Shown here: positions 1 through 64,000 of the stretch, piece by piece
Layout: each line of letters opens with the position of its first letter
How positions within the stretch are numbered: position 1 is the stretch's first letter
Assembly (NCBI GenBank): GCA_022510565.1
Contig: JAFLTE010000010.1
Coordinates: 1-64,000, forward strand
Source of the DNA: Lachnospiraceae bacterium
Lineage (GTDB): Bacteria > Bacillota > Clostridia > Lachnospirales > Lachnospiraceae
Reading direction: 5' to 3'
DNA: 64,000 nucleotides
Made by a program: the position numbers and the translations under genes
The notes under the pieces: model-generated
The model's input: the letters and a program-made list of their open reading frames with translations, nothing else
Told to the model about the DNA's origin: nothing
Database searches by the model: none

Positions 1-323
1 TTTCCAGCAATCGTATATTCACGTTCTATGTATTCTTCAAGTATCGGAAACATATCTTGTATCAAAAATACACTCTCACGGCTATCATCTAATTTCGCAA
101 TGTGTATAATATCACAAGGTTTCCCTGCCTTTTCCTTTTTCTCCACAATCCGTTTATATTTATCAATGCGACTAGACAAAGGAATCATCCAATATATTCC
201 TGTACTTGTATCCTCAAAACAGTAATAATGGGGTCTATTCCCTTCCTTGTTACCCTTTAGATACGGATCTGATATGTCCTCAAAAAACTTATCGCGTATT
301 ATATAAAATCCCGTTTTCTTCAT
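1..323 (-). CDS. cptN: CptN-like type III toxin (endoribonuclease), 3' part cut off by window edge
   Basis: The first about 107 residues are visible, beginning MKKTGFYIIRDKFFEDISD and continuing with RPHYYCFEDTSTGIYW, PLSSRIDKYKRIVEKK, CDIIHIAKL and SVFLIQDMFPI. From memory of the family this matches the CptN branch of ToxN/AbiQ-type endoribonuclease toxins, which cut RNA and are held inactive by a repeated RNA antitoxin. The start at 321-323 has a GGAGA site eight bases upstream. The context is decisive: upstream on the same strand come a terminator and two covarying 45-nt repeats, the order promoter, RNA repeats, terminator, toxin known for type III systems. The C-terminal part lies outside the window, so I cannot tell whether the toxin is intact. 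Family call is from recall, not a search. Confidence 0.8.
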   Translation of the reverse strand, partial: MKKTGFYIIRDKFFEDISDPYLKGNKEGNRPHYYCFEDTSTGIYWMIPLSSRIDKYKRIVEKKEKAGKPCDIIHIAKLDDSRESVFLIQDMFPILEEYIEREYTIAG

Positions 324-341
324 ATGCTTGTCTCCATTATA

Positions 342-373
342 GAAAAAGTCCTCCGCCTTGCGGCGAAGGACTA
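342..373 (-). terminator. Intrinsic terminator between antitoxin repeats and toxin gene
   Basis: On the minus strand an 11-bp stem AGTCCTTCGCC / GGCGGAGGACT (one G-U pair) with a GCAA loop is followed by TTTTTC. In type III toxin-antitoxin operons this terminator lets most transcripts stop after the antitoxin, so that RNA antitoxin exceeds toxin mRNA. It lies between the repeats and the toxin start, as that model needs. Confidence 0.85.
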
Positions 374-545
374 AACTTTCAACCCAACCACTTATATACC
401 GCATATTGGTCAGCGGTAAACCTTCAACCCGACCATTTATATACCACATATCGGTCAGTGGTAAACTTTCCTTGTGCCTACATTCTAGCAGGCACAAAGT
501 GGAAAGTCAATAAAACTTTCCATTAATATTTTATTCTTTACAAAA
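373..545 (-). ncRNA. cptI: CptI-like antitoxin RNA with 45-nt tandem repeats
   Basis: Two units of exactly 45 nt (373-417 and 418-462) differ at six positions, all transitions. Some changes are compensatory: on the minus strand ACCGC pairs with GCGGT in one unit and ACCAC with GTGGT in the other, so the fold, not the sequence, is kept. A third, divergent unit of about 50 nt starts at 463 with the same AAACTTTC border and holds a hairpin made from TGTGCC and GGCACA; the border recurs at 513. Known type III antitoxins are such repeats, each unit binding one toxin. An extended -10 candidate (TGG then TATAGA, minus strand, 550-555) may start the transcript; this promoter and the upstream limit are guesses. 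Confidence 0.75.
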
Positions 546-630
546 TAATTCTATACCACCTTCAGTAGTATATCTACTTTATGGCAACAAAATATCTTTT
601 CATAATCCACAAATATAAGTATTATGGATA

Positions 631-660
631 ATGGCAGATAAACCATGAACTATCTGTCAT
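631..660 (-). terminator. Weak hairpin downstream of guaA
   Basis: A 10-bp inverted repeat (ATGACAGATA / TATCTGCCAT on the minus strand, one G-U pair, 10-nt loop) lies 26 bases after the guaA stop. It has no T-run, so it is a poor intrinsic terminator. The rest of 546-685 is A+T-rich and I see nothing else in it. Confidence 0.3.
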
Positions 661-685
661 TTAAAATAATCTATGATAATAATTT

Positions 686-2227
686 TTACTCGAACTCTAT
701 CGTCGCGGGGGGCTTCCCGGTACAGTCATACAGCACCCTGTTGACTCCTTTAACCTCATTCACAATCCGGTTCGCTACAGTTCCCAGTACTTCCCACGGA
801 ATCTGTGCTGCTTCGGCTGTCATAAAGTCGCTGGTATTCACCGCGCGAAGCGCCACGGCGTAGTCGTAGGTCCTGAAGTCACCCATGACACCCACGGAGC
901 GCATATTGGTCAGCGCTGCGAAATATTGACCGAGATTCTTGTCCACGCCTGCCTTGGCAATCTCTTCCCGATAAATATAGTCCGCATCCTGCACAATCCG
1001 AACCTTTTCAGCTGTAACCTCTCCAATGATACGGATGCCCAACCCCGGACCGGGGAACGGCTGACGGAACACAAGATGCTCCGGGATTCCAAGTTCCAGC
1101 CCTGCTTTTCGCACTTCATCCTTAAAAAGCATTCGTAACGGCTCTATAATCTCCTTAAAATCAACACAATCCGGCAGACCGCCCACATTATGATGGGACT
1201 TGATTACCGCCGACTTTCCAAGTCCCGACTCGATTACATCAGGATAAATGGTACCCTGCACTAAGAAATCTACTGCACCGATTTTTTTCGCCTCTTCTTC
1301 AAATACACGGATAAACTCTTCGCCGATAATCTTACGTTTCTGCTCCGGCTCGGTTACACCTGCAAGTTTCTGATAAAAACGCTCCTGCGCATTGACACGG
1401 ATAAAGTTCAGGTCATAAGGGCCGTCCGGTCCAAAGACAGCTTCCACTTCGTCTCCTTCATTTTTACGGAGCAGTCCGTGGTCTACGAATACGCAGGTCA
1501 ATTGTTTTCCAACTGCTTTAGCCAAAAGCACTGCTGCCACGGAGGAATCCACGCCACCGGACAGAGCACACAGCACTTTGCCGCCGCCAACTTTATCGCG
1601 GATTGCCTGAATAGTCGTCTCCACGAAGGAATCCATTTTCCAATCACCTTTACAACCACAGACATTCAGTACGAAATTCTCAAGCATCTTCATGCCTTCT
1701 ACAGTGTGCATAACCTCAGGATGGAACTGTACCGCATACAACCCTTTTTCAGGACATTCCATAGCTGCAACGGGACAAACCGGTGTATGCGCCGTCACCT
1801 TAAAGCCGTCGGGCGCTTTTTCAATATAATCGGTATGGCTCATCCAGCAGATTGTTTTGTCGGATACGCCTGCAAACATGGTTGTATGGTCGTCGATAGT
1901 CACTTCGGTTTTGCCATATTCGCTGACGGGAGCGGTAGTCACTTTTCCGCCCAGAAAATGCGCCATAAGCTGGGAGCCGTAACAGATACCCAGAATCGGA
2001 ACTCCCAGTTCAAAAATCTCTTTATCGCAAACCACGGCTTCTTCCCCGTACACGCTATTAGGTCCGCCGGTAAAAATGATGCCTTTCGGATTCATCTCTT
2101 TAATTTTATCCAGACTTAAGCTGTAGGGATGCACTTCGCAGTACACGTTACATTCCCTGACGCGCCTGGCAATCAACTGATTATATTGTCCGCCAAAATC
2201 CAGTACGATAACCGTTTCTCTTTCCAT
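686..2227 (-). CDS. guaA: GMP synthase (glutamine-hydrolysing)
   Basis: This 513-residue protein makes GMP from XMP, ATP and glutamine in purine synthesis. The N-terminal class I glutamine amidotransferase domain shows the nucleophile motif [11 protein letters not shown] and the downstream FHPEV histidine and glutamate. The ATP pyrophosphatase domain carries the P-loop [12 protein letters not shown], and the C-terminal dimerisation domain ends with the usual [11 protein letters not shown]. Length is normal for the family. It begins with ATG after a short gap and appears to be transcribed alone. I looked for a guanine riboswitch in the 200 bases upstream (2228-2429) and did not recognise one. 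Confidence 0.97.
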
Positions 2228-2429
2228 GTTTTCTCTCCCATCTTTAGCTGGTATTTTATGTCGTCATATATTTTCATGTGAAGTTCTGAAAACTTTATAT
2301 CTTATTATAAGATAGCCCTAAAACCCTTGTCAAAACATATTTATGGTATCATCAGAATTAGCCGTAACGCAGGAAAGGACCATCTGTCCTGCAGATCGTC
2401 CCATTGTTTCCTCCCACGTCATAGATCTC

Positions 2430-2684
2430 TTATTTGTGCTGATGCAGATATTTTTCTCTGGTCGCTAATCCCCCGCGGATGTGTCTTTCCGATTTATTGA
2501 CATCCAATACTTTTCTTGCTTCCGCCGCCAGTGCGGGATTGAGCTGCGAAAGGCGGTCTGTTACGTCTTTATGTACCGTACTCTTACTGATTCCAAATTC
2601 CTTCGCCGTCTGTCTCACTGTGGCATTATTCTCAATGATATAATTGGCAATCTGAATTGCACGTTCCTCAATATAATCTTTCAA
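2430..2684 (-). CDS. spoIIID: Sporulation transcriptional regulator SpoIIID
   Basis: The 84-residue protein has the SpoIIID helix-turn-helix (VRQTAKEFGISKSTVHKDVTDRL) and the conserved tail RHIRGGLATREKYL. SpoIIID switches early to late mother-cell gene expression during spore formation. The start is TTG at 2682-2684, matching the expected N-terminus (KDYIEERAIQIANYI). Its only ribosome site is GAGGGG at 2692-2697, seven bases upstream, which lies inside the 3' arm of a strong hairpin that also resembles a terminator for the kinase gene upstream. Sequestration of this site in read-through transcripts is therefore possible. No mreB or spoIID gene adjoins it, unlike in Bacillus. Confidence 0.93.
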   Translation of the reverse strand: MKDYIEERAIQIANYIIENNATVRQTAKEFGISKSTVHKDVTDRLSQLNPALAAEARKVLDVNKSERHIRGGLATREKYLHQHK

Positions 2685-2749
2685 AAAGAAACCCCTCAGA
2701 ACACTTTTTTACATTGTATGAAATGTTCTGAGGGGTTATGACTACTTTG
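2685..2749. repeat. Dispersed palindromic element, copy 1
   Basis: A 65-bp element made of an about 17-bp inverted repeat (AACCCCTCAGAACA / TGTTCTGAGGGGTT) with flanks AAAGAA and ATGACTACTTTG. A near-identical copy with the same flanks is at 8627-8689. On the minus strand the stem is followed by TTTCTTTTT, so it can act as an intrinsic terminator for the kinase gene that stops at 2794. Here it also supplies the spoIIID ribosome site. Confidence 0.8.
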
Positions 2750-2793
2750 GTGTTTATATAGAATGAACCATAATTCTAAAATTTCGCTGGATA

Positions 2794-5700
2794 TCATTTC
2801 AGATGCTCAGATAAAGTTTTAAACACGACACTAATATCCAGAGGCTTGGCGATGTGGCCGTTCATACCGCACTTTAAGGCAAGGGCTTTGTCTTCCTCAA
2901 AGGCATTGGCAGTCATCGCTATAATAGGCATGGTGGCAATATCCTTGCGATTCATACTGCGGATAGCCACCACTTCCTCGTATCCGTCCATCACAGGCAT
3001 CTGAATGTCAGTAAGAATAATATCATAATAATACTCCTCGGATTTCTCCACCATGGATACCGCTTCGGAGCCGTCCACCGCTTCTTCCACCGTAAATCCT
3101 GCTTCCTTTAATATCTCTGTTGCAATTTCGCGATTTAATTCATTATCTTCCACTAAGAGCACACGCTTACCGCTGAAGTCCTGGTCGGTATAATTCATCT
3201 CTGCCGTACTCTCCTCCGTGAGATGATTCGCCTTAAGCAGCGCGCTCCTCAAATCCGACATAAACAGAGGTTTACTACAGAATTCCGTGATACCGGCTTC
3301 CTTTGCCTCTTTTTCCATATCCGACCAATCGTAAGCTGTCGCTATAATAATGGGAATATCATCTCCTGCCGCCTCACGGATCTTTCCGGCTGTCTCAATG
3401 CCTCCCTGCTCCGGCATATTCAGATCAAGAATATATGTATGGAAGGGATCATGTTCATCATACGCCTTACGGGCGCGCAGTGCGGCCTCCTCGGCAGAGG
3501 TTGTCCACTCGGGACGCATACCAATCTGTCCCAGCATGTCGGCAACACTGTCACAGGTATCAACATCATCATCCACCACAAGGGCTCGAAGTCCTTCCAG
3601 TTCTGCAATATTCTGACTGTTATTACTATTCGCCTGCAGTTTAAGATCCAGAATGATTACAAATTCTGTTCCTTCTCCCTTCACACTGCTTACGCTAATG
3701 GTGCCGCCCATTATTTCCACGAGTTTCTTGGTGATTGCCATACCAAGTCCCGTCCCCTCAATCCCTGACTTGAGAGTGCTGCTTTCCCGCTCAAAGGGTT
3801 CAAATATATGTTCTATGAACTCATCCGACATACCGATGCCCGTATCTTTAATGGAAAACTCATATGTGGCGTAACCTTGCACTGCGCAGGGTCTCTGACA
3901 CATTCGAAAAGAAACGCTCCCTCCTGCGGGGGTGAATTTCACCGCATTACCCAGAATGTTGATAAATATCTGATTCAGTTTCAGAGGGTCAGCATAAATA
4001 TCTTCATTGGCAACATCAACAGTGTCAATGAAGAAATCAAGCTGCTTTTCTTTTACCTGAGGTTGAATAATATTTGCCAAAGTATGAAGGAGCTCTGATA
4101 GGTTGCATTCCTGCTCCTGAATCTGCACCTTGCCGCTTTCAATCCGGCTCATATCCAATATATCATTGATCAGGTTTAAAAGATGCTTACTGGACGACAT
4201 GATTTTATCCAGACAATCCTTTACCCGCTCCGTATTATCTATATGGCTCGCTGCTATAGCCGAAAAACCGATAATAGCGTTCATGGGGGTCCTCATATCA
4301 TGGGACATATTGGAAAGGAATGTAGTTTTTGCCAAATTGGCTTGCTGTGCCTGCGCCAGGGCAGATTCCAGCAGTGTCTTTTGCTTGCGCTCGTTTTCCA
4401 CCAGCTCCGTGTTATCAATGGAAAAGACGGTGGCAAACCGCTGTCCTTTCTCACCCTGCACCCTGGCAGTAACAGTATAATATTTAATTGTCTCTGTATT
4501 ATCTGTCGAATCCGACTCATAGCTGCATATCAGCTTATCACCCGTCTTTGCCCGTTCAAAAGCACTGCGGTTGAAAGTATTCCGAACTCTCTCTCTGTCT
4601 TCGGGTCTCACCTCCGCAACCCGCGCCTCAAGGTAGTCTTCCCAGTTTCCCACGTCTATCTTTGTAAACTTACCTTGCCTTACATCAATCTGTATTGTCT
4701 CCCAGGTCTCAAGATCCACCCTCAGAAGATGGGAATAAACATCCTCCGCAGCGCTCACAAAAAGCAGTTCATACCGTCTGAGCAATTTTTGCTGCATCAG
4801 TTCTTTCTCATAGGCATCCTCCACCAGTTTTCTCTGCTCCATCTCATGGCGGACTTCCTTATCCACATTGCTGAAACCTATTGCTATCTCCACATCCTCG
4901 CTGTCACTTTCAATCCGGGAAGCCGTCATTCGATAATATTCAATTTCCCCGTCTCTCACAACCCGGTAATTTACCGCACTGGAACTTTCCTTTTCCAATA
5001 CCTCCATCAAATGCTCCGGCGCAGCATATGCCAGCAACATTTCCTTATCCGGCTCATATACCGATGCCTCCACATAAAAGCGGATAAGCTTTATGTAGCT
5101 TCCCTCCTGAAACCGATTCCCAAAATTTTTAATGATCTCATTGCTCATACGAAAAGCCTGAACGGTGTCCTTCGTCAGATTCACCCAGTAAACATTGGCA
5201 TAATCCACACTGAGAGCCTGTATCATTTCCATCTGCTTTGTATTCTGGTCTTGTCCTTTTCTTATCTCCGAGTAATCTTTTATCAATGCAATTGCCACAA
5301 TATCTCCGGTGATTTCATTTTTGGAAATAACGAAAATCTTGTGGGCATAAATCCATCTTCCGCTGCCATCCTGAATCCAGAAATTATAATAAGGATCCAG
5401 CATACCTTTTTCATAGCAACTAAGCAGATACTCCGGTGAACAATGGTCATAATAATCCTGTCTGCTGTTGCCCGGCACACGCATTCCCAGACACCTCACA
5501 AATTCTGAGTACCGGCTGGGCATGGAAAACCCCATGTCATCCGCTATGGATATCTCCTCATCTCCCTTAAATCGTGTCGCTTTACCCTCCATCAGATCCT
5601 TAGACAAATTCACCTCATACATTGCAATAGCATCAGAGGTAATTGCCGTCATATACTGCCTCTCACGACTGCTTGCCGCGTTAATCATCTTCTGATGGCT

Positions 5701-6132
5701 GATGCGCTCCCTGTCCATCTTCTTTATTCTTTCCGTAATATCACTGATAAAAACGTAGAATATATCTCCCTCAGTCTCATCATGTACCAGGTGCCCAAAG
5801 TCCTCTACCCAGCAGATTTCCCCGTCTTTCCGGATAATCCTGTACTCCACATAATCATGCTCATGAAGATCGCCCTCAATCTGATGTGATATATACGCCT
5901 CCACCCGTTCCAAATCATCGGGATGGACAATTCCCTTAAAAGAATTTCCGGTAAGCTCCTGAAACTCCTCTTTTGTTTCGCATCTAAATAGATGTAACAT
6001 CGCATCATTGGCATAAATCAACTCTTCATTACCGCCCGCACGATAAATGAAAAAACCGCCGGGAATACCCTGCATGATATCATTTATTGTAAATTCACCT
6101 ATATTGTTTGCCTTATAATTGGAGTTCCCCAT
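2794..6132 (-). CDS. PAS-domain hybrid sensor histidine kinase with two receiver domains
   Basis: I choose the ATG at 6130-6132 because GGAGGG lies six bases upstream; an in-frame start 60 bases earlier has no such site. The 1112-residue product has several PAS-like sensor regions in the first about 580 residues (the first reads FFIYRAGGNEELIYAND, ending FYVFISDITERI). Then comes a HisKA dimerisation helix with H611 in NMSHDMRTP, an HATPase domain with ILGNAVKFTPAGG and GIEGTGLGMAIT, and two receiver domains with phospho-acceptor aspartates D903 (ILDLNMP) and D1042 (LTDIQMP). I see no membrane segment, so it probably senses a cytoplasmic signal. No output domain or partner response regulator gene is adjacent, so its target is unknown. 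It is followed by the palindromic terminator-like element. Confidence 0.92.
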   Translation of the reverse strand: MGNSNYKANNIGEFTINDIMQGIPGGFFIYRAGGNEELIYANDAMLHLFRCETKEEFQELTGNSFKGIVHPDDLERVEAYISHQIEGDLHEHDYVEYRIIRKDGEICWVEDFGHLVHDETEGDIFYVFISDITERIKKMDRERISHQKMINAASSRERQYMTAITSDAIAMYEVNLSKDLMEGKATRFKGDEEISIADDMGFSMPSRYSEFVRCLGMRVPGNSRQDYYDHCSPEYLLSCYEKGMLDPYYNFWIQDGSGRWIYAHKIFVISKNEITGDIVAIALIKDYSEIRKGQDQNTKQMEMIQALSVDYANVYWVNLTKDTVQAFRMSNEIIKNFGNRFQEGSYIKLIRFYVEASVYEPDKEMLLAYAAPEHLMEVLEKESSSAVNYRVVRDGEIEYYRMTASRIESDSEDVEIAIGFSNVDKEVRHEMEQRKLVEDAYEKELMQQKLLRRYELLFVSAAEDVYSHLLRVDLETWETIQIDVRQGKFTKIDVGNWEDYLEARVAEVRPEDRERVRNTFNRSAFERAKTGDKLICSYESDSTDNTETIKYYTVTARVQGEKGQRFATVFSIDNTELVENERKQKTLLESALAQAQQANLAKTTFLSNMSHDMRTPMNAIIGFSAIAASHIDNTERVKDCLDKIMSSSKHLLNLINDILDMSRIESGKVQIQEQECNLSELLHTLANIIQPQVKEKQLDFFIDTVDVANEDIYADPLKLNQIFINILGNAVKFTPAGGSVSFRMCQRPCAVQGYATYEFSIKDTGIGMSDEFIEHIFEPFERESSTLKSGIEGTGLGMAITKKLVEIMGGTISVSSVKGEGTEFVIILDLKLQANSNNSQNIAELEGLRALVVDDDVDTCDSVADMLGQIGMRPEWTTSAEEAALRARKAYDEHDPFHTYILDLNMPEQGGIETAGKIREAAGDDIPIIIATAYDWSDMEKEAKEAGITEFCSKPLFMSDLRSALLKANHLTEESTAEMNYTDQDFSGKRVLLVEDNELNREIATEILKEAGFTVEEAVDGSEAVSMVEKSEEYYYDIILTDIQMPVMDGYEEVVAIRSMNRKDIATMPIIAMTANAFEEDKALALKCGMNGHIAKPLDISVVFKTLSEHLK

Positions 6133-6262
6133 AATAATCCCTCCTGCTAATATGATTAATAAAAGTTTACCTTTTTTCCCTATGCATAGCAACCGTTTTT
6201 TGCTTTAACAGCCTCCTTAATCGGGATACAAAAAAGGCGCTCATTATTGAATGCCCTATAAT

Positions 6263-6293
6263 ATAAAAGGCAGATGTCCAATCTGACATCTGC
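6263..6293 (-). terminator. Terminator of the AmmeMemoRadiSam genes
   Basis: A perfect 9-bp stem (GCAGATGTC / GACATCTGC) with a 6-nt loop, followed on the minus strand by CTTTTAT. It lies 30 bases beyond the radical SAM gene stop. Confidence 0.7.
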
Positions 6294-6322
6294 TCTTTAT
6301 CATATTGTTATTATCCAATTCA

Positions 6323-7150
6323 TCAACAGTTCCCTGTATAGACATAAGTCAAATATGCTCTGGCCTCGTCCGCCAAGCGATAGACCCGCTCCACCGATTC
6401 AGGAGGACGATCCATCATCTGATACCTGGGAAAGAACCGGGACAGATGCAGCGGAATATCGGGATCCACGCTTGCCAGCCAGTGAGCCAGTTCCCGGATC
6501 TCATCCACACTGTCGTTTTCTCCCGGAACCAGCAGGGTAGTCACCTCTGTATGGCACTGCTCTGCCGCCAGCATAATGGAGTTCTTCACCGTATCCAGAT
6601 CGCCGCCCAGTTTTTTGTACCACGCAGCTGTGAACCCTTTCAGGTCAATATTGGCGGCGTCAATAGAGGGCAGCAGCGCCCGCCAAGGAGCTTCCTCGAC
6701 CATCCCGTTGGTGACAAGCACATTGACCATCCCTCTCTCATGGATGAGCGCGGCCAGGTCCCTAACATATTCGTACCCGACGAGCGGCTCATTGTAGGTA
6801 TATGCCACGCCGATGTTTCCCTGGGGAACAAGCTCCGCGGCCTTGTCAGCCAGCTGCTCCGGGGAAAACCATTCAGTATAAAGCTCACCTTCGGATGCCA
6901 TGGAGATTTCATGGTTCTGGCAGAAGGGACAACGTAAATTGCAGCCAAAGCTGCCCACCGATAAAATGAAGCTTCCGGGACGGAACCGGCGCAGGGGCTT
7001 TTTCTCGATAGGATCCAGAGCCAGACCGGTCAGCTTTCCATAGTTCAGCGGGACGACCCGTCCGTCCCGGCACCCTCTGGCCCGACACAGCCCGGTTTGG
7101 CCTTCATCCAGCTTGCAGTGATGGAAGCACAGTTCACAGTGTGTTTTCAT
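6323..7150 (-). CDS. amrS: AmmeMemoRadiSam system radical SAM enzyme
   Basis: The 275-residue protein has the radical SAM cluster motif CX3CX2C at C70, C74 and C77 (GCNLRCPFC) and an N-terminal cysteine-rich stretch (CELCFHHC, C22, C27) typical of this family and of pyruvate formate-lyase activase relatives. The motif YTYNEPL and LVPGEND, and the end YVYTGNC, also fit. The gene overlaps the upstream Memo/AMMECR1 gene by four bases (ATGA), so the two are translationally coupled. In the widespread AmmeMemoRadiSam gene set these partners occur together; their reaction was long unknown and I do not assign one. The pair is visibly more G+C-rich than its neighbours, which may reflect transfer. Confidence 0.9.
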   Translation of the reverse strand: MKTHCELCFHHCKLDEGQTGLCRARGCRDGRVVPLNYGKLTGLALDPIEKKPLRRFRPGSFILSVGSFGCNLRCPFCQNHEISMASEGELYTEWFSPEQLADKAAELVPQGNIGVAYTYNEPLVGYEYVRDLAALIHERGMVNVLVTNGMVEEAPWRALLPSIDAANIDLKGFTAAWYKKLGGDLDTVKNSIMLAAEQCHTEVTTLLVPGENDSVDEIRELAHWLASVDPDIPLHLSRFFPRYQMMDRPPESVERVYRLADEARAYLTYVYTGNC

Positions 7151-8544
7151 GTGTGCCTCACCACCTCGAATCGTTCCAGAGTATACCGCTCCCCGCTGTT
7201 AATACCGCCTTTCTGCAATGCAATCTCAAGCTGTTGCTCTACGGTATCCACGCCCTCTAAATCGGGTAGCAGCAAGCCCCTTCTGCCACCGCAGGACACA
7301 ATAATGCCGTACTTCCTGACATCCAGCTCCGTCGGGGAGGAAACAACCTCCGGCTCCCCTAATATATCCACACTGTATTCCAAACTGTTCAGCTCATCTG
7401 CCCTGACCGGAGCAAAGCGCGGATCCCTGGAGCAGGCAGAAACAGCGTTTTGGACGATCTCCCAGGCCACGCTCTCTGTGGTGGGTGCGGTGGTGCCGAT
7501 ACATCCCCGCAGCTGTCCATGGGCGTGAAGCGAGACAAAGGCTCCGGCAGACCGGGTCGTCATCTCGTCGGGCAAACCGTCCGGCAGGACATCCAGCTGT
7601 TTCCCTGTGCACACATAGGTTTCCAGCGACAGACGGGCCAGTCTCACCCAGGGGTCCTCCGCCGCTTTTCGCTCTTCCATGCGAATGCGCATGGTCTCCT
7701 CGTACTGCTGTGCAAAATGACGGCTCTCGTCCGATCCGGTAACGGTAAAGGTGGCTACGCCGTAACCCACGCCGAAGGTACCCTCGTAGCTGAGAAGCCT
7801 TGCGTCCACCGACAGACCGTCCAACGCCCCGGCCATAATCTGAAAGGAGCGCAGTCCGCATTCTGCCGCCCGGTCGCACAGATTGGAATCCATGGTCAAA
7901 AATTGCAGAAAGTCCCCGGCTGCCATGGCATCGGTCACCTCGTGGTCAAAGACCGGGCCTTCGGGGACGTAGCCATAAGGCCCGTCGTCCTTCAGCTTGT
8001 GGGACAGATCGCCGCTGGCTACAAATACTATCCTGCGTCCCAGCTTATCCGCCGCTTTGGCGATACACCGGCCCAGCCGGTAGTGCTCCAAAGGTGAGAA
8101 TCCGGAGAGGCCGATACGCAGGATAGGGCAGTCTACCCCCGCTTCCCGGAGAAAGTACAGGGGCAGAAAGGTGCCGTGATCCAGAGATGGGTCTCTCTCG
8201 CCCAGTGTCCCTGCCTGGATACCAGTTCCTTGCGCCCGGCGGACAAGTTCGTCCCGCAGTTCCTCGTCGTATTCTACCGTGAGCCCGGTCTGGGGTGCGC
8301 CGAAGGCGGACATGTCGCCGGATGCGCCTTTGCCGGGAGAGATGTGGAAGTAGTCGGCATACATTACGCAGTGGGGAGAGGTGACAATCAGTACCTCCGG
8401 ATTCCAGGCTGCAACCTGCCGTGCTGCGGCGCGGTAAGCTTCGACGGTGGCTTGAACCTCCCGCTCTCTGCCCCGGCCTACGGTTGGTATGATAATGGGT
8501 GGATGCGGGACAATGATAGCCCCGGGAATATGACTTACTGACAT
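7147..8544 (-). CDS. AmmeMemoRadiSam system fusion protein: Memo (B) plus AMMECR1 (A)
   Basis: I choose the ATG at 8544 (MSVSHIPGAIIVPHPP), which has GAAAGG nine bases upstream; an ATG 24 bases earlier has no clear site. The N-terminal half is Memo/LigB-like, with candidate metal-binding histidines in VPHPP, VTSPHCVMY, DPSLDHGTF and ASGDLSHKL. The C-terminal half, from about residue 300, is an AMMECR1 domain with the signature LRGCIGT and DPRFAPV. In many genomes these are two genes; here they are fused at about 465 residues, supporting a common complex or pathway. It is coupled to the radical SAM gene by a four-base overlap. The high G+C content compared with neighbouring genes is seen here as well. 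Confidence 0.9.
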   Translation of the reverse strand: MSVSHIPGAIIVPHPPIIIPTVGRGREREVQATVEAYRAAARQVAAWNPEVLIVTSPHCVMYADYFHISPGKGASGDMSAFGAPQTGLTVEYDEELRDELVRRAQGTGIQAGTLGERDPSLDHGTFLPLYFLREAGVDCPILRIGLSGFSPLEHYRLGRCIAKAADKLGRRIVFVASGDLSHKLKDDGPYGYVPEGPVFDHEVTDAMAAGDFLQFLTMDSNLCDRAAECGLRSFQIMAGALDGLSVDARLLSYEGTFGVGYGVATFTVTGSDESRHFAQQYEETMRIRMEERKAAEDPWVRLARLSLETYVCTGKQLDVLPDGLPDEMTTRSAGAFVSLHAHGQLRGCIGTTAPTTESVAWEIVQNAVSACSRDPRFAPVRADELNSLEYSVDILGEPEVVSSPTELDVRKYGIIVSCGGRRGLLLPDLEGVDTVEQQLEIALQKGGINSGERYTLERFEVVRHT

Positions 8545-8626
8545 TTCAATTAACCTTTCTCTTTTCATTGATTCTTATTATAGTCCATAAGATTGCTTTC
8601 TTCAAATACTTCGCCGAGAGAAAATA

Positions 8627-8689
8627 AAAGAAACCCCTCAGAACACTTTTACATTGAATCAAATGTTCTGAGGGGTTATGACTACTTTG
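8627..8689. repeat. Dispersed palindromic element, copy 2
   Basis: Matches the element at 2685-2749 over its whole length, including both flanks, except for a two-base shorter T-run and two loop changes. It lies 41 bases beyond the stop of the unknown gene at 8731 and has TTTCTTTT after the stem on the minus strand, so it may end that transcript. Here no gene starts directly after it. Confidence 0.8.
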
Positions 8690-8730
8690 CAATTAGATAT
8701 GAGTTGATTGGCGTGCACTTAATACCTTCA

Positions 8731-9225
8731 TTAAAATCCTCTGTCTTTACACATCCTATCGATCTCCTGCCACTTTTTTCCATTCATACAAGTTGCAGCT
8801 TGAGTAACATCGACATTTTCCACTAAAACCATATGAACGCCAAGCCGTTTTATACGTTTTCCTAATTTAGTATATTGTTTATTCTCCTCAGCAATCATGG
8901 CCATATAAAGAATTGTAAAAACAATATCCATTTCTAATGCATCACCGGCTTTGTTCTTATACGAGGAAGCAATCTGTGTAATTTTGTCAAGTGCGGTTTG
9001 CTCCACATTTTTGCCTGTTGAGTTATATACACTCACAAAGTCATTATAAACTTTTTCGGCACCATATTGTGCTGCATATTGCTTTAATTGATTAAAATAA
9101 CCCGTGTCTGTGGGTGCGGTGCGGCTCCCATCGCTTTTGACAAAATAGACACACCAGTCATCGAAACCTCCTTTGTCAAATTCCAAATAAGAACCATCAT
9201 CGTATTTTTTAACAATCTTTCCCAT
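8731..9225 (-). CDS. Conserved hypothetical protein, 164 residues
   Basis: I place the start at 9225 (MGKIVKKYDDGSYLEFDKGG) because GGGGGGA stands seven bases upstream. The protein is soluble, with no signal peptide or membrane segment. It has an N-terminal beta-rich part with DDGSYLEFDKGGFDDWCVYF and a helical remainder containing DALEMDIVFTILYMAMIAEENK and a basic KLGKRIKRLGVH. It may correspond to the family called DUF7004, but that is recall and unverified. Its neighbours (a regulator gene downstream of the reader and the AmmeMemoRadiSam genes) give no functional hint. The gene stands alone with the palindromic element as its likely terminator. Confidence 0.75.
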   Translation of the reverse strand: MGKIVKKYDDGSYLEFDKGGFDDWCVYFVKSDGSRTAPTDTGYFNQLKQYAAQYGAEKVYNDFVSVYNSTGKNVEQTALDKITQIASSYKNKAGDALEMDIVFTILYMAMIAEENKQYTKLGKRIKRLGVHMVLVENVDVTQAATCMNGKKWQEIDRMCKDRGF

Positions 9226-9390
9226 ATTTAATCCCCCCATTATAAATAAATTTTCTTTAATTCTATCATATTATCCATTATATTCAACTATTTATATAAT
9301 TTATTATGCCAATTTACACTTTTGAAGCAATTTTACACTATAAATAAGTTAAAAGAGCAATAGACACTCTGCTTTATTCTTTCCACCCGT

Positions 9391-9771
9391 CTACTGCTTC
9401 ATATCCTTCAACCGCTCGGCCTCACGCCTTTCATTGTCTCTCAGATATTGAAGAAAGTTGACAAGCTCCCTGCGTCCGGCGGGTTTCAATTTCTGCATAT
9501 CATACATAACATCATGCATCGTGATATTTTTCAAGTAGGGATTATTCAGACTGGTATTGCCCACATAGCTTGAATCCGAACCGAGGAGATAATCTGTGCT
9601 GACCGTATACAGCTTAGCCAGAGCGGTAACTACCCAGGTAGGTATTTCGCGTCGTCCGTTTTCATAATTGGAATAAGTCTGCTGTGAGACATTCAAATAG
9701 CTCGCAACTTCCTTTTGTTTCAAATCGTTATCTTCTCTTAAATCCCTTATCATTTCACGTAATTCTTTCAC
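9391..9771 (-). CDS. XRE-family helix-turn-helix regulator
   Basis: The 126-residue protein has a Cro/CI-type helix-turn-helix at about residues 5-62 (NDLKQKEVASYLNVSQQTYSNYENGRREIPTW, split by normal family spacing) followed by a short helical tail rich in charged residues that ends EAERLKDMKQ. The start is GTG at 9769-9771 with GAGG ten bases upstream. It stands beside palindromes at 9790-9836 that are plausible operators, suggesting self-regulation. Its targets could include the ABC transporter genes on the far side of the same intergenic region, but those end there and do not start, so that is not supported. Confidence 0.88.
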   Translation of the reverse strand: MKELREMIRDLREDNDLKQKEVASYLNVSQQTYSNYENGRREIPTWVVTALAKLYTVSTDYLLGSDSSYVGNTSLNNPYLKNITMHDVMYDMQKLKPAGRRELVNFLQYLRDNERREAERLKDMKQ

Positions 9772-9789
9772 TTTGCATATACCTCGTGC

Positions 9790-9836
9790 AAATAATATTC
9801 TGTTGTTCAGAATATTATTTCACAACGAAAAGTTGT
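9790..9836. promoter_or_regulatory. Candidate operator palindromes upstream of the XRE gene
   Basis: A perfect 13-bp inverted repeat AAATAATATTCTG / CAGAATATTATTT with a TTGTT spacer (9790-9820) is followed directly by ACAAC-N5-GTTGT (9822-9836). A further TACAA-N7-TTGTA repeat is at 9879-9895. All lie within 125 bases upstream of the regulator start. There is no T-run after the first repeat, so operator function is more likely than termination. Confidence 0.6.
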
Positions 9837-9947
9837 ATATGCGAAATTACGTTTCTGTGTAGTATATGTTCCTACTTGTACAATATTATGTTGTATATTT
9901 AACACACAATATATCTACTGATAAGCTAATCACCTTACACGTCCGAA

Positions 9948-10643
9948 CTATGCATCAAGTCCGACTTTCTTATAGGCAAAAGTAAACAGTCCCACAAAAA
10001 GCAGCATATTTATTACCATAATACAAATATCCGATATCTCAATCCGCAGATCGCCCACCTGATTCAGCATCCTGCTGATTTGCTCCGAATAGATAAACTT
10101 TGCTATCTTTTCTATCGTGGTATTGAATAGCGACAGCATGGGTACAAATGCGAAAACCATCATAACGGGTACGGTAACGGAAGTCGCCATCATCTGGTTT
10201 TTACTCCATGTACCGATAGCAGCCCCCATAAGCAGGGAAGCCAGAATTCCTACCGCCATAATTGCCATGAAAATACCGCTCGTCCTCAAATCATAATTCC
10301 CGGCAATGCAGATTACGCCTGCACCCACCATACATGAAATCCATACATAGATTCCAACTCCAAGCAGATACTCATAAGGCTTTACATTAGACATCATCAG
10401 CACCCGCAGCGTATTTTTTTCTTTTTCCTCCGCTATAATGGCCGCCACGCTCGTGAGCGGTGCCATGCCGATATACATGGTTGCAAAGAGATTGACAAAA
10501 AAGTTTTCCGGCATTCCTTCTATTTTAATTGCATTGTTCATCAGCAGTGTAAGTACCGGAAACATAATAAATTGAATCAGAACCGTCTTGTTTTTCAGCG
10601 TGTCTTTAATCTGCTTTTTCAAAATCGCACCGATATTATACAT
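9948..10643 (-). CDS. ABC-2 type transporter permease
   Basis: The 231-residue protein has about six hydrophobic segments (for example VLIQFIMFPVLTLLM, ISCMVGAGVICIAGNY, IFMAIMAVGILASLLMGAAIG) and the ABC-2 pattern of an early AAIIAEEKEKNTLRVLMMS stretch. ABC-2 permeases export drugs, lipids or peptides. The gene follows the ATPase gene with a gap of one base, so the two are cotranscribed and surely partners. It is the last gene of the LytTR-DUF3021-ATPase-permease operon. The substrate cannot be told from sequence. Confidence 0.88.
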   Translation of the reverse strand: MYNIGAILKKQIKDTLKNKTVLIQFIMFPVLTLLMNNAIKIEGMPENFFVNLFATMYIGMAPLTSVAAIIAEEKEKNTLRVLMMSNVKPYEYLLGVGIYVWISCMVGAGVICIAGNYDLRTSGIFMAIMAVGILASLLMGAAIGTWSKNQMMATSVTVPVMMVFAFVPMLSLFNTTIEKIAKFIYSEQISRMLNQVGDLRIEISDICIMVINMLLFVGLFTFAYKKVGLDA

Positions 10644-10644
10644 A

Positions 10645-11493
10645 TTAGTCCAGACCTCCTCCTGTCAGTTCTATAAAAACATTTTCCAGCGTAGGCTCCG
10701 TGGAATGGATGGTTTCCAGCAATTCCTGCTCCAGATACTTTTTCACTGCCGCGGCGGAAGCGCTTCCGTTTTCCAGAGAAATCATTTCCCCACTCTTCAA
10801 AGTGATCTGAAGCCTGTTTAAATGATTATATTTTCTGCAAATTTCGCTTGGATTCCCATACTCTATTATGCTGCCTTTACTCAACAGCGCCACGTGGTCA
10901 CACAGGCTTTCCGCCTCATACATATTGTGTGTTGTGAGGAAAATCGTCGTACCTCTTTCCTTCTGTTCTCGTAAAATAGTATGTATCTCCCTTGTTGTGG
11001 CAGGGTCCAGTCCGGAAGTCGGCTCATCCAAGAAAAGAATCTTAGCCTCCTGCATCAGTGCTCTTGCCAGAGACAACCGGTTTTTCATACCTTTGGAAAG
11101 CTTGGAGACGGCTGTCCTCTTAGCTTGGTGCAGTCCGACGCTTTCCAGTGTCCCTTCTATAGCGCTCTGCGGAACATGACATATATCCGCATAAAATGCC
11201 AGATTGTCATATACGGACAGCCGCTCATACAGACCGAAGTTGTCCATCATCATCCCGATTTGCCTGTGCTCCGCTCCGCTCAGCATCTTTGAATCTACAT
11301 TAAGAATCCGGGCGGAGCCGCCATCTTGCCGAAGCTGTCCTGTCAAAATTTTAATCAACGTGGTTTTGCCCGCTCCGCTTGGTCCCAACAACCCGAAAAC
11401 TTCCCCCTGCTCCACTTTGAAAGAAATCTGATTTAAAACCTGTCGCTCCGCAAAGCTGTGGGAAATATTTTCCGCCTCAATTACATAGCTCAT
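10645..11493 (-). CDS. ABC transporter ATP-binding protein
   Basis: I start it at ATG 11493 (MSYVIEAENISHSF), which follows GGAGAG; a TTG 21 bases upstream overlaps that site. The 282-residue ATPase shows Walker A GPSGAGKTT, the signature LSKGMKNRLSLA, Walker B KILFLDEPTSGLDP and the H-loop TTHNMYEAESL. A C-terminal extension of about 70 residues is typical for ATPases of drug and antibiotic exporters. It powers the permease encoded directly downstream. The upstream neighbours are a DUF3021 membrane protein and a LytTR regulator, a combination often found with such exporters. Confidence 0.95.
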   Translation of the reverse strand: MSYVIEAENISHSFAERQVLNQISFKVEQGEVFGLLGPSGAGKTTLIKILTGQLRQDGGSARILNVDSKMLSGAEHRQIGMMMDNFGLYERLSVYDNLAFYADICHVPQSAIEGTLESVGLHQAKRTAVSKLSKGMKNRLSLARALMQEAKILFLDEPTSGLDPATTREIHTILREQKERGTTIFLTTHNMYEAESLCDHVALLSKGSIIEYGNPSEICRKYNHLNRLQITLKSGEMISLENGSASAAAVKKYLEQELLETIHSTEPTLENVFIELTGGGLD

Positions 11494-11518
11494 TTTCTGT
11501 TTCTCTCCTTTCAAGCGC

Positions 11519-11998
11519 TTACTTAATCGCCTCTTTTTCCTTTATCCGCCGCAAGGCTTCTTCCATCTTCCTGTTCTCCGTCTTTTCTTTCATAACCACC
11601 ACAAGATAGCTTCCGAGAAATGATAGTCCGAAAGAGATTAAAAACGCCGCCCACGACTGCCACCTATCCACCGGAAACCAACTAAACGCCACAGAAAAAA
11701 TGACAATGATTACAATAATCACGGCTAACATACATATTGTTCTCAGCCAAATTGGCATATTTTTAATCAGCATATCCGTGAAAAATACAAGCTTAACACC
11801 TATAATCAGAGCAGAAACGCACAGGAACTGAAAAGCTATCTTTGCCGGTATACCCTGATCTCCGAGTTCAAACATCGCCGAAAAATCCTTGGCAGAATTT
11901 CCGAGTACAACGCAGAGAACGTTGAGCGCAAGCATCGTAAAACCAAACACAATCATCACCTGGGCAAGATAATCAAAAACTGTTTTTCTTTTCTCCAT
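11519..11998 (-). CDS. DUF3021-type membrane protein
   Basis: The 159-residue protein has four predicted membrane segments (about residues 12-32, 53-72, 84-107 and 115-135) and a charged cytoplasmic tail EKTENRKMEEALRRIKEKE. This matches DUF3021 proteins, which are regularly encoded next to LytTR regulators. It may control the LytTR protein at the membrane; that is inferred from gene linkage. Its start follows the LytTR stop without a gap, and the ABC ATPase gene starts 25 bases after its stop. Confidence 0.85.
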   Translation of the reverse strand: MEKRKTVFDYLAQVMIVFGFTMLALNVLCVVLGNSAKDFSAMFELGDQGIPAKIAFQFLCVSALIIGVKLVFFTDMLIKNMPIWLRTICMLAVIIVIIVIFSVAFSWFPVDRWQSWAAFLISFGLSFLGSYLVVVMKEKTENRKMEEALRRIKEKEAIK

Positions 11999-12439
11999 TT
12001 ATATCACCCCTAATCTTCTTTTTAATTCATCAGCATACTGTCTCGACGCTATAATCTGTTCTCCGCCGACCATCGTAATGCGGATACGCCTGTTAATATC
12101 CGCTTTCAAAGACTGTATGCTTTGCAGCTGAATAAGAAATGACTTGCTCACACGAAGAAAGCCGTATTGTTCAAGCTGCTGCTCCAACTCATACAGCTTA
12201 AAGTCCGACTCGTATACCTCATCCGCAGTATAAATGAAGCATTTTCGCTCCACGCTTTCTATATAGATGACCTGCGCAACGTCTATCACATGAATCTCTC
12301 CATCTTTCTTGGCTGTCAACTGATAATTCATCATGCGCAGTGCCGCCAGAATTTTTTCCACATCGGGTGTCAGCTGCCTGCAGGTGATGGATACTTTCAT
12401 ATCCTCTGCCTCTTCGTCAACATTAATCTCTATTTTCAA
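11999..12439 (-). CDS. LytTR-domain DNA-binding regulator
   Basis: The 146-residue protein has a short N-terminal region and a LytTR DNA-binding domain at about residues 45-144 (IHVIDVAQVIYIESVERK, LRVSKSFLIQL, GEQIIASRQYADELKRRL). It has no receiver domain, as is usual for the LytTR-DUF3021 pairs. It is the first gene of a tight four-gene operon and probably regulates that operon, sensing through the DUF3021 protein. No clear binding-site repeat could be picked out in the short upstream region. Confidence 0.92.
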   Translation of the reverse strand: MKIEINVDEEAEDMKVSITCRQLTPDVEKILAALRMMNYQLTAKKDGEIHVIDVAQVIYIESVERKCFIYTADEVYESDFKLYELEQQLEQYGFLRVSKSFLIQLQSIQSLKADINRRIRITMVGGEQIIASRQYADELKRRLGVI

Positions 12440-12502
12440 AAATCACACCGCCTCTCCGGATTTATCATTCCACTATTGCTTTTAGTAATTTCCTATTACA
12501 TG

Positions 12503-12544
12503 AAAAAACCACCTCTGAATTTATTATAAATTAGAGGTGGTTTG
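12503..12544 (-). terminator. Terminator of the NERD-protein gene
   Basis: A long stem AAACCACCTCT / AGAGGTGGTTT, extended by AATTTAT / ATAAATT, is followed on the minus strand by TTTTTTC. It lies 53 bases beyond the stop at 12597 and separates that gene from the LytTR operon. Confidence 0.85.
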
Positions 12545-12596
12545 TTCTGCAATCGGCGTAGACACAGGATGCCGATTTTGATACATGAGATGCATC

Positions 12597-13511
12597 TTAT
12601 TCGACATTCTTTATGTATTTACACTTTGGAAATGAACTGCATCCATAAAAATTTTGTCCGGCATTCTTACCCTTTTTAGCCGTACGTAAAACCAACGGAG
12701 ACCCACATTGAGGGCAGGTTATCTGCTCTTGTGTTTCTGGTATCCCTTCAATATTTGCGTCGCTGTCCGACAGATTCTGAATAATTTCCTTTTCCGCTTC
12801 TTCTTGCTTTATTCGACTGTTGATACTATCAATATGAGCTTGCCTGACATCCATAGAGACCTGTGAATATGGATATAATTTCTCATAAAGTTCCATCACA
12901 TTATCCATTTCTAACGTTGCTGTTGTTTTGGCATCTATTTCCCCAACTGTCTTACAGAGAATATTTCTTTTAATCACTACCGCATTTGATGAGAAAATAT
13001 CTACTTTTTTCAAAGTACATCTTTCTGAAAACACAATGACAGAATGTATCGGTATTGTCTCATCTTGAAGTAAATTTTTTAACCACTTTATATGCAACTT
13101 GTTTTGCATAATTGGATTTAGAAAATGTTCTTTATGAGAACGCCTTCCTTGTGGTAATGTTTGAGTCCATGTCTTACCCTTTTCGTTTCCAAAAATCCAT
13201 CCACTGTAATTTTTGCTCTCGAACACATACAATCCACTCTTATATATCATAAGAACATCGACCTCTGTGGTGTCGCCATTATCCCTCGGAAGATAGCAAT
13301 TAAAAAGGAATTTTGCACCCTCCGCCTCATAGGGACGGAGATTTTTGTATGTCAAATACTCCCCATATCTTCCCAAATCCCATTTTACTGATAAATATGA
13401 ATAGCCTGTAATCTTATGGTAAGTGGACTTGGTATATTGCCAAAAATCAATGACATATGGAATTAACCCAATTATTACAATAAAACAAATCATTACATAT
13501 GTTTGTGTCAT
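12597..13511 (-). CDS. Membrane-anchored NERD nuclease-related protein with topoisomerase zinc ribbon
   Basis: I prefer the ATG at 13511 (MTQTYVMICFIVIIGLIPYV) preceded by AAAGG; a TTG at 13562 would add 17 residues but lacks a ribosome site. The N-terminal membrane segment is followed by a NERD domain (about residues 45-165: LGRYGEYLTYKNL, TEVDVLMIYKSGLYVFESKNY, GWIFGNEKGKTWTQ, with the catalytic-like D, E-x-K motif). A helical linker leads to a C-terminal C4 zinc ribbon (CPQCGSPLVLRT, FYGCSSFPKCKYI) as in type I topoisomerases. NERD proteins are thought to act on DNA or as nuclease relatives; the true role is unknown. The gene is A+T-rich and lies next to the recombinase and invertible segment, so it may be part of the same accessory region. 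Confidence 0.88.
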   Translation of the reverse strand: MTQTYVMICFIVIIGLIPYVIDFWQYTKSTYHKITGYSYLSVKWDLGRYGEYLTYKNLRPYEAEGAKFLFNCYLPRDNGDTTEVDVLMIYKSGLYVFESKNYSGWIFGNEKGKTWTQTLPQGRRSHKEHFLNPIMQNKLHIKWLKNLLQDETIPIHSVIVFSERCTLKKVDIFSSNAVVIKRNILCKTVGEIDAKTTATLEMDNVMELYEKLYPYSQVSMDVRQAHIDSINSRIKQEEAEKEIIQNLSDSDANIEGIPETQEQITCPQCGSPLVLRTAKKGKNAGQNFYGCSSFPKCKYIKNVE

Positions 13512-13685
13512 TTTTGTCAGAACCTTTCTCCCACACTTATCTACTATGTTTGTAATTTGCAATGCAATTATACTATTTATTTAGTTATATTTCAAGTTAT
13601 TTTTATCGAATTTTCATATATAAATATTGCTCCATCATCCTTAATGCGGTATATCTGAAATAAAAACAAAAGAGGAGATTTTACT

Positions 13686-14606
13686 ATGAACACTTTACAA
13701 ATGCATTACAACAATTACTTAGAATTCTGTCAATTCCAAAAAAGATTGGATTCCAAAACATTAAAGGCCTATCGGATTGATTTGACACAATTCATTCAGC
13801 ACATTTCGGTCAACGATATTTCAGAAGTCACTCCTGATATTCTGGAAAAATACATTGTCACACTACACCAACAGTATAAACCTAAAACCGTAAAAAGAAA
13901 GATTGCTTCACTAAAAGCCTTCTTTCACTATCTTGAGTACAAAGACCTGATTGAAAGAAATCCTTTTAATAAAATACGTGTGAAATTCCGAGAACCTGTC
14001 ATTCTCCCTAAAACCATACCGCTTCATACCGTTGAAGTCTTCCTAGCCACCATATACAAACAGCAAAAAAATGCACCGACGCTTTATCAACGTAGAAATG
14101 CATTGCGAGATGCAGCGGTTATTGAAATGCTATTTGCTACCGGGATGAGAATCTCGGAGCTATGCTCCCTGCGGCTCAACGATGTCAATTTATATGAACG
14201 TACGATTTTGATTTACGGAAAAGGAAGAAAAGAACGCATTATTCAGCTCGGAAACAATGATGTGATAAATATTTTAACACAATACAGAACGGCATATGAT
14301 GAGCAAATCCGTGCGTGCGGCTATTTTTTTGTAAATCAAAACGGAAGCTCACTATCCGATCAATCCATTCGCAGAATGATAAACAAATATACTTCCCTTG
14401 CCGCAATAGAGCTGCATATCACTCCACATATGTTCCGGCACACCTTTGCCACCAGCCTGCTGGAAGCGGATGTTGATATTCGGTATATCCAAGAGATGCT
14501 TGGGCACAGTTCAATTAATATTACAGAGATATATACTCATGTCGCTATGTCGAAACAGCGAGATATACTGACGACGAAGCATCCGAGGAAGGATTTTTGT
14601 ATATAG
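13686..14606 (+). CDS. Tyrosine recombinase, likely the invertase of the adjacent segment
   Basis: The 306-residue protein has an N-terminal SAM-like core-binding domain (about 1-95) and a catalytic domain with the full set of active residues: R155 (GMRISEL), K179 (YGKGRKER), H248 and R251 (HMFRHTF), H274 (LGHSS) and nucleophile Y283 (IYTHV). It is a XerC/XerD-like protein of usual length with GAGGAG eight bases before the ATG. Its stop lies 40 bases before a perfect 62-bp repeat whose inverted partner is 6.2 kb away. I see no terminator between the gene and the repeat. From this context it most likely inverts the segment 14647-21006. It is more A+T-rich than core genes of the window. Confidence 0.93.
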   Translation: MNTLQMHYNNYLEFCQFQKRLDSKTLKAYRIDLTQFIQHISVNDISEVTPDILEKYIVTLHQQYKPKTVKRKIASLKAFFHYLEYKDLIERNPFNKIRVKFREPVILPKTIPLHTVEVFLATIYKQQKNAPTLYQRRNALRDAAVIEMLFATGMRISELCSLRLNDVNLYERTILIYGKGRKERIIQLGNNDVINILTQYRTAYDEQIRACGYFFVNQNGSSLSDQSIRRMINKYTSLAAIELHITPHMFRHTFATSLLEADVDIRYIQEMLGHSSINITEIYTHVAMSKQRDILTTKHPRKDFCI

Positions 14607-14646
14607 GGATAGGTTAATAATTGTAATTTCGGATTTCTCTTTTCAT

Positions 14647-14708
14647 ATTTTGATGGATAATTAAATGTTATCTTTCAAATATGTCAAGGAACAATCCTAG
14701 ATCATGAA
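14647..14708 (+). repeat. Left 62-bp inverted repeat of the invertible segment
   Basis: Identical in all 62 bases to the reverse complement of 20945-21006; matching stops sharply at both ends. It contains GATAA-TTAAATG-TTATC (14656-14672), a 5-bp inverted repeat around a 7-bp centre, the layout of a tyrosine recombinase core site; with the next bases the arms agree at 6 of 8. It lies 40 bp after the recombinase stop. A weak promoter-like pair (TTGTAA 14621-14626, CATATT 14644-14649) stands just outside it. Confidence 0.95.
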
Positions 14709-14804
14709 TCAAAAAATATGTACAAATATGTTTTTTAGAGCGGGACAATGTTAAAAACTTTACAATCTATTTTCACAAATAAAGCGGACAAGGATGTGAA
14801 ATTT

Positions 14805-15757
14805 ATGAAACCATTTTTCTCTATATTGGTACCCATATATAATGTTGAACCATACCTTACTAAATGCCTAGATAGTCTAATTCACCAAACATTTACGGAT
14901 ATTCAAATTATTTGTATAAATGATGGCTCAACTGATCGTTGCCAAGAAATTTTGGAGGAATACAGTAAAAAGGATTCTAGAATTCGAATTATAAATCAAA
15001 GAAACAATGGATATGGTGCAGCTTTAAATAGAGGATTAACGTACGTAAAAGCAGATTATATTTCCATTATAGAACCAGATGATTATTTGAAACTTGATGC
15101 ATATGAAAAGTTTTTTTGCGATATTCTGCAAAATCCAAATATAGATATCATAAAATACGCGTATTGGCAATTCAGGGATATTGATGGAGTAAAAAAAATA
15201 GAGCCATCTGCATCCTCTAAACTTAGCTTACCAGAGATTCCGTTTCAAATTACGCAATATCCTCAATTATTATTATATCATCCATCCATTTGGTCATGCG
15301 TATACAAAACAACTTTCATACAGAAACATAATCTTTGTTTTATCGAAGCGCCTGGGCTGGTTGGACAGATAATCCGTTTTTTATTGCTACTATGTGTCTA
15401 GCAAAAAGTATACTTTGGAAAAATCAAAAAGTATACTTTTACAGACAGGGGCACAAAACTGCTTCAAGTAATTTAAAAGACTGCAAAATTCCAATTCTAA
15501 GACTTATAGATATCTTCAACATTATTGATCAACATAAAGTTATAGACTTTGGAGTTTTATTATGTATATATAAGAGAGTTTTTAGCTATATAAATATTGT
15601 TCGAGATAACGTTAACTATAGTGAAAACGAAATAGAACCTCTAATTTATAAACTATTACTCAAAATGGATGCCACCGTAGTCAATACAGAATTTTTTGGC
15701 GTTCAGGAAAAGGAATTATATCACAACAATGTAATAAAGAACGAGGCAAATGTATGA
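14805..15757 (+). pseudogene. Family 2 glycosyltransferase with a one-base frameshift
   Basis: The first frame gives MKPFFSILVPIYNVEPYL, a standard GT-A start with CINDGSTDRCQEIL and the DxD-like IIEPDDYLK; it runs out of frame near 15355. The reading continues in the +2 frame with AGWTDNPFFIATMCLAKSI and ends at 15757. Adding one G to the GGG at 15354-15356 restores EAPGAGWTDNPFF, as in intact relatives, giving about 317 residues. So either the gene is broken, or the tract is a switch, or there is a sequence error. I prefer the ATG at 14805 to one at 14748, which adds residues unlike the family. It overlaps the ATP-grasp gene by four bases. In the present orientation it stands behind the recombinase gene, not the strong promoter. 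Confidence 0.85.
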
Positions 15758-16788
15758 AAATATTAGTTTTAACAACGTCCAGCTTTGCGCCAACACACAC
15801 TTCTAAATTATTGGCACAAATAGAATATTTGAATTCATTTTCAGATATGGATATAACAATAAAAAAGGACTCTTCATTGACTGATACAGAATACTACATC
15901 ATGACAGATGACTATGACTGCGTTTTTCCCACAACAGTTTTTGAGTATTCTAGTAATCGAAGAGAAATTTTATCTTTTAATAGAAGACTTTATCAAATCC
16001 TGGAATACCATTGTCAAGCTTACATTGGGAGTCAGTTATTCGTACATATGCTATTAAATGATAAGGCTCTGACAAATTACAGATGTGGCATGTCTTTGCC
16101 AAGCATTTTGCTCACCAGAGGATTATGGCAAAATCGAAATGCTGATGCAATAGCACATATTAAGTCTGCGCCTATTCCTATGATTGTAAAACCGAATACT
16201 TTGGCTGCATCCATAGGAATTTCAAAATCCTCTATTGCTTATACTATTGAACAAGCGCTAATAATTATTGAAAAACAATTCTCAGAATTTCCATATGTAA
16301 ATGAACTATTACTTGAACAATATCTTACAAATGCCCAAGAATATACGGTTTCCGTAACAGGAAATGGGGAAAAAAAGCTTTGTAGTACAACGGCCCTAAT
16401 AACACGTACCCAAGAATACGAAATGTTTTCTTACCAAAATAAAAATCTACATGCTGATCAACGAACACTAGCATATACACATCAGATGCCGGAACATATA
16501 CGAACAGAATTAAAAAAAAGTGCTTTGCAAATATCGAGACTTTTAAATGTGCGAGATTATTCTCGATATGATTTTTTAATGGACGAGAGCGGTTTGCTTT
16601 ATCTGATTGATGCAAACTCGCTCCCTGCCTTAGGTTCAAACTACCTCCTAGAATATGTTAATCAGAAGAAAATACAGGAAGTACAACTATTTTCCCTTAT
16701 ATTAACTGTGTTTTGTAAACGGATGAACTACATCTATCCAAAATGTACAAGCGAATTACCCGAAGAAATTTTAGAGCATATTCTCTAG
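15754..16788 (+). CDS. ATP-grasp protein related to D-alanine-D-alanine ligase
   Basis: The 344-residue protein has an N-terminal Rossmann-like part (MKILVLTTSSFAPTH) and an ATP-grasp fold: PMIVKPNTLAASIGISK as the nucleotide-binding loop, ELLLEQYL, the EYTVSVTG strand, and the metal-binding end RYDFLMDESG then LIDANSLPAL, resembling R-x-DF and LEVN-LPG of Ddl but with D in place of the usual E. ATP-grasp enzymes join a carboxylate to an amine or thiol. Coupling to a glycosyltransferase gene by ATGA suggests joint work on a glycan, peptide or cell-surface product; the substrate is unknown. Its last 18 bases overlap the 3' end of the opposing SIR2-STAND gene, so expression of one would be antisense to the end of the other. 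Confidence 0.82.
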   Translation: MKILVLTTSSFAPTHTSKLLAQIEYLNSFSDMDITIKKDSSLTDTEYYIMTDDYDCVFPTTVFEYSSNRREILSFNRRLYQILEYHCQAYIGSQLFVHMLLNDKALTNYRCGMSLPSILLTRGLWQNRNADAIAHIKSAPIPMIVKPNTLAASIGISKSSIAYTIEQALIIIEKQFSEFPYVNELLLEQYLTNAQEYTVSVTGNGEKKLCSTTALITRTQEYEMFSYQNKNLHADQRTLAYTHQMPEHIRTELKKSALQISRLLNVRDYSRYDFLMDESGLLYLIDANSLPALGSNYLLEYVNQKKIQEVQLFSLILTVFCKRMNYIYPKCTSELPEEILEHIL

Positions 16789-19700
16789 TGCATGGTGTAA
16801 TATTTCTAATTTCTTGCGAGAATCCGCCAAATACACATGTTCACATTGTTTAAGCTGCATGTAGTAGTTAATAGAGTAGTGACAGGCTTCAATACCTTCC
16901 TTTAAAATTTCACGAGTAATAAAATCGCCATTCAAGTTATCACATAAAATTCCGGAAATTTGATTGCAACAATCTGCTGCTCGAAAAGGAATGTGATAGC
17001 GAGATGCTATTTGGAACCCTTCACGTAGTTTGTCTAAGGCTTCAAGCGGCTTCCCTTGCAGTGTCAGTACTCTCGCCCACATACGGCAGCTTTGTATTTT
17101 ACGAACCGGAACTGGATATTTAGGAAGAAAAGCATCCATTTCTTTTGCATATGAAACAGCCGTCGATATCGTTGTCATATTTAAATAGAATCCAGCAACA
17201 GTACTTTCAATAAGTTCTGCAATGATTTCCAACAATAATGGAATATGATTTATTTCTTGGGCGTAGTTATATACTTTTTCAAACAAATCCCTAGATTTAT
17301 AGTAATTATCATAAGTAATTTCTCTGGTTACATTTTTATTAAATAGGTCATTTTGTACTTTGTTTTTATATATAATTCCTATATTCATATAAAGTCTATA
17401 TTTTAAAGATAAATCTGTTACAAATTCCACAGGATATTCTTGATAAATCTGAAGTGCTTGGTCGAACCATGTTAATTCGCGATACATGGCTCCTAAATCC
17501 AAAAGTGCCTGACAAGCCTCATTAAAGCAAGCATTTTCATAGAGATTTTTGTAAACCTTTTCCATTAAATTTACAGCATCATTTAGTTGTCCCTTATTTC
17601 TTAGCAAAACAGCCAACAACTGGTCATTATTGTCAATTAATCTTTGAGGTAAACACCTTAAATCCAATCTATTTATTTTATGGCATAGACTAATGGCAAA
17701 ATCATAAGATGTTTCGGTTTCATCTATAGGAAAGGTCCAAATATATTTTGCATAATTATAGTAACTAGATGCCATGAATAAAGGTGTGTTTGTGATAATG
17801 GAATGTTGAATATAATCATTAATCTGCTTTATGGAGTTTAAAGGAAAAATATTAATATTGTTTATTTTTTGCGCCATCTGTTCTAACAACACGCTGACAA
17901 ACTTTTCCATAGCTGAACGGCAGATAAACTCTTCTACTAATTTTAAAACATCATATAAGATTTTTTCTTCAACTAGAAATCTTGCGGTTAGGATAAGCAG
18001 CCATTCAATATCATCACTAATAATCGAAATCAAGTATATTTTAAGCATATCGAGATTTGTTGATTGGAGGGTACTTAATAATGTATAAATACTATTCTGG
18101 ACAATAGGGGAATTTTGTTGCCTTAACTTTAGGTCAGAAAAAGCTTGCTTCAAGTTCCAGGCATAACTTTTCTGTATGTATTGTATCAAAAAGAATTCTT
18201 CTATTTTATCATGGCTGAATATGATTAAATTCTGGCAAGGCTGTGTTCTTTGGAATATATCTTGTTCCACAGCCCATTCAAAAATTTCAGATGCATATTC
18301 TACTTTTTCCGGCAAATTCATAAACAATTTTGAAGTTGTCAGAACTTCTTCGGATATATCGAAATACTTGTCATATATTACGTAATTTATAATTTCATTA
18401 AGACTGCTAACGGGGATCTGCTGAGCCAACGCAATATTTTGTATATTTTTAAACCAGAGTTCATAAAGAGATATTTGGCTAGAAACCATTTCATCTGGCA
18501 AGTCTTCAGAAATCATTTTACATATCATATTTAAATAAAGAGGATTATAAATAATTTTACCAAATCTTTTCTTTATTATATGAATATCTGTTTCCATAGG
18601 ATAAGAATACTGATTTACAATCTCTTCCATATCTTTATCCGACAATGACGGAAAATTATAAACGGTAGATGCCTCTCCATTTTTATCCACTTCAGAAAAA
18701 AAAGAACTTGGAGAGGGTATAATGTGGAGACTATTCTGTATTTGATAATAAAATTCTGTTCTACATGTAACTATCATTCGAATATTTGTTAACTGTTCCA
18801 TTGAAAGAAGATCACAAAATTGCAAAATTACTTTATAAACAGATAAGATATGTAGTAAAGGTGCATCCATTTCATTGATTCCATCTATAATTAAAACTAA
18901 CATCTGATGGCGCATTTTCAACATAGTATTTAAATATTTTATTTTATCCGAATCAAAAATTTCTTCACCAAAAACAGAACCCAACACATTCTCTGTTTCT
19001 TCAATTTGTTTGGCTGAAATGGGAAAGAATATGTATTTTTCTATAGATGAATCTATTATTATTTTTTTAATTAAGCAAGTTTTACCTATACCACTGTCGC
19101 CTGCTATAAATAAACCACTATTTTCTGAATTCAGAAATTTTAGTATGGTTGCATATGATTTGTTACATATTATTTTCGTTCCATCAAATTGACCGATAAA
19201 TGACGATTTCATTTTTTCCGATTTTAGCATCAATTCATCAATAATTCCAAATGTAGCATTATCGTATGATTCAACTAAATTCACTTGAATATATAGGTTT
19301 TCAAAATTCAGAATTCGACGATTTCTAATAGCCTGCTCAGAAAAATACCGAGATAATAGATTGTCAAAAATTTCTTGATACACAGATGGTGGCATTTGAT
19401 CTAGTTGAATGTCAATATTATTTTCATGGGAGAGCACTTGATAAAGGTATTGTTCCAACGTTTTTTTATAATTGAGTCCAATAACATCTTCTCCAACACC
19501 ACTTGTCTTGATAAAAAGTAAAATTCTTTGCAATAACATAAAGACAGACGCAAACTCCCTAAGGGATATTTGTTTTAAAATCATCTGTAAATCTTTTCCT
19601 TTGTCTAGAGTTATGATAATTTCACAATATGGCTTTGGAAATGTGGGCATCCCAGAAATAGGTATACTACTTAGCCAGCTTAAAGCATCCCAAAAATCTT

Positions 19701-20913
19701 GATTTATATCTGGACTCTCTTGATTTTTTGCGCACTTTTTTCTAAGTAAAGATATCAAATCACTATTTGTTACAGAATAACCTTGACAGAGGCACCAAAT
19801 TTCGATAGATAGTGCCAAGAGCAAGCCATCTATCTCGTTTGATATGGAATACAACATCTCAGCAGGAAAAACTTTCTCGTTTAATATTTCAATAATAGAT
19901 GTGAGCAACTTATCATGTGAGTCCGCGTAATAAAGAGAACAAGAATTCCATGATAATTCTTTTAAATATTCCTCCAGAATATTTAGCATTTTAATAAAAA
20001 GCTTTTGAAAACGTATATTTAAGGTTAGGTAATCATTAATATAGCTTTTTTTCCACAACTCGTAAAATCTGTTTTCCTGACGTGATGAACTATCATGCAA
20101 CATCAAGAATATTTTGTTAAAAATTGAATCAAAATCACCATATTCAGGGCCATCCAAAAGATTATATTCTGAATTTCTCTTTTTTAACAGATTAAGGATA
20201 GGACCATTTTCATATTCGTTATAGTAGTCTGGCTTATCATAAGTAATCCAATAGACACAGTGGTTAGCAGAATCACTTAATGCTTGAATAATTCCCATAT
20301 CCTGTCCACGATATCCTACAATAATCAAAATGGAATCTGTTAATAGTTTTATGACATCTTCTATTTCCTTTGGAAGCTTATATAATTCTGATGGTGCGAA
20401 ACGTAACTGCCCTAATTTCAAATCTCCATGTGCTTTTAGTAAAGTAAAATTTGGCTCATTACCTATAACCATCTTTTTTGTGCCTACTTGTAAATTGTAG
20501 GACAATCCCTCTAATACAGTATCTAGCATAGGGTCAAAGTTCGTAGTAATAATATTGTTTATATAGTTTTCTTCAATTAAACTTCTTAACTGCTTATAAC
20601 CAAGAGATGGTTCCATATCTTTGAAGTAGTTTTCCAACAAATGAATCCTGTCAATATTCCCTTGACCATTCCAAATAGTATTTACAAATTGTTCATATAA
20701 ATTTGTCCATTTTTCCGGAATGACCTCATCCTTACAGGCATATTGGGATACTAAATCTCGGATAATTCCAGCTGTCGTTATATTCTTTTTTGATGATGAT
20801 AACGAACAGCCAGCTCCTAATAATAGTGTTACTTTTTTTCTATTATTTTCTTTGTTGCTCCTCAAATTCTGTACTAATTTAATTAGACAGCGTGTTTGAT
20901 GATCATTACCCAT
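16771..20913 (-). CDS. SIR2-NACHT/STAND-TPR protein, probable antiphage NTPase
   Basis: This 1380-residue protein has an N-terminal SIR2-like domain with NAD-binding motifs GAGCS (33-37), TTNFD (N125, D127), KAHGD (H162) and GYRGQD (200-205). After a helical region comes a STAND NTPase of NACHT type: Walker A GDSGIGKT (605-612), Walker B LIIDGINE with D677, a sensor-like VTCRTEFYY and the NPLYLNMICK helix. The C-terminal third is helical and rich in TPR-like pairs (NEACQALLDLGAMYRE, QALQIYQEYP, KPLEALDKLREG). This layout matches Avs5-like SIR2-STAND defence proteins, in which the C-terminus senses a phage protein and the SIR2 domain destroys NAD. It starts 31 bases inside the right repeat, behind the inward promoter at 21005-21033, so it appears to be in the ON position. 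Confidence 0.88.
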   Translation of the reverse strand: MGNDHQTRCLIKLVQNLRSNKENNRKKVTLLLGAGCSLSSSKKNITTAGIIRDLVSQYACKDEVIPEKWTNLYEQFVNTIWNGQGNIDRIHLLENYFKDMEPSLGYKQLRSLIEENYINNIITTNFDPMLDTVLEGLSYNLQVGTKKMVIGNEPNFTLLKAHGDLKLGQLRFAPSELYKLPKEIEDVIKLLTDSILIIVGYRGQDMGIIQALSDSANHCVYWITYDKPDYYNEYENGPILNLLKKRNSEYNLLDGPEYGDFDSIFNKIFLMLHDSSSRQENRFYELWKKSYINDYLTLNIRFQKLFIKMLNILEEYLKELSWNSCSLYYADSHDKLLTSIIEILNEKVFPAEMLYSISNEIDGLLLALSIEIWCLCQGYSVTNSDLISLLRKKCAKNQESPDINQDFWDALSWLSSIPISGMPTFPKPYCEIIITLDKGKDLQMILKQISLREFASVFMLLQRILLFIKTSGVGEDVIGLNYKKTLEQYLYQVLSHENNIDIQLDQMPPSVYQEIFDNLLSRYFSEQAIRNRRILNFENLYIQVNLVESYDNATFGIIDELMLKSEKMKSSFIGQFDGTKIICNKSYATILKFLNSENSGLFIAGDSGIGKTCLIKKIIIDSSIEKYIFFPISAKQIEETENVLGSVFGEEIFDSDKIKYLNTMLKMRHQMLVLIIDGINEMDAPLLHILSVYKVILQFCDLLSMEQLTNIRMIVTCRTEFYYQIQNSLHIIPSPSSFFSEVDKNGEASTVYNFPSLSDKDMEEIVNQYSYPMETDIHIIKKRFGKIIYNPLYLNMICKMISEDLPDEMVSSQISLYELWFKNIQNIALAQQIPVSSLNEIINYVIYDKYFDISEEVLTTSKLFMNLPEKVEYASEIFEWAVEQDIFQRTQPCQNLIIFSHDKIEEFFLIQYIQKSYAWNLKQAFSDLKLRQQNSPIVQNSIYTLLSTLQSTNLDMLKIYLISIISDDIEWLLILTARFLVEEKILYDVLKLVEEFICRSAMEKFVSVLLEQMAQKINNINIFPLNSIKQINDYIQHSIITNTPLFMASSYYNYAKYIWTFPIDETETSYDFAISLCHKINRLDLRCLPQRLIDNNDQLLAVLLRNKGQLNDAVNLMEKVYKNLYENACFNEACQALLDLGAMYRELTWFDQALQIYQEYPVEFVTDLSLKYRLYMNIGIIYKNKVQNDLFNKNVTREITYDNYYKSRDLFEKVYNYAQEINHIPLLLEIIAELIESTVAGFYLNMTTISTAVSYAKEMDAFLPKYPVPVRKIQSCRMWARVLTLQGKPLEALDKLREGFQIASRYHIPFRAADCCNQISGILCDNLNGDFITREILKEGIEACHYSINYYMQLKQCEHVYLADSRKKLEILHHALENML

Positions 20914-20944
20914 TTCTATTTCTCACTTTACCCTGGCTTTTTGT

Positions 20945-21006
20945 TTCATGATCTAGGATTGTTCCTTGACATATTTGAAAGATAACATTTAATTATCCAT
21001 CAAAAT
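20945..21006 (-). repeat. Right 62-bp inverted repeat of the invertible segment
   Basis: Exact reverse complement of 14647-14708. The outer end overlaps by two bases the -10 element of the inward promoter, so transcripts from that promoter would start inside the repeat and carry most of it as a common 5' leader whichever cassette follows. The same GATAA-N7-TTATC core is present. Confidence 0.95.
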
Positions 21007-21033
21007 CATACCATATATAACTACTTTTGTCAT
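21005..21033 (-). promoter_or_regulatory. Inward-facing promoter outside the right repeat
   Basis: On the minus strand: -35 ATGACA (21028-21033), a spacer of exactly 17 bp, and -10 TATGAT (21005-21010) preceded by TGG, an extended -10. Each hexamer matches the SigA consensus at 5 of 6. It reads into the segment and now drives the SIR2-STAND gene. Because all but two bases lie outside the repeat, it does not move on inversion. Confidence 0.78.
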
Positions 21034-21078
21034 TTATTTTTGCAAATAATTAATTATAAAGATTGAATCACCCCCCCC

Positions 21079-22293
21079 CTACACAATCCTTCTCACAGTA
21101 ATAATACTCCTGTAAGTCGCCGACGTAATCTTTATACCCGTGCGCTCCGTGCTGGCATGTACAATCTGACCGTTGCCTATGTATATACCCACGTGTCCGC
21201 CGTAGTAAATAATATCTCCCGGCTGTGCCTCGGAATAAGACACCGCACGCCCCACGCTTGATTGGGCATAGGAGCTTCGTGGAAGTGAATAACCAAACGC
21301 CTGATAGACAGCCCACACGAAACCTGAACAGTCCGCACCATCGGTTAGGCTGGTACCGCCCGCTTTGTAGGGATTCCCGATATACTTACATGCAAAATCT
21401 GCAATCTGCTGCCCTTTGCCACCGCCTCCGGAAGATGACGGTTTGTAAGTCTCCTGATTACTGCTGCCGGAATCCGTCTGTGAAGCAAGCTGCTCCTCTT
21501 CCTGACGTTTACGTTCCTCTTCTTCCTTGCGCTTACGTTCTTCTTCCTCTTTGCGCTTGCGCTCCTCTTCCTCTAATTTCCTTATCTGGGCAGTCTCCTG
21601 CTTGATTTTGGCGGTGTAGGCGGCCGCCTCCTGTCTGGCCTTCGCCAGAACCGCGTTATAGTTTTCGTACTCTTGCCTTTTCTGCGCCAGAACTTCCTCT
21701 ACATATGCCTGTTCTTCCTGAAGTTCTATCTTGGAAGTCTCCAACTCGGACTTTTCCTCTTCCAGTATATCCTGCAGTTCAGCCACCTGCTGTACGGTAT
21801 CTTTATACTCTTCGAGGAGATTACGGTCGTACTCGTATAGTTCTTCCACGTACCTGGCTTTATTCATCATATCGCCCATACTCGTCGCGCCGAAGAACAT
21901 CTCCATATAAGAAGCCTCACCACGCTCATACATGAACTTAATACGAATCTTCATAGCCTCGTACTGCTCCTGCTGAACCGCCAGTGCCTCATCATAAGCA
22001 ATCTGAGCCTGTTCAATGTCCGCTTCCTTATCCTGAATGGCTTCCTGAATCAGATTAATATCCGTCAGAAGCGCTACCATCTCCGCATCCAAATCGCTTA
22101 TTTCTTCCTCGATAGCCTCCTGCTCTTCTTCATAGCCGGAAATCTGTTGATTAACATTTTCAAGCTGAGACTGATTGTTTTTCAGGTCTTCCTGCAAATC
22201 GGAAATAGTGGTAGCCGATACCGAATCTACCACTAAGAGAAAACATATGAATGCCATCGCGACGCATAGCGCCTGTGTACATCTTCTCTTCAT
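21079..22293 (-). CDS. Secreted coiled-coil NlpC/P60 peptidoglycan hydrolase
   Basis: The 404-residue protein has a signal peptide (MKRRCTQALCVAMAFICFLLVVDSVSA), a long coiled coil (about 30-250) that ends in tandem heptads of the type ERKRKEE, a Ser/Gly linker, and a C-terminal NlpC/P60 domain with C322 (GADCSGF), H367 (GGHVGIYIG) and a third polar site in VHAS. This is the CwlO-type design: cysteine endopeptidases of the cell wall, often controlled by FtsEX through the coiled coil. The gene lies 17 bases after asnS, so they are probably cotranscribed. A run of nine G begins at its stop codon (21071-21079) and does not alter the protein. Confidence 0.93.
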   Translation of the reverse strand: MKRRCTQALCVAMAFICFLLVVDSVSATTISDLQEDLKNNQSQLENVNQQISGYEEEQEAIEEEISDLDAEMVALLTDINLIQEAIQDKEADIEQAQIAYDEALAVQQEQYEAMKIRIKFMYERGEASYMEMFFGATSMGDMMNKARYVEELYEYDRNLLEEYKDTVQQVAELQDILEEEKSELETSKIELQEEQAYVEEVLAQKRQEYENYNAVLAKARQEAAAYTAKIKQETAQIRKLEEEERKRKEEEERKRKEEEERKRQEEEQLASQTDSGSSNQETYKPSSSGGGGKGQQIADFACKYIGNPYKAGGTSLTDGADCSGFVWAVYQAFGYSLPRSSYAQSSVGRAVSYSEAQPGDIIYYGGHVGIYIGNGQIVHASTERTGIKITSATYRSIITVRRIV

Positions 22294-22310
22294 CCTCTGA
22301 GCCTCTTATA

Positions 22311-23711
22311 TCATAATTCACAATTATTGACAGTTCTCGGGAAAGGAACCACGTCTCTGATATTGCCCATACCGGTCAAATACATGACGCATCTCTCAAA
22401 TCCCAAACCGAATCCCGCATGTCTGGCGGAACCGTATTTTCTCAGGTCAAGATAGAACTGATAATCTTCCTTATTCAGTCCCATCTCTTCCATTCTCTTC
22501 TCCAGCGTTTCCAAGTTATCCTCTCTCTGACTTCCACCGATAATCTCACCGATGCCGGGAACCAGACAGTCCATTGCCGCCACGGTCTTGCCGTCCTCAT
22601 TAAGTTTCATATAGAAGGCCTTGATTTCCTTCGGATAGTCGGTCACAAAGACGGGACGTTTAAATTCGTGCTCCGTCAGATATCTTTCATGCTCGGTCTG
22701 CAAGTCGCATCCCCAGGATACTTTATACTCGAACTCATCGTTGTGCTGTTCCAGAATCTTGATTGCATCCGTATATGTCACGTGCGCAAAATCGGAATTC
22801 AGCACATGATTCAGTCTTTCAATCAATCCTTTGTCTACGAACTGGTTAAAAAAGTTCATCTCCTCAGGTGCATTCTCAAGCACATATCTGATAATGTGTT
22901 TTAACATCGCCTCTGCCAGTATCATATCGTCGGTCAGGTCAGCGAAGGCAATCTCCGGCTCAATCATCCAGAACTCCGCCGCATGCCTTGTGGTATTGGA
23001 ATTCTCCGCACGGAATGTAGGCCCGAAGGTATATACATTTTTAAAAGCAAAAGCGTAAGTCTCCACATTCAGCTGTCCACTGACAGTCAGATTGGTAGAT
23101 TTTCCGAAGAAATCCTGACTGTAATCTACTTTTCCGTCTTCCGTCATGGGCAGATTATTTAAATCCAACGTGGTCACCTGGAACATCTCGCCCGCGCCCT
23201 CACAGTCGCTTCCCGTAATAATGGGCGTATGCACATACACGAACCCTCTCTCTTGGAAAAAGGTGTGAATCGCATAGGCAATCAGCGAGCGCACGCGGAA
23301 AGTAGCCTGAAACGTATTTGTCCTCGGACGCAAATGCGAAATCGTCCGCAAATACTCGAAGCTGTGTCTTTTCTTCTGCAGCGGATAATCCGCGGTGGAC
23401 TCACCCTCCACCATAATCTCTGCCGCCTGCATCTCAAAAGCCTGTTTTGCCTGAGGGGTCGCTACAATCTTGCCACGTGCAACAATTGCCGATCCTACAT
23501 TCAACTTGGAAATCTTGTCGAAATTATCCAGAGAATCATCATAAACCACCTGAAGCGGCTCGAAAAATGTGCCGTCGTTTAACACAATAAATCCAAAAGT
23601 CTTGGAATCCCTAATACTTCTGACCCATCCGCCGACTGTCACTTCCTTGTCAATATAGTCAGCTGTATTGCGGTACAGCTCCTTCATGTCTGTCAAATTC
23701 ATACTTCCCAT
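22311..23711 (-). CDS. asnS: Asparaginyl-tRNA synthetase
   Basis: The 466-residue class II synthetase charges tRNA-Asn. It has an N-terminal OB-fold anticodon-binding domain ([24 protein letters not shown]) and the catalytic core with motif 2 [21 protein letters not shown] split over the usual loop and motif 3 [15 protein letters not shown]. Length is normal. AAGGAG stands about ten bases before the ATG. I looked for a T-box leader in the 58 bases to the next gene and there is no room for one. The NlpC/P60 gene follows closely. Confidence 0.97.
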
Positions 23712-23769
23712 AAACCGTCTGCTCCTTCTTTGTCCCTTAATTTATATATTTGTTTATTTATGCCGACTC

Positions 23770-24852
23770 TTAATCCACGATGGTGGATGTCATCGTAATA
23801 TTTCCGTTCTCTTTTAAAAATTCCATGACATTGTTTCGCATCAACTGCTCCTTGAGCATTTCCACATCAACGCTCTCCCTATAGGCTTCCTCGGACTCAT
23901 AACCGTAGGCTTCCACTCTACTGTTAATTTCCTCTTGAAGCTGCTCCTCTGTGGGATTGAGTCCCTCTATATCGGCTATCGCCTGATACATAATATATTC
24001 CTGCACACCTGTCAGCGCTTCAGATTGAAACCGCTCCTTATAATCAGCTTCACCCATTCCGTAATTAGCCTGCATAAAGGCCTGCAGCGTCATACCATAC
24101 ATTGCAGCCTGAGTACGCATCGCCTCTTCAATATTCTGTTCAAAACGCTCTACCATCTTTGCAGGAGGTTCCTTAAAAGTACAACCCGCCATAATCGTGT
24201 TAGAAATCGTGGTTTCAATGGTGCTTTCATAGGTCTGTACGGCATCTTCATAGAAGACATTGTACAGGTAATCCCGCAAATCCTGCTCCGTGTTACAATC
24301 CTCTATGCCCAGCGCTTGCACATAGCTATCGACGTCCTTCCTGCCGTTGACTGTGACTTTGAATACCACCGCTGCACCGGCAAGATCCGGATTTGTATAG
24401 GGGTCGGGAAAGGTCAAATCCAGAGAAACCGTGTCTCCGTAATTGACACCGATCAGTCCGTCCTCAAAACCGTCAATAAACTGATGGGAACCGATCTTCA
24501 GATCAGAGCCCTCTGCGGTACCTCCCGCAAAAGCCTCTCCGTCCAGGAATCCCTCATAGTCAATATTTACCGTGTCACCTTCCTCAATTGCCCTGTCCGT
24601 CACTTCCTCAATGGGAATCTGCGGCAGTACATAGTATAACATATACATATCCACCATGCCGTCCTCCACGACAGGTTCCTCTGCCGAAGCCTCAATGCCG
24701 ATATAGTTGCCCAGCGTTACATAATCGGACGCTTTGATGTCTTTCAGATATTCCTTGCTCCCACAGGCTGTCATAAGCGTCGATACAGCCATGATTGCCG
24801 CCATAACTGCGGTCTTCCTGATTTTCATAATTCTTTGCATACCTTTTTTCAT
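23770..24852 (-). CDS. Lipoprotein foldase, FKBP/trigger-factor type peptidyl-prolyl isomerase
   Basis: The 360-residue protein has a lipoprotein signal with lipobox LMTAC (C30). Residues about 90-175 form an FKBP-like domain of the trigger factor type (EGDTVNIDYEGFLDGEAFAGG, IGSHQFIDGFEDGLIG, LTFPDPY). The rest resembles the trigger factor C-terminal chaperone region (helical, with AQ-rich and EEQLQEEIN stretches). It therefore looks like a surface-anchored trigger factor relative that helps secreted proteins fold outside the membrane, a role that PrsA plays in bacilli. The start has GGAGGAG five bases upstream. It lies upstream of asnS but 58 bases away. Confidence 0.88.
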   Translation of the reverse strand: MKKGMQRIMKIRKTAVMAAIMAVSTLMTACGSKEYLKDIKASDYVTLGNYIGIEASAEEPVVEDGMVDMYMLYYVLPQIPIEEVTDRAIEEGDTVNIDYEGFLDGEAFAGGTAEGSDLKIGSHQFIDGFEDGLIGVNYGDTVSLDLTFPDPYTNPDLAGAAVVFKVTVNGRKDVDSYVQALGIEDCNTEQDLRDYLYNVFYEDAVQTYESTIETTISNTIMAGCTFKEPPAKMVERFEQNIEEAMRTQAAMYGMTLQAFMQANYGMGEADYKERFQSEALTGVQEYIMYQAIADIEGLNPTEEQLQEEINSRVEAYGYESEEAYRESVDVEMLKEQLMRNNVMEFLKENGNITMTSTIVD

Positions 24853-25070
24853 AATCTCCTCCGAATTACTATATATTTTGTATAAACCCTTTCGTCCCTC
24901 ATAAGCTTGTCTGTGTGGGCAGCACTGTTTTTTTCAGGCATACCCATACATAATAATATTACCACAAATCATACTGCGATAAAAGAGTTTCTTAGAAATA
25001 TTCTTGCTTAAAGCCGTAATCAATGATAAAATATCCTTTGCATGTAGCAAGTAATTTCGGAGGTAGCCCA

Positions 25071-25547
25071 ATGAGTACATTATCAATTGTTTTGTTGGTT
25101 ATTTTGGCGGTTTTGATTGTTGCCGTAATCGCGCTGTATTTTATCGGTAAGAAGGCACAGAAGAAGCAGAGTGAACAGCAGGCGCAGATTGATGCCATGA
25201 AGCAGACGGTCTCCATGCTGATTATAGATAAGAAACGTATGAAACTACGAGAGGCCGGTCTTCCGCAGATGGTTGTGGAACAGACTCCTAAGTGGATGCG
25301 CGGTACCAAACTTCCCATTGTCAAAGCCAAGGTTGGACCTCAGGTAATGTCTTTGATTTGCGATGAAAAGATTTTTGATTCCGTACCGGTTAAGAAAGAA
25401 GTGAAGGCAGTCGTCAGTGGTATCTATATCACGGACGTGAAGGGTCTGCACGGAAAGCCTGTTGCAGCAGAGCAGAAGAAAAAGAGTAAATTCAAACAAT
25501 TGGTTGAGAAGGCCCAGGAGAAAGCAGGCGCAAAGCCGATTAAATAA
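25071..25547 (+). CDS. Small membrane-anchored conserved protein
   Basis: I start it at ATG 25071 (MSTLSIVLLVILAVLIVAVIALYF) with GGAGGT six bases upstream; an earlier ATG at 25023 has no site. The 158-residue protein has one N-terminal membrane helix and a basic cytoplasmic part with QQAQIDAMKQTVSMLIIDKKRMKLREAGLPQ and repeated proline-valine strands (KLPIVKAKVGPQVMSLICDEKIF). It ends in a lysine-rich tail. I recall similar small proteins in Lachnospiraceae but no named function. It converges with the DUF1934 gene and overlaps it by eight bases. Confidence 0.8.
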   Translation: MSTLSIVLLVILAVLIVAVIALYFIGKKAQKKQSEQQAQIDAMKQTVSMLIIDKKRMKLREAGLPQMVVEQTPKWMRGTKLPIVKAKVGPQVMSLICDEKIFDSVPVKKEVKAVVSGIYITDVKGLHGKPVAAEQKKKSKFKQLVEKAQEKAGAKPIK

Positions 25548-25968
25548 CAGCAGAAATATCGATTCTCATATGGCAGTCGGACAGAAATTCGTTGTTAATG
25601 TCCAGAGCATATTCCACTTCCACAGTGATGTGCTCTTCCTGCTCCATGATTTGTATTTTTTTCGTATCGATTCCCATAAGAATCTGACCAAATGGCGTGT
25701 TGTAACCGGTCAGATTCTTTTTATTTTCTTCGAATACCATGCGCACATTTACTGCACCGGTTCGACATAACTCCAATGTATTTTCATTAAACTTCAGTCT
25801 GTTTTTCAACACATCTTCGGAGCCTTCCAACTGTTCTTCATAGATTACGTAGTGGCTGCCGTTTTTCTTATAATAGTCTCCCTGCGAAACCGTCTCAATC
25901 TGACCGGTGCCTTCATCGTCCTGCCCAAACTGCATTCCTTTGAAGGTCAACAATACTTTCTGCGTCAT
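25540..25968 (-). CDS. DUF1934 (YwiB-like) calycin-fold protein
   Basis: The 142-residue protein has the beta-rich DUF1934 pattern: IETVSQGDYYKKNGSHYVIYEE, FNENTLELCRTGAVNVRMVFEENKKN, TPFGQILMGIDTKKI and the end VEVEYALDIN. The family is thought to form a small barrel like lipocalins; its ligand is not known. It follows murI on the same strand after 30 bases and is probably in that operon. Confidence 0.88.
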   Translation of the reverse strand: MTQKVLLTFKGMQFGQDDEGTGQIETVSQGDYYKKNGSHYVIYEEQLEGSEDVLKNRLKFNENTLELCRTGAVNVRMVFEENKKNLTGYNTPFGQILMGIDTKKIQIMEQEEHITVEVEYALDINNEFLSDCHMRIDISAVI

Positions 25969-25998
25969 AGATATGTTCCTTAGTTTCTTTATTTCTCG

Positions 25999-26832
25999 TT
26001 AATATTCATCGATGTGAATTACCTTCGCCGACAAGATGCCGTAAGTCAGGATTGAGTTGGCAAACTTCTGGAATTTGTCCGCCGCATCGCTGACGAAGAA
26101 GCGGTACAGTTCCGTTCCCAATCCGGGTCTGTGCTCGCTCTCCAATCCTTTTTCCTGCAAAAGATTCTTGAGTTCACGTGCCGTCTCATATGCGGGATTC
26201 ACCAGCGTTACACTCTCACCCATAATTCTCCCGATCGTGGAACGTATAATCGGATAATGAGTACAGCCTAAAATCAATGTATCAATTCCCACATCAATAA
26301 GCTCGGACAAGTACCTTCGCGCAATTTCGTCTGTTACAGGGTCTTCCCACAGTCCCTCCTCTACCAGAGGAACGAAAAGCGGACATGCCTTGCTTAAGAC
26401 CATAGCGTCAGAGTCTTTCTCTTTTATGTACCGGCTGTAAATGCCGCTGCCGATGGTCGCCTCTGTGGCTATAACACCGATTTTATCGTTTTTCGTGGCA
26501 CCGATTGCAGTTTTGGCGCCCGGTCTGACAACGTCGATAATCGGCAATTCCACTTCTTTTTCCAGTTCACTCACGGCACAGGCACTCGCGCTGTTGCACG
26601 CCACCACGATTGCCTTGACATCCTGCGTCTGCAGAAAACGCACGATCTGCCTGGAAAATCTCGTGATTGTCTCCGGTGACTTATTGCCGTAGGGCACTCT
26701 CGCCGTATCGCCAAAATATACAATGCGCTCGTTGGGAAGCTGCCGCATGATTTCCCTTGCCACGGTCAATCCTCCCACGCCCGAATCGAAAACCCCGATG
26801 GGTCTGTTACGCAATTCTTCCTGCTCACTCAT
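25999..26832 (-). CDS. murI: Glutamate racemase
   Basis: The 277-residue enzyme makes D-glutamate for peptidoglycan. It shows the family motifs GVFDSGVGGLTV (D16), YFGDTARVPYG, VACNSASA with the first catalytic cysteine and ILGCTHYPII with the second. Length is usual for the family. The gene lies 13 bases after the small membrane-protein gene at 26846 and before the DUF1934 gene, all on one strand, so a shared transcript is likely. Confidence 0.97.
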   Translation of the reverse strand: MSEQEELRNRPIGVFDSGVGGLTVAREIMRQLPNERIVYFGDTARVPYGNKSPETITRFSRQIVRFLQTQDVKAIVVACNSASACAVSELEKEVELPIIDVVRPGAKTAIGATKNDKIGVIATEATIGSGIYSRYIKEKDSDAMVLSKACPLFVPLVEEGLWEDPVTDEIARRYLSELIDVGIDTLILGCTHYPIIRSTIGRIMGESVTLVNPAYETARELKNLLQEKGLESEHRPGLGTELYRFFVSDAADKFQKFANSILTYGILSAKVIHIDEY

Positions 26833-26845
26833 ACCTATTTCCCCG

Positions 26846-27124
26846 TTAATGTTTCTCTATTTTACTTTCAATCCATTCCAACAGCCTGCTCTTGATGACA
26901 ATCTCATTTCCCGCTGCGCCTAGAATATCCTGATAGTTCCCTTGCTTCGCTTCAACTTCCCCGCTGTCCGCGACGACCTGTTCATAGGTACTGTCGGAAA
27001 AACACAGCTCAGGATACAGAATCCCCCACCACACACATGCCAACGCACCGGCTGCTGCCGCATGAATACGCAGATTACAGTACATTTTTTGCGTAATCTG
27101 CATGATAATCTGTCTGTTCCACAT
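26846..27124 (-). CDS. Small hypothetical membrane protein
   Basis: The 92-residue protein has one hydrophobic stretch (AAAAGALACVWWGILYP) after a basic N-terminus, followed by an acidic soluble part containing YEQVVADSGEVEAKQGNYQ and a helical end LLEWIESKIEKH. The ATG at 27124 has AAAGGAG nine bases upstream. I do not recognise the family. It lies directly upstream of murI and is probably cotranscribed with it, and downstream of the GntR gene. Confidence 0.7.
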   Translation of the reverse strand: MWNRQIIMQITQKMYCNLRIHAAAAGALACVWWGILYPELCFSDSTYEQVVADSGEVEAKQGNYQDILGAAGNEIVIKSRLLEWIESKIEKH

Positions 27125-27179
27125 TTTGTTACACTCCTTTCATATAAGAAGTGTAACCGCTATTTGACTCTCTATTCGT

Positions 27180-27878
27180 CTATTTTTTCTTATCTGCCGC
27201 CTGCTCCTGCTCCAACCGAATCTGCCGGATAATGGATTTCTCTTGGTTGTCAATATGGAGTTTGGCCGTTTCCGCCGCTTTCTTTTTGTCACGCTTGACA
27301 ATACTCTCGTATATTATTCTATGCTCGTCAATCAGACTGTCATGCTGAATTTCATCCTTAATATACTCAAACCGATATCGGTACATCTGCTCCGACAGAT
27401 TATTGATCAGCTGAATCAGTCTTTGATTGCCCGTGGCATGCACGATAATATCATGAAATGCCACATCCGCCTTGGCAATAACCGTTGCATCCTTAGTCTC
27501 GGTTGCACGTGCAAACTCGTCACACGCCACCTTAAGCTGCTCCTGTTCCTCGTCACTGATTCTGTCACAGGCAAGCTCCACGCAGAGAGCGTCCAATGCA
27601 CGCCGCACTTCCAATACGTCTTTTAAACTTTTCTCCGTAATCTGGGCGACTTCCGCACCGCGGCGCGGAATCATAATCACCAGACCCTCCAGCTCCAGTT
27701 TACGGATTGCTTCTCTGATCGGTGTCCTGCTGACTCCAAGACGGTTCGCCAGATGGATCTCCATCAGGCGCTCCCCCGGTTTCAATTCTCCCGTAAGGAT
27801 TGCCTTGCGCAACGTGTTGAATACCACGTCCCGCAGGGGAAGAAATTCATCCATTGTCACATCAAAATGTTCTCCCAT
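27180..27878 (-). CDS. GntR-family regulator, FCD subfamily
   Basis: The 232-residue protein has an N-terminal winged helix (VFNTLRKAILTGELKPGERL, ANRLGVSRTPIREAIRKLE) and a C-terminal helical FCD ligand domain with typical metal-binding positions (D in EVRRALDALCVELAC, H in AFHDIIVHATGN, H in IDEHRIIYESI). FCD regulators often respond to carboxylates or sugar acids. It sits between ispE and murI-linked genes, so no metabolic target is evident. AAGG stands about ten bases before the ATG. Confidence 0.92.
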   Translation of the reverse strand: MGEHFDVTMDEFLPLRDVVFNTLRKAILTGELKPGERLMEIHLANRLGVSRTPIREAIRKLELEGLVIMIPRRGAEVAQITEKSLKDVLEVRRALDALCVELACDRISDEEQEQLKVACDEFARATETKDATVIAKADVAFHDIIVHATGNQRLIQLINNLSEQMYRYRFEYIKDEIQHDSLIDEHRIIYESIVKRDKKKAAETAKLHIDNQEKSIIRQIRLEQEQAADKKK

Positions 27879-27929
27879 ACAAACCTTACCTTTCTCTCAG
27901 TTCACCATACCTGTTTGCGCCATCTGTCC

Positions 27930-28814
27930 TTATTCTGCCGCACCACTATGGAATGTACTCACAAAAATCTGTCCCGCGAGCTGCTTATCTGCCACGGCAC
28001 GTGCCGCTGTCTCAACCGCTTTACGCTCTGTAAAAATACCGAATACCGATGGACCGCTGCCGCTCATCAGTGCATTCTCCGCGCCCATGTTCCGTAGCAG
28101 TTCCTTTATTTGCTCAATTACAGGATATTCCTTTATTGTAACCGTCTCCAGCACATTGCCCAATCTGTCCGTAATACCGCATAAACTGCCTGACCGAAGT
28201 GCCTCGACCATACCGTCTATATCAGGATGATATGTCAGTCTGTCTGCATGAAGATTCCCATAAACAAAAGCTGTGGACACGTTGATATCGGGTTTAACCA
28301 CAACCAGAAAACAGTCCGGCGGCGCAGGTAACGGTGTAAGAATCTCCCCGATTCCCTCTGACAACATCGTCCCGCCCACAAGACAATAGGGAATGTCCGC
28401 GCCAAGCTTTACGCCAAGTTCCTGCAGTTCCTGTATAGAATATCCCATCCCGAACAGCTCATTCACTCCGTGCATGGTTGCCGCAGCATCGGCACTTCCG
28501 CCTGCCATCCCCGCCGCGATAGGAATTCTCTTAGTCAGCGCAATCTTCACGCCTTCCGTAATTTTCTTCTCCCGCATCAAAAGATCCGCCGCCCTATAAA
28601 TCAGGTTACTTCCATCCACCGGCAGTTCCTCATTATCGCTCTGTATCACAATTCCCGGCTGCGCTGCTTTCTCAAAAACCAAATCATCGCAGATATCCAC
28701 GGTCTGCATAATCATCTTAAGCTCGTGATAACCGTCCTCCCTGCGTCTTAGGACATCCAGTCCAATATTGATTTTTGCATATGCCTTTCGGGTAATTTGC
28801 TCTATATTCGCCAT
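27930..28814 (-). CDS. ispE: 4-diphosphocytidyl-2-C-methyl-D-erythritol kinase
   Basis: The 294-residue GHMP kinase phosphorylates CDP-methylerythritol in the MEP isoprenoid pathway. It has the substrate motif AYAKINIGLDVLRRREDGYHEL, the ATP loop PIAAGMAGGSADAAA and the C-terminal MSGSGPSVFGIF. Length and motifs are normal. The GntR gene follows after 51 bases. The upstream region holds the terminator of the gene at 28927. Confidence 0.97.
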   Translation of the reverse strand: MANIEQITRKAYAKINIGLDVLRRREDGYHELKMIMQTVDICDDLVFEKAAQPGIVIQSDNEELPVDGSNLIYRAADLLMREKKITEGVKIALTKRIPIAAGMAGGSADAAATMHGVNELFGMGYSIQELQELGVKLGADIPYCLVGGTMLSEGIGEILTPLPAPPDCFLVVVKPDINVSTAFVYGNLHADRLTYHPDIDGMVEALRSGSLCGITDRLGNVLETVTIKEYPVIEQIKELLRNMGAENALMSGSGPSVFGIFTERKAVETAARAVADKQLAGQIFVSTFHSGAAE

Positions 28815-28881
28815 TGTTTCAGCCTTTCCGCAATATAAACGCCGCCATATACACGGCTTGAGGCAAATTGTACTTTGTATA

Positions 28882-28919
28882 CAAAAAGTGGATTGTACTT
28901 AATTATATACAATCCACTT
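28882..28919 (-). terminator. Terminator of the unknown gene at 28927
   Basis: A 12-bp stem AAGTGGATTGTA / TACAATCCACTT is followed on the minus strand by TTTTTG. It begins only eight bases beyond the stop codon and separates this gene from ispE. Confidence 0.85.
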
Positions 28920-28926
28920 GTGTTCG

Positions 28927-30219
28927 TCAACAGTTCAGAATGTTGCTGACAAGCTCCTCATCCGGACTCCCGTCGGCAATTTTCTTAATGACACTGACAA
29001 CCTCATCGTAAGCGCCGGTATATACCCTATTTGTTAAGAAGACTTCCTCCACAATCTTCTTGTATATTCCGGAGACATTCCAATCCGCCCAATCTTCACA
29101 GTATTTCCCGTCATATGTATATCTCAACTCCACATCTTTTCCGTTCGAATCAATACCAAACGCTATTCTAAGCATCGCAATCATAAACCGGCTTCTTCGC
29201 AAAATCCTGTCGTTTATATTACCGCACAAATCATCAATTTCCTCTGTCGGGGGCAGCACACCCTTGGCTTCCAATCGTCCCGTCTTTCGCTGTGTTTCCA
29301 TTTGCTTTTGGTGGGATTCACACAGTGGAACAGGCTCATAATGATCATCCACATAGTCCCAAAGAAAAAAGGTATTGATATACTTAATGTAATTTTGTTT
29401 TCTTATCTCACTATTCTCACCCAAATATTTCTTCCCGTCCCAGACATGAAGCAGGTTGTCAAGCGATAAGTCCAAATAATCTTTGATACACGGCTGTGTT
29501 CCTCTGTACCCGTTATATCCGGCAGGCACTAAAACCAAATTCCCCACCGTATGTGTCAATGCGGCAAACTCCTTTATCTTTTCACTGCGGACATAATTTT
29601 CATCCCCTTCAATAAACTCCTTGATTCTATCCGCCCGATTCCGCTGTTTTCCGTTTTCACCATCTTTAAAGAATACCGTATTTTTAAAGTTATTCCATCT
29701 ATATGTATCACGATAGTTAGAAATCAGATATGCACTGAATGTAATCCAAAAGGAATTCATTGTATCCGGTCCCATTTGCATGTCACGTTCATAGCATGAG
29801 TGGGCAAACTGTTTGATTGTCGCGAACTTAAACTCTACATCCTCTGTACGGCACAAATCTTTCCAGTTCCATAAGGTCCTGTAGATCTCCCGCGGAAACC
29901 ATGAATAATATCCCTGCCGCAAGTAATCCTTTCTAACCGTTCCGTCACAATCAAAATCACAGAATTTCGGCAGCGCTTTATATTTCAGGAAACTGATTAG
30001 GGCGGAATCATCGGTTAATGACCTCATCTCATGCAATCTCTTCTCGTAAAATGCCTTATCCCTTCCACATGATACTTCTTCTCTATTGTACAATTCCTCT
30101 AAATGCTCACACCAAAGCGCTTCATCAAACTGTTCCTTTAAATCAAATAATTCTTTGTTCTGTTCGTTCGATTGAATATAATCCCGTAAACTGTTATATT
30201 TTGGCGTTTGTCTATCCAT
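28927..30219 (-). CDS. Hypothetical protein, 430 residues
   Basis: I place the start at ATG 30219 (MDRQTPKYNSLRDYIQ), with GGAG ten bases upstream; a TTG 39 bases earlier has none. The protein is soluble, rich in aromatic and charged residues, with no signal or membrane part. The stretch ALTHTVGNLVLVPAGYNGYRG recalls the TIGNL-L-P-N-N region near the nuclease site of DUF1524/HNH proteins such as those of GmrSD systems, but I do not see a convincing H-N-H set, so I give no function. It is a single gene with its own terminator, between ispE and a divergent gene. Confidence 0.75.
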   Translation of the reverse strand: MDRQTPKYNSLRDYIQSNEQNKELFDLKEQFDEALWCEHLEELYNREEVSCGRDKAFYEKRLHEMRSLTDDSALISFLKYKALPKFCDFDCDGTVRKDYLRQGYYSWFPREIYRTLWNWKDLCRTEDVEFKFATIKQFAHSCYERDMQMGPDTMNSFWITFSAYLISNYRDTYRWNNFKNTVFFKDGENGKQRNRADRIKEFIEGDENYVRSEKIKEFAALTHTVGNLVLVPAGYNGYRGTQPCIKDYLDLSLDNLLHVWDGKKYLGENSEIRKQNYIKYINTFFLWDYVDDHYEPVPLCESHQKQMETQRKTGRLEAKGVLPPTEEIDDLCGNINDRILRRSRFMIAMLRIAFGIDSNGKDVELRYTYDGKYCEDWADWNVSGIYKKIVEEVFLTNRVYTGAYDEVVSVIKKIADGSPDEELVSNILNC

Positions 30220-30365
30220 CTTTTTCGGCTCCGTTATCAAGTGTTTTTCACTTAACAATTATTTTAACACATTTTGTTCCCCGTTCGAAAATATTATTTT
30301 TTCTGCCTCATGTCACGAATGGCATATTTTTGGTTATAAAAATATTAAAAAAATTTTTTTTGCTC

Positions 30366-30397
30366 CTAATTTTTCCAAAGGTATGGTACGATATAAT
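30366..30397 (+). promoter_or_regulatory. Promoter candidate for the gene at 30472
   Basis: TATAAT at 30392-30397 gives a perfect SigA -10 but no good -35 at 17 bp. The same place also reads as a SigD-type (sigma-28) promoter: TAAT at 30367-30370, 16 bp, then TACGATAT at 30387-30394, close to TAAA and GCCGATAT. I cannot decide between them. Confidence 0.45.
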
Positions 30398-30471
30398 AAA
30401 TAGATGTGGGGAGTTATCTCCTCAAGCAACCGGAAACGTAAAACTATAACACATTCCAAGGAGGGATACCA

Positions 30472-31089
30472 ATGAGCGTAAACGGAGTTACAGGTGCTAC
30501 TAATACTTATGATGCCTATCAGGCAAATCAAGCTACTTCTACGAAGGCTGCTGAAGAGAACACTTCCAAAGCTGCTTCCGAAGACAAGAACGATACAGGT
30601 GTTGTCTATGAGTCATCTAAGAGTGCAAGCACCTCTACAGCTAAGACCTACACCCAGAACACTGACTTGGTAAACAAGATGAAAGCAGATGCAGCAGCTC
30701 ATGCACAGCAGTTACAGAATATTGTAACACAGTTGATGAGCAAACAGGGTCAGACCTATAACACAGCTAATGGCATCTGGTCATTCCTTGCAAGCGGCGA
30801 CTTTACAGTAGATGCTGCTACCAAGGCACAGGCAGAGAAAGATATCGCAGAAGACGGTTACTGGGGCGTAGAGCAGACATCCGACAGAATCATCGATTTC
30901 GCAACCGCATTGACCGGTGGTGATCCGGACAAGATTGAAGAGATGCGCGAAGCTTTCAAGAAGGGCTACAAGATGGCTGAGGAGACATGGGGAGGCAAGT
31001 TGCCTGATATCTCCCAGAGAACCTACGATGCTGTAATGGAGAAGTTTGACAAGCTGGCTCAGGAAGCCGGACTGACAACGTCAAACTAG
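30472..31089 (+). CDS. Conserved hypothetical protein, possibly DUF5610-like
   Basis: The 205-residue protein starts after a strong AAGGAGGG site (seven bases). The first about 70 residues are low-complexity, rich in Ser, Thr, Ala and Lys, with no signal peptide. The C-terminal half is a compact helical domain: DRIIDFATALTGGDPDKIEEMREAFKKGY, AEETWGGKLPDISQRTYDA, MEKFDKLAQEAG. This reminds me of DUF5610 and of Lachnospiraceae proteins of unknown role. Strong translation signals suggest an abundant product. It stands alone with its own terminator. Confidence 0.8.
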   Translation: MSVNGVTGATNTYDAYQANQATSTKAAEENTSKAASEDKNDTGVVYESSKSASTSTAKTYTQNTDLVNKMKADAAAHAQQLQNIVTQLMSKQGQTYNTANGIWSFLASGDFTVDAATKAQAEKDIAEDGYWGVEQTSDRIIDFATALTGGDPDKIEEMREAFKKGYKMAEETWGGKLPDISQRTYDAVMEKFDKLAQEAGLTTSN

Positions 31090-31120
31090 TCTGTATTATC
31101 ATATTATTCACTCAGTTAAA

Positions 31121-31157
31121 AGAAGTCAGGTCACACGACCTGACTTCCTTTATTTTT
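31121..31157 (+). terminator. Terminator of the gene at 30472
   Basis: An 11-bp perfect stem GAAGTCAGGTC / GACCTGACTTC with an ACAC loop is followed by CTTTATTTTTG. It lies 32 bases after the stop and 19 bases before the end of the opposing serine hydrolase gene. Confidence 0.88.
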
Positions 31158-31175
31158 GCTTATCTTCTATAGTTT

Positions 31176-32354
31176 TCACTCATCCAACGCCGAAAATAAT
31201 ACATTCCGTATCCGTCTGGTATACGCGGTAGTTCCGGAATCAACTTTCTGGTGCATTATCAACAAGGTCAGTTTATGCTCAGGATCGTTCATCATATATG
31301 TTCCAAGCCAACCGTCCCATCCGTACTCTCCCTTGCTTCCGATGCCGACAGCAGCCCCCGGATCGACTAAAATACGCATCAGATTACCGTAAGTGTGTCC
31401 CGCCAGAGATTCCCACGTATCTACGCCCCGCTGTTGTGCAGGCGTAACGTGCGCCGTGGTCATATATTCCACCGTCTTAGGTGCCAGGATACGTGTACCC
31501 CGATAGGTACCGCCCTCCAAAAGCATCTGCGTAAACTTGGCATAATCGTCTATGGTAGAACACAGTCCCGCTCCGCCCGACTCGAATGCCGGCGGGATCT
31601 CCATCTTATTCTGTATAGCAAGATTATATCCGGTTTCCTCAACCAATCCGTGCTCTCCGTCCCGATAGACTTTCGCCAACCGATTCTGTTTATCCTGCGG
31701 AACATAAAATGCCGTATCCAGCATCCCCAAGGGCTCAAAAAGTCGCTTTGACAAAAACTCCCCGAAACGCATACCGGACACTACTTCCACCACCGCGCCG
31801 AGTACGTCCGCAGACAAACCATACTGCCATGTGGCACCGGGCATAAATGCAAGAGGCAGTTTGCCGGTTCTGTTGGCAAGTTCCACCGTCGTAATTGCCT
31901 GTTCCGTCAGCAGCTTGCTCTTAACTTCTTCCATCAGTTTGTCACATCTGATTTCTGCCGGATTACCTTCTCCGGGATAAACCAGACCGGAAGTCATATT
32001 GAGCAGATGCTGTATCGTCATAGGCTGCTTCACCGGGACGATTACTCCACGCTCGATTATATACTGATTCCGAAATCCCGGAAGATAATCGGATACCTGA
32101 TCCATCAGATCGATTTTGCCTTCCTCAAGCAGAATCATGGCCGCCGCGGCCGTCACCGGCTTTGTCATGGAATAAAGACGGTGAATTGTATCACGCGTCA
32201 TCTTATATCCTGCGGCAATATCACGATAGCCTGTCTCGTAATAGCACTGTTCTTCTCCGTTCTGCAACACCATACAAGTCACGCCGGACACATATGCCTT
32301 GTCCGTCATCTCCTGCATGATCTCCGGTATTCTCTCCAATCTATCCCTCTTCAT
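31176..32354 (-). CDS. Class C beta-lactamase-like serine hydrolase
   Basis: The 392-residue protein has the SxxK nucleophile motif in YSMTKPVTAAAAMILLEEGKIDL, a Tyr-x-x motif in WQYGLSADVLG and a distal GWDGWLGTYM region. It lacks a signal peptide, so it is a cytoplasmic member of the PBP/esterase EstB-like family, not a secreted penicillin-resistance enzyme. Such proteins are usually esterases or D-amino peptidases. It begins two bases after the stop of the GH27 gene, so it is in an operon with it; deacetylation of a sugar ligand is conceivable but unproven. Confidence 0.88.
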   Translation of the reverse strand: MKRDRLERIPEIMQEMTDKAYVSGVTCMVLQNGEEQCYYETGYRDIAAGYKMTRDTIHRLYSMTKPVTAAAAMILLEEGKIDLMDQVSDYLPGFRNQYIIERGVIVPVKQPMTIQHLLNMTSGLVYPGEGNPAEIRCDKLMEEVKSKLLTEQAITTVELANRTGKLPLAFMPGATWQYGLSADVLGAVVEVVSGMRFGEFLSKRLFEPLGMLDTAFYVPQDKQNRLAKVYRDGEHGLVEETGYNLAIQNKMEIPPAFESGGAGLCSTIDDYAKFTQMLLEGGTYRGTRILAPKTVEYMTTAHVTPAQQRGVDTWESLAGHTYGNLMRILVDPGAAVGIGSKGEYGWDGWLGTYMMNDPEHKLTLLIMHQKVDSGTTAYTRRIRNVLFSALDE

Positions 32355-32356
32355 AC

Positions 32357-33622
32357 CTACCTCCGTCCTATCAAATACGCCTTTGCGCCGTGGCTTGCAA
32401 TTTCCGCCTCAATCAAATCTACAGCCGAAACTTCTTCTCCGCTCCAAAGCTCCTTAGCCGTCACTTTATCATAGATTTCGACTTCGGCTAACGGAATCTC
32501 TATTGTCGCGTCTTTCTCTCCCGCATTAAAAACAGCAAGATATCTGCCACCCTCTGCGCTTGATGCCGTCCACAGAATATATTCGTTGCCTCCGATTTCT
32601 CTGCGCCATACCTGATGAGCATTGCGCGCATTGCGGTGCATCGCGAGTATCTCCGTGTTTGTAATCAGGTTCATGGTGAACTCGTCAAAGCCTGTCATTT
32701 CACCGCCAATCATTAACGGCGAACGGAAAATACTCCACAGTGTCATCATTGTGATCTGTTCATTTTCCGTAAATTTCGTCCTATTGCCGGAATCATAATC
32801 CTGCAGAATCGGTCCGATAGGCAGCATATCCGCATCGGGCCAATGCCCCGCTCCTGTGTGTGTACACCACTTTTCCGCACGGGAAAACATATCATATAAC
32901 AGTTCCCATTTATCCCAGAAATCATCGGTAATACGCCACATATTAGAGATTTGCTTGTAAAGCTCCGCTTTCTCTAAAAGTGCAGGTCCGGGGGAAAGAC
33001 TTAAGACCATATCCCTGCCGCAATGATGCAGCGCCTCACTGAGCATCACCAGTTCTTCCTCCTCATGGGGCAGTTCACGTGCGATATCATCACACTTTAT
33101 AAAATCTACGCCCCACGATGCATACAGTTTAAAAATACTGTCGTAATATTCCCGAGCCCCTTCCTTGTGTGGATCAACACCGTACATATCCGTATTCCAC
33201 GCACATATGCTGGAAGTCTTGGCAACCTGAGCAGCCGTCCTGTTGGTGCCGAGAATTTTCGTATTCTTATGAGCTGCCTGACGAGGAATCCCCCTCATAA
33301 TATGTATTCCAAACTTAAGTCCCAATGAATGGACATATTCCGCCAACGGTGCAAAACCTTTTCCACCCGCGGAGGACGGAAAACGATTCACCGCCGGAAT
33401 AAGGCGTGAGTATTCATCCATACAAAGCTCCGTGAACGGATTGTACTCATGGCCTGTCGCACGGGGTTCATACCATTGAATATCGACGACGATATACTCC
33501 CATCCGTATTTCTTGAGATTTTGAGCCATGAACTCGGCATTTTTTCTCACAATGTCTTCCGTAACCGCCGCTCCGTAACAGTCCCAACTGTTCCAACCCA
33601 TAGGTGCAGTTTTCGCAACCAT
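32357..33622 (-). CDS. GH27 family glycoside hydrolase (alpha-galactosidase-like)
   Basis: I start it at ATG 33622 (MVAKTAPMGWNSWDCYG), preceded by GGGGAGGAA; an earlier in-frame start overlaps that site. The 421-residue protein has the GH27 start MGWNSWD, the strand YIVVDIQWY, the nucleophile region FIKCDDIA and the acid/base region WRITDDFWDKW, then a C-terminal beta domain. Most members cut terminal alpha-galactose, some beta-L-arabinopyranose. No signal peptide, so it acts in the cytoplasm on imported oligosaccharides. It is divergent from the GH42-GH29 genes and coupled to a serine hydrolase gene. Confidence 0.92.
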   Translation of the reverse strand: MVAKTAPMGWNSWDCYGAAVTEDIVRKNAEFMAQNLKKYGWEYIVVDIQWYEPRATGHEYNPFTELCMDEYSRLIPAVNRFPSSAGGKGFAPLAEYVHSLGLKFGIHIMRGIPRQAAHKNTKILGTNRTAAQVAKTSSICAWNTDMYGVDPHKEGAREYYDSIFKLYASWGVDFIKCDDIARELPHEEEELVMLSEALHHCGRDMVLSLSPGPALLEKAELYKQISNMWRITDDFWDKWELLYDMFSRAEKWCTHTGAGHWPDADMLPIGPILQDYDSGNRTKFTENEQITMMTLWSIFRSPLMIGGEMTGFDEFTMNLITNTEILAMHRNARNAHQVWRREIGGNEYILWTASSAEGGRYLAVFNAGEKDATIEIPLAEVEIYDKVTAKELWSGEEVSAVDLIEAEIASHGAKAYLIGRR

Positions 33623-33740
33623 TAATATTCCTCCCCAAATAAAATTTATCACATGCATCAAATTAAGTATATTATACTATTTCCCGAACTTGATGTATAG
33701 GAATATTATTATGAATTGTGCAGACGAAAACCATAGTTTG

Positions 33741-33749
33741 TGATATAAT
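33741..33749 (+). promoter_or_regulatory. Extended -10 promoter candidate for the GH42-GH29 operon
   Basis: TG-A-TATAAT at 33741-33749, 41 bases before the GH42 start. There is no good -35 at the proper distance, as is allowed for extended -10 promoters or activated ones. The palindrome AGTATATTATACT at about 33667-33679, nearer the GH27 gene, also holds a TATAAT on the minus strand. Confidence 0.45.
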
Positions 33750-33789
33750 TAGCGCAAAAGAAAACAAATTATATTATCGGAGACAAACT

Positions 33790-35811
33790 ATGATAGAAAA
33801 CAATAAAGTACACAAAATCCTCTACGGAGGAGACTATAATCCTGAACAGTGGCCGGAGGATACATGGGAGGAGGATATGCGTCTGCTCAAGCTGGCGCAC
33901 ATTGACGTGGTGACGTTAAATGTATTCAGCTGGGCATCCTTACAGCCTTCCGAGGATACATATACGTTTGACAAATTAGATAAAATTATGGAAATGGTTA
34001 CCAAGCACGGCTTAAATGTCTGTCTTGCCACTTCCACCGCAGCCCATCCTGCATGGATGGCTCGCAAGCATCCCGATATTCTCAGAACGGAATTTAACGG
34101 TATGAAGCGCAAATTCGGCAGCCGACACAACTCCTGCCCCAACAGCCCGGCCTACCGTAAATATTCCACAGCTCTTGCCACGAAATTGGCTGAGCGCTAC
34201 AAATCTTATGACAATATTGTAGCATGGCATATTTCCAACGAATATGGCGGAGAATGCTACTGTGAGAACTGCGAGAAAGCCTTTCGGACATGGCTTAAGA
34301 ATAAGTACAAGACCATCGACGCGGTCAATCAGGCGTGGGACACCGCTTTCTGGGGACATACCTTCTATGATTTTGACGATATTGTACTGCCCAATATGCT
34401 CTCTGAGCATTTTGCGGAAAACAGGACGACTTTCCAGGGCATTTCCTTGGATTACAGAAGATTCAATTCGGAGAGTATTCTGGATTGTTACAGGTTGGAA
34501 TATGATGCGGTCCATGCAATCACACCCCACATCCCGATTACTACCAATCTGATGGGTGCCTATTATCCTCTGGATTATCAGATGTGGGCCAAATATATGG
34601 ATTTTATCTCATGGGATAACTACCCTGCCAACGATACTGTCTTGGAGGATATCGCTTTCAAGCACGACCTGATGCGCGGTTTGAAACAGGGAAAACCTTT
34701 TGCCCTGATGGAGCAGACCCCCAGCGTAACGAACTGGCTTCCGTACAATGCATTGAAACGCCCGGGCGTAATGCGTCTGTGGAGTTATCAGGCTGTGGCA
34801 CACGGGGCCGACACTGTGATGTTCTTCCAGATGAAACGAAGCATCGGCGCCTGCGAAAAATATCACGGTGCAGTCATCGATCATGCAGGGCATGAAAACA
34901 CGCGAGTGTTCCGTGAGATATCTGCACTGGGCGCGGAACTTGATAAAATCGGTTCCTTGACTCTGGGCGCACGAACATGCTCCAAAGCTGCCATTGTCTT
35001 TGATTGGGATAACTGGTGGGCCACCGACTATTCCGCAGGGCCCAGCGTCAATCTGAACTACTTTGACGAAGTACTGAACTACTATAAAGCTTTTAATAAT
35101 CTGAATATTTCCGTGGACTTAATCAGCGTGGAGGACGATTTATCCGGGTACTCCTTTGTCGTTGCACCACTTCTGTATATGGTTAAACCGGGCTACGACG
35201 AGAAAATAAGACGTTTTGTGCAGAACGGCGGCAGATTCCTGACCACTTTCTTCAGCGGTTACGTGGATGACCATGATCTAGTCACAATAGGCGGCTATCC
35301 GGGCAAACTGCGGGACATTCTCGGTATCTGGGTGGAGGAAGAGGATGCGCTTCCTAATGATGCACAAAACAGCTTCATCTATCAGGGTACTACATATCCC
35401 GCCACATTAATCTGCGATTTGCTGCATACCGAGGGCGCGCAGTCACTCAGTGAATATGAACAGGACTTCTATGCCGGTATGCCCGCGCTGACCCGCAATA
35501 CGTTTGGTCAGGGTGTAGCTTACTATGTGGCTACCCGATCCAATGCGGACTTTTACCGTACACTGATTGGGGAAATCTGTGAGGAAGCCGGCATCCGCCC
35601 TATTATGGATACGCCGGAGCTCATCGAAGTGACAAAGCGTTCCAACGCAAACGGTACTTTCATGTTTTTCCTCAATCACGATGCGAAAAGTCATGATATC
35701 AAACTGCCTTGCTCGGGCACGGATATTCTGACCGATACCGCATACAAGGACGGGGATGTTATGACGCTGTCCGCTAAGGGTGTGGCGATCATACATATAA
35801 TAGAAAATTAG
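33790..35811 (+). CDS. GH42 beta-galactosidase
   Basis: I start it at ATG 33790 (MIENNKVHKILYGGDYNPEQ), with CGGAGA eight bases upstream. The 673-residue enzyme has the GH42 TIM barrel with ILYGGDYNPEQWPEDTW, the acid/base glutamate in WHISNEYGGECYC and the nucleophile in FALMEQTPS, followed by the trimerisation and beta domains. The conserved cysteine cluster (CYCENC and the cysteine of NSCPNSP) could bind zinc as in other GH42 enzymes. With no signal peptide it acts in the cytoplasm, removing beta-galactose from imported oligosaccharides. The GH29 gene follows after 49 bases. Confidence 0.95.
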   Translation: MIENNKVHKILYGGDYNPEQWPEDTWEEDMRLLKLAHIDVVTLNVFSWASLQPSEDTYTFDKLDKIMEMVTKHGLNVCLATSTAAHPAWMARKHPDILRTEFNGMKRKFGSRHNSCPNSPAYRKYSTALATKLAERYKSYDNIVAWHISNEYGGECYCENCEKAFRTWLKNKYKTIDAVNQAWDTAFWGHTFYDFDDIVLPNMLSEHFAENRTTFQGISLDYRRFNSESILDCYRLEYDAVHAITPHIPITTNLMGAYYPLDYQMWAKYMDFISWDNYPANDTVLEDIAFKHDLMRGLKQGKPFALMEQTPSVTNWLPYNALKRPGVMRLWSYQAVAHGADTVMFFQMKRSIGACEKYHGAVIDHAGHENTRVFREISALGAELDKIGSLTLGARTCSKAAIVFDWDNWWATDYSAGPSVNLNYFDEVLNYYKAFNNLNISVDLISVEDDLSGYSFVVAPLLYMVKPGYDEKIRRFVQNGGRFLTTFFSGYVDDHDLVTIGGYPGKLRDILGIWVEEEDALPNDAQNSFIYQGTTYPATLICDLLHTEGAQSLSEYEQDFYAGMPALTRNTFGQGVAYYVATRSNADFYRTLIGEICEEAGIRPIMDTPELIEVTKRSNANGTFMFFLNHDAKSHDIKLPCSGTDILTDTAYKDGDVMTLSAKGVAIIHIIEN

Positions 35812-35860
35812 AAACTGCAATTTTAAAGAAGACAAGCGTATAAATAAGAATGGAGAGTGT

Positions 35861-37345
35861 ATGAAAATAGCAGACAAGAAAACTTATCTTGAACAAATTG
35901 ATGAAGTAATTGCAAAGGGTCCTTACCACGATGACTGGACATCTCTCACGGACTTTGACATGCCTCGCTGGTATGAGAAGGCAAAGTTCGGCATTTTCGT
36001 CCATTGGGGACTCTACAGCGTGCCGGCTTTCAACAACGAGTGGTATTCCCGCAATATGTACATCCATGGAACGCCTGAGTACGAGCACCACATCAAAACT
36101 TACGGAGCGCACAAAGACTTTGGATATAAGGATTTTATTCCACTTTTTACGGCGGACAAATTCGATCCCGATTACTGGGCGGAAACTTTTGCCGCGGCAG
36201 GCGCCCGCTATGTAGTGCCTGTGGCGGAACATCACGACGGTTTCCAGATGTACGACAGTGACCTCTCAGTGTATAACGCCGTTCAGATGGGTCCGAAGCG
36301 GAATATTCTCGGCGAACTGAAGGCATCTTTTGAGAAGAAGGGCCTCGTCTTCTGCACCTCTACTCACCGTGCAGAACATCATTGGTTTATGGGCAACGGT
36401 AAAGACTTTGACAGCGACATTAAAGATCCTCTCGTATGCGGCGATTTCTACTGGCCGTCGGAGCAGCAACAGCCGGACCAGCAGGACCTTTTTGCCAAAC
36501 CTTATCCTAACACGGAATTTCTGGAGGACTGGCTCTGCCGAACCTGTGAAATCATAGACCGCTACCAGCCGAAGATTCTCTATTTTGACTGGTGGATTCA
36601 GCATGAAGCATACAAGCCCTATCTTCGTAAGATTGCGGCCTACTATTACAACCGCGGGGCAGAGTGGAACTTCCCCACAGCCATCTGCTACAAGCATGAT
36701 GCGATGGCTTTCGGAAGTGCGATTGTGGATGTGGAACGAGGTAAGTTTGCGGACTGCAAGCCTTACCACTGGCAGACGGATACCGCTATTGCCCGCAATT
36801 CATGGTGTTATACCACCACCCTCGACTATAAGAGCAGCTATGAGTTGATTTGCTATCTGATAGATGTAGTCAGCAAGAACGGTAACCTGTTACTCAATGT
36901 AGGACCGAAAGCCGACGGCTCCTTCGCCGAGCAGGATTTGGCAATTTTAAAAGATATTGGAAACTGGCTGTCCGTAAACGGGGAAGCAATCTACAACACC
37001 AAGCCGTGGCGTTATGCCTCAGAAGGACCCACAAAAGAAGTTGAAGGACAATTCAGCGACAGTGCGGCAAACACTTATACATGCGAAGATTTCCGTTTTA
37101 CCGCAGGGCGCGGCTGTATTTATGCGATTTGTTTATGTTATCCTGAAAACGGACGCATCACAATCCGCTCCCTCTCCAAGTCTAAGGATGCCAACAAGCC
37201 TAATTTTCACGGTATCATTAAAGATGTGTCGCTTGTTGGTTATGAAGAGCCTTTAAATTGGCAGATGGATGAGGAAGGACTGCATTTTACCACAAATACT
37301 GTCCGCAGTGATTTTCCTGTAGTCATTAAAGTAGCAGTAGAATAA
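35861..37345 (+). CDS. GH29 alpha-L-fucosidase
   Basis: The 494-residue enzyme has the family motifs WYEKAKFGIFVHWGLYSVPA, YVVPVAEHHDGFQMYDS and the nucleophile aspartate in ILYFDWWIQ; GNLLLNVGPKADG closes the barrel. It ends in a beta-sandwich domain. No signal peptide is present, so it acts inside the cell. Paired with the GH42 gene it would remove alpha-fucose and then beta-galactose, the outer sugars of fucosylated xyloglucan side chains, which fits the GH31 and GH74 genes further on. GGAGAG precedes the ATG by five bases, and a strong bidirectional terminator follows. Confidence 0.95.
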   Translation: MKIADKKTYLEQIDEVIAKGPYHDDWTSLTDFDMPRWYEKAKFGIFVHWGLYSVPAFNNEWYSRNMYIHGTPEYEHHIKTYGAHKDFGYKDFIPLFTADKFDPDYWAETFAAAGARYVVPVAEHHDGFQMYDSDLSVYNAVQMGPKRNILGELKASFEKKGLVFCTSTHRAEHHWFMGNGKDFDSDIKDPLVCGDFYWPSEQQQPDQQDLFAKPYPNTEFLEDWLCRTCEIIDRYQPKILYFDWWIQHEAYKPYLRKIAAYYYNRGAEWNFPTAICYKHDAMAFGSAIVDVERGKFADCKPYHWQTDTAIARNSWCYTTTLDYKSSYELICYLIDVVSKNGNLLLNVGPKADGSFAEQDLAILKDIGNWLSVNGEAIYNTKPWRYASEGPTKEVEGQFSDSAANTYTCEDFRFTAGRGCIYAICLCYPENGRITIRSLSKSKDANKPNFHGIIKDVSLVGYEEPLNWQMDEEGLHFTTNTVRSDFPVVIKVAVE

Positions 37346-37403
37346 AGCCCCTGCGTATTTTGATGGCTGTATAGATAGGCACATATTTTAATATATGCAA
37401 ACA

Positions 37404-37443
37404 AAAAATCTTCCACACCGTTTATGATGTGGAAGATTTTCTT
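37404..37443. terminator. Bidirectional terminator between GH29 and binding-protein genes
   Basis: A stem AAAATCTTCCACA / TGTGGAAGATTTT with an 11-nt loop has T-rich tails both ways (TTTTCTT on plus, TTTTTTG on minus). It ends the GH42-GH29 transcript and the converging transporter transcript. Confidence 0.88.
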
Positions 37444-37474
37444 ACACTTAATAATATACAATCAAAGGTAATAT

Positions 37475-39238
37475 TTAATTTTCAGCCATATCTACCTTTT
37501 CCTGAATAATCTCTGTCAGCATAGCTTCCGCTTCAGCCAGTCCGTTAGCTTCAAAATCAGCAAGCATTGCATCATAGTTTGCATCGAAATTAGCTACCGG
37601 GTCTGTAACGCACTTGATAAGTGCAGGCCATGCGATTTCATCCAGAATAGACTCAATTTCGGTAAACTCATTGGGTTTAGCATATGCCCACAATGCTGAA
37701 TACGGAGGAGTCTCAAACTCGTCCGGCTGAGGGAAGATCTCTGTCAACAGCTCAACACCCCAAGCCTCACAAGCTGCCTTTTGTTCTTCGTTATATTCAG
37801 CGATTACTGATTCTTTACTCGTGGTTGTGTAAGTACTTCCGGTAGAATCTTCAATGCCGTCACCGTAATACGGGAAAGGATATCCGTGGAAACCAACACC
37901 GGTCGTCTTGCTGTACTCGGTATCTGTCTGGGATTTGGTAATTTCCTCCTCTGTTCTATAACGAACACCATTCTCGTCTACTTCGTAGTTGACGCCTTCA
38001 ATACCCCACCATCTCAATACCTGCGCCTCATCAGTACACATATAGTCAAGGAACTTAATAGCTGCTACAGGGTCTGCGCAGTCTACAGAGATACCAACAC
38101 CGTATCCGGTGGTAAGTCCCTGATACATAAGCGTATGGCTCTTGGTATTCGCATCCATAGTAAGCGGAAGACCTGCATAAGTCTTGCCGTATTTTCCGTC
38201 ATTTTTCAAAATCTGCTCTGCCTCGTTATAATCCCAGTCTGCATCCGCCAACGCCAGTACCTGACCGGTTGCAATCTTGGCAATGTAATCTTCATGGGAC
38301 TGTGTAGCAAAGTTGTGATCCAAAATGCCCTCATCATACATACGGCTCAACCACTTGAAATACTCTCTGATTTTATCGGAGGTATATTTGAACTGTGCCG
38401 TATATGTGCCGTCGGAGTTTTCATTGACCAGCCACTCACCGTTATCCGGGCAGCCTTCTCCGATATAGCCGGCAGGATTACCAAACGTGATCATCCAATG
38501 CCAGTCAGAAGTGGAGAGTGTCAGAGGAATGGTCTCATAACCGTCATCCGTGGTAGGATGTGCTGCAAGATAATCTTTCAGCATGGTCTCAAACTCATCT
38601 AAAGAGTTCGGAATCTTATAATCATTCTCTTTCAATACATCCCACTGAATCTGCGCAGTACCGGCTGTTTTGTAGCTGACACCGCCCACATTGTAGGAAG
38701 ACAACTGATAAATCGCAGGATCATCTGCGGAATATCTCAGTTTACCTAACTCTTCACCATACAACTTCTTGATATTGGGGCCGTACTCTTCAATCAGATC
38801 GGTCATATCAATCAGCGCACCTGCATCAATCAAGCTTCCCGCATCGCCCTTTGCAAAGATTAAATCGGGATACTCGCCGCTTGCAATCATCAGAGAAATT
38901 CTCTCCGTATCATCACCTACAGGATAATCTGTCTCCAGCTTAATACCTGTAGCTTCGGTAATTGCAAGCGCTACCGGATCCGTCCACGGATCTTCCTGTC
39001 CGTCTGCACTATAGAAAGTAAGAGTTAACTCTTCACCTTCAGGTACAATTCTGGTTCCGCTCGTCTCACCGCTTGCCGTATCACTGCCGGAAGTATCCGT
39101 AGATGAGCCGTCAGTTGAACTGCTGCCGGTTGAGCTGCTGTTGGATGCTCCATCGTTGGATGAATTGCCACAGCCTGCCAATGAAGCAGCCGTCAGGGAT
39201 GCTACCAGAAGCATTGCCATCAGTTTCTTCATTTTCAT
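37475..39238 (-). CDS. CUT1-type sugar-binding lipoprotein of an ABC transporter
   Basis: The 587-residue protein has a lipoprotein signal with lipobox LAGC (C23), a Ser/Thr/Gly/Asp-rich linker and a large LplA-like solute-binding fold (LTFYSADGQEDPWTDPVALAITEATGIKLE, ASGEYPDLIFAKGDAG). Proteins of this size and type bind complex oligosaccharides at the cell surface. The two permease genes directly upstream on the same strand complete the importer apart from the ATPase; a shared MsmK/MsiK-like ATPase elsewhere would be needed. AAAGGAGG stands seven bases before the ATG. In context the likely ligand is a xyloglucan fragment. Confidence 0.93.
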   Translation of the reverse strand: MKMKKLMAMLLVASLTAASLAGCGNSSNDGASNSSSTGSSSTDGSSTDTSGSDTASGETSGTRIVPEGEELTLTFYSADGQEDPWTDPVALAITEATGIKLETDYPVGDDTERISLMIASGEYPDLIFAKGDAGSLIDAGALIDMTDLIEEYGPNIKKLYGEELGKLRYSADDPAIYQLSSYNVGGVSYKTAGTAQIQWDVLKENDYKIPNSLDEFETMLKDYLAAHPTTDDGYETIPLTLSTSDWHWMITFGNPAGYIGEGCPDNGEWLVNENSDGTYTAQFKYTSDKIREYFKWLSRMYDEGILDHNFATQSHEDYIAKIATGQVLALADADWDYNEAEQILKNDGKYGKTYAGLPLTMDANTKSHTLMYQGLTTGYGVGISVDCADPVAAIKFLDYMCTDEAQVLRWWGIEGVNYEVDENGVRYRTEEEITKSQTDTEYSKTTGVGFHGYPFPYYGDGIEDSTGSTYTTTSKESVIAEYNEEQKAACEAWGVELLTEIFPQPDEFETPPYSALWAYAKPNEFTEIESILDEIAWPALIKCVTDPVANFDANYDAMLADFEANGLAEAEAMLTEIIQEKVDMAEN

Positions 39239-39267
39239 AAATAAATCCTCCTTTTAAATTTATTAGC

Positions 39268-40164
39268 TCAGTCTTTGACTGCACCAATCGTCATGCCTCC
39301 TACAAAATATTTCTGCAGGAAGGGATATACTATCAGGATAGGCACGGTAGCGACAATCGTAACCGCCATACGGATTGACATCGGAGACACCGTTCTGGTT
39401 GCCTGCAGTAAATCCGCACTGTGCGAATCTATCTTGGTAGTTGCCTGCTCCATGATCTCATAGAGCATATACTGTAATGTAGGCAGATTTCTTGCATAGA
39501 GATAGGTATCCATGAAAGAATTCCACTGTCCTACTGCTACGAACAGGGCTACGGTAGCAAGTACCGGCTTAGAGAGAGGTACAATGATCCGCGCCCATAT
39601 ATATACATCGTTGGCCCCGTCAATACGTGCCGCTTCCTGTAAAGCAAGCGGAAGCCCGTCAATAAACGAGCGAACCAAAATAATGTTATATACCCAGATC
39701 AACCCCGGAATAATGTACACAAGAAAACTATTACTCATTTTCAAAGTTCTCGTCAGCAGCAAATATTCGGGAATCATACCACCGCCGACATACATCGTAA
39801 CAACAAAGAACACCGTAAAAAGTTTATTAAAGTAGAAATCCCTGCGGCTTAGCACATATGCTATCATCGAAGTGCAGATGACACCTGCCGCCGTACCAAT
39901 CACCGTTCTCGCAACAGACATGCCAAAAGCGCTAAAGAGATTGTTCTCACGAAAAACATACTGATAATTATAAAATGTAAACTCTCTTGGAATGATAAAG
40001 TTAATATCCCTCATGGTGTCAACCGGATCATTCAAAGAAATCGCCAAAACATTAAGGAAAGGATATAATGTAATAATGATAAGCAGAACGAATACTACCA
40101 ACAATATGTAATCAATAATATTATCTTTGCTCTTAATCCTATTTGATACCGTCTTACCTGCCAT
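39268..40164 (-). CDS. Carbohydrate ABC transporter permease (LplC/YtcP type)
   Basis: The 298-residue protein has six membrane segments and the EAA loop ALQEAARIDGANDVYIWARIIVPLSKP, split only by normal family spacing. It is the second membrane subunit of a CUT1 importer. The gene lies 12 bases after the other permease gene and 29 before the binding protein gene, an operon order (LplB, LplC, LplA-like) common in clostridia and paenibacilli for complex glycans. The end KYFVGGMTIGAVKD is typical. Confidence 0.95.
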   Translation of the reverse strand: MAGKTVSNRIKSKDNIIDYILLVVFVLLIIITLYPFLNVLAISLNDPVDTMRDINFIIPREFTFYNYQYVFRENNLFSAFGMSVARTVIGTAAGVICTSMIAYVLSRRDFYFNKLFTVFFVVTMYVGGGMIPEYLLLTRTLKMSNSFLVYIIPGLIWVYNIILVRSFIDGLPLALQEAARIDGANDVYIWARIIVPLSKPVLATVALFVAVGQWNSFMDTYLYARNLPTLQYMLYEIMEQATTKIDSHSADLLQATRTVSPMSIRMAVTIVATVPILIVYPFLQKYFVGGMTIGAVKD

Positions 40165-40176
40165 AATCGCCCCTCC

Positions 40177-41115
40177 TTATATCAGTTTGCTCTCACCAAA
40201 CAGGCTGGCAATCTTATTTGCAATCAACAGCAACGTAATACCAACCACCGACTGGAACATACCGATCGCAGTACCCACACCGTAGTTGTTATTTCCGATA
40301 CCTCTTAAGTACGCAAACCACGAAAGAACCATCGTATGATCCTGAACAATCGCATTACTCAAAAGCATCTGACGTTCCATTCCTACATTCAGCGTGCTTC
40401 CGATGCTCATGATTAGAAGAACAATAATTGTAGGTTTAATACCGGGAAGTGTAATATGCCAAATTCTCTGCAGGCGATTTGCACCGTCTACCTTAGCGGC
40501 TTCATAGAGCCCCGAATCAATACCGGCCATTGCCGATAAGTATACAATGGCATCCCAGCCAACTTCTTTCCAAATATTGATCACACATATTACTACCCAG
40601 ATCATAACGGAGTTAGTGGAAAGCAGCTTCAAATCTCTTCCCGTCATTCGGTCCAACAGACCTCCGTCATTGCAGACCATCTTTGCAATACTTGCGATAA
40701 CCACCCAAGACACAAAGTGCGGCAGATAGGAAATGGTCTGCGTAATCTTTTTAAATTTCATAAAACGGATTTCATTTAGCATTACCGCGAACACAATAGC
40801 GGAAATAGTTCCCAGCGCAATACCAAGAATACTGGTTCCGATTGTATTGATAATTGTCTGTGCAAAAATACGGTCCGAAAAAGCTTTTTGAAAATTTGCA
40901 AATCCAACAAAGGTCCTTTCAAAAAAAGAAAGCGAAAAAGTGGCCGGTTTTACTTCCTGAAAAGCCATTGTCCAACCCCACAACGGAATATACTTAAAAA
41001 TGAACAGCCACACAACAAAAGGAACTGACATAAGCAGAAGATACCTCTGGCGATACATCAATTCCCAACTAAACTTCTGTTTTTGAATTTTTGCTTTCTT
41101 TGCTTTAGCCTGCAT
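40177..41115 (-). CDS. Carbohydrate ABC transporter permease (LplB/YteP type)
   Basis: The 312-residue protein has six membrane segments after a basic N-terminus (MQAKAKKAKIQKQKFSWEL) and the EAA motif GLYEAAKVDGANRLQRIWHITLPGI. The start has AGGAGG seven bases upstream. It is the first gene of the importer operon; a promoter with an unusual G-run lies about 70 bases upstream. Function as for its partner permease: moving an oligosaccharide delivered by the lipoprotein. Confidence 0.95.
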   Translation of the reverse strand: MQAKAKKAKIQKQKFSWELMYRQRYLLLMSVPFVVWLFIFKYIPLWGWTMAFQEVKPATFSLSFFERTFVGFANFQKAFSDRIFAQTIINTIGTSILGIALGTISAIVFAVMLNEIRFMKFKKITQTISYLPHFVSWVVIASIAKMVCNDGGLLDRMTGRDLKLLSTNSVMIWVVICVINIWKEVGWDAIVYLSAMAGIDSGLYEAAKVDGANRLQRIWHITLPGIKPTIIVLLIMSIGSTLNVGMERQMLLSNAIVQDHTMVLSWFAYLRGIGNNNYGVGTAIGMFQSVVGITLLLIANKIASLFGESKLI

Positions 41116-41183
41116 GAAAAACCTCCTCTACCATACGACGGACAACATCTCCCAAGAACCTTCGCATTATACCCCCTTTTATT

Positions 41184-41212
41184 ACGATACCATACCCCCC
41201 CCCAGATGTCAA
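41184..41212 (-). promoter_or_regulatory. Importer operon promoter with a nine-G run in the spacer
   Basis: On the minus strand: -35 TTGACA (perfect, 41207-41212), spacer of exactly 17 bp, -10 TATCGT (41184-41189) preceded by TGG. Nine consecutive G (41195-41203) fill the middle of the spacer. Slippage would change the spacer length and so promoter strength. A second TATAAT lies downstream (about 41168-41173) without a clear -35. Confidence 0.72.
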
Positions 41213-41299
41213 TCGAATCGGCCTATCCGGCATCAAAATACCGTTACAAAGTACACTCTAAGAGGGGATATTGTAATTCTTATCTCTGCCATTTTGTAT

Positions 41300-42118
41300 T
41301 TACTTCATGATAACTTCCTTTACCCACCGATGTGCAAGCTCCATCCAGGACTGACACTCCGGCTCAATACCATAGCCTCCGCCACCCATCGTTCTTTCAT
41401 CCGCAAGGCCCAGCCCATGGCCGCCCTTAGCATATAAATGCAGTTCCACCGGTATATTATACTCTCGCATTGCCAGCGCAAGAAGCAGGGAGTTTTCTGC
41501 CGGAACAAGACCGTCCTCGTTTGTATGCCACAGGAATGCAGGGGGCGTATCCTCACTGACTTGGTTTTCCAGGGACATCTCCTCTTTCATCGCTTCGTAC
41601 TGCCCGCCCAACAGATTTTGAAAAGATTCATCATGAGCATAAGGACCCGAAGTGATGACGGGATAGTTCAGAATCATACCCGCAGGGCGCAGCATTTCAG
41701 AAGCCACACCCAGTTTCTCAGATAAAAACGGCCTGTTCCAGAACATACCGAAGCTGGCTGCCAGATGACCGCCCGCAGAAGAACCCTCCAACAAAATCTT
41801 GTCCGAATCAACGCCCCACGTATCCGCATGCTCTTTAATCATCTGTATTGACCTGCCCAGCTCCAAAAGTGCCGTAGGGTATACCGCCGGTGCAATGGAA
41901 TAACGAAGCACCGCAGCATGAAAGCCGTACGCATTCCACTGCAAGGCGAACATTTCCGCCTCCCTGTCCGAGACAAAGGTGTAACCGCCGCCGGGACAAA
42001 CAATAATAAGCGGCCGCCTCTTAATCTCAATTTCCTCTGAAGGAGAAATTAAATAAGTTGTCAATCGGGCCTGATCTCCCGAACCCTCCTCACGTATTTC
42101 ATAGGTCTCACAAATCAT
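41300..42118 (-). CDS. Alpha/beta hydrolase, esterase of the BD-FAE/acetyl-xylan type
   Basis: The 272-residue enzyme has the oxyanion motif CPGGGYTFVSDREAE, the nucleophile serine in EGSSAGGHLAA, the acid in NEDGLVPAENS and the histidine in GGHGLGL. Such small esterases remove acetyl or other acyl groups from plant oligosaccharides. It has no signal peptide. The gene follows the GH31 gene after 16 bases on the same strand, so the GH74-GH31-esterase genes form one operon; deacetylating imported xyloglucan fragments is a reasonable inference. Confidence 0.9.
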   Translation of the reverse strand: MICETYEIREEGSGDQARLTTYLISPSEEIEIKRRPLIIVCPGGGYTFVSDREAEMFALQWNAYGFHAAVLRYSIAPAVYPTALLELGRSIQMIKEHADTWGVDSDKILLEGSSAGGHLAASFGMFWNRPFLSEKLGVASEMLRPAGMILNYPVITSGPYAHDESFQNLLGGQYEAMKEEMSLENQVSEDTPPAFLWHTNEDGLVPAENSLLLALAMREYNIPVELHLYAKGGHGLGLADERTMGGGGYGIEPECQSWMELAHRWVKEVIMK

Positions 42119-42134
42119 ATTATATCACCTCTGC

Positions 42135-44210
42135 TTACTCATAAATGTCGTACTGCTTTCCTTCCCTAATCATAACAGGAATCACGGAAAGCGGCGCAGG
42201 CACCGTAACGAGACTGCCGCCTTCATATTGTTTCTTCGTATAGGCATCCGTCCAACTGCATCCTTCGGGCAGATACAGGCTCCTCTCATCCACGCCCTCT
42301 TCCATCACCGGGGCAACAAGAAGGTCAGGACCGAACATATACGCATCTTCCACTTCCCAACAAGCTTTATCCTGCGGGAAATCATAGAACAGCGGACGCA
42401 TGACGGGAGCACCTTTTTCACTCGCCTGCCGCATGCATTCTCTGATATAAGGCCGCAGCTTCTCCCTTATAAAAAGGAACTGCTTCAATATCTCATAGTT
42501 GTCCTCACCGAAGCTCCATACCTCGTTGTCCTGCCCACTGGTGAGCTGACGCACTCCGCCTATAAATTCCTGCTCTCTTTCATACCACGGCGAACGCTCC
42601 CCGTGCATACGAAATACAGGGCAGAATGCACCCCATGCAAACCAACGTACAAGAAGCTCCTTGAAATGCGGGTCGGAAATATCTCCGCCCAGGAATCCGC
42701 CGATATCACTGGTCCACCACGGGATACCCGCCATCCCCATATTCAAACCTGCCTGCAGCTGCTCCCGCATGGAACGGAAAGATGAATAGATGTCTCCGGA
42801 CCAAGTCAGCACACCGTACTTCTGACTTCCGGCCCACGCACAGCGCACAAGACTCATAATCTCTGTCTCACCCTCCGAGCGAAGTCCATCATAGAATCCT
42901 TTGGCATAGCCCACAGGATAACGGTTAGTGCACTGCAAAGCGCTGCCCTCGTAGTAGCGGTAGTTGTCAAAATCATAGGGACCGTATTCCGGCTCCGCCT
43001 CATCCAGCCAGAAGCAACGAATGCCTTTCTTATAATAATTGTCGCGGCACTTTTCCCAGACAAATTTCTGCGCGCCGGGATGGGTTGCATCATAGAATAC
43101 GGTATTTCCCATCCAAGTCATATGGTTGGAATTACCTCTGTCCGCCCGCACGAGATAACCGTTCTCCGCCATCTCTCCGAAGTTTTCGCTCTGTTCATCG
43201 ATGGTAGGCCACACCGACACCACCGTCTCGATACCAAGCTCTTTCAATTCCTTAACCATCGCTTCCGGGTCCGGCCAGTCTCTGGGCTCAAATTTAAACT
43301 CACCCTGCCTTGTCCAGTGGAAGAAATCAACCACAATCGCATCCATCGGCAGACCCCTTCTCTTGTGTTCCCTTGCAACTGAAAGCAGCTCATCCTGATT
43401 ACGGTATCTCAATTTACACTGCCAGTAACCCATGCCGTACTCCGGCATCATCGGTGTCCTACCTGCCGCCAGCGAATATTGTTCCTCTATCTGAGCCGGC
43501 GTATCTCCTGCCGTTATAAAATAGTCCAGCTTCTTTGTACTCTCCGCCGTCCACTCTGTCTTGTTGGTGCCGAAGGTCGCCGTGCCGATGGCAGGATTGT
43601 TCCACAGGAAGCCATAGCCCCTGTTTGATACCAGAAAAGGTACACTTGCCTGACTGTTGCGGTGTGCCAGCTCCAGAACAGCGCCCTTCCTGTCCATGTG
43701 CTTTTCCTGATACTGACCCATACCGAAAATCTTCTCCCCGTCAAACGCTTCAAAACGGGCATACAGTTTATAGTCGCTTCCGCCGGGTACCGGTTTGAGC
43801 TCTCTCGCATCCACGCGGAGGGGTACACAGTAACGGTTAATCCGATTTCTGTTGCGCCAGTATTCCTCCGTCAAAAGCTCGCCCTTCTGATTATAAAAGC
43901 TGATCCATCCCTCGTGGGACACCTTGGCCGTAATCTTGCCGTTTATCAGTGTCGCCTGTGTACCCGTCTGGTGATACTTGGCATATTCCTCGGTCTGATA
44001 CCACGGGTCGGTGACATCAATTGTCTCGAATTCAATTTTCGCCTCACATTCCGGCACCTTCTCCGTCAGTGCCCAGTCATTGGCATCCATCACAGGTTCC
44101 TTCGTCATACGCACACGTAGGGAATTGGGTCCCCACGGTTCAATCCACACCTGGCTGATTCCATCCTTTATTATCAGTCGATTGTTTTGTTGTTCAAGAT
44201 GCATTTTCAA
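42135..44210 (-). CDS. GH31 family glycoside hydrolase (alpha-xylosidase/alpha-glucosidase type)
   Basis: The 691-residue enzyme has an N-terminal beta domain, then the GH31 barrel with PEYGMGYWQCKLRYRNQ, the nucleophile aspartate in GIRCFWLDEAEPEYG, the acid/base aspartate in LTWSGDIYSSF and the SDIGGF signature, and ends in a beta domain. The WLDEAEPEY variant is found among GH31 enzymes annotated as alpha-xylosidases or alpha-glucosidases. Cytoplasmic by lack of signal. It is cotranscribed with the GH74 gene and an esterase, pointing to xyloglucan side chains. Exact specificity cannot be told here, and a second GH31 of a different branch is encoded at 46786. Confidence 0.92.
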   Translation of the reverse strand: MKMHLEQQNNRLIIKDGISQVWIEPWGPNSLRVRMTKEPVMDANDWALTEKVPECEAKIEFETIDVTDPWYQTEEYAKYHQTGTQATLINGKITAKVSHEGWISFYNQKGELLTEEYWRNRNRINRYCVPLRVDARELKPVPGGSDYKLYARFEAFDGEKIFGMGQYQEKHMDRKGAVLELAHRNSQASVPFLVSNRGYGFLWNNPAIGTATFGTNKTEWTAESTKKLDYFITAGDTPAQIEEQYSLAAGRTPMMPEYGMGYWQCKLRYRNQDELLSVAREHKRRGLPMDAIVVDFFHWTRQGEFKFEPRDWPDPEAMVKELKELGIETVVSVWPTIDEQSENFGEMAENGYLVRADRGNSNHMTWMGNTVFYDATHPGAQKFVWEKCRDNYYKKGIRCFWLDEAEPEYGPYDFDNYRYYEGSALQCTNRYPVGYAKGFYDGLRSEGETEIMSLVRCAWAGSQKYGVLTWSGDIYSSFRSMREQLQAGLNMGMAGIPWWTSDIGGFLGGDISDPHFKELLVRWFAWGAFCPVFRMHGERSPWYEREQEFIGGVRQLTSGQDNEVWSFGEDNYEILKQFLFIREKLRPYIRECMRQASEKGAPVMRPLFYDFPQDKACWEVEDAYMFGPDLLVAPVMEEGVDERSLYLPEGCSWTDAYTKKQYEGGSLVTVPAPLSVIPVMIREGKQYDIYE

Positions 44211-44235
44211 GACCTCTCTTTCTTAGATTTCTTTC

Positions 44236-46623
44236 TTATGATTCTATCTCCGGTTCCCCGTATAACACGCCGCGGCTGCCGGTGCCGAGATAAAACCGTC
44301 CGTACACCCTGCTGTCGCCCTCGATGCTGTTAATCTCACCATACATCTGGTCCGCACCGTTGAGACGCATATATGATTGTCCGTCATCCACTGAGCGGTA
44401 GAAACCATATTCTCCGTCTATCACCGCCGCCGTATATATGGCCTTATCCTCTTTGAAATAATCTCCGTCGGGGCGTATCACGCCGAGCCCGACCCGATAA
44501 AAAATGTCTCTCGGCATGCTTAATTTTATGACGCTTATGTCATCTTTTTCTTTGTCATAGTGCAGCTTCCACAGACCGTTTTCCTTTAGTGCCATATAGA
44601 ATACACCCTGCTTACCGCTCTCGCCTCTCACCTCGGTCTTGTTGGCGCAGTCAATCAGAGCGAAGTTCACGTCAGGAAAATCTCCAGGCAGTGCCCGCTG
44701 CTTGAAATTGCGACCGCCGTCCCTACTGATATAAAATTCCGAATGTTCACCAAGACCGTAGAAAAGATTACTGTCCATACGGTCCGCAAAGACTTTCATA
44801 CCGCCCTCTTCTGCCGGATTGCCTTCCAAGTCCAGAATATGTACGGTTCGGAAGGTGTGCCCGCCGTCGCTGCTTACCACCACCATATCAATCGGCAGCC
44901 TGATGCCGTCCGCCACCGACCAGACAATCGTTTGCTCATCCGGCGAAATTGCCACCCATCCGCTGTTCACATTGGGCTGCTCGATTGCATGGAGCGCCTG
45001 ATCCAGTCTCGGTGTCAATCCGAAAGGCATGGGCAGCCTTTCAAAAGTCCTGCATTGGTCTTTGGAAAGAATCAGTCCGCCCTTCGTCTTGCCCTTCCAG
45101 TTACCTCTGGGTGTCACCACAACACAGTTGGGGTTAGTGTCTGAATAATCCGCATTGATACAGGTGATGTAACGGTTTCCTTCCGCATCGTCAAAAGAGT
45201 TGTCGCAGGGCGTATCCAAATCTCTGAATGCAAATCCGCCCAAATCGCCCAGAATATCAATAAGCTGCACCTCTCCCGCAGGCGGACTGTATAGATTTAA
45301 ATGTACCGTCTCCTCCAATCCGTCACACCAATCACTGAAAACGACCTGCTCATCCGTCAGATTCCTGCTTCTGAAAACTCCCGTTCCCGTATTGAACCAT
45401 CCCTCGTTCTCATCAAAAGGATTAATCTTGAAATCACTCAGCCAGTGAATAATGGAATGACCTCCGTTGTAACAAGGCTTCATGTAGGAAGTGCGGAAAG
45501 CCATTTCACCAACCCCTAAATCATAGAGAATTTCCTCCCATGTCTGCCCGTAATCCAAAGAGCGGTAAACACTGTCACCATCCTCCTTGCTGATGGTGGA
45601 GCAGACAAGCATTCCCTGTTTGGACGCTGCCGTGTCAATACCGCCAAAGCCATGCTCCAACATGCTTCCCTTGAATCCCGGTGTAATATCCTCACCCTGA
45701 CCGAACCGGATGCCGCCTTCACTTGCTTTTTCTCCCGCGCTTGCGCCTTTTCCCCCATCAATCATCGGGTAACGTACCACCCGTCCGCCTATCACGCTGC
45801 CGCCGTCGCAGCTGTAGCCGTTTTCCAGCACATATGCATTTCTCCCCATCACAGAATAAGTGACATATAAATATTTATGGTCCATGGCATAGCGCTGTGC
45901 CACAAGCCCTGCCAATTTTACGCCATCAATTTCACCGTCACCATCCGCGGGCTGCCACAGCTTCTCAAAACTCGTACCGCCGTCATAGGACACATAGAGA
46001 CTGTGTCCCCGCAGACGCTCGCTCCTTTTACTCGTCACACCGGCGCTGCCCACAATCAGAGCGCTGCCGTCCTCACTCATACCCGCGAAGGTCAGATATT
46101 CCTCGGGAAAAGACTTACACTTATTCCAGTGTTCGCCTCTGTCTGTGCTGACCCACAATCCTTCCTGCTGGCTTGCATAATAAAGTTTATCACTGTCCTT
46201 TTTATCTACAATCAGACGGTCTGCCGTACCTCTTCCGTTTAAGTTGCCGTGAATGAGAATCGGGAAATTGTGACAGATAAAATGTGCGCCATAGTCATCA
46301 GATACCGCAATCTTACCCGCGCCTTCCTCATTAACACCGCAGGCAATATAGAGCCTCTCCGGATGCGCATCGTCAAGGGCAAGCGCAATCGGAAAAGTTT
46401 CACCAAGATTAGCCATCGTCACATGGTCCGTCAGACTGATCCAGCATTGGTTTTCCCCATCAAAACGATATGTTCCTCCGATATCCGTTCTGGTATATAA
46501 CACCCCCTCTGCCTTAGGATGAAACAAAAATCCCGTCACGTAACCGCCTCCGGGTATGGGCAGATTCTTGTACTTATACCGCTCCCTACCAAGCTGAATT
46601 TGCTGTATCTGACCTTTTTCCAT
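44236..46623 (-). CDS. GH74 xyloglucanase-like enzyme, cytoplasmic
   Basis: The 795-residue protein shows the GH74 double beta-propeller: GGGYVTGFLFHPKAEGVLYTR at the start with the catalytic-type aspartate in TDIGGTYRF, and sialidase-like Asp-box repeats (SDDYGAHF, STDRGEHW, SYDGGTSF, SLDYGQTW, SSDGGHTF, SRDGGRNF, SVDDGQSY). GH74 enzymes cut the glucan backbone of xyloglucan. Most are secreted, but this one begins MEKGQIQQIQLGRERYKY with no signal peptide, so it probably trims imported oligosaccharides, as reducing-end-specific members do. It heads the GH74-GH31-esterase operon, divergent from the second GH31 gene. Confidence 0.93.
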   Translation of the reverse strand: MEKGQIQQIQLGRERYKYKNLPIPGGGYVTGFLFHPKAEGVLYTRTDIGGTYRFDGENQCWISLTDHVTMANLGETFPIALALDDAHPERLYIACGVNEEGAGKIAVSDDYGAHFICHNFPILIHGNLNGRGTADRLIVDKKDSDKLYYASQQEGLWVSTDRGEHWNKCKSFPEEYLTFAGMSEDGSALIVGSAGVTSKRSERLRGHSLYVSYDGGTSFEKLWQPADGDGEIDGVKLAGLVAQRYAMDHKYLYVTYSVMGRNAYVLENGYSCDGGSVIGGRVVRYPMIDGGKGASAGEKASEGGIRFGQGEDITPGFKGSMLEHGFGGIDTAASKQGMLVCSTISKEDGDSVYRSLDYGQTWEEILYDLGVGEMAFRTSYMKPCYNGGHSIIHWLSDFKINPFDENEGWFNTGTGVFRSRNLTDEQVVFSDWCDGLEETVHLNLYSPPAGEVQLIDILGDLGGFAFRDLDTPCDNSFDDAEGNRYITCINADYSDTNPNCVVVTPRGNWKGKTKGGLILSKDQCRTFERLPMPFGLTPRLDQALHAIEQPNVNSGWVAISPDEQTIVWSVADGIRLPIDMVVVSSDGGHTFRTVHILDLEGNPAEEGGMKVFADRMDSNLFYGLGEHSEFYISRDGGRNFKQRALPGDFPDVNFALIDCANKTEVRGESGKQGVFYMALKENGLWKLHYDKEKDDISVIKLSMPRDIFYRVGLGVIRPDGDYFKEDKAIYTAAVIDGEYGFYRSVDDGQSYMRLNGADQMYGEINSIEGDSRVYGRFYLGTGSRGVLYGEPEIES

Positions 46624-46785
46624 TGTAAGTCTATCCTCTCTCCCGACAATTTTCCGAATACTGCATATTTTTGATTTACGACTGCATCACAACTCCCAAA
46701 AATATGCTTTCCTTTTTATAACTTTTATAATAATATAGAATTTGAGAATTGAACAGAGTAATCTTAAGCAGAATGGAGGGTCATT

Positions 46786-49128
46786 ATGAAATTTAACAAC
46801 GGATGCTGGCTTTTGAAAGAAGGAATGGCATGTTTTGCTCCACAGGAAGTATTTGAAATGCAGGTGGCAGACACTGAAGTGAGACTCTGTACCCCTACAC
46901 ACAAAATCATAGAACGAGGGGATATGTTAGGTGGTGCGAATCTGACAATCCGCATTTCTTCACCCATGCCGAATGTATTCAGAGTACAGACAGACCACTA
47001 TATGGGCGCCTGTCGGAAAGGACCTTCATTCGAGTTGAATCTGTCGAATCCGCAGACACTCAAGGTGGAAGATACAGAGGAAACACTGACGATTATCAGC
47101 GGTTCCCTTTCTCTTAAAATTGACAAGAAAAACTTTACCATGAGCTATATACAGGACGGCAAAGTCATCACCAAGAGCGGTCCGAAAGACCTTGCAATGA
47201 TGAAGACAAACTGGACAGGTGACTGCTATGATTTAGACGGCGATTTACAAGATACATATATGCGCCAGCAGTTTAATATCGGCGTAGGTGAACTGTTCTA
47301 CGGAACCGGTGAACGCTTTACACCTTTTGTGAAGAACGGCCAGACCGTTGAAATCTACAATGAAGACGGCGGTACAAGCACCGAGCAATCATACAAAAAC
47401 ATACCTTTCTATATTTCCAACAGGGGCTACGGGGTTTTGGTAAATCACCCCGAGAAAGTATCCTTTGAGTTTGCCACGGAGAATGTAACCAAGACGGCTT
47501 TCTCTGTAGAGGGCGGCAGCCTGGACTATTTCTTTATAGGCGGTCCTGCGATGAAGGATGTGCTGACAAGATATACCGACCTGTCGGGCAAACCCAGCTT
47601 ACCGGCACCGTGGACGTTCGGTTTATGGTTGTCCACTTCCTTTACCACCGACTATGATGAAGCTACCGTTATGAGCTTTATCGACGGTATGTTGGATCGC
47701 GGGATTCCGCTTCGCACTTTCCACTTCGACTGTTTCTGGATGAAGGGCTTCCACTGGACGGACTTCGTCTGGGATGCGGATGTATTCCCGGACCCTGCAG
47801 GACTTCTGTCCCGTATTAAGGCTAAGGGCCTGAATATCTGTGTTTGGATCAACCCTTACATCGGACAGGAATCCGTACTTTTTGAGGAAGGTATGGAGAA
47901 GGGTTATTTTATTAAAAGAACCAACGGCGACGTATGGCAGTGGGATATGTGGCAGCCGGGCATGGCTCTGGTAGATTTCACCAATCCGGAGGCCTGCCGC
48001 TGGTATCAAGAGAAGCTGCGTGAAATGCTTAAGATGGGCGTTGACTGCTTTAAGACAGACTTCGGCGAGAGAATCCCTGTCAACTGCGTATACCACGACG
48101 GCTCTGACCCGAAGAAGATGCACAACTATTACACATATCTTTATAATAAAGTTGTTTACGACCTGCTTGAAGAAGAGCGTGGCAAAGGCGAGGCGGTATT
48201 GTTCGCACGTTCCGCAACCGTGGGCGGTCAGAAATTCCCCGTTCACTGGGGCGGCGACTGTTGGTCCGACTATGAATCTATGGAAGAAAGTCTGCGCGGC
48301 GGACTGTCACTACTGATGTCCGGTTTCGGATTCTGGGCCCATGACATCGGTGGATTTGAGCACACTTCCACAGCGGATGTTTACAAACGCTGGGTTGCTT
48401 TCGGATTGCTTTCTTCTCACAGCAGACTGCACGGCAGCCAGTCTTACCGAGTACCGTGGCTGTACGATGAGGAGGCGGTTGACGTGGTAAAAGACTTTAC
48501 CCGCCTAAAAGCTTCTCTGATGCCTTATTTGTATAAGACATCCGTGGAGACCTCCCGCTCCGGCGTACCCACCATGCGGAGTATGGTTCTGGAATTTACC
48601 GAGGATAAGAACTGCAGCTATCTGGATAAACAGTATATGCTGGGCGACAATCTTCTGGTGGCTCCCATCTTCAATGACGAAAGCATCGGTTCCTTCTATC
48701 TGCCGAAGGGAACATGGACTGATTTCTTTACAGGGGAAGTCCTGACAGGCGGTGACTGGTACGAAAGAAAATATGATTATCTGCATCTGCCGCTGATGGT
48801 TCGTGAAAACTCCATCGTGGCGATGGGTTCCCACGATGACAAACCCGATTACGATTACGCGGACGGTGTTGAACTGCGTGTATATGCATTGGTTGACGGA
48901 AAGACTACAGAGACTACAGTCTATGACATGAATCAAAATGCAGCGCTTCATGTGTCTGTTGTAAAGAACGGAACCAAAATCACGCTTCAGAGCGATGGAA
49001 ACGACAAACCCTATACTGTACGCCTCGTCAATGTACAGGCACAATCCGCAACCGGCGCTTCCGTGCAGGCTGTGGGAAATGATACGGTTCTGACGCTTGA
49101 GAACAATACTGCGGAAGTAACGATATAA
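46786..49128 (+). CDS. GH31 alpha-xylosidase (YicI type)
   Basis: The 780-residue enzyme closely follows E. coli YicI: an N-terminal beta sandwich with AGGAGG-led start, the barrel with FGLWLSTSFTTDYDE, the nucleophile aspartate in CFKTDFGERIP, the acid/base aspartate in HWGGDCWSDYESM, and HDIGGFE. KTDFGERIP is the hallmark of alpha-xylosidases, which remove xylose from the non-reducing end of xyloglucan fragments. It has no signal peptide. Transcribed divergently from the GH74 operon; the 160 bases between hold A+T-rich promoter-like stretches, with TATAAT at about 46725 on the plus strand. Confidence 0.95.
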   Translation: MKFNNGCWLLKEGMACFAPQEVFEMQVADTEVRLCTPTHKIIERGDMLGGANLTIRISSPMPNVFRVQTDHYMGACRKGPSFELNLSNPQTLKVEDTEETLTIISGSLSLKIDKKNFTMSYIQDGKVITKSGPKDLAMMKTNWTGDCYDLDGDLQDTYMRQQFNIGVGELFYGTGERFTPFVKNGQTVEIYNEDGGTSTEQSYKNIPFYISNRGYGVLVNHPEKVSFEFATENVTKTAFSVEGGSLDYFFIGGPAMKDVLTRYTDLSGKPSLPAPWTFGLWLSTSFTTDYDEATVMSFIDGMLDRGIPLRTFHFDCFWMKGFHWTDFVWDADVFPDPAGLLSRIKAKGLNICVWINPYIGQESVLFEEGMEKGYFIKRTNGDVWQWDMWQPGMALVDFTNPEACRWYQEKLREMLKMGVDCFKTDFGERIPVNCVYHDGSDPKKMHNYYTYLYNKVVYDLLEEERGKGEAVLFARSATVGGQKFPVHWGGDCWSDYESMEESLRGGLSLLMSGFGFWAHDIGGFEHTSTADVYKRWVAFGLLSSHSRLHGSQSYRVPWLYDEEAVDVVKDFTRLKASLMPYLYKTSVETSRSGVPTMRSMVLEFTEDKNCSYLDKQYMLGDNLLVAPIFNDESIGSFYLPKGTWTDFFTGEVLTGGDWYERKYDYLHLPLMVRENSIVAMGSHDDKPDYDYADGVELRVYALVDGKTTETTVYDMNQNAALHVSVVKNGTKITLQSDGNDKPYTVRLVNVQAQSATGASVQAVGNDTVLTLENNTAEVTI

Positions 49129-49183
49129 AACTTGGTCTCTCACTATTATTCAAGTAATTTTGCATTTCATCAAAGTGCATATA

Positions 49184-49210
49184 AATGGGCTGCCAAATAC
49201 GGCAGCCCAT
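49184..49210. terminator. Hairpin between alpha-xylosidase and spermidine-synthase-like genes
   Basis: A perfect 10-bp stem ATGGGCTGCC / GGCAGCCCAT with an AAATAC-type loop. It lies between convergent genes and so is probably a shared terminator, although the T-runs on both sides are weak (AAAATTTG and TTTATATG). Confidence 0.55.
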
Positions 49211-49247
49211 AAAATTTGTGCACAATTCTGCTTATCCTTCATTACCG

Positions 49248-50849
49248 CTACAGTGCGTCAATAACGCCCTGTACACCTTGCTCCTCATATATTCTCTTAT
49301 AATATGCAACTTCTTCCCGAATCAGCTCATCAATCACCTTCATCCCCAGAAGTTCAACGGGTGCCTTGTCATCTGTCATAATATAATTGCCCGCTTCGTA
49401 GGCAATCAGGTTATCCGAAACCCTGTCCATCATCGCATATAAAGCATCGTCCGTAATCTTCTGCTGATTTCCGGCTAAATTTTCCAGCATCTGCGGGTTA
49501 TCGGAAGCAAAAAGTTCTCTGTTCGTAGAACCCTTTACATCCACTGTGTATACTTCACCAAACACACTGCTTATGGTATCGGCAAGATACTGATTAATAC
49601 TCCCCTCACTGCTGCCGCGCATATTCATATTGACTACCATCACGCCGTCTTCCTTCAAATGCTCTTTCACCAATGTAAAAAATTCTACCGATGACATCTG
49701 AAAGGGAATAGTAATGTCCTGATACGCATCAACCATAATCACGTCGTATTTACCGTCGATGGCATTCAGATACGCCCTGCCGTCATAGGTAGTCACATTC
49801 ACATCCTGCGGCAGCTCAAAATATTCACGCGCAAGGGCCGTAATCTTTTCGTCAATCTCCACACCCTCAATCTCCATATCGCCATAATAGTTACGGCACT
49901 GATGTGCATAGGTACCCGTACCCATGCCGAGAATCAAGACGTTGCAGTCTACAGGCTCATCCCGGCCAGTCATCAGCGGTGCCGCCATCGCATAGTCATA
50001 GTACATACCCGTCAATCCTTCATCTTTCATCAGAATCGACTGTACACCGAACAAAACATTTGTCGATAATATGACACTTCTGTCGCTTTCCTTGACCTGC
50101 AAATAGTTGTAGATTGACTCACCTTCATAAGTCAAATTACGTTCCCAAAAAGCAAAACTGTCAGACTTTCCAAACAGACAGCACAGTAGGAAAATCACTG
50201 CAGCTGCAGTACTTTTTACCGCGCCTTTTTTGCCGCTGATAAAATAAATCAGGGAAAGTACCAACAGAATTCCCGCAAAGATGAGAAAGGTAATCGATGT
50301 ACCCACTGCGGGAATAGAAATGAAGGTCGGCACGAACGTTCCGATAATACTGCCGACGGTGTTGAATGCTCCCAGCGTTCCCACAATCTTACCACTGTCC
50401 TCCAAGCTGTCCACAGAATACTTGGCAAGTGACGGAGTCACTGTTCCCAACAGAAAGAGCGGAAATACGAAGATGACCATGCATGCAGCAAATGCCGCCC
50501 AAATCAGAAAATTGGTGCTTACCGTAAAAATGAGCAGCGCGGAAATTCCCAAAATAATATATTTGCCCACTACCGGAATCGCTGCAATCCAGATAGACGC
50601 GATCAGAATTCTGCCGTAGAGCTTGTCCGGATTAGGATTCTTGTCCGCACTTCTTCCACCGAAGATATTACCAAGCGCCATGGCAATCATAATTGTCCCT
50701 ATGATAATCGTCCATACAATCTGCGAGGAACTGAAATAAGGCGCCAGAAGTCTACTGGCGCCCAGTTCCACTGCCATCACCGACATACCCGCAAAAAATT
50801 CCGTCAGGTATAAAAACACTTTATTTTTTAAGATAGGTGTTGTATTCAT
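49248..50849 (-). CDS. Membrane protein with C-terminal spermidine synthase-like domain
   Basis: The 533-residue protein has about seven or eight membrane helices in its first 230 residues (FLYLTEFFAGMSVMAVELGASRLLAPYF, then IIIGTIMIAMALGNIFGG), followed by a soluble Rossmann methyltransferase-like domain: LILGMGTGTYAHQC, the acidic EIEGVEIDEKI and YDVIMVDAYQD. These fused proteins resemble polyamine aminopropyltransferases; whether they make spermidine, or act in transport, is not established. The gene stands alone with a good upstream A+T-rich region. Confidence 0.9.
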   Translation of the reverse strand: MNTTPILKNKVFLYLTEFFAGMSVMAVELGASRLLAPYFSSSQIVWTIIIGTIMIAMALGNIFGGRSADKNPNPDKLYGRILIASIWIAAIPVVGKYIILGISALLIFTVSTNFLIWAAFAACMVIFVFPLFLLGTVTPSLAKYSVDSLEDSGKIVGTLGAFNTVGSIIGTFVPTFISIPAVGTSITFLIFAGILLVLSLIYFISGKKGAVKSTAAAVIFLLCCLFGKSDSFAFWERNLTYEGESIYNYLQVKESDRSVILSTNVLFGVQSILMKDEGLTGMYYDYAMAAPLMTGRDEPVDCNVLILGMGTGTYAHQCRNYYGDMEIEGVEIDEKITALAREYFELPQDVNVTTYDGRAYLNAIDGKYDVIMVDAYQDITIPFQMSSVEFFTLVKEHLKEDGVMVVNMNMRGSSEGSINQYLADTISSVFGEVYTVDVKGSTNRELFASDNPQMLENLAGNQQKITDDALYAMMDRVSDNLIAYEAGNYIMTDDKAPVELLGMKVIDELIREEVAYYKRIYEEQGVQGVIDAL

Positions 50850-50923
50850 CGCACACTCCTCTTTTCATATGTCCCTAATTTGCACTTATCTTATAGTATA
50901 TATGATATGTTTGGTTTTTACAA

Positions 50924-52480
50924 TTATATGCTCCCCTTCACAACTAAAATCTTATCTCCCGCATTGATTTCCTCTGACACAAGCTCATTTACTTCCTTAA
51001 GCTGCGCAATCGGCACATAGTACCGCTTGCCGATATCCCACAGGGTGTCACCCGGTCCTGCAATGCAGATGACCATGCCCGGCAGCTCGCTGAGTTTATT
51101 CAGATCCAATTCTTCCACCTTGATATCCGTAATAAGATTGCTCTTCTGTACTGCAAACACAATCACCTTAAACTGCAGCGCTGCTTTCACATCCAGTTCG
51201 TCGCTGTCCAGCATTGTCACAGTCAACTGCTCGATGCTGTAGTGCAGCCGGAAAATACTGGTAGGTGTCACATTATCCGCCTCAATTACATATCGGAACG
51301 GAATGGTATTTTTCGTGGAATAAATGGATTTGGTGCCGTTGCTGCACAGGTACAGCGTAGTTACACTCAGCGTTCCGGTGACGGCAATTCCATTCTCCAC
51401 AACAGTCTGTTCATCGATGCACACTTCTCCTTCGGAGTGAATCAACTGATACATAGGCATTTCCGCATTCTGTATCTTAGTGTGTTCCGCAATCTTACAT
51501 TTACCGTTTCCGTTGAGGAGCAGACTCTTAAGCTGCACCTGAGTGGTAAGCGCCTCAATCTCCTTATCCACACCATAGATGTCAGACAACACTTCCAGAT
51601 TTTCCTCTTCGTACAGATGAATATCCAAATCCAGTACCGGCTCCACACAGAAGACCCTCTCCTCTCCGTCGAAGTCCTGGCGTACTTCCACATTGCATTG
51701 TCCCAGACTGTAACTGATGTCCGGAATCATGTTTTCCCTGCATCCGTGGCATTCGATTATTCCGCTGAACGGAACGGTATTCTCATACCAGAGTGTCCTG
51801 TCGTTATCCCCTTCTCCTTCATACAGGAAAAAAGCTCTCATCTCTCCCTGAATCGATATTTTTTCTTCCAGCGCCTTAAATTCAACATGGTCAAAAGTGA
51901 TATGATGCCATATCGTCTGGAAAACGTTAGGCAGATTACCTGACAGCTCCATCTCTTCCTTCAAACGGAAAATATCTTTCTTCTGCAGCACAAGCTGTAC
52001 AACAGGGTGCACCCTCTTACGATATTCTACAGGTTCTTCATGATAGATATCTACCGCCGCATCCTGCTCGATGTGCTCCTCCATCTCCAAATCAAAATTT
52101 ACTACCGCCTGTACGCTGAGTTTTCTGGAGTTGATCAGTCCTACCGTCAAATCTTCGATTGAGCTGTCTACCAATATAGTATCCCCGTTGGCAACCCCAT
52201 CCATGTTGACTCTCTCTTCAAAGGGAATGACTGCCTCCATGCTGGCGCAGATTCCCTCCATATCCGTCAGATACAGTATGGACACGACCAGTCTGCCTTT
52301 CAGATTGACCACATTCTCACCGGCGCGAATCTCCTCTGTAATAATTTCGCCCTTGCTGCATAGCAGATAACCGGCATCGGGTTTGTTATCCGAAATATTA
52401 ACGTCTTCTTCCAATACAACCTGTGTACCGGCTCTGCTGCTGATCCGGTCCATATGTATCTTCTTTTTTACTAATTCCAC
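50924..52480 (-). CDS. sipL: SPOCS/LysM spore morphogenesis protein SipL
   Basis: The 518-residue protein has repeated DUF3794 (SPOCS) domains through about residue 450 and a C-terminal LysM domain (GPGDTLWDIGKRYYVPIAQLKEVN). This is the design of clostridial SipL, which binds SpoIVA on the forespore surface through LysM and is needed for coat attachment. The start is GTG at 52478-52480, with GGAGG nine bases upstream. As at spoIIID, that ribosome site lies in the 3' arm of a terminator-like hairpin (52488-52533). Transcription alone, after the pyr genes. Confidence 0.92.
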   Translation of the reverse strand: MELVKKKIHMDRISSRAGTQVVLEEDVNISDNKPDAGYLLCSKGEIITEEIRAGENVVNLKGRLVVSILYLTDMEGICASMEAVIPFEERVNMDGVANGDTILVDSSIEDLTVGLINSRKLSVQAVVNFDLEMEEHIEQDAAVDIYHEEPVEYRKRVHPVVQLVLQKKDIFRLKEEMELSGNLPNVFQTIWHHITFDHVEFKALEEKISIQGEMRAFFLYEGEGDNDRTLWYENTVPFSGIIECHGCRENMIPDISYSLGQCNVEVRQDFDGEERVFCVEPVLDLDIHLYEEENLEVLSDIYGVDKEIEALTTQVQLKSLLLNGNGKCKIAEHTKIQNAEMPMYQLIHSEGEVCIDEQTVVENGIAVTGTLSVTTLYLCSNGTKSIYSTKNTIPFRYVIEADNVTPTSIFRLHYSIEQLTVTMLDSDELDVKAALQFKVIVFAVQKSNLITDIKVEELDLNKLSELPGMVICIAGPGDTLWDIGKRYYVPIAQLKEVNELVSEEINAGDKILVVKGSI

Positions 52481-52487
52481 AAAAATA

Positions 52488-52533
52488 AACCTCCATGCGT
52501 GTACTTAGTATAAATGTATGCCGCATGAAGGTT
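52488..52533 (-). terminator. Terminator-like hairpin of the pyr operon carrying the sipL ribosome site
   Basis: On the minus strand AACCTTCATGCG pairs with CGCATGGAGGTT (11 of 12, one G-T wobble), followed by TATTTTT and then the sipL GTG. The 3' arm contains GGAGG, the sipL ribosome site. It begins 22 bases after the pyrD stop, so it can both end the pyr transcript and hide the site in any read-through RNA. Confidence 0.65.
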
Positions 52534-52554
52534 GTATATGATTTTTATTTGTAG

Positions 52555-53460
52555 CTATTCTTCGACCGCGCCGATCAGGTCCGTCACATTCTCGATGCCG
52601 TAGCGTTTCATATAATCCTCGATACCTTCCACCACCTGCACCGTGGCATAAGGATTGACAAAGTTCATGGCACCCACCGCTACCGCACTGGCTCCGGCCA
52701 GCAGGAACTCTACGGCATCCTCACCGTTTGCAATACCGCCCATGCCGATAATCGGAATGTTCACGGCGTGAGCTGCCTGATAAACCATGCGCACGGCTAC
52801 CGGTTTAACAGCAGGACCGGAAAGTCCTCCCGTCTTGTTGGCAAGGGCAAACTTGCGCCTGTGAATATCAATCTTCATACCTGTAATTGTATTAATCAAC
52901 GAAAGTGCATCGGCGCCTGCCGCCTCTGCCGCTTTCGCCATCTCCGTGATATCGGTCACGTTGGGACTTAACTTCATAATGACAGGCTGCTTTGCTTTAC
53001 TCTTAATCCGGGAAGTAATATCGTAGAGACAGTCGGCTTTCTGTCCAAACGCAATGGCACCCTCCTTCACGTTGGGGCAGGATACATTAATCTCCAACAT
53101 ATCCACCGGTTCATCCGCAAGCCGTTCCACTACCTCCAGATAATCCTCCACCGTCTTACCGCAGACATTGACAATTATCTTCGTATCAAATTTCTTCAAA
53201 AAAGGAATGTCTCTCTCTACAAAAACATCAATACCCGGGTTCTGCAATCCTATGGCATTTAACATACCGCCATAAGTCTCCGCCACACGCGGAGTAGGAT
53301 TGCCCGGCCACGGCACGTTCGCCACACCTTTGGTCACAACCGCTCCCAACCGGTTTAAATCTACAAAATCACTGTATTCCATGCCGGAGCCGAAAGTTCC
53401 GGATGCCGTCATAACGGGATTGTTAAACGTCACTCCCGCAATCGTTACTTTAGTATTCAT
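52555..53460 (-). CDS. pyrD: Dihydroorotate dehydrogenase B, catalytic subunit
   Basis: The 301-residue FMN enzyme oxidises dihydroorotate to orotate, passing electrons to PyrK and NAD. It shows TASGTFGSGMEYSDF, the active-site cysteine loop MLEINVSCPNVKEG, KLSPNVTDI and the FMN phosphate site IIGMGGIANGEDAVEFLLAGASAV in family spacing. The cysteine base marks class 1B. Its start codon overlaps the pyrK stop by one base, so the two are translated together as the complex requires. Confidence 0.97.
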   Translation of the reverse strand: MNTKVTIAGVTFNNPVMTASGTFGSGMEYSDFVDLNRLGAVVTKGVANVPWPGNPTPRVAETYGGMLNAIGLQNPGIDVFVERDIPFLKKFDTKIIVNVCGKTVEDYLEVVERLADEPVDMLEINVSCPNVKEGAIAFGQKADCLYDITSRIKSKAKQPVIMKLSPNVTDITEMAKAAEAAGADALSLINTITGMKIDIHRRKFALANKTGGLSGPAVKPVAVRMVYQAAHAVNIPIIGMGGIANGEDAVEFLLAGASAVAVGAMNFVNPYATVQVVEGIEDYMKRYGIENVTDLIGAVEE

Positions 53461-54248
53461 CAGATTTCCACCTCTTTTGCTTCAAATACGGGTCCGTCGG
53501 TACAGATGCGGGCATTGTTCACGTGGGAATGGGCATCCGTGTCCTTGGTGATACACACACAGCCCAGACAGGCACCTACACCGCAAGCCATCCGCTCCTC
53601 CAGTGAAATGTATGCGTCTATGCCCTGTTCGTCGGCGTAATGTTTGATAGCACGCAGCATGGGCATAGGTCCACACGCCATAATCACATCGGCTTGAAGT
53701 TCATTGACCCTGACAGCATCCATCACATTGCCATGTACACCTACACTGCCGTCCTCCGTGGCGATATATACCCGGCCGTACTGACCCAAATCCTCCTGCA
53801 GGAAAAGATCCTGATTACGATAGCCCAATAGGATATGTTTCTCCGCATCCAACTCTTTCGCCAACTGCAACATGGGCGGTATACCGATGCCGCCACCCAT
53901 TAAAAATACTCTTTTACCCACTGCACGCTCTATGGGAAAGCCATTGCCAAGCACACCGAGAACATCCACCTCATCGTTTGCTCTATAAGTCGCAAACTCT
54001 GCCGTTCCTTTGCCCGCAATGCGATATACAAGCCGCAGTCTGTTTCTGTCTCTGTCTACCTCGCATATGCTGATGGGTCTGGGAAGCAGCGTCGCCGCAT
54101 TGTGCGGGTACACCGCCAAGAACTGTCCCGCGTGGGCATCCTGCGCAAGCTCCGTATTAAGCCACAAGTCATAGATTTGTTCTGCAATCTGTTTTTGTGA
54201 TTCTACGATTGCCTTTACTTTTTTCTTCCGAACCGTTTGCTCGTCCAT
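53460..54248 (-). CDS. pyrK: Dihydroorotate dehydrogenase B, electron transfer subunit
   Basis: I start it at ATG 54248 (MDEQTVRKKKVKAIV), five bases past the pyrC stop; a longer frame starting at 54293 would overlap pyrC. The 262-residue protein has a ferredoxin reductase-like FAD domain (LLPRPISICEVDRD), an NAD-binding part (VFLMGGGIGIPPMLQLA) and the 2Fe-2S cysteines in MACGVGACLGCVC and ARICTDGPVF. It relays electrons from PyrD to NAD. Middle gene of pyrC-pyrK-pyrD. Confidence 0.96.
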   Translation of the reverse strand: MDEQTVRKKKVKAIVESQKQIAEQIYDLWLNTELAQDAHAGQFLAVYPHNAATLLPRPISICEVDRDRNRLRLVYRIAGKGTAEFATYRANDEVDVLGVLGNGFPIERAVGKRVFLMGGGIGIPPMLQLAKELDAEKHILLGYRNQDLFLQEDLGQYGRVYIATEDGSVGVHGNVMDAVRVNELQADVIMACGPMPMLRAIKHYADEQGIDAYISLEERMACGVGACLGCVCITKDTDAHSHVNNARICTDGPVFEAKEVEI

Positions 54249-54252
54249 CTTT

Positions 54253-55548
54253 CTAATATCCTCTTTCTGTATTTTTATACACAATCCTTCCACCGCATAT
54301 CGTGTAACCTATCACGCCGGGCATCGTCTCTCCCACAAACGGAGAATTTGCGGCCTTTGATGCAAAAGAATCCACCACCCATTCTTTATGAGGATTAAAC
54401 ACAGTCAAATCGGCAGGTCCGCCCTCCGCCAGATAACCCGCGTCGAGATGATACAACTTCGCAGGCGCATAACTCATCTTCCTGATAAGCTCCGACATGG
54501 ACAGATGACCCTTATTCACCAATTCACGAATTCCCAGAGATAACGAGGTCTCTAATCCGATAATCCCACTGGGTGCCTCCGTCAGCGGTTTGGCTTTCTC
54601 CTCTATGCTATGGGGCGCGTGATCTGTAGCAATCATATCGATAGTGCCGTCCTTAAGTCCCTCTATGATGGCAAGTCGGTCAGCTTCCTCACGCAGCGGC
54701 GGATTCATCTTTGCCAGTGTGCCGTGCGCAATAACCGCCTCTTCTGTCAATGTAAAATGATGCGGTGTTGCCTCCGCATAAATATGGCTGCTCTCTTTTT
54801 TCGCCTGCCGCACAAGCTCTACGGCTTCCTTCGTGCTGATATGCTGAATGGATAAATCAGCCTCCTCATCCACGGCAATTCGCAGATCCCGTTCCACCAT
54901 GGAAATCTCCGCCTCTCTTGGTGAACCGCCTATTCCGTAGTGCGCCGAAGCTTTGCCTGCATTGATACCGTTATTTGTAATCAGAGCCGGATTTTCCTCA
55001 TGCAGACTGACGGGCTTATGACATTTCGCAGCTCTCTGCAATGCAGTCCGCAACAGTTTCTCATCCAGCAGCGGTATACCGTCATCGGTAAAACCGGCCG
55101 CACCCAGTCTGCTTAAGTTCTCCATATCCGTCAGTTCCCTGCCCTGCAATCCTACACTCACATTAGCACAGGTATGAATATGAATGCCCGTCTCTTTTCC
55201 TTTATCCAGCACATAGGATAACGTCTCCGGATTGTCTACCGCGGGCTTCGTGTTCGCCATCAGCACCACCGTAGTGAAGCCGCCCCGCATAGCCGCCTGT
55301 GCGCCTGTGTAAATATCTTCTTTATGTGTAAATCCGGGGTCTCTGAAATGCACATGTACATCTACCAGACCGGGTATAACACATTGACCATTTAAGTCAA
55401 TCTCCTCCCCGTCATGGGGACAGTCCTCTCCCGGCTGCAGAATTCGCGCAATTTTATCGTCTTCTATGAGAATGTCCCGATAGCCCTCCGTACCGGATGC
55501 CGGGTCAATCATATAACCGTTTTTTAAATATAACATATTTTTTTCCAT
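54253..55548 (-). CDS. pyrC: Dihydroorotase
   Basis: The 431-residue type I dihydroorotase closes carbamoyl-aspartate to dihydroorotate. Metal sites are visible in VDVHVHFRDPGFTHKED, CHKPVSLHEE, IQHISTKEA and the catalytic aspartate in MIATDHAPHS. It is the first gene of the pyrC-pyrK-pyrD run. Two ATG codons 12 bases apart could start it; neither has a strong ribosome site, so the upstream one is kept. An extended -10 promoter lies about 60 bases upstream. Confidence 0.96.
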   Translation of the reverse strand: MEKNMLYLKNGYMIDPASGTEGYRDILIEDDKIARILQPGEDCPHDGEEIDLNGQCVIPGLVDVHVHFRDPGFTHKEDIYTGAQAAMRGGFTTVVLMANTKPAVDNPETLSYVLDKGKETGIHIHTCANVSVGLQGRELTDMENLSRLGAAGFTDDGIPLLDEKLLRTALQRAAKCHKPVSLHEENPALITNNGINAGKASAHYGIGGSPREAEISMVERDLRIAVDEEADLSIQHISTKEAVELVRQAKKESSHIYAEATPHHFTLTEEAVIAHGTLAKMNPPLREEADRLAIIEGLKDGTIDMIATDHAPHSIEEKAKPLTEAPSGIIGLETSLSLGIRELVNKGHLSMSELIRKMSYAPAKLYHLDAGYLAEGGPADLTVFNPHKEWVVDSFASKAANSPFVGETMPGVIGYTICGGRIVYKNTERGY

Positions 55549-55606
55549 TCTGAATGTTCTCGCAGTGCATCACACAAGAGCCTTTGGCTCATTGCTTTTC
55601 GCGTAT

Positions 55607-55615
55607 ATTATACCA
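55607..55615 (-). promoter_or_regulatory. Extended -10 promoter candidate for pyrC-pyrK-pyrD
   Basis: On the minus strand TGG-TATAAT, 59 bases before the pyrC start, without a good -35. The leader holds a small GAGCC-AAA-GGCTC hairpin; I see no clear PyrR-type attenuator. Confidence 0.45.
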
Positions 55616-55649
55616 TATCACCGGAAATTATCCACCAACAATTATTCCG

Positions 55650-56078
55650 TCAATCAAAGACTACCGGTTTGTCAATAAACTCTGTCTTGATTACAATGTA
55701 GGGATAACTTGGCACGGGATTACTTTTTTCTTCGGGCGACGGACCGATCAGGTTGGTGTCGATGTAAACTGCGTTGGCAGTCTCATACAAATCATTCAGG
55801 GCAATACTGTAGCCACCTGTTCCCTGCGTTCCATACCCCACGCATATGTAGAGAAATCCCTTATCCTCAAACGTTATCTTGAAAGCGTTCTCCTTTTTCT
55901 GCTCAATCATATCGAACAATTCCTCCGGCAGATTATCTTCCGGAATAACCGTGCATTCCAAGTCTTTGATTTTCTCCATCGCATCCTGCTTTTTACCACA
56001 CGCAAACACTGCCATGCACATCAGACAGACCAGACATACGCTCAAAAACCTCTTCCAATATTCATATAATCTACTCAT
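55650..56078 (-). CDS. Lipoprotein with PrcB-like C-terminal domain
   Basis: I start it at ATG 56078 (MSRLYEYWKRFLSV) since GGAG stands nine bases upstream; an ATG 18 bases earlier lies before that site. The 142-residue protein has a lipobox in CMAVFACGKK. The mature part has a helical stretch and then the pattern GFLYICVGYGTQGTGGYSIALNDL followed by PYIVIKTEF, which matches the PrcB C-terminal domain, known in small secreted proteins sometimes tied to proteases. The exact role is unknown. It lies between pyrC and a divergent acyltransferase gene. Confidence 0.78.
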   Translation of the reverse strand: MSRLYEYWKRFLSVCLVCLMCMAVFACGKKQDAMEKIKDLECTVIPEDNLPEELFDMIEQKKENAFKITFEDKGFLYICVGYGTQGTGGYSIALNDLYETANAVYIDTNLIGPSPEEKSNPVPSYPYIVIKTEFIDKPVVFD

Positions 56079-56178
56079 AGTTTCCCACTCCGACATAATC
56101 TCTTATTATATAATTTATTATTGAAAAGAATAGTCTATTCCTATATACTAAAAGAAACCCTGACAGGATGGTTATGAT

Positions 56179-56913
56179 ATGATACGTTTAATTTTAGTGG
56201 CAATATTTGTAACAGTGTTTCTCATTGTAAGTTTACCTATTCAGTTCGTGGAGTTTATCATCGGAAAATTCAATCCGGGCGTTAAGGACCGCAGTTCTCT
56301 TGCCATTGTCAACTGGGCATTCCGCGTGGTTCTGTTTCTATCAGGTGTTTCCGTTACAGTACTGGGCGAGGAGAATGTCCCGAAGGATGAAGCGGTATTA
56401 TATGTAGGAAATCACAGAAGCTATTTTGATGTTATTATGACTTATGTGCGTGTACCGAGGCCTACCGGATATATGGCCAAGGTCGGGATGCTGCGCGTCC
56501 CATCTCTAAGCACATGGATGAAATATCTGCACTGTATTTTCTTGGACAGAAGTGATATCAAGGCGGGGATGAAATCCATTCTTGATGCTGTCGAAAAGGT
56601 CAAGTCAGGGATTTCCATCTGTATTTTCCCGGAAGGAACCCGCAATCGAACCGACAATGCTTTGTTGGAATTCCACGGCGGCAGCTTTAAGGTGGCAGAA
56701 AAGACCGGATGTCCGGTGGTTCCTATGAGCATCAACAACGCAGGTGCCATTTGGGAGGATCATTTGCCTAAAATCAAGAAGACCCATGTGGTGATTGAAT
56801 ACGGCAAACCAATTTACGTAAGAGACTTGGACAGAGAGCAGAAGCGCCGGTTAAGCGCCATGGTACAGGATGTGATTATAAAGAATTATGAAAAAAACAA
56901 AGAACTGGTGTAA
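56179..56913 (+). CDS. Lysophospholipid acyltransferase (PlsC family)
   Basis: The 244-residue protein has an N-terminal membrane helix (MIRLILVAIFVTVFLIVSLP) and the acyltransferase motifs VGNHRSYFDVIM (NHxxxxD), FLDRSD and FPEGTRNR, with the late VPMSINNAG. It probably acylates 1-acyl-glycerol-3-phosphate to phosphatidic acid in membrane lipid synthesis. The last codons are part of the stem of its own terminator. Single gene, divergent from the PrcB-like lipoprotein gene. Confidence 0.93.
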   Translation: MIRLILVAIFVTVFLIVSLPIQFVEFIIGKFNPGVKDRSSLAIVNWAFRVVLFLSGVSVTVLGEENVPKDEAVLYVGNHRSYFDVIMTYVRVPRPTGYMAKVGMLRVPSLSTWMKYLHCIFLDRSDIKAGMKSILDAVEKVKSGISICIFPEGTRNRTDNALLEFHGGSFKVAEKTGCPVVPMSINNAGAIWEDHLPKIKKTHVVIEYGKPIYVRDLDREQKRRLSAMVQDVIIKNYEKNKELV

Positions 56914-56929
56914 GACACCGGTTCTTTTC
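56900..56929 (+). terminator. Terminator overlapping the end of the acyltransferase gene
   Basis: AAGAACTGGTGT pairs with ACACCGGTTCTT (one G-T wobble) and TTC follows. The stop codon TAA (56911-56913) sits in the loop region, so the last codons form the 5' arm. Confidence 0.75.
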
Positions 56930-56964
56930 ATATTATCCTTTCTGACGATGCAGTGGCTTTTATC

Positions 56965-57486
56965 TTAATCTAATTTTTCAATATATACTATAACATTACC
57001 CTTCGTACTATTATAATAAACATATCCTATTTTCAAGTGTTGTCCGTTACCGGTGATAACGCCGCCGTGTGATTTTGCATTGTGATATCCCGGCTGAACC
57101 GAAAAATCGGAATAGGAAAAAGATATTCCGTTGATATTAAATGATTCCTCCTTATGTCCGCCATACGGCATAGGATCATAATTTTCAACATATCCTTCAA
57201 CTATCTGATAATTCCCCTGCTTGTATACTCTAACTATCTTGTTATACATGTCTATCTGAGAAAGCAAAACTATTATTGAAAATATGGCACACCAAACAAA
57301 ACCTCCAATGCAAAAACATTTAACGAACTTCTCGTTGTAATGATAATCTTTTTCATCAAGCTTTTGCTTTTGATCAATCCTTTGTTTGAGTATGGAAGGA
57401 AACAATGGAATATAAATCATCATAACAATAGGTATTAGGAGAGCCGGATGAAATTCAAATGAAGCTTCATACAAAACATGATTCAT
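56965..57486 (-). CDS. Hypothetical membrane protein
   Basis: The 173-residue form starting at ATG 57486 (MNHVLYEASFEFHPALL) is preferred because GGTG stands before it; a TTG at 57513 is the alternative. Two membrane segments are visible (about LLIPIVMMIYIPLFPSIL and CFCIGGFVWCAIFSIIVLLS), with a charged loop KQRIDQKQKLDEKDYHYNEKF between them. The C-terminal about 75 residues are extracellular beta-type sequence (YQIVEGYVENYDPMPYGG, GISFSYSDFSVQPGYHN) as in several small DUF proteins of firmicutes. I do not recognise the family. It stands alone and is A+T-rich. Confidence 0.65.
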   Translation of the reverse strand: MNHVLYEASFEFHPALLIPIVMMIYIPLFPSILKQRIDQKQKLDEKDYHYNEKFVKCFCIGGFVWCAIFSIIVLLSQIDMYNKIVRVYKQGNYQIVEGYVENYDPMPYGGHKEESFNINGISFSYSDFSVQPGYHNAKSHGGVITGNGQHLKIGYVYYNSTKGNVIVYIEKLD

Positions 57487-57559
57487 AATAATCACCATTA
57501 TAAATATAGTCAATCCATGCCGGTTTCCGGCATAATCTATAGTATTTTACAAAAAACTA

Positions 57560-59137
57560 TCACTCTTCCACCAGATACAATTCTTCCATAATCGAGCTCA
57601 TCATCAACACCAGCTCCGCATTCAGCTCAACCTGATTCATAATACCCTGATTCTCATTAATATCCATATAATTGCGGCTGCCCGCTCCGTCCAGATAACT
57701 GATGGCATACAGATTCCGGCCCAGCATATAGTGAAGATGATTTTGAAGTACCGTAGCATACTCATGGTTTGTAATGATATGGTCTACCACAGCCAGTCGC
57801 GTAATATCCCGTAACAGTTCCGCGCTTCCGTTTTGATTCTCGTCCATGATTACCAAAAATTTAGAGTTCTTGGAAGAATAAGAAATCCTCTCACCCTCTG
57901 ACATAAGAACTTTAATCAAATCACTGCACAAATCCACCTCCACTCTCTGTCTGGTGGAAAGGTAAGTCACACAGCCCCAAAATATAAAATTATTACTCAT
58001 ATCTGTCACAGGATTCTCTTGCATATACTGCTTAATCACATTGTGATAGCCGTTATTTCCCGTAGCACGATACAACTCCGTGGCTGCATAGAAATATTCC
58101 TCCGGAGGCACGTCAGAAAGATACTTTCCCGCATAACGATATGCTCTGTCTGCGGCTTTCAGACATTGGGTTGCAAAATCCCTGTCATAATTCTGGTACA
58201 GATAACTGAACTTAGCCATCGTCGCCGCAAACTGAATCGTTGCATCCATCGTGATCCCGTCTATGTAAAGCAGATAACCGAGCGTGGCGCTGTCTGCGCT
58301 GCTGACGGAGGAATATACCGCACCGCTCTTCGTATCCTGCATTTTCAAAAGCCAGTCTATTTCATACCTAACTTCATCCAACACATCGGGAATACCGTTG
58401 CCGCTCTCAGGAATTCCCAACTCATCATCAAACACGTCCGGATAGAGTTCATATGCAAGCAATAGATGATTGACCGTACTGCACCCGGTTCCCACGTCGC
58501 GAAACGATGTTTCATCCACGTGCCAACCGCCCGATACATCCAATTTGACAGATGCCTCGTCCTTCATCTGTGCCTCTTTGGTATGACAGGCATTATGCGC
58601 AGCGTCGCCCGCCAATTCCGTGGATAGTGTCAGCCCGCACCGATTATAATAATATTGTTTCAACGCTACGTTATACAATTCTTTATAGGGATTGTCGGCA
58701 ATTTCAAAGGTATAAGACTGCCCGATGACATCCGCCTTTATGTAGTAAGTTCCGGCTGCCGCAAAAGATGTAAAATCTCCGTAACTGATATAGATACCGC
58801 TCTCCTCGTCATAGCCTTTCTCCTCTATCTGACCGGTATAAACATTCTGTCCGGTATACGCATCTATGATTGCAAAAGTCTCAGGGAGTTCTTCCCCTCG
58901 GAAAACGGCAATCTTGTTACTGCTTGAGGCATAGCCGAGCTGGTCTACCAGAATGCTTGGCAGACTTTCCGGCACTTCATAGTTAAATTCCGGTGTCAAT
59001 CCCAGCGTAGCAGGACCGCTACTACCGTCATTCTTCTGAGAGGTGTCAAAAGGAAGCTCCGACGCATATTGACAGCCGGTCAGAAGAGCTACGATAAGCA
59101 TTATGCAGATGTAAGATTTACAGTGTCTTTTTTTCAT
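57560..59137 (-). CDS. GH9-like lipoprotein lacking catalytic residues
   Basis: The 525-residue protein has a lipobox LLTGC (C22), an N-terminal Ig-like cellulase domain (ILVDQLGYASSSNKIAVFRG) and a GH9 (alpha/alpha)6 barrel ending HYMLGRNLYAISYLDGAGS. The alignment keeps GGWH at residues 203-206, but where GH9 has D-A-G-D this protein has V207-D-E-T210, so both catalytic aspartates are gone with spacing kept. The acid glutamate of NEV near the end is Q502 (NQVELNAELV). It is therefore probably not a cellulase but a surface binding or structural protein. It follows the amidohydrolase gene after nine bases and may share its transcript. Confidence 0.87.
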   Translation of the reverse strand: MKKRHCKSYICIMLIVALLTGCQYASELPFDTSQKNDGSSGPATLGLTPEFNYEVPESLPSILVDQLGYASSSNKIAVFRGEELPETFAIIDAYTGQNVYTGQIEEKGYDEESGIYISYGDFTSFAAAGTYYIKADVIGQSYTFEIADNPYKELYNVALKQYYYNRCGLTLSTELAGDAAHNACHTKEAQMKDEASVKLDVSGGWHVDETSFRDVGTGCSTVNHLLLAYELYPDVFDDELGIPESGNGIPDVLDEVRYEIDWLLKMQDTKSGAVYSSVSSADSATLGYLLYIDGITMDATIQFAATMAKFSYLYQNYDRDFATQCLKAADRAYRYAGKYLSDVPPEEYFYAATELYRATGNNGYHNVIKQYMQENPVTDMSNNFIFWGCVTYLSTRQRVEVDLCSDLIKVLMSEGERISYSSKNSKFLVIMDENQNGSAELLRDITRLAVVDHIITNHEYATVLQNHLHYMLGRNLYAISYLDGAGSRNYMDINENQGIMNQVELNAELVLMMSSIMEELYLVEE

Positions 59138-59146
59138 ATTAATATC

Positions 59147-60328
59147 TTAACACAAAAGTCCGCTTTCTTCATCATAATATACAATTTTTCCTTCAATAAT
59201 TGTACACAATGTCTTCGTAAAGACTTCCATAGGATTTCCGTCATAGATTGCTATGTCGCCATCCTTTCCTACGGCAAGACTACCCAATCTGTCATCTACA
59301 CCGCAAATTTTCGCTGCATTGATGGTGATGGCACGAAAGCCGTCTTCCATGGACATCCCCTCCTTCACCGCCAACCCTGCACAGATAGGCAGAAATTGTA
59401 TCTTGGAGACAGGGTGGTCCGTTGTGACGGCAGTGAGAATACCGCTTTTGCTGAGTTCCCCTACCGTTTTAAAAGCCATATTCTGGACTTCAATCTTATT
59501 GCGGCTCGCCATATCAGGTCCCACGATAGCGGGAAATCCCGCTTCTTGTAATTCTTCTATAATCAGATGTCCTTCGCTGCAATGGTCAAGCGTCATCCTA
59601 AGTCCGAACTCTTTCGCGATACGGACTGCCGTCAGAATATCATCCGCACGATGCGCGTGAGCTTTTAAGGGAATCTCGCCGTTTAACACGGGCAGCCAGC
59701 ATTCATAACGAAAATCCGGCGTTTTCTCCGGATTTTCATTAATTTGTCGTTGATATTCTTTCGCCTTCGTCAGCTCTTCCCTGAGCATTGCCGCAATTGA
59801 CATACGTGTAACCGGTGAGATATTCTGTCCCGAATAATTGACTTTCGGATTCTCACCGAATGCCACCTTCATGGCGGCGGGTGCCTTGACAACCATGCGG
59901 TCAATACAACGTCCGTGAGTTTTTATAAATGCGAACTGTCCGCCGACTACGTTAGAACTTCCCGGACCTATCATAGCGGAGGTTATTCCCGCCTTCAGCG
60001 CATCGTGAAATGCATCGTCCATCGGATTGATGGCATCTATTGCACGCAGACAAGGCGTGACGGGGTCAACTGTCTCGTTGCAGTCGTCCCCCTCCATTCC
60101 TTTCTTCTCCTCTGTAATGCCCATATGACAGTGCGCTTCAATGATTCCGGGCATTACCAGACTGCCTTTTGCATCAAGCACCTGAATCTCTTCGGCACGC
60201 AAAGACTCCGGATTATACTGCGCCATATCTCCCACAGCAGCGATCTTACCCTGCTCGATTATCAGATATCCGTCAGCATAATCATGCTTTTCCATTGTTT
60301 TCATATTTCCATGAATGATAACCAGCAT
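59147..60328 (-). CDS. Amidohydrolase (imidazolonepropionase-like)
   Basis: The 393-residue enzyme has the amidohydrolase layout: an N-terminal beta sandwich, metal histidines in GIIEAHCHMG, a substrate region HAHRADDILTAV, later histidines in LDHCSEGHLI and the catalytic aspartate in TTDHPVSK, then the C-terminal SLAVGKDGDIAIYDGNP. Members hydrolyse cyclic amides or dipeptides; the substrate is unknown. It lies between spoIIQ-like and GH9-like genes, all on one strand with small gaps. Confidence 0.9.
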   Translation of the reverse strand: MLVIIHGNMKTMEKHDYADGYLIIEQGKIAAVGDMAQYNPESLRAEEIQVLDAKGSLVMPGIIEAHCHMGITEEKKGMEGDDCNETVDPVTPCLRAIDAINPMDDAFHDALKAGITSAMIGPGSSNVVGGQFAFIKTHGRCIDRMVVKAPAAMKVAFGENPKVNYSGQNISPVTRMSIAAMLREELTKAKEYQRQINENPEKTPDFRYECWLPVLNGEIPLKAHAHRADDILTAVRIAKEFGLRMTLDHCSEGHLIIEELQEAGFPAIVGPDMASRNKIEVQNMAFKTVGELSKSGILTAVTTDHPVSKIQFLPICAGLAVKEGMSMEDGFRAITINAAKICGVDDRLGSLAVGKDGDIAIYDGNPMEVFTKTLCTIIEGKIVYYDEESGLLC

Positions 60329-60353
60329 ATTACGTCCTCTCTGACAGCATTAC

Positions 60354-61301
60354 TTACTGTAATTGGGTCATCGGATTAATCGGTTCGCCGTCTTTTGTCA
60401 GCTTGAAGTATACATTCGTTCCTTCCAGACTGTAATATTTAGTGGGGTACGCAACTGTTCCGATACCGTCGCCCACGCTCACGTAACTTCCCTCGGAAAC
60501 AATGATATTCTCCAACTGTCCGTAAGTGAGTTCATAACCGTTTCCTAAATCCATCACTACCGTATTGCCGATAACCGGATCGTACGTGACAGAGGTCACA
60601 CGCCCGTTGGCTGCGGCCGAGATACTTTCACCTTGATTTGCTGCAATAACGATGGCAGGATTATACTTATATTGCTGCAACGTAGGAAAGTAAATAGTCT
60701 TGTCCATACTGTAATTAATCAGTACGTCACCCACAATAGGCCATACGAGACCGTCTTCCTCATGGAAGTCAAGGGCCGGCTGTACAGTTGTGGAAATTGC
60801 CTCCGCCGCCGTCAAAGCCTCCGTATTTTTCGCAGTGTCGACTGTCTCGTCGAACATCCCCTCTTCTCCCTCTTCATCTGTCTTTTTCTGACTCTGTACG
60901 GACACATCCGTTGTACTGCTTTGACTCTGTGTCTTATTGGAACTTGTTCCTGCCCCTTCGTCCGAACCGACCGATGACTTTCCGTTCACCTTAGAAGACT
61001 CAGCATCAGTGTTTTCCACTTTCTGAGAGTTTGCTTCCTGGAAACTGGGATCGTAATCCAAATCATCTGTTCCCACTTCCGCAAAGAGTGTGTCCAACTC
61101 GTCTCCGGACAACATATTTTCAGCAGTGATTTCACTTGCCTTTTCAATCGCCTCGAAGTCCAGTACATAGTCTTCCCGCTCCGTATTATTGCTTCTTCTT
61201 ACAAAAATTCCTGTCACCGTCAGTGCCGTCAAAACAAACACGGACGTTGCCAACATAACTATCCTTTCTTTTCTAACACCATTTCTATTTCTTCTTACCA
61301 T
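60354..61301 (-). CDS. spoIIQ: SpoIIQ-like protein with degenerate M23 (LytM) domain
   Basis: The 315-residue protein has one N-terminal membrane helix (IVMLATSVFVLTALTVTGIFV), a long Ser/Asp/Glu-rich linker and a C-terminal M23 fold (about 195-315). The metal ligands are missing: HxxxD is YNPAIVI, the YAHL strand is LTYGQLEN and HLHFEV is TNVYFKL. SpoIIQ of Bacillus also lacks the active site and forms the forespore side of the channel to the mother cell with SpoIIIAH. The neighbouring spoIID gene 86 bases upstream supports this name, since spoIID-spoIIQ is a common order. No peptidase activity is expected. Confidence 0.85.
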   Translation of the reverse strand: MVRRNRNGVRKERIVMLATSVFVLTALTVTGIFVRRSNNTEREDYVLDFEAIEKASEITAENMLSGDELDTLFAEVGTDDLDYDPSFQEANSQKVENTDAESSKVNGKSSVGSDEGAGTSSNKTQSQSSTTDVSVQSQKKTDEEGEEGMFDETVDTAKNTEALTAAEAISTTVQPALDFHEEDGLVWPIVGDVLINYSMDKTIYFPTLQQYKYNPAIVIAANQGESISAAANGRVTSVTYDPVIGNTVVMDLGNGYELTYGQLENIIVSEGSYVSVGDGIGTVAYPTKYYSLEGTNVYFKLTKDGEPINPMTQLQ

Positions 61302-61386
61302 GAAATCTTGCCTCCTATTTTCATGCTTGCTTTATAAGCCATTTGTAAAAGTTTACATGGTGTTAGTCTTACCCATTTTTGACAGG

Positions 61387-62376
61387 TTATTCAATTTTTG
61401 CTAATTCCGTACCAAAAAAAAATTCTTTTAATATTTCATCGAAGTTTGCTCCGTTTATTGCCTTGCAGTTCGCACCGTATTGGCTCATACCGAAACCGTG
61501 CCCCACGCCCGTCACATGAAAAATAATCTGCGTGTCCGTAAGCTCCGTTTCAAAGGATGCTGACGGCAAAGCAAACAAGTATCGGAAAGCCTCCCCGTCC
61601 ATTTTGCCGACCTCCTCTTTTTCTATATAGAATGACACATTTGTCACATATCCTGTCTCATCATAGACAAACTGCATCCCTTCCCACAGTTCCTGAGAAG
61701 AGTATTCGTCTCCTATATGCGACCGGATTTCTTGCAGATAATTAACTTTGGAAACGGTCACCTCACTGTGATACTCCTGCGCTGCTTTATCCTGCTCACA
61801 GGATATACTTGTCAGATAGGGATATTTGTCTGTCCGCCATACCTTAGCCGCATCTCTCGTCCTGCCGTTGCTGATTTTGAAATAAGAAGCCTGAATAGGA
61901 TCGCCCTGATAACACAAATATAACCCTTTTGTCTCCTCCACGGCTTCCGTGTAGGGCAAAATATTTACGTCATTTCCGGTATCCGTCTCGTACCATTTCT
62001 CAAGACCGTCTCCCGATATCCGAAGTCTGTCGCCACCTTGTTCCTGCCACGCCCGAATAACCTCCGTCCTTAGAAGCACCGCCTGTGCCTTAAGAGCTTC
62101 CTTCTCATAATTCTCCGGCATAACCGATTCCAGCTTATACACCAGATACTCTTCCGGCGAAAGCTCCCATACACCCCATTTCATATCCGCCAGTATTCGA
62201 AACTCTTCTTGTCCATCTATCTGCTCCCGATGCTTTCCGGCGCGAAGAGCATCTGTTTCCACGCCTACATGTCCCCACAGACATGCGCATACATAAGGCA
62301 ACAAAAAAACAAACAAAAGAAAGCCTCCGGCATCTCTCTTGTTTGTTCTTTTTAAGACGATTCTGTTCTCTTCCAT
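61387..62376 (-). CDS. spoIID: Stage II sporulation protein D
   Basis: I start it at ATG 62376 with GGGGTG upstream; a GTG four codons earlier is the alternative. The 329-residue protein has a membrane anchor (GGFLLFVFLLPYVCACLWG) and a SpoIID/LytB domain with PENYEKEALKAQAVLLRTEV and the end HVTGVGHGFGMSQYGANC. SpoIID is a lytic transglycosylase that thins peptidoglycan during engulfment of the forespore. The conserved A/S-E-M-P stretch that carries the catalytic glutamate reads S84-V85-M86-P87, with E83 two residues earlier. Whether E83 replaces it, or the enzyme is altered, is open. Confidence 0.92.
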   Translation of the reverse strand: MEENRIVLKRTNKRDAGGFLLFVFLLPYVCACLWGHVGVETDALRAGKHREQIDGQEEFRILADMKWGVWELSPEEYLVYKLESVMPENYEKEALKAQAVLLRTEVIRAWQEQGGDRLRISGDGLEKWYETDTGNDVNILPYTEAVEETKGLYLCYQGDPIQASYFKISNGRTRDAAKVWRTDKYPYLTSISCEQDKAAQEYHSEVTVSKVNYLQEIRSHIGDEYSSQELWEGMQFVYDETGYVTNVSFYIEKEEVGKMDGEAFRYLFALPSASFETELTDTQIIFHVTGVGHGFGMSQYGANCKAINGANFDEILKEFFFGTELAKIE

Positions 62377-62440
62377 GAAACACCCCACACATTCTATATG
62401 TATGTGCGCATCTCACGGTATATTCCCGCGCGCAATAAGC

Positions 62441-63505
62441 CTATCTTGCTAAATCCAAATGCTGCACGGTGGACACATTCCCGTTCTCGTACAGGAAAAT
62501 GCCCGTGTTTCTGATCATGGCATTATTGTGGTTATCATGCGCGGAATTCAGGGCAAACTGTGTAGATATATTACCAAGCCCTATAGCGCCCACGCCGAGG
62601 TCGGACAGATGATACAAGATGTCATTCCCCTTTTCATCTTTTGTCCAGATTAATAACTTATCCCATATCTCATCTGCTTCGTCAATCCAACCGTTTCCGT
62701 CGGAATCGTATTTGGACAAGTCAGCGAATCCGTTGCCGGACTTCGTTCCGAAAAGCTCCCCGCCGTCGTTGATGATACCGTCACCGTTCAAATCCAACGC
62801 CAGAAAACCACTGCCGGGATTAAGCATGGATAACTCTTCCTCTATGCCGTCCTGATCTAAGTCAAAGAAAAACTTCTGGTCCGATACACTCGCCACATTG
62901 GTGTCCAGATTAATTACCAGCGGATCGCAGTACCTCACTCCGGTAGTGTAAGTCTCCTCGTAGTACTGTTCAAATCTACGGCTCATGGAAAATTCCAAAT
63001 TGAACTCCAATTCTCTGCCGTCCGCCGTTACCACTTTACCCACTGTGGAAAATGTCGTATGCTCCTCCTCCATATGGTAATAGGAATTGGTAAGCGTATT
63101 GATCTGAATGTTCTGCTGCCCCATATCGCCTATGTTCCAGAAGCTCTGGTCAAACCTCCCGCTGCGGTAACCGAACAGGAGCTCCATCAGAAACTGCATA
63201 CAACGCTGTCTGATGGTATACAGGGCATCCTCCGGCTGTCTTCTTGCCGTAATCCTTCCCGGATTGGATAAGTTCTTAAAATGCGTCGTGATATCCTCTA
63301 AATTTGCGCCATTTTCTTCGTTCTCTTCTGTCTGATCCGCCTGTTCCATATTATGACCGGAACTGACAAGTCCACCCAAAAGGCCTCCCAAACCTTGGTT
63401 CAGCTTGCCCGAAGCACGCGTAGAAGAGGCTGTCACCGACTTTGCCGTCACAGAAGTATACCTTCTGCTCGATTCCATACCTATTACACTGGAATCAATT
63501 CTCAC
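62441..63505 (-). CDS. Protein with EF-hand-like calcium loops
   Basis: The 354-residue protein has a Ser/Thr-rich N-terminus without a signal peptide (MRIDSSVIGMESSRRYTSV), a middle helical region with FLMELLFGYRSGRF, and a C-terminal part with acidic loops DLDQDGIEEEL, DLNGDGIINDGGELFG and YDSDGNGWIDEAD that look like calcium-binding (dockerin or EF-hand type) loops. I recall similar proteins in clostridia and other firmicutes, of unknown role, sometimes near sporulation or surface genes. It lies upstream of spoIID on the same strand with a 64-base gap. The 221 bases upstream (63506-63726) show nothing I can name. Confidence 0.8.
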   Translation of the reverse strand: MRIDSSVIGMESSRRYTSVTAKSVTASSTRASGKLNQGLGGLLGGLVSSGHNMEQADQTEENEENGANLEDITTHFKNLSNPGRITARRQPEDALYTIRQRCMQFLMELLFGYRSGRFDQSFWNIGDMGQQNIQINTLTNSYYHMEEEHTTFSTVGKVVTADGRELEFNLEFSMSRRFEQYYEETYTTGVRYCDPLVINLDTNVASVSDQKFFFDLDQDGIEEELSMLNPGSGFLALDLNGDGIINDGGELFGTKSGNGFADLSKYDSDGNGWIDEADEIWDKLLIWTKDEKGNDILYHLSDLGVGAIGLGNISTQFALNSAHDNHNNAMIRNTGIFLYENGNVSTVQHLDLAR

Positions 63506-63726
63506 TATAACCTCCTTTTGCCCAGACCCCTATCTATGCCTGTCTGTGCCACCGACTACACCCTCCCTGATGCATGGCAATAGAAAGGACGGCATCCTCA
63601 AAGTAAATCCTTTTCTTTGAAAAACACCGTCCATGGTCTGTACATCATTCACATTCAAGAAACAATCGTCTGGCCAAGAGCAACCGTCCCTTGTACCTTA
63701 TATATCGACTGCCTCATCCGATTAGT

Positions 63727-64000
63727 TTAGCCCACTCTGTTATAATTGATCAAGCATCCTTTGAGGATAATCTGTCTCTCCTCATCTGTCAGTTCACCCA
63801 GACGCATCTCAAACTCCTTAAGCTTCCCTTCTTCCACAGATACCTTATATGCCTTAATTACGTCCGCTTTCTCCGCAACCGCTTTCTTAATATCAGGCAG
63901 GAACAGATAATCCAGATTCTTGAAAGGAAGCTCACCTTCCGGAATGAGGAACGGAAGCATACCCCAGTTAATCAGATTTGACCGATAACGTTTGGTCGCG
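63727..64000 (-). CDS. Aconitase-family hydratase, C-terminal end (cut by window edge)
   Basis: The frame is open to the window edge and reads ATKRYRSNLINWGMLPFLIPEG then KNLDYLFLPDI and ends after a helical tail. R-x-NLINWGMLPF resembles the swivel domain of aconitase-family proteins (NLINFGILP in aconitase), especially the YbhJ-like hydratases of anaerobes. About 91 residues are visible; the iron-sulfur part is outside the window. The ATG inside the frame at 63960 is therefore not the start. Confidence 0.75.
   Translation of the reverse strand, partial: ATKRYRSNLINWGMLPFLIPEGELPFKNLDYLFLPDIKKAVAEKADVIKAYKVSVEEGKLKEFEMRLGELTDEERQIILKGCLINYNRVG

Follow-up and report, generated by a model that had tools for sequence, protein, structure and literature searches.

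A putative inversion switch in Lachnospiraceae with exchangeable cargo, often an immune-type protein facing a set of enzymes

The window analysed here is a stretch of 64,000 nucleotides from a gut bacterium of the Lachnospiraceae, in which an XerC/D-like tyrosine recombinase, presumed to be an invertase, is encoded on the forward strand at 13686-14606 (PF00589, E=7e-44), with its stop codon 40 bp before the left arm of a pair of inverted repeats. The sequences at 14647-14708 and 20945-21006 are perfect reverse complements of each other over 62 nt, and beyond one mismatch the arms extend to 69 nt at 99% identity (14647-14715 on the forward strand and 20938-21006 on the reverse strand). These arms bound a segment of 6.3 kb, in which two gene sets run inward from opposite sides and share 18 bp where their 3' termini meet (16771-16788). 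The original prediction had described this arrangement, with its 62-bp exact repeats, the recombinase 40 bp outside the left copy and the inward, tail-to-tail gene sets, and it was correct on each of these points. A query of 151 bases around the left arm found no third copy of the repeat in the same genome (3.2 Mb in 135 contigs, approximately 90% complete), and an origin of the repeats by chance is ruled out by the 62 identical bp and by a core which is common to relatives.

The left gene set begins with a family 2 glycosyltransferase which is split into two overlapping frames on the forward strand, of which the first (14748-15401; PF00535, 1.6e-31) matches part of an undivided homologue of 335 aa found in a related locus, L158, while the second (15335-15757) has no Pfam match by itself and is 58% identical to the same homologue over 130 aa. 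It is followed on the same strand by a D-Ala-D-Ala-ligase-like ATP-grasp ligase (15754-16788; PF07478, 1.5e-21), whose top PDB match is a D-Ala:D-lactate ligase (3.4e-11). Both families of the glycosyltransferase/ATP-grasp cassette proposed earlier are thus present, but the glycosyltransferase is not a single intact frame. On the reverse strand, a SIR2-STAND immune-type NTPase of 1380 aa occupies 16771-20913, with matches to SIR2_2 (3.7e-06), NACHT (2.1e-07) and SIR2-type PADLOC models. Alignment with two homologues shows that its motifs GAGCS, TTNFD, HGD and GDSGIGKT are conserved, and it is plausible that this protein is active. The label "Avs-like" once attached to it is unsupported, as no Avs-named model occurs among its nine PADLOC matches at E<=0.01, in a library that presumably includes Avs models. 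Neither ThsA nor ThsB is found in the window.

The recombinase carries the residues R155, K179, H248, R251, H274 and Y283, which we take to be the catalytic residues of tyrosine recombinases, and all six are invariant across 18 aligned sequences. It is Xer-like, scoring 246.7 bits against the NCBIfam XerC model, which is under the cut-off of 335, and it also falls under the cut-off for XerD; given that a separate XerD above the cut-off is encoded elsewhere in the same genome (G000:C61), it is ruled out as the canonical XerD of this chromosome. After the recombinase stop there is a near-palindromic, dif-like core, GGATAAT-N5-RTTATC, which is shared with relatives, and in the window the two copies of this core, at 14655-14672 and 20981-20998, are identical to each other.

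A scan of genome contigs for relatives of the recombinase returned at least 594 stretches, of which 585 were confirmed and the best 80 were taken forward as named loci. Such relatives are present in 45 of the 77 genomes of the genus, counting the genome of the window itself, and in 39 of 299 genomes sampled from the family. The core site was found in 46 of the 77 genus genomes, against three control matches across all 77, and it occurs in 38 of the 45 genomes with the recombinase versus 8 of the 32 without it (p=3e-7). These eight genomes, in which absence of the recombinase was defined at E<=1e-50, include one with a bare segment (G026) and one with a site pair (G037). Site pairs also lie on contigs that have no recombinase gene, which suggests that the recombinase may act in trans on some pairs.

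Across the window and these relatives, 48 distinct segments flanked by inverted pairs of the core site were obtained, with lengths of 2.0 to 7.0 kb, after the exclusion of the duplicates L073, L148, L180, L185 and L186. Inverted pairs with the same spacer occur at 9 of the 41 loci of the first set (counting the window, and L061 through its 82-nt repeat), at 20 of the 80 named loci (the best 80 of at least 594; two are repeats), in 13 of 20 stretches chosen for containing sites, and, outside the genus, at 11 of 20 loci, of which three are repeats. A complete pair is missing from the majority of the recombinase loci (present in 9/41, 20/80 and 11/20). When self-palindromic spacers were skipped, nested pairs were counted apart and the window was excluded, 50 same-spacer pairs were inverted and only one was direct (L081), which rules out excision cassettes and is equally at odds with an integron-like array of cassettes.

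Inward-pointing genes are found in 46 of the 48, that is, in 38 of 40 with a minimum ORF of 150 aa and in all eight from other genera, where the minimum was 100 aa. The gap between the converging tails has a median of 1 nt in 39 segments, whereas 28 convergent pairs from elsewhere have a median of 135 nt (p=3e-5). The genes start at a median of 66.5 nt inside the core site.

As for the cargo, which was labelled by hand from Pfam, PADLOC and homology, 45 of the 48 segments have enzymes on one side and a non-enzyme on the other, and none contains enzymes alone. The side facing the enzymes encodes an immune-type protein (STAND, TIR, SIR2 or Mrr) in 31 of the 48, several of the STAND labels being based on homology or on Pfam matches under the cut-off, a pentapeptide protein in seven, and an unassigned protein in another seven. 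In the remaining segments, a TIR protein faces ThsA (two segments) or the cargo is incomplete (L105, with no right-hand ORF of 150 aa). Two irregular segments are still counted as immune/enzyme, namely L052, with a strand order of +-+ and a second glycosyltransferase on the forward strand, and L177, in which a hexapeptide-transferase ORF precedes the STAND gene; in L061 and L165, the enzyme is a kinase-like match under the Pfam cut-off. Among the partner enzymes are GT2 and GT4 glycosyltransferases, ATP-grasp ligases, SHMT-like and aminotransferase proteins, ATP-grasp/radical-SAM proteins, carbamoyltransferases, an IspD-like protein, a sugar epimerase, a polyprenyl synthase and an OTCase-like protein, and many of them, but not all, are of glycan type by family. 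A PDB search with a partner family of 562 aa (A2) gave one weak and uninformative match, and a partner of 412 aa had no match in the same database. The pairing of an immune-type protein with an enzyme is the commonest of the class, then, and no accident of the window locus.

The strong promoter that had been claimed to point inward from outside the right end corresponds to a promoter-like sequence beyond the right site, at 21005-21033 on the reverse strand (ATGACA-17-TATGAT, with an extended -10), a prediction whose score ranks among the top 1.6% of those from random windows. In 22 of 27 segments adjacent to a recombinase, the inward score of the far side exceeds that of the recombinase side (p=0.0005), a comparison made with a home-made score and possibly biased by the partly coding nature of the recombinase-side flanks. 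Among the first 21 adjacent segments, the far flanks score above random windows (p=2e-7), while the recombinase-side flanks give p=0.15. The far side was also favoured in five of six adjacent segments held out from other genera, and in one of two non-adjacent ones. The opposite bias is seen in 5 of the 27, and strongly so in L066, whose best promoter is on the recombinase side. When inward and outward promoters were compared in 37 segments, the best inward score was the higher in 22 (p=0.057), and scores in the top 5% were reached by 12 inward versus 7 outward. Of 52 loci left after the removal of three identical repeats from a set of 55, 28 have a strong terminator between the recombinase and the site, versus 0.5% of shuffles; the window has no terminator here (-2.1 kcal/mol), so its left gene set may be read through from the recombinase gene.

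Further signs of inversion come from the way these loci assemble. On the downstream side of the recombinase, 45 of the best 80 of the at least 594 loci run out of contig in less than 10 kb; in 25 of these a site lies no more than 200 bp from where the contig ends, and in 19 the contig stops no more than 200 bp past the recombinase stop. On the upstream side, in the same 80, there are 25 contigs that end within 10 kb and three within 200 bp. Two contigs, G029:C69 (4822 bp) and G026:C66 (5006 bp), consist of a bare segment bounded by sites, the repeats at their ends being 20 and 29 nt long. Repeats of this length should be too short to halt an assembler, which suggests that both orientations may coexist in these genomes, as contig breaks at short repeats are what coexisting orientations would be expected to produce.

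The two orientations can also be seen across loci, given that the enzyme side is the right one in 10 and the left one in 14 of 24 classifiable adjacent segments. Related pairs lie in opposite orientation in L093 and L130, both adjacent to a recombinase (21-33% identity), in L129 and L196 (50-60% identity), where the segment of L129 is upstream of its recombinase, and in the window and L158 (52-62% identity), where the promoter side of L158 is weakly predicted. The flipped form that was to be sought in other Lachnospiraceae is thus represented by these related pairs, but other close pairs, such as the relatives L043 and L111, have the same orientation.

The nearest relative of the window, L033, occupies the same chromosomal site, its flanks matching those of the window at 76-78% nucleotide identity on both sides of the segment, where the similarity breaks off at the recombinase stop and resumes with the NlpC/P60 gene. 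Its segment, however, holds different cargo, in which a SIR2-SLOG protein identified as ThsA (PADLOC, 1.1e-59; PDB ThsA, 1.9e-29) faces a ThsB-like TIR protein (PADLOC ThsB, 5.6e-12 over approximately 105 aa, with a better match to a non-Thoeris TIR model, 6.3e-21). A similar arrangement is found in L132, where ThsA (1.3e-100) faces a TIR protein with a weak match to ThsB (0.0085). On the other hand, the SIR2-STAND, ATP-grasp and glycosyltransferase pairing of the window recurs in L158, elsewhere on the chromosome, and partnerships are likewise conserved among L056, L149 and L153, between L043 and L111, and between L066 and L162. Different cargo at one site and the same cargo at another suggest that the cargo is exchanged, seemingly as whole pairs.

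Taken at the level of sequence, the locus is very probably a site-specific inversion switch that does invert, and it is probably one in which a single promoter imposes an either/or choice. In such a mechanism, the recombinase would exchange strands at both cores and the 6.3-kb segment would flip, so that the gene set next to the outside promoter would be transcribed, while the opposite set would have no promoter of its own and, owing to the overlap of the gene ends, would be transcribed as antisense. As assembled, the locus is predicted to have its SIR2-STAND gene switched ON, with the glycosyltransferase/ATP-grasp set OFF, and two alternative states of expression would result in a population holding both types of cell. 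For the majority of the class, this would mean biosynthetic enzymes, often of glycan type, in one state and an immune-type protein in the alternative one. The reading of the locus as an either/or inversion finds strong support in the comparison with relatives, given the conserved site, the inverted pairs, the mostly one-sided promoters, the contig breaks and the related gene pairs that lie in both orientations, but its second part, the choice between immunity and surface, does not fit the ThsA/TIR segment of L033. Counting against the switch are the recombinase loci that lack a complete pair, the eight genomes with a site in which no recombinase was found at E<=1e-50, the five adjacent segments with the reversed promoter bias, the narrow margin of inward over outward scores, the possible read-through in the window and the shared orientation of L043 and L111. 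The exchange of immunity for an altered surface is plausible but tentative, and a proposal that we lean slightly against.

The main rival to this trade is a co-dependent immune pair, in which the two sides of a segment would be partners in a single pathway, as in Thoeris, and the flip would alter their ratio, keep a dangerous pair apart or briefly arm the cell for as long as the two proteins persist together afterwards. The split ThsA/TIR pair at the chromosomal site of the window suggests that the two sides may cooperate rather than alternate, and ThsA set against TIR, in L033 as in L132, would be odd under strictly alternative expression; the conserved partnerships, including that of L158, point the same way. 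Nevertheless, segments that move as whole units would preserve their partners equally well, the TIR protein of L132 is a weak ThsB match, and most of the partner enzymes are, to our knowledge, not known signal makers, and this explanation appears rather unlikely. Simultaneous expression, with the outside promoter serving one side, read-through from the recombinase serving the other, and the flip shifting levels only, would agree with the lack of a strong terminator in the window and in 24 of the 52 loci, and is quite improbable in view of the strong terminator in the other 28 and of the left flanks, where promoters are not enriched. That the repeats are the termini of a mobile element, or what an old duplication has left behind, with no inversion, would suit segments that are exchanged, with cargo differing in L033 and recurring in L158, but is highly improbable given the position of the recombinase outside the repeats, the matching spacers within pairs, the near absence of direct pairs and the contigs broken at short repeats.

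Among the systems compared, the closest precedent for an either/or inversion is found in Ureaplasma, where the oppositely oriented genes UU172/UU171 and mba/UU376 are expressed alternately through inversion at inverted repeats; they code for putative membrane or surface proteins, and the inversion places a common 5' part in front of one gene or the other (PMC3047005). The class of the window differs in that whole unrelated gene sets are flipped, often an immune-type protein against enzymes, and in that a recombinase adjoins many of the segments. Short inverted-repeat switches in Clostridia are also represented by the Cdi sites of C. difficile, described in the portion of the source considered as short invertible regions that control neighbouring genes, with signalling or chemotaxis genes nearby (PMC5903667); the terms defense, glycosyltransferase and Lachnospiraceae were absent from its text in a term search. 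PinQ, a serine recombinase in a cryptic prophage, likewise drives an inversion, one that is linked to phage resistance and affects phage adsorption, and its account, so far as it was available, contains no switch of an immune protein (PMC12529663). L033 and L132 have ThsA and a TIR protein in common with Thoeris, but in these segments the two genes are convergent between inverted sites. No published description of this segment class was found in the open literature, a search that covered subscription journals thinly and preprints not at all.

We hold belief and doubt in equal measure as to whether Lachnospiraceae possess a class of switches with exchangeable cargo, set to an "immune" state (a STAND, TIR, SIR2 or Mrr protein) or an "enzyme" state, frequently one of glycan tailoring, which would either trade immunity for a surface change or separate the halves of a pathway that is armed by the flip. 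The core site together with the recombinase would serve as a key in searching for further immune proteins and the proteins paired with them, and the ThsA/TIR pairs offer a handle on whether the sides of a segment are alternatives or partners. Inversion may also account for the poor assembly of such loci. If the proposal is true, this would be a recurrent either/or DNA switch over innate-immune proteins, each paired with an enzyme, and it would give a way to test how bacteria bear the cost of NAD-depleting or nuclease immunity.

The core sites of these loci, in which the dif-like motif encloses a five-nucleotide spacer, are doubled in seven of the relatives' loci (L043, L106, L124, L093, L162, L163 and L165), where two sites with differing spacers are nested and the arrangements at either end of the segment are mirror images of one another. 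Among pairs with matching spacers, just one is directly oriented; it belongs to L081, in which the two sites are separated by 4832 bp and the recombinase sits between them.

At the recombinase loci L036-L039, L047 and L057-L059, the recombinase adjoins a conserved gene block and no site was found in the vicinity, and some of the genomes of this group carry site pairs on other contigs, e.g., G017:C7, G019:C6 and G014:C1.

In the window, a run of nine C residues (21071-21079) lies outside the predicted promoter and abuts the 3' end of an NlpC/P60 gene (21079-22293, minus strand). The immediate upstream neighbour of the recombinase is a minus-strand gene (12597-13562) for a NERD-domain protein that also has zinc-ribbon matches and is retained in L033, the relative that shares the chromosomal site of the window with other cargo.

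The putative invertible segment of L033 includes convergent ThsA and TIR genes, which form a Thoeris-like pair (L033:8485-10638). Elsewhere, an IS200-like transposase gene (L183:12576-13181, minus strand) lies between the two sides of a segment in L183, and a pentapeptide-repeat family is found opposite enzymes in seven segments (L076, L091, L124, L129, L157, L187 and L196).
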